Part shown: positions 1 to 64,000 of the stretch, piece after piece | Layout: every line of letters begins with the position of its first letter | Position numbering within the stretch: the first letter of the stretch is position 1 | NCBI RefSeq assembly: GCF_050003625.1 | Contig: NC_134400.1 | Span: 47,915,096-47,979,095, forward strand | Direction of reading: 5' to 3' | Source: Haematobia irritans | Taxonomy: Eukaryota; Arthropoda; Insecta; Diptera; Muscidae | Length of the DNA stretch: 64,000 nt | Notes under the pieces: model-generated | Database searches by the model: none | The model's input: the letters and a program-made list of their open reading frames with translations, nothing else | What the model was told of the DNA's origin: nothing | Program-made: the position numbers and the translations under genes

Positions 1-1044
1 GTCCCTGAGTCGATATAACCATGTCCGTCTGTCCGTCTGTCCGTCCGTCCGTCCGTCCGTCCGTCTGTCTGTGAACACATTTTTGTGATCAAAGTCTAGG
101 TCGCAATTTAAGTCCAATCGCCTTCAAATTTGGCACATGTTCCTAATTTGGGTTAGAATAGAACCCTATTGATTTTGGAAGAAATCGGTTCAGATTTAGA
201 TATAGCTCCCATATATATCTTTCGCCCGATATGGACTAATACGGTCCCAGAAGTAGTTAGTAGTGTAGCCAAGTGTGGCAAATTTTATTGAAATCGGTTC
301 AGATTTAGATATAGCTCCCATATATATTGTTCGCCCGATTTACACTCATATGACCACAGTGGCCAATCTTTTAGGCCGATTTATTTGAAATTTTGCAAAG
401 GGAGTAGAATTAGTATTGTAGCTATGCTTGCCAAATTTTGGTTGAAATCGGTTCAGATTTAGATATAGCTTTCATATATAGCATTCAAATGCCAATTTTT
501 AACTCCGATTTAGTTGAAATTTTGCACAGGGAGTAGTATTAGCATTGTAGCTATGCGTGCCAAACTTGGTTGACAGCGGTTCAAATTTAGATATAGCTCC
601 CATATATATGTTTTTCTGATTTCGGTAAAAATGGTCAAAATACCACCATTTTCCTTGTAAAATCGCCACTGCTTAGTCGAAAAGTTGTAAAAATGACTCT
701 TATTTTCCTAAACTTCTAATACATATATATCGAGCGATAAATCATAAATAAACTTTTGCGAAGTTTCCTTAAAATTGCTTCAGATTTAAATGTTTCCCAT
801 ATCTTTTTACTACAATTGTGTTCCACCCTTGTGCATTAGCCGACTTAAATTTTGAGTCTATAGATTTTGTAGAAGTCTATCAAATTCTGTCCAGATCGAG
901 TGATATTTAATTTAATGTATGTATTTGGGACAAACCTTTATATATAGCCCCCAACACATTTGACGGATGTGATATGGTATCGAAAAAGTGGTGCAGGGTA
1001 TAATATAGTCGGCCCCGCCCGACATTAGGCTTTCCTTACTTGTT
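1..1044 (+). mobile_element. mini-me-like element, family B, left-truncated
   Basis: The window opens inside the conserved core (CTGAGTCGAT), followed by a GTCY microsatellite and several divergent copies of a ~153-bp monomer (phrases ATCGGTTCAGATTTAGATAT and CTCCCATATATA). It closes with the family B far end, where GTCGG and CCGAC form a GC-rich hairpin just before TTCCTTACTTG. The (TA)n/core/(GTCY)n order is that of the dipteran mini-me (Helitron/DINE-1-like) elements. It is noncoding. Confidence 0.75.
23..72. repeat. (GTCY)n proto-microsatellite
   Basis: About twelve tandem GTCC/GTCT tetramers directly follow the mini-me core. Other copies in the window carry shorter or longer versions at the same place, so the tract belongs to the element. 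Confidence 0.9.
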
Positions 1045-1392
1045 TTTAGTTAAAGTTAAATGATGTCTGCGTTGGTACATTTGATGGGCACGAAGTAAAT
1101 ATGGAATGATTACTTATTGTTGAAATTGAACCAAAATAGGGTGTGTAAAAATATATGATGTTTGCTTGCACGACATTATAAATACAAATAAACAATGAAT
1201 TAGTTTATAAATAAATAAAAACAAATAAATAAAGTTAATTATGTATTTTCTTTTCTCAAGTGGAGTCCTTTTTTCGACGACGAAAAAAAAATTTTTTGAC
1301 CATGTTCTTTTAACTGCAAGAATAACATTTTTGACGAATACCATAACATTTTAGATCGAGACCATTGTCTTTTAATGGAAACAAAATTCTTT
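1045..1392. other. unassigned AT-rich stretch
   Basis: Between two mini-me-like fragments. Contains an A/T-rich run and AAATAAATAAA-type simple sequence. Short open frames on the minus strand show no recognisable domain. No gene seen. Confidence 0.5.
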
Positions 1393-1966
1393 TTATACCC
1401 ACCACCATAGAATGGTGACGGGGGTATAATAAGTTTATCATTCCGTTTGTAACACATCGAAATATCGATTTCCGACTATACAAAGTATATATATTCTTGA
1501 TCAGGGAGAAATTCTAAGACGATATAGCCATGTCCGTCTGTCTGTAATCACGCTACAGTTTTCAATAATAAAGCAATCGTGATGAAATTTCGCACAAACT
1601 CGTCTTTTATCTGCAGGCAGGTCAAGTTCGAAGATGGGCTATATTGGTCCAAGTTTTGATATTCCCCATATAAACTTACCTCCCGATTTGGGGTCTTGGG
1701 CTTATAAAAACCTTAGTTTCTATCCAATTTGCCTGAAATTGGAAATCTAGAGGTATTTTATGAGGTGTATCAAAAATGGTGAGTATCGGTCCATGTTTTG
1801 GTATAGCCCCCATATAGACCGATCTCCCGATTATATTTCTAGGGCTTCTAGAATCGATAGTTTCTATTCAATTCGCCTGAAATTTGAAATCCAGAGGTAT
1901 TTTAGCACTATAAAGAGGTGTGCCAAAAATTGTGACTATCGGTTGATGTTTAGGTATAGCCCCCAT
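1393..1966 (+). mobile_element. mini-me-like element, family D, 5' end
   Basis: Begins with the family-typical palindromic end (TTTATACCCACCACC then GGGGGTATAATAAG), then a TA stretch, a core (GAGAAATTCTAAGACGAT), a short GTCY tract and monomers marked by GGTGAGTATCGGTCCATG and CCGATCTCCCGATT. Successive monomers are about 152-153 bp apart. Noncoding. Confidence 0.7.
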
Positions 1967-2390
1967 GTGCAAAAAATGACAGTGGAGAACCAATGTGATA
2001 AATGAAATCCCCTGTATAAGATGAGTTGACTGTATAAGGTTGTGTGTGTGTGCTTGGGTTTATTATTTCTCAAAGTAATGAGAAATAATAAACAAAGTGT
2101 TGATGGAGTGAAACCCAACCGGAAAAGGAACAAAAAATAACAAGTGGAGGTTTCAGTTTTCAATGTACAAATTAATAATATTTATTGAGAAATTAATTAT
2201 AGGGAAAAGTGATAGAGAAGAGATGTATGTAAAATAGAAGAAGAAGTGAAAGAAAAACCTAGGATCTTAAGGCTTAGTGTACTAAATTTTACAACAATAA
2301 TATTTACAATAGGCGTTATCGATAACAATTCAGCGACGTTTAACAATTCAAAATAGAGAAATTCAAAAAACAATTCAGGAAATCGATAAT
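1967..2390. other. unassigned stretch with a perfect hairpin
   Basis: No gene seen. It holds a 15-bp perfect inverted repeat (described separately), a short TG run and AT-rich sequence. Its right edge is the Tc1-type MITE. Confidence 0.5.
2058..2093. repeat. perfect 15-bp inverted repeat
   Basis: Arms GTTTATTATTTCTCA and TGAGAAATAATAAAC are exact reverse complements separated by six bases. It lies outside any element I can delimit. It is not a bacterial-type terminator and has no assigned role. Confidence 0.85.
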
Positions 2391-2392
2391 TA

Positions 2393-2589
2393 CAGTATGT
2401 CAAGAAAGTCTTTTGACATAGCCAAATATTTCAAATTCCAGAAATAATAGAATAAAATAAATAATAAAATATAATAATAAATAAATAATTGAATAAAAAG
2501 TTTTTTTTTTTTTTTAAATTTCATTATATTTAATTTTGGAACAAAACATAATTTTTATCCTATTGTCAAAACACTTTCTTGACATACTG
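2393..2589. mobile_element. Tc1/mariner-type MITE
   Basis: A 197-bp element with terminal inverted repeats starting CAGTATGTCAAGAAAGT; the two ends match over about 26 bp with one mismatch. It is flanked by TA on both sides, the target duplication of Tc1/mariner elements. The interior is A/T-rich with no coding capacity, so it is non-autonomous. Confidence 0.85.
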
Positions 2590-2659
2590 TATGTAAATAT
2601 GATATAGTATACAATTCATTAAAATTCAAATTCATAAAAATTCATTAAAATGTTTGGCA

Positions 2660-3570
2660 AACTATGAAGTTTGTCCACCCCATATAGACCGATTTCCCGA
2701 TTTTACTTCTTGGGCTTCTAGAATCCGTAGTTATTATCCAATTTGGTTGAAATTTGAAATATAGAGGTATTTTAGGACCATAAAGAGGTGTGCTAAAATT
2801 GGTGAGTATCGGTCCGGGTTTTGGTATATCCCCATATAGACCGATCTCCCGATTTGGGGTCTTGGGCTTATAGAATCCGTAGTTTTTATCCACACACAAA
2901 AAAATTTCACGAAAATTTTTCCAATTAAAATTTTAATTGAGTTTTAAAAAATATTCAATTAAAAATTTAATTGATTCAACAAATTTTTTTAATTGAAACA
3001 AAAATCAATCAGAAAAATAATAGTATCAATTAATTTTTTAATTGGATCAATTAACTTTTTAATTGACCTTCAATTAATTTTTTAATTGATACTATCATTT
3101 CTGTGATTGAAGACATTTCAATTAAAAATTAATTGGACCAATTAATTTCGTGATTGAATCAGAAAAATTTTTTTTGTGTGCAATTTGCCTGAAATTGGAA
3201 ATCTAGTGGTATTCTAAATCAATAAAGAGGAGTGCCGAACATGGTGAGTATCGGTACATGTTTTGGTATAGCCATCAGATAGACCGATCGCCCGATATTA
3301 CTTTTTGGGATTCTAGAAACCGTAATTGTTGTCCACTTTGCCTGAAATGAGAAATCTGCAGGTATTTTAGGACCTTAAATATGAGAGCCGAAAATGGCGT
3401 GTATTGGTCCATGTTTTGGTTTATCTCCCAAATAGACCATCTCCCGATTTTACTTCTTGGGCTTTTAGAAACCATAGTTTTTTTTATCAAATTTGCATGA
3501 AATTTTAAATCTAGAAGTATTTTAGGAACATAAAGAGGTGTGCCGAAAATGGTGAATATCGGTCCATGTG
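2660..3570 (+). mobile_element. mini-me-like family D monomers, interrupted
   Basis: Further degenerate 153-bp monomers (GAGTATCGGT phrases at about 2803 and 3246, with a related phrase at 3399, the last two exactly 153 bp apart). A MITE at 2893-3180 splits one monomer. The minus-strand open frames here are monomer artefacts. Confidence 0.65.
2893..3180. mobile_element. 288-bp MITE with CACACAAAAAAATTTC ends
   Basis: Ends are CACACAAAAAAATTTC and its approximate inverse. The interior is made of short palindromic ATTAATT/CAATTAA blocks. It is flanked by CA on both sides. The uninterrupted target, TATCCAATTTGCCTGAAATT, is present in the related monomer near 1,717, which fixes the boundaries and a 2-bp duplication. 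Superfamily uncertain; noncoding. Confidence 0.75.
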
Positions 3571-3685
3571 CACTGATAATGAAAATTGCTTGAAACTGAA
3601 TTATAGTTTCCAGATTTTACTTCTGGTAATGGGGGTAAAAATCTACAGATGTTAGATTTTAAATCATTTTCATTTCATTTTCTTG

Positions 3686-3869
3686 CACACACAGAAAAAA
3701 ATTTCACGAACATTTTTCCAATTAAAATCTTAATTGAGTTTTAAAAAATTTTCAATTAAAAATTTAATTGAATCAACAAATTTTTTAATTGAAATAAAAA
3801 TCAATCACACAAATTAATAGTATCAATTAATTTTTTAATTGGATCAATTAATTTTTTAATTGATACTAT
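3686..3869. mobile_element. truncated copy of the CACACA-ended MITE
   Basis: Matches the first half of the element at 2893-3180 (same terminal AAATTTCACG and CAATTAA palindromes) but stops abruptly where the hAT element begins at about 3870. The right terminal repeat is missing. Confidence 0.7.
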
Positions 3870-4069
3870 CCAAGGCCGTATTCAGGGGGGATGAGGGGGA
3901 TCGCACCACAAATTTCATTTTTGGAAAATGCATTTCTGCTTTTTATGTTTGTTTGTTGTTGTTTTTGTGAACATGACTTGCTATGTTTGGCCATAACAAC
4001 AACAACTAAACAGCCAAACACACATGTGTAAATGAAATGGCGCAAAACCTGCGAAAAGAACCTGCATAA

Positions 4070-5002
4070 TTCAGCGATGGAAGCAATAAAGAGATATTTC
4101 CAAACGTGCATATTCTTTTAAAAATTTTGGTCACTTTGCCAGTTACTCAGGGATGGAAAATAAAATTTTTAAGAAAGTACAAAAATGGTATTTTTTGAGC
4201 GAAAAGGTACTTTTTACTAAATTTCAACAAAAATTTCACTGGAAGATTATTGTCAAGAGACTGAATTTTAAAGAAAATAAAATTTTGACAAAATTTTCTA
4301 TATAAATAAAATTTTGCACAAAAATTCTATAGAAAAAAAAATTTTACAAAATTTTCAATTGAAATAAAATTTTGACAAAATTTTCTATAAAAATAAAATT
4401 TTGCAAAAATTTTCTATAAAAATAAAATTTTGCAAAAATTCTATATAGAAAAAAAATTTTGACATTTTTTACCGAAATAAAAAATCGATAATATAGAATC
4501 GCATAAAACATTCTTGCAGTTCAATAAAATCCTGTTTTTGAATATGTCTTTTACAAAATCGAGATTTTCTTCCCACATGAACATGTCTGTTTTGCCATAT
4601 TTGTAAAAGACTATTAGCAAATAAGGTTGATAAAGACTTTCTCAAAATATTAAAATATTTTGTCAAAGCTATTGTACCATAAATCTGATATCGACTCAAA
4701 AATGTATACACAAATGGTACTAAATCATTCGCGGGGGTACTACGGTACTGACCGGGGTGAAAAAGTTTTGAAAAAAGTACTATAGTACTGCATTTTCCAT
4801 CCCTTCAGTTACTACGTGCTCATCCGAACGTTCATTTTCAACAATGAAGAGATTAAAGACGTATCTTAGAAATTCGACTAGCGAGAGTAGACTCAAAGGA
4901 TTGGCATTAAAGTCGGTTCATCGCCGAATAAATGTGCCGACTGAAGAAGTTATTGATTTATTTGCTGCCCAAAAAGCCCGTCGGCTCAATTTAATATTAT
5001 AA
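4070..5002 (+). pseudogene. hAT transposase C-terminal fragment (ZMYM/TTF-type lineage), interrupted
   Basis: If the MITE at 4148-4805 and one copy of its 8-bp target duplication are ignored, one frame runs through a segment with LPVTTCSSERSFS and then KTYLR, ending EEVIDLF...KARRLNL and a TAA stop. This is the hAT C-terminal dimerisation/catalytic block; the E in SSERSFS is the position of the third catalytic acid in the family. Only about the last 80-90 residues are preserved. An in-frame TAA lies just upstream, and the N-terminal zinc finger and the first two catalytic aspartates are absent. A dead fragment; family call is confident, subfamily less so. Confidence 0.75.
4148..4805. mobile_element. 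hAT-type MITE nested in hAT transposase, 8-bp TSD
   Basis: Terminal repeats CAGGGATGGAAAAT and ATTTTCCATCCCTT. It is flanked by exact 8-bp copies of CAGTTACT (4140-4147 and 4806-4813). Removing the element and one copy restores the transposase frame, which proves the boundaries. The interior carries several copies of the 29-bp minisatellite shared with other repeats here. Noncoding, 658 bp. Confidence 0.92.
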
Positions 5003-5162
5003 AAATATTGTATACAAACCTATGCATAAATAAAATTTTCTACACATGAGATTATATGAATATATTTTTTTTTAAGTTGAACACCCCCACCCCCACCCCC
5101 AATTAAAATCCTGGCTACGGCCTTGGACCGATGTGGACCAATTTTTGCATGGACATTAACAC

Positions 5163-5255
5163 AAAAAGCCCGTCGGCTCAATTTAATATTATAAAAATAT
5201 TGTATACATACCTACGCATAAATAAAATTTTCTACACATGAGATTATATGAATAT
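5163..5255 (+). repeat. second copy of the hAT 3' tail
   Basis: A ~93-bp near-identical copy of 4971-5062 (last transposase codons, stop and 3' flank), placed inside family A sequence and ending exactly where the next family A element starts. Confidence 0.8.
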
Positions 5256-6316
5256 TTTTATACCCTCCATCATAGGATGGGGGTATATTAACTTTGTCAT
5301 TCCGTTTGTAACACATCGAAATATTGCTCTAAGACCCCATAAAGTATATATATTCTGGGTCGTGGTGAAATTCTGAGTCGATCTAAGCATGTCCGTCCGT
5401 CCGTCCGTCCGTCCGTCCGTCCGTCCGTCCGTCCGTCCGTCCGTCTGTTGAAATCACGCTAACTTCCGAACGAAACAAGCTATCGACTTGAAACTTGGCA
5501 CAAGTAGTTGTTATCGATGTAGGTCGGATGGTATTGAAAATGGGCCATAGCGGTCCACTTTTACGTATAGCCCCCATATAAAGGGACCCTCAGATTTGGC
5601 TTGTGGAGCCTCTAACAGAAGCATATTTCATCCGATCCGGCTGAAATTTGGTACATGGTGTTGGTATATGGTCTCTAACAACCATGCAAAAACTGGTCCA
5701 CATCGGTCCATAATTATATATAGCCCCCTTATAAACCGATCCCCAGATTTGGCTTGCGGAGCCTAAAAGAGAAGAAAATTTCATCCGATCCGGCTGAAAT
5801 TTGGTACATGGTGTTGGTATATGGTCTCTAACAACCATGCAAAAATTGGTCAACACCGGTCCATAATTATATATAGCCCCCATATAAACCGATCCACAGA
5901 TTTGGCTTGCGGAGCCTAAAAGAGAAGCAAATTTCATCCGATCCGGCTGAAATTTGGTATATGGTGTTGGTATATGGTCTCTAACAACCATGCAAAAATT
6001 GGTCCACATCGGTCCATAATTATATATAGCCCCCATATAAACCGATCCCCAGATTTGGTTTGCGGAGCCTCAAAAAGAAGAAAATTTCATCCGATCCGGC
6101 TGAAATTTGTTACATGATATTGGTATATGGCCTCCAACAACCAGACAAAAATTGGTCCATATCGGTCCTTAATTATATATAGCCCCCATATAAACCGATC
6201 CCCAGATTTGGCTTGCGGAGCCTCAAAGAGAAGCAAATTTCATCCGATCCGGCTGAAATTTGGTACATGATGTTGGTATATGGTCTCTAACAACCACGCA
6301 AAAATTGGTCCACATT
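5256..6316 (+). mobile_element. mini-me-like element, family A
   Basis: Starts TTTTTATACCCTCC, with an imperfect inverse GATGGGGGTATA. Then come the TA run, the core (GGTCGTGGTGAAATTCTGAG), a long GTCC tract and five to six 153-bp monomers (CATCCGATCCGGCTGAAATT and GGTCCATAATTATATATAGC). The minus-strand 148-residue open frame is a translation of the monomers, not a gene. A MITE fragment interrupts the last monomer. Confidence 0.8.
5391..5448. repeat. (GTCC)n proto-microsatellite
   Basis: About fourteen nearly uninterrupted GTCC tetramers, among the longest of the several GTCY tracts in the window, sitting directly after the mini-me core. Confidence 0.95.
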
Positions 6317-6647
6317 GACTACAAAGCAAAAAATCGTTCAAATATAGGACATGTTTTACAACACTTTATTTTAAAGGCGTTTGTACTTGAAACATACCAT
6401 AATTTCTACTGGAAGTCGAGTCTTAATTTGGAAAATAAAGTTGTCGTTAACTCGTTTTAAAGGACTTTGAAATCGAAAAATTAAAATTTGCTTCCTAGAA
6501 GCACGTACACAAAACCCAAATTTAAAAGAGAATTGTGTCTTAAAAGTATCCTTACTTGTATCCTCAGCTTCTTTGGCTCGGAATCAATACCAAAATTTTT
6601 AAAGTAAAGACAAAATCTTTGGAACCGGGCATGCTTTTTTTTCAGTG
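6317..6647 (-). mobile_element. truncated TA-type MITE (CACTGAAAAAAA family)
   Basis: Reverse-orientation copy of about the first 330 bp of the MITE family seen complete at 8297-8951 and 11174-11822 (shared phrases GCATACTCGG / GGCATGC and AAAGATTTTGTCTTTAC). One terminus (TTTTTTTTCAGTG) is present, the other is lost at the junction with the family A monomer. Confidence 0.75.
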
Positions 6648-6775
6648 TGTTACCGCATCCCAAACAATTCGATTGTGGACGACAGTCTTTAGTAGAAGTT
6701 TCTACGCAATCCATGGTGGAGGGTACATAAGCTTCAGCCTGGCCGAACTTACGGCCGTATATACTTGTTTTTATT
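6648..6775 (+). mobile_element. family A far end
   Basis: Contains the diagnostic tail: AATTCGATTGTGGA, CGCAATCCATGGTGGAGG, then the hairpin GGCCG-AACTTA-CGGCC and TATATACTTG. It probably completes the element that starts at 5256, with the MITE fragment between. Confidence 0.75.
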
Positions 6776-8021
6776 AAATTTAGGAAACACATTTTGAAAT
6801 GTTGAGTCCCTTCGTTAAAATCGTATGCCTTTGAACTTAGGCAAATTTTCCTTAATGTAAAGAAAAACATTTTTGAATTGAAGAAATCGTTCTTAAATGA
6901 ACTGAAATATTGAATCTTTAACTAATTTGGAGGATTTTGTTCTTGGTTTAAATTTTTTTTGGTATTAAAAAACAGGCATTTTTTGTATGTGAATAGCTTT
7001 ATTAATATATTGTAAAAAGAAAATGAAAATTCCACAAATGAAATCTGTATCCTAATTTTAATATTATTGATCCTAGATTTAATGCTAGATGGGTCCTTAA
7101 AAATGTCTTTCTTTTAACCCGTCAACGCCCAAAATGAAACTGCCGGATAGAAATTTATTTTATGTGTTTTTATTAACACAGTAACGAGAAAAAAAGATTT
7201 AAATAAAAAACTGGCACTTTTTAGAAAAAAAAAGAATTTTTTCGAAAGAATTTTTTTCGTAAAAAGAACCAAAAACTTCGTAAAAAGTACGAAATTTATC
7301 ATTGTTTTACAACCAAAGAATCTTTTCATTAAAAGTACAAAATATTTCGTTCATTTTACAAAGGAAAGTTCTTACAAATTGTTCGTAGTTTGTAAGAAAA
7401 AACTTTTTATGAAAAAGTTTTATACTTTTTATGAAACAATTTCGTTCTTTTTATGAAACTGTTTCGTACTTTTTACGAAATTTTTTCGTACTGTTTATGA
7501 AATTGGTACGTACTTTTCATGAGACAATTTCGTACTTTTTATGAAAAACTTACGTACTTTTTGTGAAAAATGTTCGAACTTTTAGAAAAAAAATTTATAG
7601 TCTAAAGTGCATTTGGTTGTAATAAGCTACCTGTTAACTCTAGGACCAATAAAATTAAAATTAGGATACAGATCTCATTTATCAAATATTCATTCTCTTT
7701 TCGCGGTTTATTAATAAAGGTACTCACGTACAAACAAATGCCAGTTTAAAAATTCAAATTATAATGGTAAAGTAAAAAGTAAAACATGTTTTCTTAATTC
7801 CAAAGAACTTTAAACCGAAGACGCTAAATCCTCAAAATAAGTCGTAGCCTATATTTGAAGCGTTTTTATCTTAAATCTAAAGTTTCAATATTTCAGTTGA
7901 TTTAAGGACAACTTCTTTAAATAAAAACGTGTTTCTTTACTATAAGGAAAATTAGGCTTAGTTCAAAGACATGCGACGTTAATGGAGGGATCAAAAGTTG
8001 CAAAATTTGTGTTCTAAATTT
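6776..8021. mobile_element. fold-back element with long inverted arms
   Basis: Left arm about 6776-7090 and right arm about 7630-8021 are inverted copies of each other; for example ATCTGTATCCTAATTTTAAT on the left is matched by ATTAAAATTAGGATACAGAT on the right, and further outward both arms share the segment around CTTTGAACT and AATTTTCCTTA. The loop holds a 22-bp tandem array. No coding capacity. Exact outer ends are not fixed, because related MITE sequence continues to about 8171. Confidence 0.7.
7403..7578. repeat. 22-bp tandem repeat array, 8 units
   Basis: Eight contiguous 22-bp units with consensus beginning CTTTTTATGAAA and ending TTTCGTA. The same TTTCGTA words appear inverted around 7240-7300 and again at 8990-9130. 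Confidence 0.88.
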
Positions 8022-8296
8022 AAAGAAAAACATTTTTGAAGCAAAGATTGCAAACTTTACTTTAATTAAAATTTCATTATTTTAAAGAAATTTGTTCTTA
8101 ATTATTTTGTAAATTTCGCATCCTAAAATTTAGGTTGCGTAATCTTCAACATCACGTAAATATTTTTTTAGTGCATGCATTAAAAAATTGAATAAAGGAA
8201 TACACTCAAGCACATTATCAAAGACAATTTTATGTCGCGAACGGAATTTTTTTAATTACAATGAAAGTTCTTCGTTATTTCAAAGAAATAAATTTA

Positions 8297-8951
8297 CACT
8301 GAAAAAAAGCATACTCGGTTCCAAAGATTTTGTCTTTACTTTAAAAAATTTGGTATTGATTCCGAGCCAAAGAAGCGAAGAATACAAGTAAGGATACTTT
8401 TAAGACACAATTCTCTTTTAAATTTAGGTTTTGTGTACTTGCTTCTAGGAAGCAAATTTTAATTTTTCGCTTTCTCAGCTTTTTTTCTTCATATGCTATC
8501 AAAGTCATTTAAAAACGAGTTAACGGCAACTTTATTTTCCAAATTAGGACTCGACTTCCAGTAGAAATTATGCTATGTTTGAAATAAAAAACTTCTTTAA
8601 AATAAAGTTTTGAAAAACATGTCCTATATTTGAACGACTTTTTGCTTTGTAGTCAAGATGCAAAAAGACAACAAATTTAAAGACAGTTTCATTAAATTTA
8701 AAGAATTTTTCTGAATTATTAAAGTCAAGTTGACCTTAGCCTATAAATTTTTTCTTTCATGTTAAGATACCCATTTTTAAGTCAAATCACTTAATTATAA
8801 GGACAATACGACTTCATTGAAAAGTTTATCGACTTTTGGACAAGGAAAATAACTTTATTTTAGAGAAATGCGTCTTCTACGCTAAGCAAAATTTGTATTC
8901 GTATTTTAAAGACATGAAATCTTTGACCTCACGACAATATTTTTTTAAGTG
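8297..8951 (+). mobile_element. TA-flanked MITE, CACTGAAAAAAA family, copy 1
   Basis: 655 bp; begins CACTGAAAAAAAGCATACTC and ends ACAATATTTTTTTAAGTG, flanked by TA at both sides. Near-identical to the element at 11174-11822 and similar to 21213-21856. No transposase frame, so non-autonomous; Tc1/mariner-like by its TA target. Confidence 0.85.
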
Positions 8952-8953
8952 TA

Positions 8954-9192
8954 TGTTTTACATTCGTAAATTCGTAAAAACTTCTTTACAAAAGTCATGA
9001 AATTTGAAGTAAATTTCGTTAAAAGTACGAACTTTTTACGAAGAAAAATTAATGTAGAATATTTCGTAGACGTTTCGTATATTCGTAAAATGTTCTTCGT
9101 AGAATTTACGAAAATGAATGAAAATTTCGTTGTTTTAATGAAGAATTCTTCTTTCGAAAGTTATCCCAATAATAACGAGAATATAACTCACT
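8954..9192. other. TTTCGTA-rich unassigned sequence
   Basis: Contains repeated TTCGTA / TACGAA words like those in the 22-bp array at 7403-7578, suggesting a displaced piece of the same repeat. A 65-residue open frame is a by-product. Confidence 0.45.
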
Positions 9193-9640
9193 GAATATGA
9201 TACTTGTTTATTGATCAGATGCAGTATAAAGCTGTCATACGTGTATTTAAAATAAAAATCCACCGCTGAAAAACTTTATGGTGTTTTGTCGAAACTGGGA
9301 GTGAATCCATGACTAAGACTGTGGAGTCGGAGTAGTAAAAATTTTGCTCGACTCCAGCCAAACCTAAATTGTAAAAAACCCTATATATTTTTTTGTAACT
9401 AAGAAAATTTGATTCCATTGAGTTCTTCAATCGAGGAACATTTTTTCAAAATGTTATTTCTATTTAAAATTTTTCCAAAATTTTATTTTTATAGAAAGTG
9501 GAAGTACCTCTTAGTTGGAGAGGAATATTTTAAAAATTCTACCAAAACATCAAATTCTACCAAACTACAAAACAATAAAAAACATACCGATTTACGTGAA
9601 ATTGTGTACAGGGAGTAGAACTAAAATTCTTACTATGCAT
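9193..9640. other. unassigned; includes a GACTCC-rich dispersed repeat
   Basis: No gene seen. Around 9326-9362 lies GGAGTCGGAGTAG...CGACTCCAG, a motif that recurs at about 10349-10393 and 34542-34600, each time as a short inverted GACTCC pair. Unknown dispersed repeat. Confidence 0.4.
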
Positions 9641-11173
<1,533 letters not shown>

Positions 11174-11822
11174 CACTGAAAAAAAGCATACTCGGTTCCA
11201 AAGATTTTGTCTTTACTTTAAAAAATTTGGTATTGATTCCGAGCCAAAGAAGCAGAGAATACAAGTAAGGATACTTTTAAGACACAATTTTCTTTTAAAT
11301 TTAGGTTTTGTGTACTTGCTTCTAGGAAGCAAATTTTAATTTTTCGCTTTCTCAGCTTTTTTTCTTCATATGCTATCAAAGTCCTTTAAAAACGAGTTAA
11401 CGGCAACTTTACTTTCCAAATTAAGACTCGACTTCCAGTAGAAATTATGCTATGTTTGAAGTAAAAAACTTCTTTAAATAAAGTTTTGAAAAACATGTCC
11501 TATAATTGAACGATTTTTGCTTTGTAGTCAAGATGCAAAAAGACAACAAATTTAAAGACAATTTCATTTAATTTAAAGAATTTTTCTGAATTATTAAAGT
11601 CAAGTTGACCTTAGCCTATAAATTTTTTCTTTCATGTTAAGATACCAATTTTTAAGTCAAATCAATTATAAGGACAATACGACTTCGTTGAAAAGTTTAT
11701 CGACTTTTGGACAACGAAAATAACTTTATTTTAGAGAAATGCGTCTTCTATGCTAAGCAAAATTTGTATTCGTATTTTAAAGACATGAAATCTTTGACCT
11801 CACGACAATATTTTTTTCAGTG
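11174..11822 (+). mobile_element. TA-flanked MITE, CACTGAAAAAAA family, copy 2
   Basis: 649 bp with terminal repeats CACTGAAAAAAA and TTTTTTTCAGTG, flanked by TA. Colinear and highly similar to 8297-8951. The best-preserved copy of the family in the window. Confidence 0.88.
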
Positions 11823-11824
11823 TA

Positions 11825-12769
11825 AAAATAGTGTAAATTGAAAAAAAAAACTAACAAATTTTATTTTTTACAATAAATCTATGACAAAATATAGAGATAT
11901 CCATAAAGCAAACATTCGAATTTTGTTAAAAAAATATATTTTTTCCTCCATCAAGATATGCACTTCTTTAGCATTTAGTCCAGAATATGATTGATGTATT
12001 TATTCACATAATACCACATAATTTTTGAGACACAAAATAGGGACCAAGCTCCCATCCAAATATAGCCGGAAGATTCACCATCCATGAGAGTTAATAAGCA
12101 GCACTATCATTGGTCATTATAACGTTTAAAATTATTTTCCCAATATAATGATGTGAGGTAAACTTATATTATTTTTGTAAAACTTAAGCTTTTCCAAATA
12201 AACTGAATGCCTCCAGAAATATTTTAAAACTGAAAAATTTTTTAGAAAATAAAATAATGGCCTACTATTTGTTTGAAAAAATATTTGAAGGAATTCCATG
12301 GTACAATTATTTATAAGGTAGCTTCCTTAGTCCAAAAATAACAACAAAACTATATAAAAACACATCAACACAATGTCAGTAAAAAGTAAAACAAATACAA
12401 AACTATTTGTTGGAATAGTGTGTCATTCATGAGAAATTCATGGACGATTTTCGCAATTTTCTCGCTTGTAAAACTTACAACATTTAAGCATTCTTCCGGA
12501 GCAACTGTTCCCTATGCCAGGGGCGCTATGAACTACGGTCCCAAATTGGAAACGAAGCAGGACCCCAAATTTTGGGTCCCTTATCGCTATGAATAAAAAC
12601 CCCATGAAAATGGGCCCTAATTCTATAAGTGATAAGAATGAAGATGGACTCCAAGAAAAAATTGAGGCCCATTTGCATAAAAAATTTTTGAGTGTACGAT
12701 AATGGGGCCCAAAATTAAAAATCTATCAAAATATTTATTATTCACTTCAATCTCATCAAAAGTTTAATA
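11825..12769. other. unassigned; GGGCCC-type repeat in right part
   Basis: AT-rich with no recognisable gene. About 12505-12720 holds another copy of the CCCATGAAAATGGGCCC / ATGGGGCCC repeat. No Penelope reverse-transcriptase motifs were found upstream of the relic that follows. Confidence 0.45.
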
Positions 12770-13571
12770 GCGGCTTACAAACCATCATCAGAAAAGAGGG
12801 ACGATGAAAACGATTCAAAATAATTTAGATCCTTGACACATGTACCAACTATCTCCGAAAGGATATAAAAATCCGATATTTTTGATAAAAATAAATATAG
12901 CTTGGCACATAAATCCAACAATACTTTAAGAAATCTGTTTAGTAATACAAAAGACCGTTTCCCCTTATCCGAAACCTCAAACGTAATTTATGAGATTCCG
13001 TGTGATGGAAACTCATAAGAAAAGTGCGAAAAAATATACATTGGAACCAACAAAAACAAATTAAAAACAAGGTTATCCGGGCACAAATCTGACATCAAAA
13101 CACGTAATAACAACAAAATATAAAAAACTACGTTAGCGACACACTGTGCAGCAACTAACCGCCATCCAAACTTTGATATGGTTCGTGTCTTACAACGAGA
13201 GAGCAGCATAAGCAAGAGATACACCTTATGCGCTTTACAGTTTATCAGTTATTCCGGACGGAATGTCGGTGTTTGTAAAGAATCTTACAGTGTGTCGGAT
13301 CGATACGTCTTGTCGGCGATGACAAAATAATCGGTAAATGTGTTATCGATCCCATAAACATGCAGCAGTATCGATTATGCCTTCGGACTAAACTTATAAT
13401 GTGCACAATATATGGATATGTTCGACACGAGCACTGTCGTCCGGAATAACTGATAGTCTGTAAAGCGCATTAGAAATGTTACACATAAACAACGTACCAA
13501 CGACGAGGAGAATAACTTACAAAACAGACACGAACAACATCGCTCACATATACAGACAAATGGTATGCTGA
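12770..13571 (+). pseudogene. Penelope-like element, C-terminal GIY-YIG endonuclease relic
   Basis: One frame, with in-frame stops, reads THVPTISERI, then NTLRNLFSNTKDR, then VIYEIPCDGNS, KIYIGT, KTRLSGHKSDIKTR, LATHC and FDMVRVLQRESS. This is the linker and GIY-YIG endonuclease domain that Penelope-like retroelements carry after the reverse transcriptase. A Harbinger-type MITE (13229-13469) splits it; beyond it the frame resumes with EMLHINN and NNIAHIYRQM and ends at TGA. At least four in-frame stops show it is dead. The reverse transcriptase is missing, so this is a 5'-truncated copy. The endonuclease would nick target DNA for template-primed reverse transcription. Confidence 0.85.
13229..13469. 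mobile_element. PIF/Harbinger-type MITE, TTA duplication
   Basis: 241 bp with ~32-bp terminal inverted repeats (TGCGCTTTACAG... and ATCAGTTATTCCGGACG). Flanked by TTA at 13226-13228 and 13470-13472. Deleting it plus one TTA restores the Penelope frame across SKRYTL-EMLH. A 3-bp TWA duplication with long TIRs fits PIF/Harbinger. Noncoding. Confidence 0.9.
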
Positions 13572-14217
13572 AACCAAAAGCAGAAATACGACGAGCAATT
13601 TACAGAGCAACATTCACATTCAGTGCAATAAAGAAACCAGACGAGAGCAGTGATGTCTCGCTGACTCTAATAAGAATAAGTGCTTAGTTATTGTAACAGA
13701 TGTAAGTGAAAGATAGTTGTGTCCACCTACTTTTTATAATCGCCTAGTACATTGTGTTATGTTGAGATGTTTATTATTTATGTTGTCATGTATTTAATAT
13801 TAAAAAACAGAATGTTATCATATATTTTATGGAATTAATTTAGTATAATATACGTATTATAGATCATTACTTCTTGAAGAAGCAATTCAAGGAAATTGCG
13901 AAATATTGAAGGAAAATAAAAATACATATAGATCTCAAGCTCGAAAAAACACAAAAACTTTTATTTGAAAATAAAGATCGAAAAAACAACAAAAACACAA
14001 AAATCATTTCAATACTTATTTAAAGATTACATTTTATATAAATGAACTAAAGCTCCAATTTGATTGTACGTCTGCACTCCAGTTTTTGCTCATAGATACT
14101 TTTTGGCTGTCAATGAAAAATCATTTAATATGGAGTGTGGTATTTTTACTGGGCGAAAAATTAGTGTAAAAAAATTATCTCATTTGTAAGTTAGTCCATA
14201 CGTGGTATATATTAAAC
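13572..14217. other. probable Penelope 3' UTR and AT-rich tail
   Basis: Follows the stop of the endonuclease frame. The first few hundred bases (to about 13,930) probably belong to the retroelement 3' end; the CTTCTTGAAGAAGC palindrome near 13871 and poly-A patches are compatible. The remainder is unassigned. No gene seen. Confidence 0.4.
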
Positions 14218-14469
14218 TAAAACAAGTATATACGACCGTAAGTTCGGCCAGGCCGAATCTTATGTACCCTCCACCATGGATTGCGTAGAAACTTGTACTA
14301 AATACTGTCATCCACAATCGAATTACTTGGGTTGCGGTAACACTTGCCGATTGCAAGGTATGTTAAAGCTTCTTAACACCGTCTTCTCAATTGTAAGTTA
14401 ATCCATACGGGGTATATATTAAAAAAAAAAACAATAGGCCAATTAAATACGTATATAATTCAGTTTGAA

Positions 14470-14727
14470 CAAATTTTCTATAGAAATAAAATTTTGTCAA
14501 ATTTTCTATAGAAATAAAATCTTGACAAAATTTTGTATAATAATAAAATTTTGACAAAATTTTCTATTGAAATGAAATGTTGACAAAATTTTCTACAGAA
14601 ATAAAATGTTGACAAAATTTTGTATAGTAATAAAATGTTGACAAAATTTTGTGTAGTAATAAAATGTTGACAAAATTTTCGATTGTAATAAAATTTTGAC
14701 AAAATTTTCCATAGAAATAAAATGTTG
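14470..14727. repeat. 29-bp minisatellite array
   Basis: About nine units built on TTTTGACAAAATTTT and CTATAGAAATAAAA. The same unit recurs in many unrelated repeats across the window. Confidence 0.85.
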
Positions 14728-15498
14728 AGAGTATTTTTGGGGATCGGCTATATATAACTATATACCGATATGGACCAATTTTGGCATGGTTTTAAGACTA
14801 TATACTAACATCACGTATCAAATTTCAACCGGATCGGGTGAATTTTGTTCTTCCAAGGGGCTCCGGAGGTCAAATCTGGGGATCGGTTTATATGGGGGCT
14901 ACATAAAATTATAGACCGATATGGACCAATTCTTGAATGGTTGTTAGAGACCATATACTTACACCACGTACCAAGTTTCAACCGAATCGGATGAATTTTG
15001 CTCATCCATGAGGCTCCGGAAGTCAAATCTGGTGATCGGTTTATATGGGGGCTATATAAATTTATGGACCGATGTAGACCAATTTTTGTATGGTTATTAG
15101 AGACCATATACACCATGTACCAAATTTCAGCCGGATCGGATGAAATTTGCTTCTCTTAGAGGCTCCGCAAGCGAAATCTGGGGATCGGTCTATATGGGGG
15201 CTATATATAATTATTGAGCGATATGGACCAACTTTTGCATGGTTATTAGAGACCATATACTAACACCATGCACCAAATTTCAACCGGATCGGATAAATTT
15301 TGCTCCTCCAAGAGGCTCCGCAAGCCAAATCTGAGCGTCGGATTATATGGGGGCTATACGTAAAAGTGGTCCGATATGGCCGTTTGACCTACATCAATAA
15401 CAACTACTTGTGCCAAGTTTCAAGTCGATAGCTTGTTTCGTTCGGAAGTTAGCGTGATTTCAACAGACGGACCGACGAACGGACGGACGGACATGCTT

Positions 15499-15551
15499 AG
15501 ACCCCATAAAGTATATATATTTCTCTAGAATATATATACTTTATGGGGTCT
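15499..15551. repeat. 22-bp perfect inverted repeat replacing the mini-me core
   Basis: AGACCCCATAAAGTATATAT (plus two bases) and its exact inverse flank a 9-base loop. In intact copies only one arm is present and the core CGACTCAGAATTTCACCACG sits where the second arm is here. Confidence 0.88.
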
Positions 15552-15628
15552 TAGGGCAGTATTTCGATGTGTTACAAACGGAATGACAAAGTTAATATGC
15601 CCCCCATCCTATGGTGGAGGGTATAAAA

Positions 15629-15819
15629 ATGCCCAATGAATAAGTAGTCATATACTGCATATGATAGTTTTGAAGCAAATGGATATTTTTGTATCTAACT
15701 ATGAATATGCAATGGAAACCAATTTCCCAGTGTAACCCGAGTTCAATTCCTAGAAAAAGAGTTCACTTAGAAACAATTTTCATGTCTTTGTAGAACTATG
15801 TGATCGTCATCGGGCGATT
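15629..15819. other. short unassigned spacer
   Basis: Unique-looking AT-rich sequence between a family A and a family B element. No gene seen. Confidence 0.4.
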
Positions 15820-16640
15820 TTTATACCCTTCACCACTATTGTGGTACAGGGTATAATAAGTTTGTGCATTTGTATGTAACGCCAAGAAGGAGTAATCATA
15901 GACCAACCTTTTAGTATACAGATCGGCTTAGAATTAAATTCTGAGTCGATTTAGCGATGTCCGTCTGTCTGTCTGTCCGTCTGTCTGTCCGTCTGTCTGT
16001 CTGTCTGTTGATGTATTTTTGTGTGCAAAGTACAGCTCGCAGTTTTAGTTCGATTGTCCTAAAATTTGGTATAGGGTTCTGTTTCGGCTCAAAGACGATC
16101 CCTATTGATTTTGGAAAAAATCGGTTCAGATTTAGATATAGCTGCCATATATATTTTTCACCGATCTGGTCATAATTGGCGTGTATATCAACCGATCTTC
16201 CTCAAATTCCGTACATCCGAATATTTTATGAGTCTCGAAAAACTTGCAAAATATCAGCCAAATCGGTTCAGATTTAGATATAGCTCCCATATATAGCTTT
16301 CGCCCGATTTACACTCATTTGCCCAAAGAGGCCAATTTTTTGCTCCGATTTAGTTGAAATTTTGCACAGGGAGTAGAATTAGCATTGTAGCTATGCGTGC
16401 CAAATTTGGTTGAAATCGGTTCAGATTTAGATATAGCTCCCATATATATGTTTTTCTGATTTCGACAAAAATGGCCAAAATACCAACATTTTCCTTGTAA
16501 AATCGCCACTGCTTAGTCGAAAAGTTGTAAAAATGACTCTAATTTTCCTAAACTTCTAATACATATATATCGAGCGATAAATCATAAATAAACTTTTGCA
16601 AAGTTTCCTTAAAATTGCTTCAGATTTAAACGTTTCCCAT
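15820..16640 (+). mobile_element. family B element, tandem copy 1
   Basis: Starts TTTATACCCTTCACCAC and its near-inverse GTGGTACAGGGTATAA, then the core (AATTCTGAGTCGATTTAGCG), a GTCY tract, TTTGTGTGCAAAGTACAGC and two monomers. It stops at TTTCCCATATTT where copy 2 starts, lacking the far end. Confidence 0.8.
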
Positions 16641-18050
16641 ATTTATACCCTTCACCACTACTGTGGTACAGGGTATAATAAGTTTGTGCATTTGTATGTA
16701 ACGCCAAGAAGGAGTAATCACAGACCAACCTGTTAGTATACGGATCGGCTTAGAATTAAATTCTGAGTCGATTTAGCGATGTCCGTCTGTCTGTCTGTCT
16801 GTCTGTTGATGTATTTTTGTGTGCAAAGTACAGCTCGCAGTTTTAGTCCGATTGTCCTAAAATTTGGTATAGGGTCCTGTTTCGGCTCAAAGACGATCCC
16901 TATTTATTTTGGAAAAAATCGGTTCAGATTTAGATATAGCTGCCATATATATTTTTCACCGATCTGGTCATAATTGGCGTGTATATCAACCGATCTTCCT
17001 CAAATTCCGTACATCCAAATATTTTATGAGTCTCGAAAAATTTGCAAAATATCAGCAAAATCGGTTCAGATTTAGATATAGCTCCCATATATAGCTTTCG
17101 CCCGATTTACACTCATATGACCACAGAGGCCAATTTTTAACTCCGATTTAGTTGAAATTTTGCATAGGGAGTAGAATTAGCATTGTAGCCATACGTGCCA
17201 AATTTGGTTGAAATCGGTTCAGATTTAGATATATCTCCCATATATACCTTTCGCCCGATTTACACTCATATGACCACAGAGGCCAATTTTTAACTCCGAT
17301 TTAGTTGAAATTTTGCACAGGGAGTAGAATTAGCATTGTTACTATGCGTGCCAAATTTGGTTGAAATCGGTTCAGATTTGGATATATCTCCCATATATAG
17401 CTTTCGCCCGATTTACACTCATATGACCACAGAGGCCAATTTTTAACTCCGATTTAGTTGAAATTTTGCACAGGGAGTAGAATTAGCATTGTTGCTATGC
17501 GTGCCAAATTTGGTTGAAATCGGTTCAGATTTAGATATATCTCCCATATATAGCTTTCGCCCGATTTACACTCATATGTCCACAGAGGCCAATTTTTAAC
17601 TCCGATTTAGTTGAAATTTTGTACAGGGAGTAGAATTAGCATTGTTGCTATGCGTGCCAAATTTGGTTGAAATCGGTTCAGATTTAGATATATCTCCCAT
17701 ATATAGCTTTCGCCCGATTGACACTCATATGTCCACAGAGGCCAATTTTTAACTCCCATTTAGTTGAAATTTTGCACAGGGAGGAGAATAAGCATTGTTG
17801 CTATGCGTGCCAAATTTGGTTGAAATCGGTTCAGATTTAGATATAGCTCCCATATATATGTTTTTCTGATTTCGACAAAAATGGTAAAAATACCAAAATT
17901 TTCCTTGTAAAATCGCCACTGCTTAGTCGAAAGGTTGTAAAAATGACTCTAATTTTCCTAAACTTCTAATACATATATATCGAGCGATAAATCATAAATA
18001 AACTTTTGCAAAGTTTCCTTAAAATTGCTTCAGATTTAAACGTTTCCCAT
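16641..18050 (+). mobile_element. family B element, tandem copy 2
   Basis: Same start as copy 1 but with more 153-bp monomers (AAATCGGTTC repeats at 17211, 17364 and 17517, exactly 153 apart). It shares private variants with copy 3, such as GCATAGGGAGTAG and CAGATTTGGATATATC, and is truncated at the same point as copy 1. Confidence 0.85.
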
Positions 18051-19488
18051 ATTTATACCCTTCACCACTACTGTGGTACAGGGTATAATAAGTTTGTGCA
18101 TTTGTATGTAACGCCAAGAAGGAGTAATCACAGACCAACCTTTTAGTATACGGATCGGCTTAGAATTAAATTCTGAGTCGATTAACGATGTCCGTCTGTC
18201 TGTCTGTCCGTCTGTCTGTCCGTCTGTCTGTCTGTCTGTCTGTTGATGTATTTTTGTGTGCAAAGTACAGCTCGCAGTTTTAGTCCGATTGTCCTAAAAT
18301 TTGGTATAGGGTCCTGTTTCGGCTCAAAGACGATCCCTATTTATTTTGGAAAAAATCGGTTCAGATTTAGATATAGCTGCCATATATATTTTTCACCGAT
18401 CTGGTCATAATTGGCGTGTATATCAACCGATCTTCCTCAAATTCCGTACATCCAAATATTTTATGAGTCTCGAAAAACTTGCAAAATATCAGCAAAATCG
18501 GTTCAGATTTAGATATAGCTCCCATATATAGCTTTCGCCCGATTTACACTCATATGACCACAGAGGCCAATTTTTAACTCCGATTTAGTTGAAATTTTGC
18601 ATAGGGAGTAGAATTAGCATTGTAGCCATACGTGCCAAATTTGGTTGAAATCGGTTCAGATTTAGATATATCTCCCATATATACCTTTCGCCCGATTTAC
18701 ACTCATATGACCACAGAGGCCAATTTTTAACTCCGATTTAGTTGAAATTTTGCACAGGGAGTAGAATTAGCATTGTTACTATGCGTGCCAAATTTGGTTG
18801 AAATCGGTTCAGATTTGGATATATCTCCCATATATAGCTTTCGCCCGATTTACACTCATATGACCACAGAGGCCAATTTTTAACTCCGATTTAGTTGAAA
18901 TTTTGCACAGGGAGTAGAATTAGCATTGTGGCTATGCGTGCCAAATTTGGTTGAAATCGGTTCAGATTTAGATATATCTCCCATATATAGCTTTCGCCCG
19001 ATTTACACTCATATGTCCACAGAGGCCAATTTTTAACTCCGATTTAGTTGAAATTTTGTACAGGGGGTAGAATTAGCATTGTTGCTATGCGTGCCAAATT
19101 TGGTTGAAATCGGTTCAGATTTAGATATATCTCCCATATATAGCTTTCGCCCGATTGACACTCATATGTCCACAGAGGCCAATTTTTAACTCCCATTTAG
19201 TTGAAATTTTGCACAGGGAGGAGAATAAGCATTGTTGCTATGCGTGCCAAATTTGGTTGAAATCGGTTCAGATTTAGATATAGCTTCCATATATATGTTT
19301 TTCTGATTTCGACAAAAATGGTCAAAATACCAAAATTTTCCTTGTAAAATCGCCACTGCTTAGTCGAAAGGTTGTAAAAATGACTCTAATTTTCCTAAAC
19401 TTCTAATACATATATATCGAGCGATAAATCATAAATAAACTTTTTTGAAGTTTCCTTAAAATTGCTTCAGATTTAAACGTTTCCCATA
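18051..19488 (+). mobile_element. family B element, tandem copy 3
   Basis: Near-identical to copy 2 at an offset of 1,410 bp; this copy continues into the true far end. Differences are a handful of substitutions and a longer GTCY tract (18190-18242). Confidence 0.85.
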
Positions 19489-19986
19489 TTTTTTTACTAA
19501 TATTGTGTTCCACCCTAGTGCATTAGCCGACTTAAATTTTGAGTCTATAGATTTTGTAGAAGTCTATCAAATTCTTCCAGATCGAGTGATATTTAAATGT
19601 ATGTATTTGGGACAAACCTTTATATATAGCCCCCAACACATTTGACGGATGTGATATGGTATCGAAAATTTAGATCTACAAAGTGGTGCAGGGTATAATA
19701 TAGTCGGCCCCACCCGACTTTAGACTTTCCTTACTGGTTTTTTACTAACATTGTGTTCCACCCTAGTGCATTAGCCGACTTAAATTTTGAGTTTATAGAT
19801 TTTGTAGAAGTGTATCAAATTCTCCCAGATCGAGTGATATTTCAATGTATGTATTTGGGACAAACCTTTATATATAGCCCCCAACACATTTGACGGATGT
19901 GATATGGTATCGAAAATTTAGATCTACAAAGTGGTGCAGGGTATAATATAGTCGGCCCCGCCCGACTTTAGACTTTCCTTACTGGT
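19489..19986 (+). repeat. family B far end, tandemly doubled
   Basis: Two ~248-bp head-to-tail copies of the terminal module: CTAGTGCATTAGCCGAC, CCCCCAACACATTTGACGG, GTGGTGCAGGGTATAATA and the GTCGG...CCGAC hairpin, each ending TTCCTTACTGG. Confidence 0.85.
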
Positions 19987-20369
19987 TTTTAAAAGCCTAT
20001 TGTTTTAACGATAAAATTTTTTTAAATGTCGATCTGTTAATTTTTTTCAATGCGAGGCCTTATTTGCCCAACTTGTATACTGGACTTTTGTTAGTGGGAA
20101 AAAGAAAGCAATAGACATTTTTAAAAAAATCGTGCGGTTGTAACCCCACATCACATGAAACAGGTCCCAAAAAAATGTTGGGCCCATTTTCATTATGGAA
20201 TTATAGGCTCCATTTTTATTATGTAGTAGAACCCCCCCCCCAAAAAAAAGAATGTCGACCCCAAAAATTATCCAAATTTCGTGTTATTGTATCCCATATA
20301 ATTATTGGGGTACATTTCCATTGGACAAAGTGGGGCTAATTTTCATGGGGCCCATATTCAAGCGCCAAA
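19987..20369. other. unassigned with GGGCCC-type repeat
   Basis: No gene seen. About 20130-20369 carries the TTGGGCCCATTTTCAT / CATGGGGCCCATATT repeat also found near 10.9 and 12.6 kb. Confidence 0.45.
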
Positions 20370-20461
20370 TGTCAATCTTTAGTAGAACTTTGTAGGCTAT
20401 CTATGATAACGGAAACATAAGATTCGGCTTGGCCGAACTTTCGGCCGTATATAGTTGTTTC
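20370..20461 (+). mobile_element. decayed family A far end
   Basis: CTTTAGTAGAACTTTGTAGG, then CTTGGCCGAACTTTCGGCCG and TATATAGTTG; a diverged copy of the family A terminal hairpin with its upstream part missing. Confidence 0.65.
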
Positions 20462-21212
20462 ATAAATGGTATTGTAATCTTATTGCACTATCCGCATTTG
20501 AAAAAGTGCAAGAAAAGTCTGATTGTATTCGATTCGTTGTTTAATTGTGAACAGGATGTGTTGAATGAACATGGGAGGTGTGAACGCCTGTCTGACCAGT
20601 CAAGTATGAGTGAGTGAAAGAGCCAAGCATACGAGTGAATTGTTTATTGATTTACAGAACATTACATCTCGTGTTTTAATTAAAATATGACAACCTGCCA
20701 TCGTTTGTTAACAATATAATCCAAGTAAATATTATATCGTATATCTGCTAATGACACAATGATAAACATAGAGATGTGAACTTGTGCACGGAATAATCAT
20801 GACTCGATTCCCATTTCCTATGTTTTGATTAAAATTCGATTAGTCGCCACTATTAAAAGTCAAATTTGATTAACATCAAAAGTTGATAGCACTCCTTGAT
20901 AAAGGTGAAACAGTTTCTAAGGGGTCCTTGTATCGGCCATGATAACAGTCCTCTAATATAATGTCCTAATTGCCCTGGAATATGTGGGGTAGAGTCCTGT
21001 ATTATAGTGTCATTCGCTGTCATCCGTAACAGGGATAACTTGAATTGTTCTGGCCCCTCAAGAGTTTTCACACCCTTAAAATATCGTTTCTGTAACATAC
21101 ACCCCAAACACATTTTGCTTGAAGTTCACTTTAGGCATACACTGGTAACGTTCCAGCAAAACTACAATTTCTGGGATACTTTGAAGAATGAAAACCACTT
21201 GCGTTTATAGTG
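20462..21212. other. unassigned stretch
   Basis: Two short open frames (62 and 86 residues) show no recognisable motif. About 21076-21113 matches part of the TA-type MITE family at 60.1 kb (CTGTAACATACACCCCAAAC). No gene supported. Confidence 0.4.
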
Positions 21213-21856
21213 CATTGAAAAGAAAGCATGCCCGGTTCCAAAGATTTTGTCTTTACTTTAAAAAATTTGGTATTGATTCCGAGCCAAAGAAGCGGAGAAT
21301 ACAAGTAAGGATACTTTTAAGACACAATTCTCTTTTGTGTACTTGCTTCTAGGAAGCAAATTTTAATTTTTTACTTTCTCAGCTTTTTTTCTTCATATGC
21401 TATCAAAGTCCTTTAAAAACGAGTTAATGACAACTTTATTTTCTAAATTAAGACTCGACTTCCAGTAGAAATTATGCTATGTTTCAAGTAAAAAACTTCT
21501 TTAAAATAAAGTTTTGAAAAACATGTCCTATTTTTGAACGATTTTTTGCTTTGTAGTCAAGATGCAAAGAGACAACAAATTTAAAGACAATTTCATTAAA
21601 TTTAAAGAATTTTTCTGAATTATTAAAGTCAAGTTGACTTTAGCCCAAACGTTTTTTCTTTCATGTTATGATACCCATTTTTAAGTAAAATCACTTAATT
21701 ATATGAATAATAGGACTTCATTGAAAAGTTTATCGACTTATGGACAAGGAAAAAAAACTTTATATTAGAGAAATGCTTCTTCTATGCTAAGCAAAATTTG
21801 CATTCGTATTTTAAAGACATGAAATCTTTGACCTCACGACAATATTTTTTTTAGTG
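21213..21856 (+). mobile_element. TA-type MITE, CACTGAAAAAAA family, copy 3 (diverged)
   Basis: Colinear with 8297-8951 and 11174-11822 but with a decayed left terminus (CATTGAAAAGAAAGCATG). Right terminus TTTTTTTTAGTG abuts the SINE directly. Confidence 0.82.
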
Positions 21857-22199
21857 TGGAGCCACTGCGGTGCAATGGTTAGCATGCCCGCCTTGCATAC
21901 ACAAGGTCGAGGGTTCGGTTCCTGCTTCGACCGAACACAAAAAAGTTTTTCAGCGTTGGATTATCCCACCTCGGTAATGCTGGTGACATATCTGAGGGTT
22001 TCAAAGCTTCTCTAAGTGGTTTCACTGCAATGTGGAACGCCGTTCGGACTCGGCTATAAAAAGGAGGTCCCTTGCATTGAGCTTAACATGGAATCGGGCA
22101 GCACTCAGTGATAAGAGAGTAGTTCACCAATGTGGTATCACAATGGACTGAATAGTCTAAGTGAGCTTGATACATCGGGCTGCCACCTAACCTAACCTA
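21857..22199 (+). repeat. tRNA-derived SINE
   Basis: The first ~75 bases are tRNA-like: an A-box-like GGTGCAATGGTTAGCATG and a B box GGTTCGGTTCC (21912-21922), which would act as an internal RNA polymerase III promoter. The body (CCCACCTCGGTAATGCTGG, CACTCAGTGATAAGAGAG) has no coding capacity. The tail is CCACCTAACCTAACCT. It lies flush against a MITE terminus. It would need a LINE reverse transcriptase in trans. Two shorter pieces of the same family occur at 10400-10446 and 40972-41128. Confidence 0.85.
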
Positions 22200-22551
22200 T
22201 AGTACTCTTCAAGCCCTTGATACAAAAATATGTTGCTCAGGTATAGTGCAAAATCCCAAATTGTAATTAACCAAAAAGAAAGACTTGTTTGAAATCATAT
22301 AACGTCAAAATGTTCTTTATGGTTCTCAATGAAACACATTTCAAATCGGAAATTATTAGTTATTCTAAAAATCCGATAGCAGAGATACTATTGTTTTTTT
22401 TTTTAACTATTAAAATATTCCTTCTTAAATTTATAGATGGAAAGATTATAAAATTTCTTTTAATTAATTTTTTTTTTTTAAAGAAATTTCTTTTAATATT
22501 GAGTAAATTGCGCGACGTAAAATTTAGGTTGCATATTTTTCAAGTCAATGG
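22200..22551. other. unassigned, partly fold-back-related
   Basis: The right half (about 22485-22540: GACGTAAAATTTAGGTTGC) resembles 8109-8150 next to the fold-back element. The 96-residue open frame is low-complexity (F/I/L/K). No gene supported. Confidence 0.4.
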
Positions 22552-23614
22552 CATTAGCGTAGCTAGACAATTTTCCTAGGGTGGGCTATAGCCCCCCTAG
22601 CTGAAAATTTATAGACTGAAGTTATAGTTTCAATTAATGTCTTATTTCATAAAAATGAATAACAATATAGGCATCAAAATAACTCGACAATTAATTTATA
22701 ATAAAGCAACTAAATGTAGTTCCACACTTTTCCCAGCAAAAAAATTGGGAGTTGTTCTAAAGGCACAACTTTAAAAGCACTTCGAAAAATGTCCTCACGA
22801 AGAAGTTAATTATTTTAACTACACAGGAAGATTTCACTTGATTTTTTTCATATTTTAATGCGTAATTTTATGTTTTCTTTAAAAAAAGTAAGAATAAATA
22901 AAGTGGTACAAATTATTCAAATTTTGCCACAAAAATGCTAAATTCATTATAGAAATTTTTATAGAATTTTTGAAAATATTCGAGGGAAAACGTTTCAAAC
23001 AAGCGTTAGAATGCATTAAAAATCATAAAAAATTTAAAATTAATTATTGTGGAAAATATAACAAAATTTTTTAATCCACATTCAAAACACTGAATTTGGA
23101 TCACAACTTAAGAAGTGATGCAAATTCATTGCAACGGCTGTTGAAACGGTGGACATTCGTTCTATGACAATTTCATATCACATTCATCGCTTCTCCGCCA
23201 AGTTTGCACCACTTCCGGACCCAAAAAGAACATTTTCACTTCTTTTTGGCTATGCTTTTTTGCAGCATTATTAAGATATTAATTTATGAAAGAATAGTAT
23301 CAATTACTATTTTTTTTAATTAAATTGGCTAAACCAGACTAAACACAATAATAAAGGAGCTTTAGTTATTCAACTAAATCAAAAGTTCAACCACAGATTT
23401 ATTTTATAAATATTCAGATTTCGGCAACTGCTACCACAACCAAAGTAATTCGATTGTGCATGAAAGTCACAGCGGAACTCTGTGCGGTTGTATATACTTG
23501 TTTGATTTTTAGAAAAATGTAAAATCGTAAATAGGTTTTCAAATTCTGGGGGGGGGGCTAAAATTTTTCTGGGGGGGTCTAAGCCCCCTCCCCAGAGGCC
23601 TTCCTACGCTTATG
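22552..23614. mobile_element. hAT-type non-autonomous element, copy 1
   Basis: 1,063 bp beginning CATTAGCGTAGCTAG and ending CTACGCTTATG, with GC-rich subterminal palindromes (GGGCTATAGCCCCCC). Exact 8-bp duplication GTCAATGG on both sides (22544-22551 and 23615-23622). A family A far end lies inside near its right side. No transposase frame. Confidence 0.9.
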
Positions 23615-23622
23615 GTCAATGG

Positions 23623-25692
23623 GTATATATGTGCGGAGTAATGGACATCCGCTTTCCCGACTTTTAAAAAATTAAACTTAAGTTCCCTGATTAAATTTGT
23701 TCCCGTAAAATTTGCAGGGAAGCTACCCCTTAAACTGGAACTCTTGCTTGACTAAAATTACATTTACATAATATATAGTCGAAAATTCGGTACTTCATTT
23801 TTGAAGAGGATCTCCCCCTACCCGAAGTTTTTGGGTATACCTATGAAAACTTAGGTTTTCCAATTTGTTTGCTATAAAACAAAGTGGTGAAGAAGGAGCA
23901 CATCATGTTTGGTCCAGTAAGAGAGCAAAGGGCAACGAAGCGAGTTTTAATAATAATATTATTCTCTCTCAGAGTAGGAATGTGGGAATGAGAGGATAAG
24001 TTGATTATTTCCGCACGAAGTAATACCTTCACGTCCTGCGGATTACAGCTAATTAAAACATTTCAATAATTTCCATGGACTCTAATGATCCCCAAACCTT
24101 TTGCGAATGGATGAGCAAGGCATTGAGGTATGAAATACGAAAGGTGACATCAGATCCCTTCGCCTCATGTACAAGTTCACTCAAACTCTTGGCCTGTTTT
24201 GGTATGAACCTTCAGTTTTTTTGTGCCAATTGACCCCTTTTTCCAAGCAGTTGGAATTTTATACTGGTCAAGGGACTGGTTATATTTAGCCAATTGGTAG
24301 CCACTTCATGCAATTGTCTTTAGAACACAATGAACCCATCCCCTAACCGTCTCTATCATGGGGTTAATTCACACTTTTCTGTCCCTTTTGCATCTATAAC
24401 AGGGACAGTTCTATTTTTGGATATGCTTCTTCAGTTATATTTTCCCTACATCTGTTCATTTCCTACCAATATCACTAACATTTAAATAGAAGTTCCGACG
24501 CTATGTGTTCAATGGCGTTTGTGGTGCGTTCTGTTATGGTACCAGTAAACCCAGGTTGAAAACCTGGTCGGAGCGAAAAAGTTTTCCAATTTGTAAAAAT
24601 TAGATAATAAGAATATAAAAAAAAAAATGATAAAACTAAAAAGTAAAATTGGTGTAAAAAACTTTTTTTGAAGAACTGTCTCTCTAACATGTCTATTTGA
24701 ACCGATTAATTGATGGGTTCAAAACAACCGGTCAAAGGATTGGTTTGTGGGGTCAATTGACCCTTCATATGACAACTCCATGTTAAGTTCACCGGTCACC
24801 TAACCGGTTAAAGGACCTGTACCGGTTATAAAGGACAGGTGAAACGACCGGTTTGGAACCAGTCCCAAGAACTGAAGGGAAGTTTATCTTCGTAAGTCTT
24901 CATGTGTCCAGTCACGACTCTCATGAATGAGTTTGAACATTCTATATATAAAATGAGTAAAATCCTAGTCCAGTTCACATCTCTAATAAACATACTCTCT
25001 CATATTCGTATATTGGTGTAATTTTGTTGTTTATATATAAGTATGTGTCTGTTTGTGTGTGGGTGAGTTCTATTATCATTCGGGTGACATTTATATTTGA
25101 GTTGCACAGTCTCAAAGTTGCATGGAATGATTTATGACTACTCCGAATAACAAAAACAGATGTGCTTAAATTTTGAAATCTGAACTTGGTTGGCCACAAG
25201 CCACTAGATATGCTAGGCATTTCCAAATTGTCATTAGTCATACCGCCCTCTCAGCCCAACCACCAGGCTTTAGTGCCATTACATAGAGCCTGCTATGTGC
25301 AATCCTTCATACATAGATATCCAAATGGCATTTTACAATTGTGCTTATTCATGAAATATGGCATCAGGGAAACATTGTTGAACGTTTTTTTTTTGGTGCC
25401 CATCCTAACGGCTATTGGGATGATAAATAACGAAGAGGACATCGATAGGAAATTTAAATTAAAAAATTTTCCAGTACAAACATATTGCGTGTAAAAGTAA
25501 AACATTTTATGACATTAATACTACACAGAAAATATATCAACAATATTTGTGTTTGAAATAAACTCGTAATTGAAATTGGAATAAACATTGAACTAAAAAT
25601 TAATTCAATTAAATTTTTAATCAAATCAAAAACAAGCCCAAGAAATTAATTGAATAAAATAATTATTATTATTTATTTATTTATTATAATTA
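23623..25692. other. unassigned 2-kb stretch
   Basis: No gene I can support. Around 24714-24865 five CCGGT words (several AACCGGTT-like) cluster, and 24540-24570 contains an ACCCAGGTT...AACCTGGT palindrome. A 102-residue frame at 25186-25494 on the plus strand is the longest; it has no recognisable domain and no clear splice or codon signal. The right end runs into AT-rich simple sequence. Confidence 0.4.
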
Positions 25693-25886
25693 AACAAGTA
25701 AGTAAAGTAGAAAGTCGGGCGGGGCCGACTATATCATACCCTAAACCACCCTTACTGAATTAGTAATCATAAGCATTTGTGGGGTAACATTGATGTAGGT
25801 CTGGGAGATAAACCGCAGTTGCATATATAAGAAAATTAAGGGGTACATGTTTATGGGTGCTTTGTCTCAATCTGACTATAGCTCAC
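25693..25886 (-). mobile_element. family B/C-type far end
   Basis: Reverse-orientation terminal hairpin (AGTCGGGCGGGGCCGACT) preceded by CAAGTAAGTAAAG and followed by ATACCCTAAACCACCC, which is the family C wording. Ends at an inserted CAGTGTTGCCAGG sequence. Confidence 0.65.
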
Positions 25887-26150
25887 AGTCAGTGTTGCCA
25901 GGAAAAATGTTCGGTTTACCCTACAAGAACAAAAAAAAGTTCCCTACTTTCCCATACATTCCCAAACAATTTTGCCTACAATATTTTTCGTTAAATTTAA
26001 ACAAATTTTACAAATCAAAAATGGTTCTAAGTACTTTATTATCTTAAAACATGTACTTTAAGTACATGTACTTTATTATCTTAAAAAACTTAGAAAAAAA
26101 TTGTATTACCACCACGGTTGCCACAGTTGGTAGAATTCTACCAAAAATAG
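25887..26150. mobile_element. hAT-like fragment with CAGTGTTGCCAGG end
   Basis: Begins with the same terminal sequence as the complete hAT MITE at 44113. No matching right end with a clean 8-bp duplication was found before the family A element starts; the nearby GGTTGCCACAGTTGG is only a weak inverse match. Probably a truncated copy. Confidence 0.45.
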
Positions 26151-27896
26151 TTTTTTTATACCCTCCACCATAGGATGGGGGTATATTAACTTTGTCATTC
26201 CGTTTGTAACACATCGAAATATTGCTCTAAGACCCCATAAAGTATATATATTCTGGGTCGTGGTGAAATTCTGAGTCGATCTGAGCATGTCCGTCCGTCC
26301 GTCTGTTGAAATCACGCTAACTTCCGAACGAAACAAGCTATCGACTTGAAACTTGGCACAAGTAGTTGTTATTGATGTAGGTCGGATGGTATTGCAAATG
26401 GGCTCTATCGGTCCACTTTTACGTATAGCCCCCATATAAACGGACCCCCAAATTTGGCTTGCGATTGCTCTAAGAGAAGCAAATTTCATCCGATCCGGCT
26501 GAAATTTGGTAAATGGTGTTAGCATATGGTCTCTAAAAACCATGCAAAAATTGGTCCATATCGGTCCATAATTATATATAGCCCCCATATAAACCGATCC
26601 CCCGATTTGGCTTGCGGAGCCTCTAAGAGAAGCAAATTTCATCCGATCCGCCTGAAAATTGGTACATGGTATTGGTATATGTTCTCTAGCGACCATGCAA
26701 AAATTGGTCCATATCGGTCCACTTTTACGTATAGCCCCCATATAAACGGACCCCCAAATCGGTCCATAATTACATATAGCCCCCATATAAACCGATCCCC
26801 CGATTTGGCTTGCGGAGCCTCTAAGAGAACCAAATTTCATCCGATCTGTCTGAAATTCGATACATGGTGTTAGTATATGGTCTCTGACAACCATGCAAAA
26901 ATTGGTCCATATCGGTCCATAATTATATATAGCCCCCATATAAACCGATCCCCCGATTTGGCTTGCGGAGCCTCTAAGAGAAGCAAATTTCATCCGATCC
27001 GCCTGAAATTTGGTACATGGTATTGGTATATGTTCTCTAGTGACCATGCAAAAATTGGTCCACATCGGTCCATAATTATATATAGCCCCCATATAAACCG
27101 ATCCCCCGATTTGGCTTGCGGAGCCTCTAAGAGAAGCAAATTTCATCCGATCCGCCTGAAATTTGGTACATGGTATTGGTATATGTTCTCTAGTGACCAT
27201 GCAAAAATTGGTCCACATCGGTCCATAATTATATATAGCCCCCATATAAATCGATTCCTAGATTTGTCCTCCGGAGTCTCTTGGAGGAGCAAAATTCATC
27301 CGATACGGTTGAAATTTGGAACATGGTGTTAGAATGTGGTCTCTAACAAACACGCAAGAATTGGTCCATATCGGTCCATAATTATATATAGCCCCCATAT
27401 AAACCATTCCCCAGATTTGATCTCCGGAGCCTCTCGGAGGAGCAAAATTTATCCGATCCGGTTGAAATTTGCAACGTGGTGTTAGTATAAGGCCGCTAAT
27501 ATCCATGCCAAAATTGGTCTATATCGGTCTATAGTTATATATAGCCGATCCCCAATCACACAAAAATTGGTCCATATCGGTTCATATTCATGGTTGCCAC
27601 TCGAGCCAAAAATAATCTACCAAAATTTTATTTTTATAGAAAACATTGTCAAAATGTTATTTCTATAGAAATTTTTGTCAAAATTTTATTTCTATAGAAA
27701 ATTTTGTCAACATTTTATTTCTATAGAAAAATTTTTCCAAATTTTATTTCTATAGAAAATTTTTTCCAAATCTTATTTCTATAGAATTTTTTTTTTCCAA
27801 ATTTTACTTCTTTAGAAAATGTTGTCAAAATTTTATTTTGTCAAAATTTTATTTCTATAGAAACTTTAAACTTAATTATATACGTATTTAATCTGC
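26151..27896 (+). mobile_element. family A element, far end missing
   Basis: Complete left end, core and short GTCY tract, then about seven monomers alternating between two subtypes (one carrying CTTTTACGTATAGCCCCC, the other CATAATTATATATAGCCCCC), then a 29-bp array. The 379-residue minus-strand frame and the 151- and 115-residue plus-strand frames cover the same monomers, which excludes a conventional gene. The next element begins at once. Confidence 0.85.
27600..27872. repeat. 29-bp minisatellite array
   Basis: About nine units of the ATTTTATTTCTATAGAAAA-type 29-mer, in the orientation opposite to the array at 14470. Confidence 0.85.
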
Positions 27897-28748
27897 CTTT
27901 TTATACCCTCCACCATAGGATGGGGGTATATTAACTTTGTCATTCCGTTTGTAACACATCGAAATATTGCTCTAAGACCCCATAAAGTATATATATTCTG
28001 GGTCGTGGTGAAATTCTGAGTCGATCTGAGCATGTCCGTCCGTCCGTCTGTTGAAATCACTCTAACTTCCGAACGAAACAAGCTATTGACTTGAAACTTG
28101 GCACAAGTAGTTGTTATTGATGTAGGTCGGATGGCATTGCAAATGGGCCATATCGGTCCACTTTTACGTATAGCCCCCATATAAACGGACCCCCAAATTT
28201 GGCTTGCGATTGCTCTAAGAAAAGCAAATTTCATCCGATCCGGCTGAAATTTGGTACATGGTGTTAACATATGGTGTCTAACAACCATGCAAAAATTGGT
28301 CCATATCGGTCAACTTTTACGTATAGCCCCCATATAAACGGATCCCCAAATTTGGCTTGCGATTGCTCTAAGAGAAGCAAATTTCATCCGATCCGGCTGA
28401 AATTTTGTACATGGTGTTAGCATATAGTCTCCAACAACCATGCAAAAATTGGTCCATATCGGTCAATTTTTACGTATAGCCCCCATATAAACGGACCCCC
28501 AAATTTGGCATGCGATTGCTCTAAAAGAACCAAATTTCATCCGATCAGGTTGAAATTTGGTACATGGTGCCAGTATATGGTCTCTAACATCCATGCAAAA
28601 ATTGGTCCATATCGGTCCATAATTACATATAACCCCCATATAAACCGATCCCCCGATTTGGCTTGCGGAGCCTCTAAGAGAGCCAAATTTCATCCGATCT
28701 GGCTGAAATTCGGTACATGGTGTTAGTATATGGTCTCTAACAACCATA
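27897..28748 (+). mobile_element. family A element, truncated
   Basis: Starts with the standard TTTTTATACCCTCCACCATA end; four monomers follow, mostly of the CTTTTACGTATAG subtype. Breaks at CAACCATAAACCATAACC where another copy begins within its TA/core region. Confidence 0.8.
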
Positions 28749-30573
28749 AACCATAACCATAAAGTATATATATTCTGAGTCGTGGTGAAATTCTGAGTCG
28801 ATCTAAGGATGTCCGTCCGTCCGTCCGTCTGTTGAAATCACGCTAACTTCCGAACGAAAGAAGCTATCGACTTGAAACTTGGCATAAGTAGTTGCTATCG
28901 ATGTAGGTTGGATGGTATTGAAAATGGGCCATATCGGTCCACTTTTACGTATAGCCCCCATATAAAGGGACCCTCAGATTTGGCTTGTGGAACCTCTAAA
29001 AGAAGCATATTTCATCCGATCCGGCTGAAATTTGGTACATGGTGTTGGTATATGGTCTCTAACAACCATGCAAAAATTGGTTCACATCGGTCCATAATTA
29101 TATATAGCCCCCATATAAACCGATCCCCAGATTTGGCTTGTGGAGCCTCTAACAGAAGCATATTTCAGCCGATCCGGCTGAAATTTGGTATATGGTGTTG
29201 GTATATGGTCTCTAACAACCATGCAAAAATTGGTTCCCATCGGTCCATAATTATATATAGCCCCCATATAAACCGATCCCCAGATTTGGCTAGTGGAGCC
29301 TCTAAGAGAAGCATATTTCATCCGATCCGGCTGAAATTTGGTACATTGTGTTGGTATATGGTCTCTAACAACCATGCAAAAATTGGTCCACATCGGTCCA
29401 TAATTATATATAGCCCCCATATAAACCGATCCCCAGATTTGGCTTGCGGAGCCTCAAAGAGAAGAAAATTTCATCCGATCCGGCTGAAATTTGGTACATG
29501 ATGTTGGCATATGGTCTCTAACAACCATGCAAAAATTGGTCCACATCGGTTCATAATTATATATAGCCCCCATATAAACCGATCCCCAGATGTGGCTTGC
29601 GAAGTCTCCAAGAGAAGCAAATTTCATCCAAGCCGGCTGTAATTTGGAGCATGGTGTTAGTATATGATCTTTAACAACCGTGCCAGAATTGGTCCATATC
29701 GGTCCATAATTATATATAGCCCCCATATAAAACGTTCTCCAGATTTGACCTCCGGAGCCTCTTGGAGGAGCAAAATTCATCCGATCCGGTTCAAAGTATA
29801 TGGTCGCTAACAACCATACCAAAATTGGTCCAATCACACAAAAATTGGTCCATATCGGTTCATAATCATGGTTGCCACTAGATTCAAAAATAATCTACCT
29901 AAATTTTATTTCTATAGAAAATGTTGTCAAAATTTTATTTCTAGAGAAAATTATGTTAAAATTTTATTCGGTTAATAATAAAATTTTCATCATTGTCAAA
30001 ATTTTATTTCTATAGAAAATTTTGTCAAAATTTTATTGCTATAGAAAATTTTGATCAAATTTTATTCGGTTCATAATCATAGTTGCCACTCGAGCCAAAA
30101 ATAATCGACCAAGATTTTATTTCTATAGAAAATTTTGTCAAAAGTTTATTTCTATAGAAAATTTTGTTAAAATTTTATTTCTGTAGAAATTTTTGTTAAA
30201 TTTTCTTTCTATAGAAAATGTTGTCAAAATTTTTATTTCTATAGAAAATTTTGTGAAAATTTTATTTCCATAGAAAATTTTTTAATATTTTCTTTCTGTA
30301 GAAAATTTTGTCAAAATTTTATGTCTACTTCGTCAAACTGAATTATATACGTATTGGATCGATCTTTTTTGATTTAATATATACCACGTATGGACTTACA
30401 TACAATTTAGAAGATGGTGTTAGGAGGTTTTAAGATACCTTGCCATCGGCAAGCGTTACCGCAACTTAAGTAATTCGATTGTGGATGGCAGTGTTTAGAA
30501 GAAGTTTCTACGCAATCCATGATGGAGGGTACATAAGCTTCGGCCTGGCCGAACTTACGGCCGTATATACTTG
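28749..30573 (+). mobile_element. family A element, left end missing, far end present
   Basis: Begins in the TA/core block, has a GTCC tract, about six monomers, a long 29-bp array (29880-30330) and the complete far end (CGTATTGGATCG, GCCATCGGCAAGCG, GGCCTGGCCG hairpin, TATATACTTG). The 209-residue plus-strand frame is monomer translation. Confidence 0.82.
29880..30330. repeat. 29-bp minisatellite array
   Basis: Around fifteen imperfect 29-mers interrupted once by a repeat of the GGTTCATAATCATAGTTGCC module that normally precedes such arrays. Confidence 0.85.
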
Positions 30574-30777
30574 TTTAGTTTAATATATACCAGGTATGGA
30601 CTATGTGGTATATATTACGGTGTTAGGAAGTTTTAAGATACCTTGCCATCGGCAAGTGTTACCGCAACCCATGTAATTCGATTGTGGATGACAGTCTTCA
30701 GTAGAAGTTTCTACGCAATCCATGGTGGAGGGTACATAAGCTTCGGTCTGGCCGAACTTACGGCCGTATATACTTGT
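30574..30777 (+). repeat. second, tandem family A far end
   Basis: A further complete copy of the terminal module directly after the first, ending GGCCGTATATACTTG. Confidence 0.85.
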
Positions 30778-30784
30778 TTTTGTT

Positions 30785-31075
30785 AAATCTCTATAGAAAT
30801 AAAATTTTGGAAAAAGTTTCTATAAACAATTTTTTTTGAGAAATTGTTCTAAAGAAATAAAATTTTGATAATAAATTCTATAGAAATAAAATTTTGACAA
30901 AAAAATCCATAGAAATAGCATTTTGAGAATTTTTTTCATAGAAATAATATTTTGAAAAAAAAAAATCTATAGAAATACAATTTTGACACAATTTTCTGTA
31001 GAAATAAAATGTTGACAAAATTTTCTACAGGAATAAAGTTTTGACAAAAATTTCTATCGAAATATTTGTTCGGTA
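30785..31075. repeat. 29-bp minisatellite array (degenerate)
   Basis: About ten decayed units; the outermost part of the left arm of the large inverted repeat with 35250-36395. Confidence 0.75.
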
Positions 31076-31129
31076 GATTTGTGGTAATTTGTGGTAATCT
31101 TCAAATTTTGTTAGATTTTTTTTGGCACG

Positions 31130-31999
31130 AGTGGTAAATGTTGTTAAAGATCAAGCCTTGCCGGCTTCTAATTTCCTCCTCTAGAGCCACCAAAATGTAA
31201 AAATTATTAGAAATTGTGTTGAGTGAAAATGTCCCTACATTGTGGTCCAACGTGCCTACAAGACGCTAAATATTAGGAAAACCTCATATATAGGGAATTT
31301 CCCCTACTTCTAGCAACACTGGCTGTAGTTGATATTGCACCTACGGAGTTGGTATGCCACTAATATGGAGCCCATTATTAAAAAAGAGAAAATCGTTCAA
31401 TTAGTGTGAGTCCAAATTTGTAAAAATCGAGCAATATTCTTATGTAAGAGCTACAAGTACGTATATATACGATCGGCCAGTACATCAAAATTTGAAATTT
31501 GAGTAACATTGGTTAATAAATAAGAGTACTATGGCCAAATTTGGGAAAATCGAGCGATGCATATATATGGAAGCTATATCTAAATCTGAACCAATTTGCA
31601 TAATATTTAACGGGTTTGATTAATACCACAAAAGGTTACCTTGTACAAGATTTGAGTAAGATCAGTTAAGAAATGAGGCATGTATGGTCAAACATAAAGT
31701 TATTAGGGGCGAATTTTTCAAAATCGGGCGATACATATATGGGAGCTATATCTACATCTGAACCGATTTCGATAAAATTTTGCACATATAGTTAGTGCTA
31801 TAAAAGACTATATATAGCCAAAGTTGAGTAAGATCGGTTGATAAATAACGGTTTTGATGGCCAAATTTAGAAAAATTGGACTGTACATATATATGGGAGC
31901 TATAGCTAAATCTGAACCGATTTCGACGAGTTTTTGCACATATAATTAGTGCTATAGAAGACTATATTTGGCCAACTTTGAGTAAGATTGGTTAAAAAA
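31130..31999 (-). mobile_element. family C element in reverse, with embedded hAT-like end
   Basis: Starts with a CAGTGTTGCTAG-type hAT fragment (to 31325), then family C monomers on the minus strand (GGGAGCTATATCTACATCTG, CTATAGAAGACTATATTTGG). The whole block is an inverted copy of about 35250-36180, including the same hAT/family C junction. Confidence 0.7.
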
Positions 32000-32516
32000 T
32001 AAAAAATAAAGTTTAAAAAATTGTTTAAATCGAATAATTTCTTCTACATTGTTTGTATTACAGAATCGTGGAAGTAAAAAATGGGAGGGAAGTTGCAATT
32101 AGCCAGAAAAGAAAACTTTTTTGGGTTAGTCTTTATGAAATTGTGTTTACTTCCTGTAAAAGAACCAACGTTTATTATCAAAAGTAAATACTTTTCTTAC
32201 AAACAAACTACCTTACGGCGAAAAGTAAATGGGAAACGGTGGAATCGGAAGGTCGGTATATATGGGAGCCATAAGTATAAGTTCACCGGAACGGATGTAA
32301 TTTTGTATGTGATGCTCGTATGTGCTCTCTAACAATCATGCAAAATTGATCCATATCGGCCCGTATTTATATATAGTCCCCATATAAACTGATGGGCGAA
32401 TTTCATCCGATGGTGTTGAAATTTGCGAAAATTGGTTCATATCGGTTCATAATTATTTATAGACTCCTCAATATAATCCGATCTAGAACTAAATAGGCTT
32501 GTATAGGTTTAAAACG
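32000..32516. other. unassigned plus decayed family A monomers
   Basis: About 32000-32240 is AT-rich with an 83-residue plus-strand frame lacking recognisable motifs. From about 32245 the phrases GGAGCCATAAGTATAAG, CTCTCTAACAATCATGC and TATATATAGTCCCCATATAA show family A monomers. Confidence 0.5.
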
Positions 32517-32710
32517 GTTTTTATACCCTCCACCATAGAAGGTATATTAACTTAGCCAATTAGTTTGTAATACATCAAAATATTGGTCTTAGACCCCGTA
32601 AATTATATATATTTTGGGTCTTGGTGAAATTCTGAGACGATCTCGCGATGTCCGTCCATATGTTGAAATTACGCTAAGTCATCCGTTCATCCGAGATCTG
32701 ATGTATTTAT
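32517..32710 (+). mobile_element. family A left end, truncated
   Basis: TTTTTATACCCTCCACCATA, core GGTGAAATTCTGAGACGATC, one GTCC, then breaks soon after TTGAAATTACGCTAAG. Confidence 0.75.
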
Positions 32711-32712
32711 GA

Positions 32713-33790
32713 ACAAGTAAAAAAAGTTGAAAGTCAGACGGGGCTTATTGTATTATACCCTTCAACACATTGTGCACCAAAATTAATGATAACATCTCAA
32801 ATCCTTAAAATTTGTTGCGAGCTTTATAAAGGTATATATTCACATATGCATGAATTTATATTTAAAATTTAAATCTAACGTTATGAGACAAAACACCATT
32901 TTAGTAAAAAAGAAGTAAGGAAAGTCTGAAGTCGGGCGGGGCCGGCTATAATGTACCCTGCATCACTTTGAATTTAGATCTACATTTCGATACCACCTCA
33001 AATCATTCAAATTTTTGAATGCTTTATTAGCAATATTTAAAACTGACCCGATTTGGAAAACATTTTTTCACAATTCTACAAAATCTCTAGACTTAAAATT
33101 TAAAGCGGCTAATGCCTTGGGGCCACAGTGTGGCGCAGGTTATAAATATGGGAAATATTTATAAATTTTTATGGCGATTTCGAATGGGAAAAAATGCAAC
33201 ATTTTCGAAATTGATTGCAAAATATGAAGGACACTATTACAAATATTGGATCGGGTATCCCTCATAATGTTATGAATTATCAATAACTTTGGAATGACAC
33301 TATCATTTGGGCTAAAATACAATGGGGGAAAACGTAGTGCAACACCAAGTCAACATATTTTTTGCGAAACGAAAACACCATCTGACATATTCGCAAAAGT
33401 GCATTTATGATTTATCGATCGATGGATATGTACTAGAGGTATAGGGAAATTTGAATAATTTTTACAAATTTTCGAGTTAGCAGTGCCGATGTTGCAAGGA
33501 AAATGTGGGTATCTTGGCCGTTTTTACCCAAAGTGGTATATATGCCGACTTCGTCCAAGTCTGAGCCGATTTTGATAAATCTTAAATCGGGCGAATGATA
33601 TATATGGGAGCTATATCTAATTCTGAACCGATCTCAACCAAATTTGTCATGTATAGTCAACTGGCTACTGGGACATATAAGTACATACCGAGCGAAAGTT
33701 ATGTATGGGAACTATATCTAAATCTGAACTGCTTTTGACCACATTTGGAGTGCATAATTAGACTGTTATTTCTACTACCTCTATTCTCCT
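32713..33790 (-). mobile_element. family B/C far ends and monomers, reverse orientation
   Basis: Two successive reverse far ends (AGTCAGACGGGGCT at 32733; AGTCGGGCGGGGCCGGCT at 32931) followed by decayed monomers with GGGAGCTATATCTAATTCTG. Left of a 29-bp array. Confidence 0.65.
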
Positions 33791-33799
33791 AAATCGGAG

Positions 33800-34260
33800 A
33801 TCAATTTGACAACATTTTCTATAGAAATAAAATCTTGACAAAATGTTCTATAGAAATAAAATTTTGAAAAATTTTCTATAGAAATAAAATTTTGACAAAA
33901 TTTTCTATAGAAATACATTTTTGACAAAATTTTCTATAGAAATAAAATGTTGACAAAATTTTCTACAGAAATACAATTTTGACAAAATTTTCAATAGAAA
34001 TAAAATGTTGACAAAATTTTCTATAGAAATAAAATTTTGAGAAAATTTTCTATAGAAATAAAATTTTGGCACAATTTTCTATAGAAATGAACTTTTGATA
34101 AAATCTTATATAGAAATAAAATTTTGACAAAATATTCTATAGAAATAAAATTTTGACAAAATTTTCTATAGAAATAAAATTTTGACAAGATTTTCTATAG
34201 AAGTAAAATTTTGACAAAATTTTCTATAGAAATAAAATTTTGACCAAAATATCTATAGAG
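33800..34260. repeat. 29-bp minisatellite array, about 16 units
   Basis: Regular TTTTGACAAAATTTTC / TATAGAAATAAAA units, well enough preserved to read the 29-bp period directly (for example 34151 and 34180). Confidence 0.9.
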
Positions 34261-34261
34261 A

Positions 34262-34734
34262 AAAATCTTCGACATATGTATATAGATATATGGTCTTTTA
34301 ATAAAATTAAGAAAAATAAAATCTACGGTTCGAAATATATCAAATAAATTTGTATGGTTTATGGTGATTAAGCCCATCTGCTGGTCTAACATTTTAGGAA
34401 ACATAAAATTATCTCCATAATTAGAAGTTGCGTTTCATTTGCACTCATACTGTATAATGATCGAAAAAAATAATTAAAAAAAACATTATTTAAAAAAATA
34501 GTTTATTTCCAAAAAATGTGAAGTGTTTTAAAAAATTTAGATTAGTCGGAGTCCGAGTCGAGCAACATTTTTACGACTCCAACTCCAGCAAAATCTTCAG
34601 ATTCCAAGTAATGCATTTTCTATCAAAAACGAAACATTTTCACTGTCTCAATGAAATTTTATAGTCGACTTCATCCGACGTTAGATTTTTTATTTTTTTA
34701 TTTAAGGAATAACACATACAACAAAATTTTAACA
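34262..34734. other. unassigned; contains a GACTCC repeat
   Basis: AT-rich, no gene seen. 34542-34600 has the GGAGTCCGAGTCGAGC...CGACTCCAACTCCAG dispersed motif also present near 9.3 and 10.35 kb. Confidence 0.45.
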
Positions 34735-36472
34735 ATTTTTATACCCTAAACCACATAGTGGTTAGGGTATAATAAGTTTGATCTGCCAAAAAATGTGCCT
34801 ACCAGAAATATTGATTTTAGACCCCATAAAATATATACCGATCGACTCAGAATCACCTCCTGAGTCGATCTAGCGCTTGGTGTCCGTCCGTCTGTCCATG
34901 TATTTGTTGTTCACAGGATTCCGGTCGCAATTATTAACCGATTTTGATAAAATTTGGTACAGGGAGTTTTTTGGGCATAAGGACGAACGCTATTGAATTT
35001 GGAAGAAATCGGATCAAATTTAGATATAGCTCCCATATATATGTATCGCCCGATTTCGACAAATGGGGTCACGTTGCACTCTTTTTCAAACGGATCGTCA
35101 CAAAATTTGGCAAAAGGTAATATTTTCCATCGCCCTTCAAGTGTGCAAAATTTCATCCAAATCGGTTCAGATTTAGATATAGCTCTCATATATGTGTATC
35201 GCCCGATTTTCCCAAATTTGGCCACAAAACCTTTATTTATCAACCGATCTTACTCAAAGTTGACTAAATATAATCTTCTATAGCACTAACTATATGTGCA
35301 AAAAATCATCGAAATCGGTTCAGATTTAGATATAGCTCCCATATAAATGTACCGCCCGATTTTTCTAAATTTGGTCATAAAACCCTTATTTATCAACCGA
35401 TCTTACTCAAATTTGGCTAAATGTAGTCTTCTATAGCACTAACTATATGTGCAAAAAATCATCGAAATCGGTTCAGATTTAGATATAGCTCCGATCTTAC
35501 TCAAAGTTGGCTAGATCCAGTCCTCTATAGTACTAACTATATGTGCAAAATTTCATCGAAATCGGTTCAAATGTAGATATAGCTCCCATATATGTATCAC
35601 CTGATTTTGAAAAATTCGCGCCTAATAACCTTATGTTTGACCATACAGGTCTTATTTCGTAACTAATCTTACTCAAATCTTGCACACGGTAACCTTTTGT
35701 GGTATTAATCAAACCCGCAAAATATTATGCAAATTGGTTCAGATTTAGATATAGCTTCCATATATATGCATCGCTCGATTTTCACAAATTTGGCCATAGT
35801 ACTCTTATTTATTAACCAATGTTACTCAAATTTCAAATTTTGATGTACTAGCCGATCGTACTTATACGTACTTGTAGCTCTTACTTAAGAATATTGCTCG
35901 ATTTTTACAAATTTGTATTTATTACCCACACGAATTTAACGATTTTCTCTTTTTTTAATAATGGGCTCAATATTAGTGGCATACTAACTCCGTAGGTGCA
36001 ATATCAACACAGCCAGTGTTGCTAGAAGTAGGGGAAATTCCCTATATGTTTTTAGCGTCTTGTAGGGACGTAGGGCCACAATGTAGGACATTTTCACTCA
36101 ACACAATTTGTAATAATTTTTACATTTTGGTGGCTCTAGAGGAGGAAATTAGAAACCGGCAAGGCTTGAGCTTTAACAATGTGTGGTAAACTTTATTTCT
36201 GTAGAAAATTTTGTCAACATTTTATTTCTAAAGAAAATTTTGTCAAAATTGTATTTCTATAGAAATTTTTTTCAAAATATTATTTCTATAAAAAATTTTC
36301 TCAAAATTTTATTTCTGTGGAATTTTTTCTCAAAATTTGATTTCTATAGAATTTATTGACAAAATTTTATTTCTATAGAAAAATTTCTCACATAAATACG
36401 ACTTAAATTTATAATCTATGGACTTAAAATTTAAGTCGGCTAATGCCATGGGATGGTACACTATGTAAGTAA
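34735..36472 (+). mobile_element. mini-me-like element, family C
   Basis: Left end TTTTTATACCCTAAACCAC with inverse GTGGTTAGGGTATAA, a core with an extra palindromic GACTCAGAATCACCTCCTGA, a short GTCC tract, then 153-bp monomers (GAAATCGGTT at 35311 and 35464). A hAT-like insertion with CAGTGTTGCTAG starts at about 36013, and a 29-bp array follows (about 36190-36395). The far end is present but decayed. Confidence 0.75.
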
Positions 36473-38600
<2,128 letters not shown>

Positions 38601-39110
38601 TACGAGTTCATATAAATAAGTAAAATAAAAATAATTTTTAAAATATAAAATAGTAAAAAACATTGAAATAGAACGAAGTTAAGAAAATTATAGAAAATTC
38701 TTCAAGTGATTGAAAAGTGTTTTCTTAAATTTGTTTGCGTTGTCAATGGATTGAAGGTTTGTTGGCAACGAGTTTCAAAGAGAGACAGAATGCGGCATAA
38801 ATTGTCTCTCGCACTCTTGAAGTCTATGTCGATCTGGTATAAGCAGTACACCTCTGTTATACCGCCTGAAAAGCATATGTATCTTATGCAAATCTCTAAG
38901 ATTCCTTACAAATTTTTAAAATGTGGGCGTTATAGTACAAAGAATTCCTGTCGCAATGCTATAATTATATTTTTTCCTGTTAGGTACTCATTTGTAAGCA
39001 ACCCCTACATACAAAAGAAAATTTCCCCAAGAGAATAATCAGCCGGTGTAAATCACCTAATGGGTAAGTCCTGAGGAAGAATAATAAAAAACAAAACCAA
39101 CAATTGTTAC
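38601..39110. other. unassigned, unique-looking
   Basis: No element signature. The plus-strand frame 38706-39038 (110 residues) has no motif I recognise and no flanking splice-site evidence I can judge; it could be chance. Confidence 0.4.
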
Positions 39111-40405
39111 AAAAATAACAAGTATATACGGACGTAAGTTCGGTCAGGCCGAAACTTATGTACCCTTCACCATGGATTGTGTAGAAACTTCTACTAAAGA
39201 CTGTCATCCACAATCGAATTACTTGGGTTGCGATAACACTTGCCGATGGCAAAGTATTTTAAAATTTCCTAACAACGTCTTCTAAATTGCAAGGTAGTCC
39301 ATACGTGGTATATATTAAACTAAATACGTATATAATTCAGTTTGACAAAATTTTATATAGAAATAAAATTTTGACAAAATTTTCTATAGAAATAAAATTT
39401 TGGCAAAATCTTCTATAGAAATAAAATTTTGACAAAATTTTCTATAGAAATAAAATTTTGACAAAATTTCATATAGAAATAAAATTTTGACAACATTTTC
39501 TATAGAAACAAAATTTTTACAAAATTTTCTATAGAAATAAAATTTTCTATAGAAATAAAATTTTGACAAAATCTTCTATAGAAATAAAATTTTGACAAAA
39601 TTTTCTATAGAAATAAAATTTTGGTAGATTACTTTTTTGGCTCGAGTGGCAACCATGATTATGAACCGATATGGACCAATTTTTGTGTGATTGGGGATCG
39701 GCTATATATAACTATAGACCGATATGGACCAATTTTTGCATGGTTGTTGAGACCATATGCTAACACCACGTACCAAATTTCAACAAGATCGGGTGAAGTT
39801 TACTCCTCCAAGAGTCTCCGGAGTTCAAATCTGGGGATCGGTTTATATGGGGGCTATATATAATTATGGACCGATATGGACCAATTTTTGCGTGGTTGTT
39901 AAAGACCATATACGAGTACCACGTACCAAATTTCAACCAGATCGGGCGAAGTGTGCTCCTCCAAGATGCTCCGGAGGTCAAATCTGGGGATCGGTTTAAA
40001 TGGGGCGATATATAATTTTGGACCGATATGGACCAATTTTTGTATGGTTGTTAGAGACCATATACTTACACGACGTACCAAATTTCGTCCGGATCGAATG
40101 AATTTTGCTCCTCCAAGAGGCTCCGGAGTTCAAACGTAAAAGTGGTCCATTATGGCCCATTTTCAATACCATCCGACCAACATCAATAGCAACTACTTGT
40201 GCCAAGTTTCACGTCGATAGCTTGTTTCGTTCGGAAGTTAGCGTGATTTCAACAGACGGACGGACGGACATGCTTAGATCGACTCAGAATTTCACCACGA
40301 CCCAGAGTATATATACTTTATGGGGTCTTAGAACAATATGTCGATGTGTTACAAACGGAATGACAAAGTTAATATACCCCCATCCTATGGTGGAGGGTAT
40401 AAAAA
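39111..40405 (-). mobile_element. mini-me-like element, family A, full-length, reverse
   Basis: Far end (CAAGTATATACGGACGTAAG, GGTCAGGCCG) at left, 29-bp array (39340-39626), the GATTGGGGATCGGCTATATA module, about three monomers, GTCY remnant, core and GGTGGAGGGTATAAAAAT at right. About 1.3 kb. Its intact module at 39685-39715 is the empty-site reference for the LINE insertion at 49456. Confidence 0.87.
39340..39626. repeat. 29-bp minisatellite array
   Basis: About ten units, one shortened (39541-39560). Confidence 0.88.
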
Positions 40406-40970
40406 TCTTAAACATCAAAGGGATTGCTCGCAACGGAAGCCCATCGTCAGTCATTTATGTCGGAATATATTTTTTGTTTTTTATGTATATACATTTGTAT
40501 CTACATGTATGGCAAAAAAATGATGTATATACGTCCTACTGAAATTGTGATTCCCATAGCCACAGTATTATTTTTATTACATTATTTTACATACAGCAAC
40601 ATTAGCAACAAGATGATAATAACAATTCTAATTCTTTTACACAGAAAGTCAATTTATTTAAATTTAACTGACGAATTTTTTCATTGTTATAACGAACAAT
40701 TTTCATTAGTTTCATAAAAATGTTAAGTTATAGTTAAAAGAAATTTGGCGATTAAATGGGAAATTGATTACAATAGCGAAATATTTAATTTAAATTTGAA
40801 TAGAACATTTCATTAATATTAGGAAACCTTTTCTATCAGTGTACACTAAAAAAATGTTGTTCGTATTCTAAAAAAAAAGAAATGTAAATATTGTTCAGCG
40901 TAGAAGACACATAACGTATATTCTCGGATATAAAGTTTTTTCCCTGTTCAAAGGTCATTTTTCCTTATAA
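40406..40970. other. unassigned; truncated TA-type MITE at right
   Basis: About 40406-40843 shows nothing recognisable (the 97-residue frame is low-complexity). From 40844, CACTAAAAAAATGTTGTTCG and following sequence match the end of the CACTGAAAAAAA MITE family in reverse. Confidence 0.45.
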
Positions 40971-40971
40971 T

Positions 40972-41128
40972 TAGGTTAGGTCAGGTTAAAGTTTCAGGCT
41001 CACTTAGACTATTCAGTCCTTTGTAATATCACATTAACTAAACGTACCTATTACATTTGTGAACACCTAGTTTTAACCGCTGAACCTTCTCGATTATTTT
41101 CTTCTGTTGAACCAACCAGATTGTTCTG
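40972..41128 (-). repeat. SINE 3' fragment
   Basis: Begins TTAGGTTAGGTCAGG and continues CTCACTTAGACTATTCAGTC, the reverse complement of the last part of the SINE at 21857-22199, then diverges. Confidence 0.65.
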
Positions 41129-41830
41129 CACTCAAAAAAAGTGAACTCTCTATTTCACTAAAGCCAATTTAACTTTATTTTAGTTAATGGAATTATTATG
41201 TTTGGAGAAAGTTTTCTTTACTCTAATAATTTTTTGCGTCCGTTAGTTAAATTAACTAAAACCGAGGAAAACAATATACACAAATGAAGCATAAAGATTA
41301 ACTAACTTCGTGTCTTCCACAAAATAGTTCAGTATTTCTTTACATTTGCAAATTTTACTACAAATGCGTTCATCATGAACTTCGTATGTCACTAAAGACA
41401 TTCTTGCAATTTTGAACTCCAATTTTTTCCTTCAAACTACAAATTTTTCTTTAACAAGCGAAAAAAACTTAATTATGTCTAATAAATTTTCTTGAATTTG
41501 TCGAAAACTATTTACTTATTTTAATGACATCGGCGTGATGCCAGCGTTTGTTGTTGTTGTAACAGTTTATTGTGATTTCATCCATTTTTATGTTATACGC
41601 TTTGGTACTTCAGCTTGTGGCCAGATCGAGGAACTCTGCGACTAAGGTGGGGTGCGTCCAGAGTGACCTGGCGGTAAGTCGGGTTGGTTTAGCTGGGCAA
41701 GAGAAAAGATAACGCGTGTCGCGTGGCCAGCGTTTGTAATACTGTTTAGTTAAAACTTTCTAAAAATATTCAAAATTTTCTAAAATTTACCGAAAGTTAT
41801 CTTCCTGGTGAGTTCACTTTTTTTTCAGTG
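41129..41830. mobile_element. MITE with CACTCAAAAAAAGTGAACTC ends
   Basis: Ends are CACTCAAAAAAAGTGAACTC and GAGTTCACTTTTTTTTCAG(TG), an inverted pair with one to two mismatches. No unambiguous target duplication. The right end abuts the 3' end of the LINE relic. An internal GC-richer patch (about 41620-41740) is of unknown origin. Confidence 0.7.
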
Positions 41831-42439
41831 TGCTAAGACTGCTGAAGTTAACGTTTTCCAGGTCCGCCAGTAATCTAAAGCTATATGTTATGCCCCTAAA
41901 ATTCGCTTACGCCTTACAAAAAATGCAGGACACTCACACGAGAGTTGTTTAATTGATTCCTTTTCCTCCGCATTATGACAGCTCATACAGTAGTCATTAT
42001 ACTTCGCACCAATAGTTTTTGCAAATTCGCCTATCAGGCAGCGATTCGTTATAGCAGATATCAGAAGTGAGAACACTAGCATATCTAATGTGCGGTTCAA
42101 GTTTAAATGGGGCCATATTTGCTTGGTGTCGTTACAACCCTTGCAATTCTCCCACCGAACATTTGCCATCATGACAGCCTTCTCACGCAGTAAGAGCTTG
42201 CTGGTAGCCAAAGACATACAAACAGATTCTTGTTCCCCTGGAATATGTTCCTAGCCTTGCTAGCTCATCTGCTTCGCAGTTCCCCGGTATGTTGCTATTG
42301 CCAGGTACCCATATTAGGTGAATATTGTGCTGCTCAGCCATCTCATTGAGAGACTTGCGGCAGTCGATGGCCGTTTTCGAGTTGAGGAACACAGAGTCCA
42401 AGGATTTTATTGCAGGGTGACTGTCTGAGTATATATTAA

Positions 42440-42587
42440 CCCTCTAATGCCCCAACTTTTTTCCATCTGAACAGTTGTAATTAAGTTTTCTTTTTATTTT
42501 ACCCATTTTTGTTGTCTTAAGGTGTTTTACTAAAAGCTTCCTTATTAAATGAAGACCGCCCAAAAGGCGGGCTTGGGCATTAGAGGG
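42440..42587. mobile_element. piggyBac-type MITE, TTAA duplication (copy in duplication unit 1)
   Basis: 148 bp with terminal repeats CCCTCTAATGCCC and GGGCATTAGAGGG, flanked by TTAA on both sides (42436-42439 and 42588-42591). Subterminal GACCGCCCAAAAGGCGGGC. Removal of the MITE and one TTAA restores the RNase H frame. Noncoding. Confidence 0.92.
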
Positions 42588-43104
42588 TTAATGCCAATAT
42601 TGCTTGGAGCATTACTTCTCAGCCAATTCACCACTTCTCTTATTGCTGATATTTCAGCCAGAAAAACACTACAGTGATCAGGTAGTCTTTTCGCTATTCA
42701 AAGTTCCAGATCTTTAGAATATACTCCGAAACCCACTTCTCCATCGAGTTTGGAGCCATCAGTGTAGAAATTTATATATCTTTTATTCCCCGGGGTCCGT
42801 GTACACCACGCCTCACTGTTGGGAATTAGAGTCTCATGACAGCCTTCTCACGCAGTAAGAGCTTGCTGGTAGCCAAAGACATACAAACAGATTCTTGTTC
42901 CCCTGGAATATGTTCCTAGCCTTGCTAGCCCATCTGCTTCGCAGTTCCCCGGTATGTTGCTATTGCCAGGTACCCATATTAGGTGAATATTGTGCTGCTC
43001 AGCCATCTCATTGAGAGACTTGCGGCAGTCGATGGCCGTTTTCGAGTTGAGGAACACAGAGTCCAAGGATTTTATTGCAGGGTGACTGCCTGAGTATATA
43101 TTAA

Positions 43105-43251
43105 CCCTCTAATGCCCCAACTTTTTTCCATCTGAACAGTTGTAATTAAGTTTTCTTTTTATTTTACCCATTTTTGTTGTCTTAAGGTGTTTTACTAAAA
43201 GCTTCCTTATTAAATGAAGACCGCCCAAAGGCGGGCTTGGGCATTAGAGGG
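43105..43251. mobile_element. piggyBac-type MITE, TTAA duplication (copy in duplication unit 2)
   Basis: Same element and same insertion point as 42440-42587, one base shorter; a product of the tandem duplication, not a second insertion. Confidence 0.92.
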
Positions 43252-43870
43252 TTAATGCCAATATTGCTTGGAGCATTACTTCTCAGCCAATTCACCACTT
43301 CTCTTATTGCTGATATTTCAGCCTGAAAAACACTACAGTGATCAGGTAGTCTTTTCGCTATTCAAAGTTCCAGATCTTTAGAATATACTCCGAAACCCAC
43401 TTCTCCATCGAGTTTGGAGCCATCAGTGTAGAAATTTATATATCTTTTATTCCCCGGGGTCCGTGTACACCACGCCTCACTGTTGGGAATTAGAGTCTCA
43501 AACTTTTTCTCAAAAAGTGGTCTCGCCAAAGTGTAATCCACCACGTTAGGCACATCTAGCATTATTTTGAGGACCGAACCGTGACCGTAACCTCTTTCCG
43601 ACCACAGCGATAGCTCGCGCAACCGCAAAACGTTGTTGCAGCTGATTGTTTGGCCAAAATGTCTAAAGGCAATAGATGCAGTATGACATTAAGGGAATTT
43701 GTTCCTGTTTTGCTGAATGCACCTGAGATACACAAACACGCCATACGCTGAACTTTGTCTAAACTTGTTGGCTGGTGAAGTGCCGGCCACCAGACTATAA
43801 CACCATATAGCATTATAGATCTAACCACTGCCGTGTATAGCCAATGCACAATTTTTGGTTTTAGGCCTTT

Positions 43871-44112
43871 TTGCACGAATATAAAGCAAACCTCTGCAAC
43901 GAATACACAAGCGAATACTTCAAGCACACGCCACACAATTCGAGTAGTAACTTCAGTGTCCATTTCTCAAACGAGTGAAATAGAAACCTTGCACATTGTG
44001 AACCAAAACAAATAGAACCTAGTAAAGCAAGCACCCAACAATGTTTTGAAGTATTCGAATGTAATCGGAATTCCAAATCCATTCGTTTTATAATTTCCAT
44101 TTCTGTGTAGAT
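43871..44112. other. unassigned spacer
   Basis: Between the LINE 5' break and a hAT MITE. Low-similarity AT-rich sequence; no gene seen. Ends with the first copy of the GTGTAGAT duplication. Confidence 0.45.
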
Positions 44113-44854
44113 CAGTGTTGCCAGGTGATTTTTGATTCTTCCCCCCAAATCTTAAGAAAAAAACCCCTAAATTGGTCTAAGCTTTTTTCAAAAACCCCCA
44201 AAAAATTTCAGAATATTAAAATACAGAAAGTGGTCCCAAAATTACGTGAACAAAAAATCCTATAGTGGTACACTTTAAAAATTAAATTTAACACAAATAT
44301 ATATCCTGAAAGAAGAGTTCTTTCCTGAGAAACGAAATTTTAGAAAAACTAAGTTTTCTTTTGATGCTAAATTTTTTTTCGTTTGAAGTAAATAAAAAAT
44401 AAAATTTGCTATTTAAGAAAATACTTTAAAACAAAAGAGATTTTCGTTTGTTTAAAATTTCATCCCTGAGGAAATTATTTTTTCTATGGATGTAATAATA
44501 CAATATGTATATCAATTTAAATTTATTGATATTACTCTTACTCTTAAAAAGCTTTCAGCTGCTAAGTTAAAATACGATTGTTTTTAATTTTGTCAAATAT
44601 TAAAAATGCCCTTTCAACAGAAGAGTTTAAAAAAGATAACGAAAATAATGCTATTGGATACTTGTTTGTATTTAGGATCTTCTTGTTGACTTTCCGCATC
44701 TTTTTTCTCCTAACTCATGCTAGAATTGTTCCGAATTTGCTTGAGAATGGCTCCACTTTATAAGGTCTGAAATAATTTTTTACCCCTAAAAACCTCCCTA
44801 AACGTGGAAAAACCCCCTAAATTTGGGGGGAAAACCCCTAACCTGGCAACACTG
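44113..44854. mobile_element. hAT MITE, CAGTGTTGCCAGG ends, 8-bp TSD
   Basis: 742 bp with exact 13-bp terminal repeats CAGTGTTGCCAGG / CCTGGCAACACTG and an exact duplication GTGTAGAT at 44105-44112 and 44855-44862. Subterminal regions repeat CCCCTAAA / AACCCCC blocks. The internal 61-residue frame has no transposase motif. The family's left end recurs at 53704. Confidence 0.93.
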
Positions 44855-44862
44855 GTGTAGAT

Positions 44863-45099
44863 GAAGTCATTTCGTTTTCTCAACTATAAGAGTATGCTAC
44901 ACACACATACACACCATTCCTATTTTGTTTATTGTCGGCACATAGAATAAAAAGCACAGACCCGTTCACAGCCTGCATTCATTAACTTCTGCCAGTCAAC
45001 TGATCGACGATTGTGTTTGTCTTTTGTTTGATAGTTACTTCGTGTCTCATACGAAGTTTCGTCGTTGCTAAAGCAAAGTATTCTATCTTCACTAAAAAT
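44863..45099. other. unassigned spacer
   Basis: No gene. Contains an interrupted ACTTCGTGT...ACGAAGT inverted pair near 45039-45058. Confidence 0.4.
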
Positions 45100-45686
45100 C
45101 AGTGCTGAGCTGCCAATTTTGCCGATTTATCGGCATTTTGACGATTTTTTACTCAAAAAATAGCAAATGCCGATTTTCCGATTTTTGCCCCAAAAATGAC
45201 TCGGTTCAAAAACTTGGACTAGAAGCAGTTCGTTTACACATTTAGAGCCAGCAAAAGAGAGAATACATTTGACAATAGTCAGATATAGAAATTGCTAGTC
45301 TTTGCTAGAGATTTCATACATCTAGGAGCTATACCTCATTTTACATCTACAGTATTAGTATCACGGTTTGAAGAAAATTTTATCAAAAATCTACCAAATT
45401 ACAAAAATATCTTGAAGTTGTTGATCAAATTTTTGTGGTTAGTATATATAAAAATTTTGTTTTATTAGAAAGAAATATTTTTTATGGAATTTATAGAAAA
45501 TTTCGGCAAATTTTTATTTCTATAAAAAAATTTTGTCAAAATTTTATTTCTTATTGTTGTTTTTTTGTTTTTTGATCTCAGCTTAAAGCCATGCATTGAC
45601 TAAACTACAAGTGTAGCTTAACCAACAGAGGAAAAGTATGCTTGTCAAATTTATTTGGGCAAAGCCCTATAGACTGCAAGATGGTT

Positions 45687-45731
45687 GGATGTACAGCTGT
45701 TTCGGAATTACCACATTCCTCATCAGCATCC
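45687..45731 (-). ncRNA. hammerhead ribozyme, type I, minimal helix III (unit 1)
   Basis: Minus strand: helix I GGATG pairs with CATCC; core CTGATGA; helix II GGAAT / ATTCC with a 6-base loop GTGGTA; core GAAA; helix III CAG-CTG of 3 bp with no loop; then the UA cleavage dinucleotide (GUA) before CATCC. All conserved core bases are present. Self-cleavage would fall after the A opposite 45692. A 3-bp palindromic helix III is typical of ribozymes active as dimers (CAGCTG pairing between two copies). Confidence 0.9.
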
Positions 45732-46122
45732 TCTACTTGCAGCAAAACTATCAACCAATTATCAGAATAAATTCGGGTAATTCACTCAACCCAACGTGAA
45801 CTACACTTGAACCTCCCGAAAAAGGGTTTAATAGTCGGCTACTGCCTAAACAAATTTGCCAGCATATCTCTTTTCCTTTGCCAAACTCAAATCATCGATT
45901 TGTATGTATTTGGCTGGGTTTGTTTTTGAGCGTGCTTCCTCTATCTTCATTCGTTTTGTTTGTTATTGTTGGCTTCTCTTCAATCGTTATTGTTGTTTTT
46001 TTGTTTTTTGATCTCAGCTTAAAGCCATGCATTGACTAAACTACAAGTGTAGCTTAACCAACAGAGGAAAAGTATGCTTGTCAAATTTATTTGGGCAAAG
46101 CCCTATAGACTGCAAGATGGTT

Positions 46123-46167
46123 GGATGTACAGCTGTTTCGGAATTACCACATTCCTCATCAGCATCC
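46123..46167 (-). ncRNA. hammerhead ribozyme, type I, minimal helix III (unit 2)
   Basis: Identical in sequence to the ribozyme 436 bp to the left. Cleavage at both sites of one minus-strand transcript would release a 436-nt RNA. Confidence 0.9.
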
Positions 46168-46454
46168 TCTACTTGCAGCAAAACTATCAACCAATTATCA
46201 GAATAAATTCGGGTAATTCACTCAACCCAACGTGAACTACACTTGAACCTCCCGAAAAAGGGTTTGATAGTCGGCTACTGCCTAAACAAATTTGCCAGCA
46301 TATCTCTTTTCCTTTGCCAAACTCAAATCATCGATTTGTATGTATTTGGCTGGGTTTGTTTTTGAGCGTGCTTCCTCTATCTTCATTCGTTTTGTTTGTT
46401 ATTGTTGGCTTCTCTTCAATCGTTATTGTTGTTTTTTTTTTTTTTTTTTTTTTT

Positions 46455-47230
46455 TTTCTATAGAAAATTTTGTCAAAATTTTACTTCTATAGAAAATTTT
46501 GTTAAAATTTTATTTCTGCAGAAAAAGTTGTCAAAATTTTATTTCTACAGAAAAAGTTGTCAAAATTTTATTTCTATAGAAAATTTCGACAAAATATTAT
46601 TTCTATAGAATTGTTTTTTTTAAATTTTATTTCTATAGCAAATTTTGTCAAAATTTTATTTTTATAGAAAATTTTGTCAAAATTTTATTTCTATAGAAAA
46701 TTTTGTTAAAATTTTATTTCTACAGAACAAGTTGTCCAAATTTTATTTCTACAGAAAAAGTTGTCAAAATTTTATTTCTATAGAAAATTTCGGCAAAATT
46801 TTATTTCTATAGATTTTTTTTCAAAATTTTATTTCTATAGCAAATTTTGTCAAAATTTTATTTTTATAGAAAATTTTGTCAAAATTTTATTTCTATAGAA
46901 AATTTTGTTAAAATTTTATTTCTACAGAACAAGTTGTCAAATCTTTATTTCTATAGAAAATTTCGGCAAAATTTTATTTCTATAGAAATTTTTTTCAAAA
47001 TTTTATTTCTATAGAGAATTTTGTAAAATTTTTAATTCTATAGAAAACTTTCTCAAGCCTTTATATCTGTAGAAAATTTTTGCACATTTTTATTTCTATA
47101 GAATATTCTTGCAAAAATTTATTTCTATAGAATATTTTTGGCAATTTTTTCTATAGTAAATTCTTGCAAAAATGTATTTCTATGAACATTTTTGCAAAAT
47201 TGTATTTGTAAGAAAATTTTTAAAAATTTT
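46455..47230. repeat. 29-bp minisatellite array, the longest in the window
   Basis: About 26 units, with higher-order repetition: a group containing ACAGAAAAAGTTGTC and AATTTCGGCAAAA variants occurs two to three times. Decays toward the right. Confidence 0.88.
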
Positions 47231-47761
47231 ATTTTTAATAAAATATTTGCAAACTGTCAAATTTTGGAAAATCGGGCAAATATATGTAAATATTAAAGAT
47301 CTTTATTTTTATTTTTAAATAAAAAAATTATTGCAATGGTGCATAGCATTGCATAAAAATGTTATTTTTTTATTTTAATTTTTATACAAGACTGAATTCA
47401 TTATGATTATTTTGTTAAAATGCATAGTTGTGTTAATTTTCTGTTCTTTATATGAAATAAATATTTTTGTTTTTAACTAAAAAATTAGTTTGGTTTTAAT
47501 ATTATTAATATTGCAGATTTTTTGCCGATTTTTAAAATGGAAGTGACGATTATGGCGATTTTTTCGGAAAAAAGTGACGATTATTCTTGAAATTTTATTG
47601 GCAGCCCTGGCCGCTAGTGAAAAATTGAGTGAAGTAGTTTTTGGAAAAAAGTGGAGTAGATTGAATAAAATTGAAGTAGCATACATTTTTGAAAACAAAA
47701 CAATAGCGTCGGTGAGCGTATTCCTTTGCTAAAGATATTAAAGAATTTATAATTAATACTA

Positions 47762-48693
47762 AAGGGTGATTCTTTTGAGGTTAGGATTTTCATGCATTAG
47801 TATTTGACAGATCACGTGGGATTTCAGACATGGTGTCAAAGAGAAAGATGCTCAGTATGCTTTGACATTTCATCATGAATAGACGAACGATCTGCCACAA
47901 CGTCGAATTTTCAGTGAATGGGCCCTAGAAAAGTTGGCAGAAAATCCGCTTTTTTATCGACAAATTTTGTTCAGCGATGAGGCTCATTTCTGGTTGAATG
48001 GCTACGTAAATAAGCAAAATTGCCGCATTTGGAGTGAAGAGCAACCAGAAGCCGTTCAAGAACTGCCCATGCATCCCGAAAAATGCACTGTTTGGTGTGG
48101 TTTGTACGCTGGTGGAATCATTGGACCGTATTTTTTCAAAGATGCTGTTGGACGCAACGTTACGGTGAATGGCGATCGCTATCGTTCGATGCTAACAAAC
48201 TTTTTGTTGCCAAAAATGGAAGAACTGAACTTGGTTGACATGTGGTTTCAACAAGATGGCGCTACATGCCACACAGCTCGCGATTCTATGGCCATTTTGA
48301 GGGAAAACTTCGGAGAACAATTCATCTCAAGAAATGGACCGGTAAGTTGGCCACCAAGATCATGCGATTTGACGCCTTTAGACTATTTTTTGTGGGGCTA
48401 CGTCAAGTCTAAAGTCTACAGAAATAAGCCAGCAACTATTCCAGCTTTGGAAGACAACATTTCCGAAGAAATTCGGGCTATTCCGGCCGAAATGCTCGAA
48501 AAAGTTGCCCAAAATTGGACTTTCCGAATGGACCACCTAAGACGCAGCCGCGGTCAACATTTAAATTAAATTATCTTCAAAAAGTAAATGTCATGGACCA
48601 ATCTAACGTTTCAAATAAAGAACCGATGAGATTTTGCAAATTTTATGCGTTTTTTTTTTTTAAAAGTTATCAAGCTCTTAACAAATCACCCTT
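47762..48693 (+). mobile_element. DD41D mariner-like element (rosa-type), internally deleted, copy 1
   Basis: 932 bp bounded by AAGGGTGATT and AATCACCCTT, with TA on both sides (47760-47761 and 48694-48695). The interior carries the C-terminal two-thirds of a transposase. The sequence for the N-terminal DNA-binding domain is deleted. Confidence 0.9.
47934..48569 (+). pseudogene. mariner-like DD41D transposase, catalytic domain only, frame disconnected from ATG
   Basis: DDE transposase catalytic domain: first D in FSDEAHFW, second in WFQQDGATCH, third in CDLTPLDYFLWG, with 41 residues between the second and third, i.e. DD41D. The C-terminus RMDHLRRSRGQHL is intact. An ATG (47875) remains from the original start but a deletion joins it out of frame: the preserved catalytic frame is closed by a TAG nine bases before NDLPQRRIF. 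The helix-turn-helix DNA-binding domain is missing, so no functional transposase. The first residue of the listed span is an internal leucine codon, not a start. Confidence 0.88.
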
Positions 48694-48695
48694 TA

Positions 48696-48905
48696 TATTT
48701 ATATTTTTAATGGAAATTATTGCACTACTTACCGATTCATCTTGCACATCACATGTCCACACGTTTTTTACTCACAACAATTTGACAGTTCACCCATTGA
48801 CACTTGGACAAGGCAAAAAAAAAGGGTTGCCATTCCAGCGATGAAAAATAGGGTTTGCATATGTTCAGTGATTAAAACCACTATGTTCATCGTAATTAAA
48901 GGAAT
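48696..48905. other. short unassigned spacer
   Basis: Between the mariner-like element and family A far ends. No gene seen. Confidence 0.4.
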
Positions 48906-49445
48906 AGGAACAAGTACATACGGCCGTAAGTTCGGCCAGGCCGAAGCTTATGTACCCTCCACCAGAGATTGCACATCTTCTAAACACTGCCATCCACAAT
49001 CGAATTACTTAAGTTGCGGTAACGCTTGCCGATGGCAAGGTATCTTAAAACCTCCTAACACCATCTTCAAAATTGAATGTAAGTCCATACGTGGTATATA
49101 TTAAATCAAACAAGTATATACGGCCGCAAGTTCGGCCAGGCCGAATCTTATGTACCCACCACCATGGATTGCGTAGAAACTTCTACGAAAGACTGTCATC
49201 CACAATTGAATTACTTGGGTTGTGGTATCTTAAAACTTCTTAACATCGTTTTCTAAATTGTGATTTAGTCCATACATGGTATATATTAGACAAAAAAGTT
49301 ATGTATAGTTAAGTCTACAAATAATTACGAATCGATATGGACTTTTTGTACGCAGAGAGCCAGAATTGAAATATGGGGGTCACTTATATGGGGGCTATAT
49401 ACAATTATGAACTTGATATGGACCAATTTTTGTGTGATTGGGGAT
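48906..49445 (-). mobile_element. family A far ends, tandem pair, reverse
   Basis: Two successive terminal modules (CAAGTACATACGGCCGTAAG at 48909; CAAGTATATACGGCCGCAAG at 49110), then a degenerate interior that reaches GATTGGGGATCGATTTGTC, where the LINE is inserted. No 29-bp array in this copy. Confidence 0.78.
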
Positions 49446-49455
49446 CGATTTGTCT

Positions 49456-50356
49456 TTTTTTTTTTTTTTTTTTTTATTTCAATTTATTACAACTGAGTAA
49501 AAAACCCATCTAGTAATTTTAGATTATCATTACATATAGCTTATCACTAAAATTTAACATTAGCAAGCACATGGTTGAGGAATAATTCAATAATTACACT
49601 CTACTTTTACAATTTTCTGAATTAGTTGGCTAGGTCCATGGGGACAGTCCTTAAAAGTCTTCTTGACGTTACATAGCCGTTGAAAATATCCTTCAGGTCA
49701 GAGTTCACATGCGTGTGTAGATTAGCTGCATGCTTCTGGGCGGTGAGGGATATTTCCTCAATAATTGTTTTTATATTGAGATCTCTGTGCAGATCACTAT
49801 TTCTAACGTACCACGGTGCATTCACTATAGTGCGAAGAATTTGATTCTGCGTCTTTTGTATTTTTTCAATGTCGTTTTGTGCAGCGCAGCCCCAAAGCTG
49901 TATACCATAAGTCCATATTGGCTTTATAGTTTGGTTGTAGAGCAATATTTTATTTTCAGTAGATACTCTATTGTCGGTGAGAATCCAAAATATTTGGCCA
50001 AATTTTATTTTCATCTCTTTATTTTTTTTCTTCACGTGCTCTTTCCATCTAAGTTTTGTATCCAGAGTCATTCCTAGATACTTCGCGTTGTTTGCAAATG
50101 GGACAATTGTTTTATTGATGTACAGCGGAGTATGACTTGTGTTTTTGTTTGTAAATATCATATGAATTGATTTGCTTTCGTTTAATTTCATTCGCCATTT
50201 CTTTATCCAGCTTTCTATAGCAGAAAGTACGAATTGCAACTTGCTTGTGGCCTCAGTTTCTGTTTTTGCTGTTGTTAAAATGGCAGTGTCATCTGCAAAC
50301 GTAGCTATTTTGGCAATTTGTGGATTTGGTATATCTTTCGTGTATAAAAGATACAA
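49456..50356 (-). mobile_element. 5'-truncated jockey-group LINE
   Basis: A poly-T run at the left (the poly-A tail on the minus strand), a short 3' UTR, then the RT C-terminus. Ten-base direct repeats CGATTTGTCT at 49446-49455 and 50357-50366 look like a target-site duplication. Inserted in a family A element. Confidence 0.82.
49622..50356 (-). pseudogene. reverse transcriptase C-terminal part of a jockey-group LINE
   Basis: About 244 residues uninterrupted. FADDTA near residues 20-25 is the catalytic palm motif (FADD). It is followed by the thumb-region motifs LNESKSIHMIF, YLGMTLD, WKEHV and PIWTYGIQLWGCA, and a C-terminal region. The amino-terminal half of RT, the endonuclease and ORF1 are missing because of 5' truncation, so it is not functional although the remaining frame is clean. 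That suggests a fairly recent insertion. The nominal first codon is TTG and not a genuine start. Confidence 0.87.
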
Positions 50357-50366
50357 CGATTTGTCT

Positions 50367-52431
50367 GAGGGCCATATATAACTATAGACCGATATGGACC
50401 TAGTTAGGCATGGTTGTTAACGACCATATACTAGCACAATGTACCAAATTTCAACTCACTCGGATGAAATTTGCTCCTCCAAAAGGTTCCAAAACCAAAT
50501 CTCGGGATCGGTTTATATGGGGCTATGTACGATTATGGAGTGATATGGACCACTTTTGGAATGATTGTTAAATATCATATACTACCACCACGTACCAAAT
50601 TTCAAGCAGATCGGATGAATTTTGCTTCTCCAAAAGGCACCGGAGGTCAAATCTGGGGATCGGTTTATATGGAAGCTATATATAATTATGGACTGATAGG
50701 AACCAATTCCTGCATGGTTTTTGGATACCATATACTAACATCACGTACCAAATTTCAACCGAATGGGAAGAATTTTGCTCTTCCAAGGGGCTCTGGAGGT
50801 CAAATCTGGGGATCGGTTTATATGGGGCCTATATATAATTATGGACCGATATCGACCAATTTTTGCATGGTTGTTAGAGACCATATACTAACATCACGTA
50901 CCAAATTTCAGCCGGATCGGATAAAATTTGCTTCTCTTAGAGGCCTCGCAAGCCAAATCGGGGGATCGGTTTATATAAGGGCTATATATAATTATGGACC
51001 GATGTGGACCAATTTTTGCATGGTTGTTAGAGACCATATACTAACACCATGTACCAAATTTCAGCCGGATCGGATGAAATTTGCTTCTCTTAGAGGCCTC
51101 TCAAGCCAAATCGGGGGATCGGTTTATATGGGGGCTATATATAATTATGGACCGATGTGGACCAATTTTTGCATGGTTGTTAAAGACCATATACTGACAC
51201 CATCTACCAAATTTCAGCCGGATCGGATGAAATTTGCTTCTCTTAGGGGCCTCGCAAGCCAAATCGGGGGATCGGTTTATATGGGGGCTATATATAATTA
51301 TGGACCGATGTGGACCAATTTTTGCATGGTTGTTAGAGACCATATACTAACACCATGTACCAAATTTCAGCCGGATCGGATGAAATTTGCTTCTCTTAGG
51401 GGCCTCGCAAGCCAAATCGGGGGATCGGTTTATATGGGGGCTATATATAATTATGGACTGATGTGGACCAATTTTTGCATGGTTGTTAGAGACCATATAC
51501 TAACACCATGTTCTAAATTTCAGCCGGATCGGATGAAATTTGCTTCTCTTTGAGGCTCCGCAAGCCAAATCTGGCCATATACTAACACCACGTTCCTAAT
51601 TTGAACCGGATCGGATGAATTTTGCTCCTCCAAGAGGCTCCGGAGGTCAAATCTGGAGAACGTTTTATATGGGGGCTATATATAATTATGGACCGATATG
51701 GACCAATTCTGGCACGGTTGTTAAAGATCATATACTAACACCATGTTCAAAATTACAACCGGATCGGATGAAATTTGCTTCTCTTTGAGGCTCCGCAAAC
51801 CAAATCTGGGGATCGGTTTATATGGGCGCTATATATAATTATGGACCGATGTGGACCAATTTTTGCACGGTTGTTAGAGACCATATACAAATACCATGTA
51901 CCAAATTTCAGCCGGATCGGATGCAATTTGCTTCTCTTTGAGGCTTCGCAAGCCAAATCTGGAGATCGGTTTATATGGGGGCTATATATAATTATGGATC
52001 GATGTGGACCAATTTTGGCATGATTGTTAGAGACCATATACCAACACCATGTACCAAATTGCAGCCGGATCGGATGAAATGTGCTTCTCTTAGAGGCTCC
52101 ACAAGCCAAATCTGGGGATCGGTTTATATGGGGGCTATATATAATTATGGACCGATGTGGAACAATTTTTGCATGGTTGTTAGAGACCATATACCAACAC
52201 CTTGCACCAAATTTCGGCCGGATCGGATGAAATTTGCTTCTCTTTGAGGCTCCGCAAGCCAAATCTGGGCATGATTGTTAGAGACCATATACCAAATTTC
52301 AGCCGGATGAAATATGCTTCTGTTAGAGGCTCCACAAGCCAAATCTGAGGGTCCCTTTATATGGGGGCTATACGTAAAAGTGGACCGATATGGCCCATTT
52401 TCAATACCATCCGACCTACATCAATAACAAC
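50367..52431 (-). mobile_element. family A element body, reverse, about 12 monomers
   Basis: The longest run of 153-bp monomers; GATGTGGACC recurs at 51001, 51154 and 51307, exactly 153 apart. It is bounded left by the LINE and right by the second mariner-like element; the left end of the same element continues at 53370. Open frames of 360 residues (plus) and 169 residues (minus) cover the same bases. Confidence 0.88.
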
Positions 52432-52433
52432 TA

Positions 52434-53367
52434 AAGGGTGATTTGTTAAGAGCTTGATAACTTTTTAAAAAAAAAAAACGCATAAAATTTGCAAAATCTC
52501 ATCGGTTCTTTATTTGAAACGTTAGATTGGTCCATGACATTTACTTTTTGAAGATAATTTCATTTAAATGTTGACCGCGGCTGCGTCTTAGGTGGTCCAT
52601 TCGGAAAGTCCAATTTTGGGCAACTTTTTCGAGCATTTCGGCCGGAATTGCCCGAATTTCTTCGGAAATGTTGTCTTCCAAAGCTTGAATAGTTGCTGGC
52701 TTATTTCTGTAGACTTTAGACTTGACGTAGCCCCACAAAAAATAGTCTAAAGGCGTCAAATCGCATGATCTTGGTGGCCAACTTACCGGTCCATTTCTTG
52801 AGATGAATTGTTCTCCGAAGTTTTCCCTCAAAATGGCCATAGAATCGCGAGCTGTGTGGCATGTAGCGCCATCTTGTTGAAACCACATGTCAACCAAGTT
52901 CAGTTCTTCCATTTTTGGCAACAAAAAGTTTGTTAGCATCGAACGATAGCGATCGCCATTCACCGTAACGTTGCGTCCAACAGCATCTTTGAAAAAATAC
53001 GGTCCAATGATTCCACCAGCGTACAAACCACACCAAACAGTGCATTTTTCGGGATGCATGGGCAGTTCTTGAACGGCTTCTGGTTGCTCTTCACTCCAAA
53101 TGCGGCAATTTTGCTTATTTACGTAGCCATTCAACCAGAAATGAGCCTCATCGCTGAACAAAATTTGTCGATAAAAAAGCGGATTTTCTGCCAACTTTTC
53201 TAGGGCCCATTCACTGAAAATTCGACGTTGTGGCTCGTTAGTAAGTCTATTCATGATGAAATGTCAAAGCATACTGAGCATCTTTCTCTTTGACACCATG
53301 TCTGAAATCCCACGTGATCTGTCAAATACTAATGCATGAAAATCCTAACCTCAAAAGAATCACCCTT
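52434..53367 (-). mobile_element. DD41D mariner-like element (rosa-type), internally deleted, copy 2
   Basis: 934 bp, reverse orientation, same AAGGGTGATT / AATCACCCTT termini, TA on both sides. The target, CAACTACTTGTGCC, is intact in the family A copy at 15401, so the TA duplication is demonstrated. Confidence 0.93.
52541..53254 (-). pseudogene. mariner-like DD41D transposase with in-frame deletion of the DNA-binding domain
   Basis: 237-residue open frame from a genuine ATG. Residues 1-7 (MNRLTNE) are the start of the full-length protein, joined directly to PQRRIFSEW of the catalytic part. Catalytic acids: D35 (FSDEAH), D128 (QQDGA) and D170 (TPLDYF), 41 residues between the last two. The C-terminus is complete (GQHLNEIIFKK). 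The helix-turn-helix domains are absent, so it could not recognise the ends, but a catalytic-domain protein could in principle be made if transcribed. Very similar to copy 1 over the shared part, but with a different deletion junction. Confidence 0.9.
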
Positions 53368-53369
53368 TA

Positions 53370-53577
53370 CTTGTGCCAAGTTTCAAGTCGATAGCTTGTT
53401 TCGTTCGGAAGTTAGCGTGATTTCAACAGACGGACGGACGGACATGCTTAGATCGACTCAGAATTTCACCACGACCCAGAATATATATACTTTATGGGGT
53501 CTTAGAGCAATATTTCGATGTGTTACAAACGGAATGACAAAGTTAATATACCCCCATCCTATGGTGGAGGGTATAAA
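53370..53577 (-). mobile_element. family A left end, reverse
   Basis: CTTGTGCCAAGTTTCAAG, GTCY remnant, core and GGTGGAGGGTATAAAAAG. Continues the element interrupted by mariner-like copy 2. Confidence 0.88.
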
Positions 53578-53703
53578 AAGGTTAAACAGTTAGCTGATAG
53601 CCTTTGTAGCTAATGCTATTTCTTTTTTTCTCTATACTTGCCTTATATTTATATAAGCTAAGTTAAATTTAATAAATAAATAAATAAGGTTAAACAGAAA
53701 GGG

Positions 53704-53781
53704 CCAGTGTTGCCAGGTATTTTTTGATTCTTCCCCCCAAATCTTAAGAAAAAAACCCCTAAATTGGTCTAGACTTTATTC
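53704..53781 (+). mobile_element. hAT MITE left-end stub
   Basis: The first ~75 bp of the CAGTGTTGCCAGG MITE family (compare 44113), cut off and fused to a family A core fragment. Confidence 0.8.
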
Positions 53782-53876
53782 AACTTTGTCATTCCGTTTG
53801 TAACACATCGAAATATTGCTCTAAGACCCCATAAAGTATATATATTCTGGGTCGTGGTGAAATTCTGAGTCGATCG
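53782..53876 (+). mobile_element. family A TA/core fragment
   Basis: CAACTTTGTCATTCCG through GGTGAAATTCTGAGTCGATC; a ~95-bp piece lacking both ends and the GTCY tract. Confidence 0.8.
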
Positions 53877-54271
53877 AAAAATATTTGGAAATAGTAAAAG
53901 TTTTAAACTATTGGTCGATTTAAAAAGTTTTGGACATTTCTAGAGGAGGATATTAGCACACCATAATAAATGTTAAAATGAAAACCAGAATAATTAAACA
54001 AAAATATATATTTTATTTTAGGATTTTTAATTAATTATCAATTACATTTAATTTAATGAATTTAAAAAGAAAACATAACAGTAAAAATAATTATATTTCA
54101 GTTAGTTTTAAATATAATTTTAATTTGCCAAAATAAAAATATATGAAATTCATTTACCTGCATGAATAGTTTTGGATATTTATAAAATTAAATTTAAGGA
54201 ATGAAAAAAAGTACATAAAAAACAAAAAAATATTTAAGAAAATATTTTTTCTTTAGACATAGAGAACATTT
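53877..54271. other. AT-rich 3' flank of the hAT transposase
   Basis: Probably the 3' untranslated/terminal part of the Hermes-like element. I looked for a hAT terminal repeat (CAGAG/CAGAA type) and found only CAGAATAATTAAAC near 53982, without a matching 8-bp duplication. No gene. Confidence 0.4.
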
Positions 54272-56044
54272 TTAATAAGAACCAAGTTTATGAATCGAAT
54301 GCATAAACACCAAATTATCTATTGTATTGGGCCCTAATCTATTTCTTTTCTCAGTTATAATATTACCGGCCAATGAAAATGAACGCTCCGCTGCAGCACT
54401 ACTAGCAGGTATCGAATGAACTTGTACGGCAAACTTCGACAATCGTGGATATTGGCTTGCTTTGTTTCTCCACCAGCCTATTAAATCAAATTCATCGATA
54501 AGCGGCACTCTCTCAAAGGTGTATCTATCTACTTCTTGTTCGAGGGTCTCGTTCGTCGGTACATAAGCTTGTATTAAATCAGGGAAAAAGAAACTGGTTA
54601 CATTCTTGTGTTTATTACTAGAACTCGGCACTTCGGTCTTAATTTGTGATGCACTTGTTGATGATGAAAAAGTCGGACTTTCTGCTATTGCCGAATTTTC
54701 CATAGCATTCACACAAAAATTCTTTATTTCAACAATATTCGGTTGATCAGAATTCACTGCGGGTGGGTAGAGAAATAAAGCAACTTTATGCCATATTGAT
54801 AAATGCTGTACCCAATTTTTGTCAATTTCTTTTAAAATATTTTCTTTCAACTCAGCAATTGCTATCATATCTTCAATGCCTGCTTCGCAGATTAGTTTGA
54901 TTTTATTTATCGAACAAGGATGGAGATTTGCTTAATTGCAACTGTTTAAATATGGTTTCAAAGTCTCCACAAATATTGACAAGGATTTTAAGTGTTTCTA
55001 TGTTTATGTCCGATAATCTAACAGATGCACCTTTTTCTTCCAGCAAACCGTTTATTTCCTCCCAATTATCAACTATCGACTTAAACATTGTGTAATTAGA
55101 ATTCCACCTTGTGGGGCACTCACTTTTCAGAGATGTTGGTAGTCTAGTCTGGATATTGCTTTTTTGAAGAACTTAACAAGATTTTTGCATGCATTAATCA
55201 TTGGGGAGAGTTCTTCTGTAGATTCAAAAGCCTTTTCTAAAGCGTTGGATAACAAATGGCTACTACAATTAAGACGAATATTATTTTCCAAAGCTTTTTT
55301 TATGTTGGCACCTCTGTCCGTAACAAACTTTATGGGCTTTATATTCTGCACACCAAATGTTTCAAATACATGTTTTAGTTTTCTTAATATATTCTCTCCT
55401 GTGGATCTCTCGTAATCCATGGATTTCATGCCTAAGACCAAGTCGTTAAGCTTGCCATCATTTTCATAATGGAATGTCACGCCCAAGAAGTTACGTCTTA
55501 TATAATTATCAGTCCACATATCTATTGTGGCCGACGCACTTCCACTATTAACTTTTTCAATAATTATTGCTTTATATTTCAGTCTGGTTTCTTGCGCTAA
55601 ACCTTCCAATGAACGTGATAATGTTGTAGCATTTGGTATTAAATCTGGGACGTCGATTTGATCACCATGGGCTGCACCAATTTTTATAAAAAAATGAGCC
55701 AGTTTTTGAAACCCCGAACCGCTTACAGCTGAAAATGGACGGCAGTCCTCTATTGCCCACTCAGTGCATGCTTTAGCAGCTTCCTGTTTTTCATGTGCGG
55801 TTAAGACTTTGATTCTTGATTCTTTTAATTTTGAACAGCACTTATGCCGATTTAAATTTGATGATTGGTTACCTTTACATTTTAGTACATTTTGGCAGCT
55901 ACGGCAGTACACAAAATCTTCCAATGTTGTACCATCTTCCTTCTGAATTAATGCAAATATATCCCATATCAAGCTCCGGCCTTTGCGACGTTGTGATATG
56001 GTGTAAACACCATCCAAAATTTTGTCTTTTACATAAAATGACAT
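54272..56044 (-). pseudogene. Hermes-like hAT transposase, nearly complete, two lesions
   Basis: Starts MSFYVKDKILDG at 56044. A BED-type zinc finger covers about residues 45-70 (C47, C50, H67, C69), then RPFSAVSGSGF. Catalytic acids: D175 in SATIDMWTDNY and D243 in FVTDRGAN; NCSSHLLSNAL follows. The third acid is the E of SSAAAERSFSLAGN near 54,390. ECPTRWNS, with the conserved W, is read in a shifted frame. Lesion 1: loss of one A in an A-run (T-run 55160-55165) shifts the frame after FKKAISR. Lesion 2: a small deletion after SPSLF near 54,905-54,920. Total retained is about 565-590 residues against about 612 for Hermes. All catalytic residues survive, suggesting a recent death. Terminal repeats were not confirmed. 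Confidence 0.9.
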
Positions 56045-56304
56045 TTTGCGTTTTTACAGAAGCTAGCTTCTCCAACGAAGGATCACGCACAACTAAATAC
56101 CTAAAGAGCTTTCATCAATAGTGAAACGAATACCATAGTTTGCAACAAAACAACATACTTATGCACTGAAATAATTCCGTTAGTTCTGTGGTGTTCATGT
56201 TCCCAGCGGCGAAAATCGGGAGCACTTACAATTAAAACATTCCCGTAGCCCTTATTTTAGACTCTATACTCATACGATCAACAAAATTTACAATTATTAA
56301 ACAA
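56045..56304. other. 5' flank of the hAT transposase
   Basis: Presumed 5' region of the Hermes-like element. Its reverse complement contains CAGAACTAACGG...CAGTGCATAAGTATG, a possible but unproven terminus (56160-56200). Confidence 0.35.
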
Positions 56305-56907
56305 AAACCAGTAAGGAAAGTCTAAAGTCGGGCGGGGCCGACTATATTATACCCTGCACCACTTTGTAGATCTAAATTTTCGATACCATATCACATCCGT
56401 CAAATGTGTTGGGGGCTATATATAAAGGTTTGTCCCAAATACATACATTTAAATATCACTCGATCTGAAAGAATTTGATAGACTTCTACAAAATCTATAG
56501 ACTCAAAATTTAAGTCGGCTAATGCACTAGGGTGGAACACAATGTTAGTAAAAAAATATGGGAAACGTTTAAATCTGAAGCAATTTTAAGGAAACTTCGA
56601 AAAAGTTTATTTATAATTTATCGCTCGATATATATGTATTAGAAGTTTAGGAAAATTATAGTCATTTTTACAACTTTTCGACTAAGCAGTGGCGATTTTA
56701 CAAGGAAAATGTTGGTATTTTGACCATTTTTGTCGAAATCAGAAAAACATATATATGGGAGCTATATCTAAATCTGAACCGATTTCAACCAAATTTGCCA
56801 CACATAGCTACAATGCTAATTCTACTCCCTGTGCAAAATTTCAACTAAATCGGAGTTAAAAATTGGCCTCTGTGGTCATATGAGTGTAAATCGGGCGAAA
56901 GCTTTAT
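56305..56907 (-). mobile_element. family B element, reverse, interrupted by a hAT MITE
   Basis: Far end CAGTAAGGAAAGTCTAAAG with the AGTCGGGCGGGGCCGACT hairpin, then the interior and two monomers. It breaks at ATGGGAGA and resumes at 58260. Confidence 0.85.
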
Positions 56908-56915
56908 ATGGGAGA

Positions 56916-58259
56916 CATTAGCGTAGCTAGACAATTTTCCTAGGGGGGGGCTATAGCCCCCCTAGCTAAAACTTTATAGACTGAACTTATAGGTTCAACT
57001 AATATTTTATTTCATAAAATTGAATAAAAAAATAGACATCAAAATAACGACAATCAATTTATAATAAAGCAACTAAAAGTACCCTGCGGGAAATTTGTGC
57101 AAATTGCCACTGACGGACCTATCACAGAACTGGTACCTGTGCTCCAGTTAGTTGCAATTTTCACATTTAGTGAAATAAAATTGTCAGAATAACCTTTTGT
57201 TCGAGATATTTCAAAAGTTTTTTTTTCATTTCGGGTTCGATTAGGAGCCCAAATGGAAAGAGATTTCTAAGAGTTTGTCCGAGACTGGTTCCTGAGGACA
57301 TGTTTATGGGTTGCTCCTGCTAAATTGTCCCAGGACATGTCCTTTGAGTCCAAGACGCGTCCTAAAATGTAAGTTTACTCCGTCAATGACAAACCCATGT
57401 TAAAGTGGACGGTCCCTTCCATACGTTTTGATCAGAACTGGGACTGGCCAGGCACTAGTCCCGTACCAGTTCTATGCACTTCCAAAAATGTCCTCACAAA
57501 GAAATTAACTATTTTAACTACACAGGAAGTTTTTTTACTTCATTTTTTTATATTTTAAAGCGTAATTTTTTGTTTTCTTTTTTCAAATAGTTTAAAAAAA
57601 GTTTAAGAATAAATAAAATGGTACAAATTATTCAAATTTTGCCACAAAAATGCTAAATCCATTATAGAAAAATTGATAATATTTAAAAAAACGTTTCAAA
57701 CAAGCGTTAGAATGCATTAATAATCATAAAAAGTATAAAAATTATTTATTTGGGAAAATATCACAAAATGTTTAATTCACATTCAAAACACTGAATTCAG
57801 ATCACACCTTAAGAAGTGATGCAAATTCATTGCAGCGGTTGTTGAAACGGTGGACATTCGTTCTATGACAAGTTCAAATTACATTCATCGCTTCTCCGCC
57901 AATTTTGTACCACTTCCAGACCCAAAAAGAACATTTTCACTTCGTTTTTGGCGACGCTTTTTTGCAGTATTATTAAGATATTAATTTATGGAAGAATAGT
58001 TTTAATATCAATTACTATTTTTTATTCAACTAAATCATAAGTTCAACCACAGCTTTATTTCATAAGTAGTTTTATTTCAGACCCAAGTAGTTCGATTGTG
58101 CATGAAAGTCTTTAGTGAAACTTTGTGCGTTGTACGAGTATATACTTGTTTAATTTTTATAAAAATGTAAAATCGTAAATAGGTTTTCAAATTCTGGGGG
58201 GGCTAAAATTTTTCTGGGGGGGTCTAAGCCCCCTCCCCAGAGGCCTTCCTACGCTTATG
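56916..58259. mobile_element. hAT-type non-autonomous element, copy 2
   Basis: 1,344 bp, same family as 22552-23614 (CATTAGCGTAGCTAG ... CTACGCTTATG). Exact duplication ATGGGAGA at 56908-56915 and 58260-58267; the ATATGGGAGATATAT-type empty site is present in neighbouring monomers. It is longer than copy 1 because of an insertion of about 400 bp (about 57075-57480) of a dispersed repeat. Confidence 0.92.
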
Positions 58260-58879
58260 ATGGGAGATATATCCAAATCTGAACCGATTTCAAGCAAATT
58301 TGGCACGCATAGTTACAACGCTAATTCTACTCCCTATGCAAAATTTCAACTAAATCGGAGCAAAAAATTGGCCTCTGTGGGCAAGTGAGTGTAAATCGGG
58401 CGAAAGCTATATATGGGAGCTATATCTAAATCTGAACCGATTTTGCTGATATTTTGCAAGTTTTTCGAGACTCATAAAATATTCGGATGTACGGAATTTG
58501 AGGAAGATCGGTTGATATACACGCCAATTATGACCAGATCGGTGAAAAATATATATGGCAGCTATATCTAAATCTGAACCGATTTTTTCCAAAATCAATA
58601 GGGATCGTCTTTAAGCCGAAACAGGACCCTATACCAAATTTTAGGACAATCGGACTAAAACTGCGAGCTGTACTTTGCACACAAAAATACATCAACAGAC
58701 AGACAGACAGACGGACAGACAGACGGACAGACAGACAGACGGACATCGCTAAATCGACTCAGAATTTAATTCTAAGCCGATCCGTATACTAAAAGGTTGG
58801 TCTATGATTACTCCTTCTTGGCGTTACATACAAATGCACAAACTTATTATACCCTGTACCACAGTAGTGGTGAAGGGTA
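58260..58879 (-). mobile_element. family B element left part, reverse
   Basis: Monomers, then GACAGACAGACGGACAGACA-type GTCY tract (58697-58745), core and GTGGTGAAGGGTATA. Completes the element at 56305. Confidence 0.85.
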
Positions 58880-59685
58880 TACATATGGGAAACGTTTAAA
58901 TCTGAAGCAATTTTAAGGAAACTTCGAAAAAGTTTATTTATGATTTATCGCTCGATATATATGTATTAGAAGTTTAGGAAAATTATAGTCATTTTTACAA
59001 CTTTTCGACTAAGCAGTGGCGATTTTACAAGGAAAATGTTGGTATTTTGACCATTTTTGTCGAAATCAGAAAAACATATATATGGGAGCTATATCTAAAT
59101 CTGAACCGATTTCAACCAAATTTGGCACACATAGCTACAATGCTAATTCTACTCCCTGTGCAAAATTTCAACTAAATCGGAGTTAAAAATTGGCCTCTGT
59201 GGTCATATGAGTGTAAATCGGGCGAAAGCTATATATGGGAGCTATATCTAAATCTGAACCGATTTCAACCAAATTTGGCACACATAGCTACAACGCTAAT
59301 TCTACTCCGTGTTCAAAATTTCAACTAAATCGGACCAAAAAATTGGCCTCTGTGGGCAAATGAGTGTAAATCGGGCGAAAGCTATATATGGGAGCTATAT
59401 CTAAATCTGAACCGATTTGGCTGATATTTTGCAAGTTTTTCGAGACCCATAAAATATTCGGATGTACGGAATTTGAGGAAGATCGGTTGATATACACACC
59501 AATTATGACCAGATCGGTGAAAAATATATATGGCAGCTATATCTAAATCTGAACCGATTTTTTCCAAAAACAATAGGGATCGTCTTTGAGCCGAAACAGG
59601 ACCCTGTACCAAATTTTAGGACAATCGGACTAAAACTGCGAGCTGTACTTTGCACACAAAAATACATCAACAGACAGACAGACAG

Positions 59686-59720
<35 letters not shown>

Positions 59721-59862
59721 GACATCGCTAAATCGACTCAGAATTTAATTCTAAGCCGATCCGTACACTTAAAGGTTGGTCTATGATTACTCCTTCTTGG
59801 CGTTACATACAAATGCACAAACTTATTATACCCTGTACCACAGTAGTGGTGAAGGGTATAAA
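58880..59862 (-). mobile_element. family B element, reverse, tandem neighbour
   Basis: Starts CATATGGGAAACGTTTAAATC without a far end, has two to three monomers and a longer GTCY tract (59671-59722), and ends GTGGTGAAGGGTATAAATA. The junction with the previous copy is the same (CCCATAT next to the TATACCC end) as in the 15.8-19.5 kb array. Confidence 0.85.
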
Positions 59863-60110
59863 TATTTAAGAAATTATACATTAAAATAAGCATTTGTACC
59901 TATCCCTTTTGTCATATCATACTTGTCGAGGCCTTTTGAAATACCTCATTTTAAATGTTTCATGTAGAAATCTGTATTATATATCGACCCATTGTTTCTT
60001 TAAATTTACAATTCCATATATTTACAACTCCACATATTATGGGAAATTAATACCTTGTGTCTGGCCTTTTATAAGACGTTATGAAAATCGATTTACGCCA
60101 CTGGTAACTA
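59863..60110. other. unassigned spacer
   Basis: AT-rich, no gene recognised. Confidence 0.4.
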
Positions 60111-61087
60111 CACGCTCACAAAAAATCGCTTCTGTAACATATACTCCCAAACATATTTTGCTTCAAGCATATATATTTTTGGGTATTGCCCAAACATTTA
60201 TATGTTTGATCTCTTCCAATATATAATATGTTTGAAAGCATATTGGTCTAAACAATATATGTTTGGGTAGTCTAAGTTCCAAACATTTTGTATTTTTGCA
60301 TCCAAATTCAATAATGTTGTCTTCCAAAACACAATATGTTATTATGTGAACATATAATATGTTTGGAAGCATTTTGCACCCAAAAATGTTATATGCTTAA
60401 AAAAAATTCTCCCAAACAATATTGTGCTCAAAATTTTATTTATTTATTTATATATTTACAATCATAATGAATTATGAAAATAAACAGGTAATATAGGTGC
60501 TAACAACATAGGTTTTCGACCTGAATACTCAAAATTTTGTTTCTGCCCAATTGTATATTCCCCCACATCTTTCTCACTTCCACGAGATTTTTTAGTTCTT
60601 AGCACCTTTTTCTGTAATACAAACATTGTAGAAGAAATTATTCAATTGTATAATTTTTTTATTTTAATTTTACCTTTTTACCGGACGGGAATTCGAACAG
60701 CGGACCACACAGTTTGTAAGGATCAAAGAAGTAGCTGATCAATTGCCCAAGGAAAAATAAAATGTTAATTTTGTAATAACAAGCAACAACCACCAACTAA
60801 ATTCAATATCGCTCCCTGTTAAATAGCGCTCCAAGCTACTAAACACATATATGTTTATAGGCTATTTCTAAATTAATATATGTTTGCATCCAAGCATATT
60901 ATATTTACAAACATTTTATGTCCCAAACATAATATGTTCTAACATATTAACATATATGTCCCAAACATGTTATGCTAGTTTATGAACATTATATGCTTGC
61001 ACTCAAAAATATTGTGTTTAAAAATTTGTGTTCCAAACATATAATGTTTATAGCCAAACATATGAAAAACAGTCTTTTTCATCCGTG
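60111..61087. mobile_element. TA-flanked MITE, CACG(C/G) family
   Basis: 977 bp beginning CACGCTCACAAAAAATC and ending GATTTTTT-like TTTTTCATCCGTG, flanked by TA. The interior is rich in ACATATTATG/CCAAACATA words arranged with inverted symmetry in the left and right portions. About 60700 carries a TTCGAATTCCCG-like B-box motif on the minus strand. No transposase. Confidence 0.7.
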
Positions 61088-61089
61088 TA

Positions 61090-62992
61090 CCGTTCAACTC
61101 ACACTTATTCTTATTCTCTTTCTCTCACATTTACTTGTGCATTACCACACCACATGTATTTGTCTCCATTCACGACGGCACACATTTCATAATCTGCTTT
61201 ACTCACAATTTTTTTTTTTCGCACCAGTGATGGTAAAAATGGTGCAATTGTACAAAGTTTGGATATAATATAAAATTTATCTATTTTTGGATTACACTCT
61301 TTCTTTGTAATAAAAAATAAAAACATCTCATATTTAGAAAGGTGAGAAATGTATGAGTTTGAATAAACCTGAAAATATTTTTAATTAAAAATTTCGTATA
61401 TTTGGCTAGCTATAGCGATGCAATTTTTTATTTTACCATTACGTCCAGCGCTAGCGTACTATCAAAGTTTACAAACCCTATTGAAAAAACAATATAGACA
61501 ATGTAAATATGCTGCTTAATTAGCTGCATTAAATTAATTCATTTTGAACAATGAAAACAACTTAGGACAAGTTTTGTAAAATATATATTAATCCCATCAC
61601 TGGCTTGTCTTTAAATGTGTTAATCTCTCAATGTCTACAAATCATAGTTATGTATAAATGAAACATATTTTTTAGGAAAACGTTAATAGTTTCCATTTTA
61701 AATCAATTTTTTATAATTTTCCCAAAATAAATTTTAATTTAGGTGCATTCAAATTTTCAACATTTCTAAAAAATGTTATTGAATCGCAAATTCCTCATGT
61801 CTAGCTTTCTTACTATAGGACCAGAACTACTATGAATAAATCGCCAAATCTGTTTAAAAACTTAAATGTTGTCGACATTGAATGACGCCCATATTCAATG
61901 CAATCACACTTAATATATGTATACTACCGCGCATTCTATGATGTCGATTGGTGTGAGATTGCAAAACACTGCATACGAACATTGTTACATACTAATGGTG
62001 TTTTTATTCTCGCATTTGTATCAATGTAAAAGATCGCATGGTAATTGGTGTGTTACCCACTGCCACCGACAATTTGTGGGTAAGATTGCAGTACGAAAAA
62101 AAGCCACCGCTTGCAGTTCTCTGGTCAGTAACAGTGCTTGATATAAACGAAATTGACTGATTTTGCGATAAAATATTATTTTTTTTTATTGCAAAAATAA
62201 CAATTTTATAACAAAAAACTGGAATTCAAAAACTCTAACAAAAGAAGAACGTTGAGTCGAGTATAAACATACATAAATAATTTTATAATATAAACATAAA
62301 TTTACTTAGGCGTGAACAGTTTTTTACTAGCATTTAACACCATCGCTCTAAAATGCCTTTTATTTTTCTTTAATAATTCATTTTAAAGAAAATAAACTTT
62401 TTAAATTGTTTTAGCTGCAAAACTCGAACTTAATGCCCACTTTTATATTTGAAGGTGTCCGTCAACTCCTCGTGGTCTACTTATTAAGAAAGAGGTACCA
62501 AACTTTGTTTTTATACATATTACTGTGTAATTTTTCACTATTCCCTCCTTGTTTCATTTTACTGTCCCAACTCTAAAAAGAGTATAGTGCCCTTTCGTTA
62601 TTTTTATGAAGGCCCCTGATTTCTTTTAACGAACCAAGAAAAAAATTGTGCCCATAATTCCAAAATGATAAACAAAACACATGTCCACACATACATAAAA
62701 TGCTGCTCTCAAGGCGAAAACATATGCTGTTTGTTTTTCAAATGTCTATTCTCTTGGTTCCGAATGTCTATTCTCTTTATTCAAATTAAATAATATTTAG
62801 ACTTAAGCATATCAAATTTTTGGCCCTATCATAAAACAGTTTTCCGAAACAACATACAAGCGGTTTCACAGAAATTGTTCTCTTTTGATTCTTTTGCTGT
62901 GTTATGTTGATATCTTTCGACAACTCTCCCGGTTTCCATCTCTATTTCTTTCTCTGTACTCTCTCTGTCGCTTTGAATAAAATATCACAACA
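61090..62992. other. repeat-poor 1.9-kb stretch
   Basis: The longest part of the window without a recognised repeat. Open frames reach only about 74-98 residues and show no motif. CTCTTTCTCTC-type pyrimidine runs, CACACA patches and TATTCTCTT pairs are present. It could be intron or intergenic host DNA; no exon can be supported. Confidence 0.45.
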
Positions 62993-63235
62993 TGTTAGTA
63001 TGTTTAGTCGAAATTTATAAATTTATATATGTTTGCATTCACACATATGATTTTTATGAAACATTCATACCCCAAACATAATATATTCTAACATATTAAC
63101 ATAGATGTCCCAAATATTTAGTGTTAGTTTAGGAACATTACATGTTCGCACTTAAATATATTGTGTTTTAAAATTGTGCCCGAAACACATTTTGTTTATA
63201 TCGGAACATATGAAAAACATATTTTTCTAACAGTG
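62993..63235. mobile_element. right part of the CACG-family TA MITE, truncated
   Basis: Colinear with about 60840-61075 (GTTTGCATTCACACATATGA, CCCCAAACATAATATATTC, CATATGAAAAACA). The terminal CATCCGTG is replaced by TTTCTAACAGTGTA. Confidence 0.7.
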
Positions 63236-63960
63236 TAGAGATGGTATATAGGGAAAAGTTAAATGCAGATCCAGTTCTCTTATATTTCTTGAACAGCTTA
63301 TTTTTCTTATTTTTCAATTTCGAAAGTTTTGGGGTATTCCAAGGAGGACCATCTGAACTTAATCTTGGCTTCAATGGAACTGATCCAGAAAACATTTAAA
63401 TAAAGTGTTGTAAAAATTTTGAAGTACAATATCAAGGTTAGTAGAATTCCCAATTCACAGAAGATAAAAGATTATTCAATTTCACGTAGTCTGTTTTAGC
63501 AAAACAATAAGTTCTCTCGGATTTTTACACAAATTTATACTTTTTACTTGTATTAATATATGGAATAAATACCTGTGTTAAAACAGTTGGGTGATATTTA
63601 TCTTCAGGTAATACCAAAGGATTACAAGGCTGAACACAAGCATCACTAGGTTGGTTAACAAACACTATGTCTAAAAGTTTCCCTTGATTATTAAATACAC
63701 GATTTATTCGAAACATACCAAAATTAAATAATGGTTCAATACAACCATTTGTAGAAATATTAGTAGACAAAGGTATAGGAGCATTACTTTCAATAGATTG
63801 ATTCCATGACATTAAAGGAAGGTTAAAGTCGCCAAAAGCAAGTAAAATGTCTGTAGATTTTGATAACATAAATGAAGATAAAATGGCTGAAACATGATCA
63901 TTATAAACACACCCAGAGAAGGAATATGATCACCTCAAACATGTTTTAAGAGCAAAATGT
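63236..63960 (-). pseudogene. LINE endonuclease (APE type) and linker relic, degraded
   Basis: Reading from the right: ILLAFGDFNLPLMSW is the APE endonuclease GDFN motif; LLDIVFVNQPSDA and KYHPTVL (in place of DHHP) are the final endonuclease motifs. An in-frame TAA follows YKFV, then KTDYVKLNNLLSSVNWEF, and after a frameshift PPWNTPKLSKLKNKKNKLFKKYKRTGS, the linker that precedes RT in jockey/CR1-type LINEs. RT is not present before the MITE boundary at 63235. At least one stop and one frameshift; the upstream part of the endonuclease may lie beyond the window. Confidence 0.8.
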
Positions 63961-64000
63961 TATTTTTGGGTTGTGACCATGTAACATGGTTTACGCAACC

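Follow-up and report, generated by a model that had tools for sequence, protein, structure and literature searches.

Retrozymes of the metazoan non-LTR type are described, in the accessible parts of PMC7229834 and PMC7761336, as short non-coding tandem repeats that carry type I hammerhead ribozymes and are expressed as circles, and the accessible text of PMC7229834 lists insects among the carriers without detail. The same text reports that the newt and axolotl hammerhead HHR_Amex1 has a one-pair helix III with a palindromic tetraloop and is weak alone and more efficient as a dimer. Hammerheads are also found in Penelope-like elements (PLEs), where the accessible sections of PMC6155905 and PMC7761336 describe them as minimal, without helix III or tertiary loops. 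In the Anolis PLE PAc, which has a type I hammerhead and tandem copies, AT-rich DNA is cut and both strands are extended with no difference in start site between them, and two adjacent internal reverse transcriptase (RT) start sites in an AC-rich stem loop explain a 30-40 bp tail (PMC11167929). The insect repeat pDo500 of the Dolichopoda cave cricket is a tandem repeat with a hammerhead, like the fly unit described below; unlike that unit, it is reported in the accessible part of PMC2837043 as satellite DNA with a hairpin stem III, and that part describes no anatomy of insertions. Type III hammerheads are reported from dipterans, the housefly among them, in the accessible part of PMC7936874, as against type I in the fly unit. 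Among the matches listed, in a searched literature thin in subscription papers, we found no dipteran retrozyme of type I described, and no paper in that literature brought "hammerhead ribozyme" and "Haematobia" together.

We analysed a 64,000-nucleotide stretch of the Haematobia irritans genome (NC_134400.1, positions 47,915,096 to 47,979,095), hereafter the window, in which a candidate retrozyme had been proposed (the original prediction). The locus probably represents one insertion of a non-autonomous, non-coding hammerhead retroelement, a retrozyme of the metazoan non-LTR type, inserted by the cycle proposed below. Its features are as follows.

45551-45986, minus strand: candidate retrozyme unit 1 (the 3' unit in the RNA sense), 436 bp; TRF and self-comparison, at least 168 genomic pieces.
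45987-46422, minus strand: candidate retrozyme unit 2, 436 bp, 435/436 identical to unit 1; self-comparison.
46423-46457, minus strand: 16 bases from the start of another copy, merging into an A26 tract, the RNA-sense 5' end of the insert; sequence.
45547-45551, no strand: left copy of a 4-5 bp duplication, TTTC(T); flank comparison, maybe chance.
46455-46459, no strand: right copy of the same 4-5 bp duplication, TTTC(T); flank comparison, maybe chance.
45674-45742, minus strand: extended type I hammerhead of unit 1; structural scan and folding, the exact 69 nt kept in 82/90 genomic units.
46110-46178, minus strand: extended type I hammerhead of unit 2; structural scan and folding.
Between 45692 and 45691, minus strand: predicted cleavage site GUA^CAUCC of unit 1; motif position only.
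Between 46128 and 46127, minus strand: predicted cleavage site of unit 2; motif position only.
45551-45575, minus strand: A/C-rich tract with start site A, the sense 3' end of the window insert and a large single-stranded loop in the predicted circle; 30/56 ends, fold.
45942-45960 (second copy 46378-46396), minus strand: A/C-rich tract with start site B, located 3' of A by about 41 nt in the RNA sense; 25/56 ends.
46450-47253 (TRF bounds), also left of the insert up to 45550, no strand: 29-bp AT-rich minisatellite, the target; TRF and joined flanks.

TRF and self-comparison of the window bore out the two near-identical head-to-tail units of the original prediction, their sole base difference being A at 45830 and G at 46266. 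The right edge of the insert holds 16 bases of a third copy and then a run of 26 T. At this 5' junction (A26 in the RNA sense, 46432-46457) the unit's own run is A7, and we read the longer tract as slippage or untemplated addition as reverse transcription ends. The flanking TTTC(T) duplication may be chance, because single-orientation inserts as a group showed no duplication signal above control. The unit has, as had been claimed, no substantial open frame, the longest open run read round the circle being 58 aa on the minus and 79 aa on the plus strand, and protein searches with two frames of the unit found no homologue. A look for Pol III boxes gave an A-box-like word and T runs and no B box, and ARAGORN found no tRNA genes in the window. 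Like the coral, mussel and axolotl retrozymes in the accessible part of Cervera and de la Pena 2020 (PMC7229834), the fly unit combines a GC content below 50% (38%), a self-paired RNA and a type I hammerhead; its length of 436 nt compares with about 170-400 nt given there for metazoan retrozymes.

Other mobile or repeated sequences were observed in the window. A second tandem dimer, at 19490-19990, has a 248-bp unit with 6 differences between its copies and gave no hammerhead in the structural scan. Tc/mariner-like transposase fragments at 47883-48569 (plus) and 52541-53263 (minus) are near-identical by eye, and the latter matches a Haematobia irritans protein with 100% identity across 96% of its length. 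At 54272-56053 (minus) lie pieces of a hAT transposase, the N-terminal one matching the Hermes transposase (PDB 8edg) and the C-terminal one containing a hAT dimerisation domain.

On the minus strand each unit contains the motif GGATG-CTGATGA-GGAAT-gtggta-ATTCC-GAAA-C-AGCT-G-TA^CATCC, at 45731-45687 and 46167-46123. Scanning both strands of the window with a structural descriptor built from general hammerhead rules returned two matches only, one per 436-bp unit, in agreement with the predicted hammerhead in each. Both units have the type I arrangement under these core rules (core CUGANGA...GAAA...UH, helices I-III, open at helix I). Among 60 random 64-kb sequences there were 0 comparable motifs, and 60 Mb of random sequence from an order-2 model held 0 that were equally good, as against 5 matches to a looser descriptor; the hammerhead motif is beyond chance. 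A covariance search with the Rfam hammerhead models, which had been proposed as a check, went the other way: under three settings it gave no match at the gathering threshold or at E<=10, helix III having only two pairs, and this miss counts against the hammerhead assignment.

The palindromic 3-bp helix III (CAG/CTG) of the original prediction had to be replaced, since a loopless hairpin is impossible. Helix III instead consists of A15.1-U16.1 and one C-G pair (2 bp) capped by an AGCU loop or, alternatively, the palindrome can pair two copies in an 8-bp ACAGCUGU duplex. We also found a distal helix I of 7 bp (CTGCAAG/CTTGCAG) that had been overlooked, lying beyond an internal loop (TAGA / AACCAT), so that the extended hammerhead comprises distal helix I, internal loop, a 5-bp helix I, core, helix II and the AGCU-capped helix III. 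An extended helix I with an internal loop is the layout of canonical type I hammerheads. Cleavage at the two predicted sites would, to judge from the sequence, release a 436-nt RNA running from 46127 to 45692. The very short helix III with its palindromic AGCU cap resembles HHR_Amex1 as described in the accessible text of PMC7229834, which differs in its vertebrate host and in its seemingly unrelated unit. The fly cleavage triplet is GUA, and GUC occurs in a diverged fly relative.

The exact 45-nt motif was retained in 84/90 genomic units. Two stretches, L044:1663-1925 and L054:2272-2546, appear to be older, diverged relatives of the unit at about 85-90% identity. The first (84.8% identical) has an intact-looking hammerhead that retains core, helix II and GAAAC, with GTC as its cleavage triplet; the second is decayed, with a damaged core (GATA) and a mismatched helix I in L054:2322-2546 (90%). 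Beside the latter lies a weak inverted piece (61 bases, 77% identical) with an outer end that coincides with neither A nor B. A hammerhead-like pattern run against IMG/VR and GTDB contigs gave 1 and 5 matches, which were rejected since the helices were absent by eye, and two further hammerhead patterns gave 0 matches in IMG/VR.

Folding gave a mixed picture. For the lone motif a non-catalytic hairpin was favoured (-22.1 vs -16.8/-17.1 kcal/mol), and this modelled preference counts against our best reading. When two motif copies were folded without constraint, the result was exactly the double hammerhead with the 8-bp ACAGCUGU helix III (-49.5); its energy gap is not evidence, because 255/300 shuffles reach it. 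The minimum fold of the full insert has two non-catalytic hairpins, the double hammerhead lying 3.3 kcal/mol above it. Folded as a 436-nt circle, the minus strand gave z -5.64 and the plus strand z -2.57, and the minus circle is highly self-paired (61%), as described for retrozymes. This fold z is not distinctive within the window: the unit reached z -5.2 when folded as a linear molecule against 20 shuffles, and 15/118 window segments, several of them overlapping tandem arrays, were more extreme. The 45830/46266 difference changes a G-U pair to a G-C pair in the fold, and the A-rich tract AAAAAACAAAAAAACAACAAUAA forms a single-stranded loop in the predicted structure.

The proposed genome search for further copies recovered at least 168 matching pieces in the fly's own 1.17-Gb genome, most of them nearly identical. 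These pieces lie on five large contigs and come from the best 40 of 976 candidates, a sample that favours young, long copies. All clusters among the matches listed were taken, giving 37 loci with 39 insertions; the two L055 inserts are seemingly one duplicated event. BLAST pieces of <22 nt or <=93% identity were left out, which drops the diverged copies in L044 and L054, and unit comparisons used only units >=400 nt and >97% identical (n=90). Inserts, delimited by likeness to the unit, measured 1.2-8.4 units with both arms summed and with gaps between pieces of up to about 15 nt. They consist of tandem copies of a short, non-coding repeat that carries a type I hammerhead, and they are dispersed over 39 sites on five contigs. 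A target site duplication of >4 bp, when one is present, belongs to the description of metazoan non-LTR retrozymes; here a duplication signal was confined to the 17 inverted inserts described below.

To judge whether the inserts hold anything besides the unit, we relied on their flanks. The 29-bp minisatellite adjoins both edges in 32/39 inserts, and both edges of L039 adjoin one same other tandem repeat. Because the same tandem repeat bounds both sides, 33/39 inserts hold unit sequence only, which agrees with the view that the element is retrozyme-like and not part of a long unrelated transposon. The unit-only count covers these 33; the other six inserts are L012, L019, L022, L047, L048 and the first of L049. 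In two of the six, L022 and L049 (right flank of insert 715-1257), the 5' side holds a common repeat that is about 170 bp long and 91% identical between them, and the unit 5' ends differ; the repeat is either a target that both inserts share or a second template that became joined.

Insertion into the 29-bp minisatellite was confirmed for the window, where the joined flanks, with one 4-base duplicate removed, match the minisatellite consensus at 29/29 positions. Both flanks were at least 75% identical to the minisatellite in 32/39 inserts, compared with 16/400 random positions in this window, from which alone the background rate was taken; nine 29-bp arrays make up 4.9% of the window. The minisatellite unit contains the palindromes TTTTCTATAGAAAA and CAAAATTTTG.

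Insert ends fell into a fixed and a scattered class. In the 39 insertions, 55/56 sense 3' ends lay at one of two sites, 30 of them at A (418-436 in the unit) and 25 at B (27-45), classes that were defined after inspecting the data; the exception is L050. The 5' ends were scattered, all 56 lying between unit positions 58 and 414. The interval 415-57, around both start sites, held 0/56 5' ends, as if the enzyme does not stop there, and delimiting by BLAST may contribute to this gap. At the cleavage site (295-296, within 1 nt) we found 2/56 5' ends where 0.39 were expected (P 0.06), an excess that is not significant among 56 ends. For one of these two, L047, CAT is common to insert and target, and its position at the cleavage site may reflect microhomology.

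Variants were shared within arrays. Of the 90 units, 74 belong to the 23 inserts that contain at least two, partial units being left out. Position 375 (A or T) was concordant in 23/23 of these multi-unit inserts, a result reached in 0/100000 shuffles (best 16). Private variants were array-wide in six inserts, in three of them spanning both inverted arms: T230C in 5/5 full units of L032, C413G in 6/6 full units of both arms of L041, C359A in 3/3 full units of L046, T384A in 2/2 full units of L030, and G91A and A122T in both arms of L053 and L054. Other variants were mostly confined to single units; position 10 varies within one array, and position 157 differs within the window's own unit pair. 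Units differed on average by 0.62 within inserts and by 1.69 between inserts. The shared variants are most simply explained if a single circular RNA was copied repeatedly, starting from both DNA ends where the insert is inverted. Homogeneous arrays could also stem from gene conversion or from a linear multimeric transcript whose source array was itself homogeneous.

Head-to-head arrangement, with 3' ends outward ("-+"), was found in 17/39 inserts, and the tail-to-tail arrangement ("+-") in 0. One A end was paired with one B end in 16/17 of the inverted inserts, L040 having two A ends; from the end frequencies of single inserts (12 A, 9 B, 1 other, n=22) the chance of such pairing is about 1e-4. 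The outer ends of inverted inserts have words of 6-17 bp in common, and as many as six of the letters in such a word possibly lie within the element. These words averaged 11.8, compared with 7.7 in mismatched flank pairs (0/2000 permutations), and with flank letters alone the means were 8.1 vs 6.3. The 22 single-orientation inserts gave no duplication signal (mean 6.7 vs 6.3 in the control, 229/2000 permutations). We infer a staggered break with both 3' ends priming behind the inverted inserts; single-orientation inserts may be repaired by another route.

On sequence grounds these observations support the earlier retrozyme interpretation, and they suggest a cycle. Read-through transcription of the tandem array on the minus strand would be followed by pairing of adjacent hammerheads via ACAGCUGU and cutting 5' of CAUCC, freeing a 436-nt RNA, as their anatomy suggests, and a host ligase would circularise this RNA, by analogy with published retrozymes. 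An endonuclease would cut AT-rich DNA, preferably the 29-bp minisatellite, consistent with the observed target bias, and for double-ended inserts the cut would be staggered, consistent with the observed duplication signal. The 3' DNA ends would prime reverse transcription at A or B within an A/C-rich single-stranded region, in keeping with the fixed 3' ends that we observed. The enzyme would then go round the presumed circle one to several times with scattered stops, which fits the observed 5' scatter and the array-wide private variants, the latter pointing to a circle only indirectly. Often both DNA ends would prime, one at A and one at B, presumably on the same circle, producing head-to-head arrays. 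We lean, if slightly, towards the specific reading that one ribozyme-made RNA circle is copied in repeated turns into the minisatellite, with the two 3' ends of a single staggered break priming simultaneously at differing starts. The differing A/B starts in 16/17 look as if they came from two halves of a dimeric enzyme. If true, target-primed reverse transcription would here take a double-ended, rolling-circle form.

As to the enzyme, we stop just short of favouring the view that the retrozyme is moved by PLE-type machinery. The fly inserts resemble PAc in their two start sites about 41 nt apart, a likeness in working and not in membership, and in the A/C-rich character of those sites, the AT-rich target and the use of both DNA ends; the accessible text of PMC7229834 calls PLEs a strong candidate for moving metazoan retrozymes. 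PAc itself codes for RT and GIY-YIG, and its start site is alike on both strands, in contrast to the pairing of different sites in 16/17 double-ended fly inserts (PMC11167929). Pfam PF01541 recognises only SLX1 in the fly genome, and divergent PLE nucleases may escape this model.

Possibly a LINE moves the retrozyme, using target-primed reverse transcription and twin priming, a view that we hold tentatively. The common words of 6-17 bp at the ends of inverted inserts, above control, the A-rich priming tract in the unit and an RVT_1 fragment in the window, read as LINE-type, all fit it. L1 twin priming likewise yields inversions, which counts for this view. In twin priming, however, the second start site varies, unlike the use of A on one side and B on the other in 16/17 inverted inserts.

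It is very unlikely that the unit is the pseudo-LTR of an autonomous PLE and the inserts its extreme truncations. Type I hammerheads, tandem copies, AT-rich targets and extension of both strands are all known from PLEs (PMC11167929). PLEs also have two start sites in an AC-rich stem loop, separated by a 30-40 bp tail that is optional, and sites A and B are strikingly similar to these. Against this, 33/39 inserts have the same tandem repeat on either side and contain no other sequence than the unit, and the unit that they hold has no long open frame, let alone one with RT plus GIY-YIG. The sole GIY-YIG match to PF01541 in the 1.17-Gb genome (25/25 candidates scored) is the SLX1 locus, identified by its SLX1_C domain and by PDB SLX1 matches. 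The hammerhead predicted here, with extended helix I and internal loop, would also differ from PLE hammerheads, reported as minimal in the accessible literature. An ordinary satellite whose copies spread through unequal crossing over or as DNA circles, the hammerhead being passive, is most unlikely: tandem, homogeneous arrays and 22 single-orientation inserts without a duplication signal speak for it, and fixed 3' ends, scattered 5' ends, dispersed inserts, the duplication signal in inverted inserts and head-to-head arms with fixed outer ends speak against it.

Returning to the retrozyme that we regard as the best explanation, the minisatellite bias, two fixed start sites, head-to-head inserts and array-wide variants set the fly family apart from the retrozymes described in the accessible part of PMC7229834. 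How animal retrozymes return to DNA, and by which enzyme, is an open question in PMC7229834 and PMC7761336, as far as their accessible text goes. The young, abundant family of Haematobia irritans records steps of this process: fixed starts, variable stops, apparently one template per insertion, the use of both ends and a preferred target. Repeated reverse transcription of a circle thereby moves from a hypothesis to something testable in a fly.
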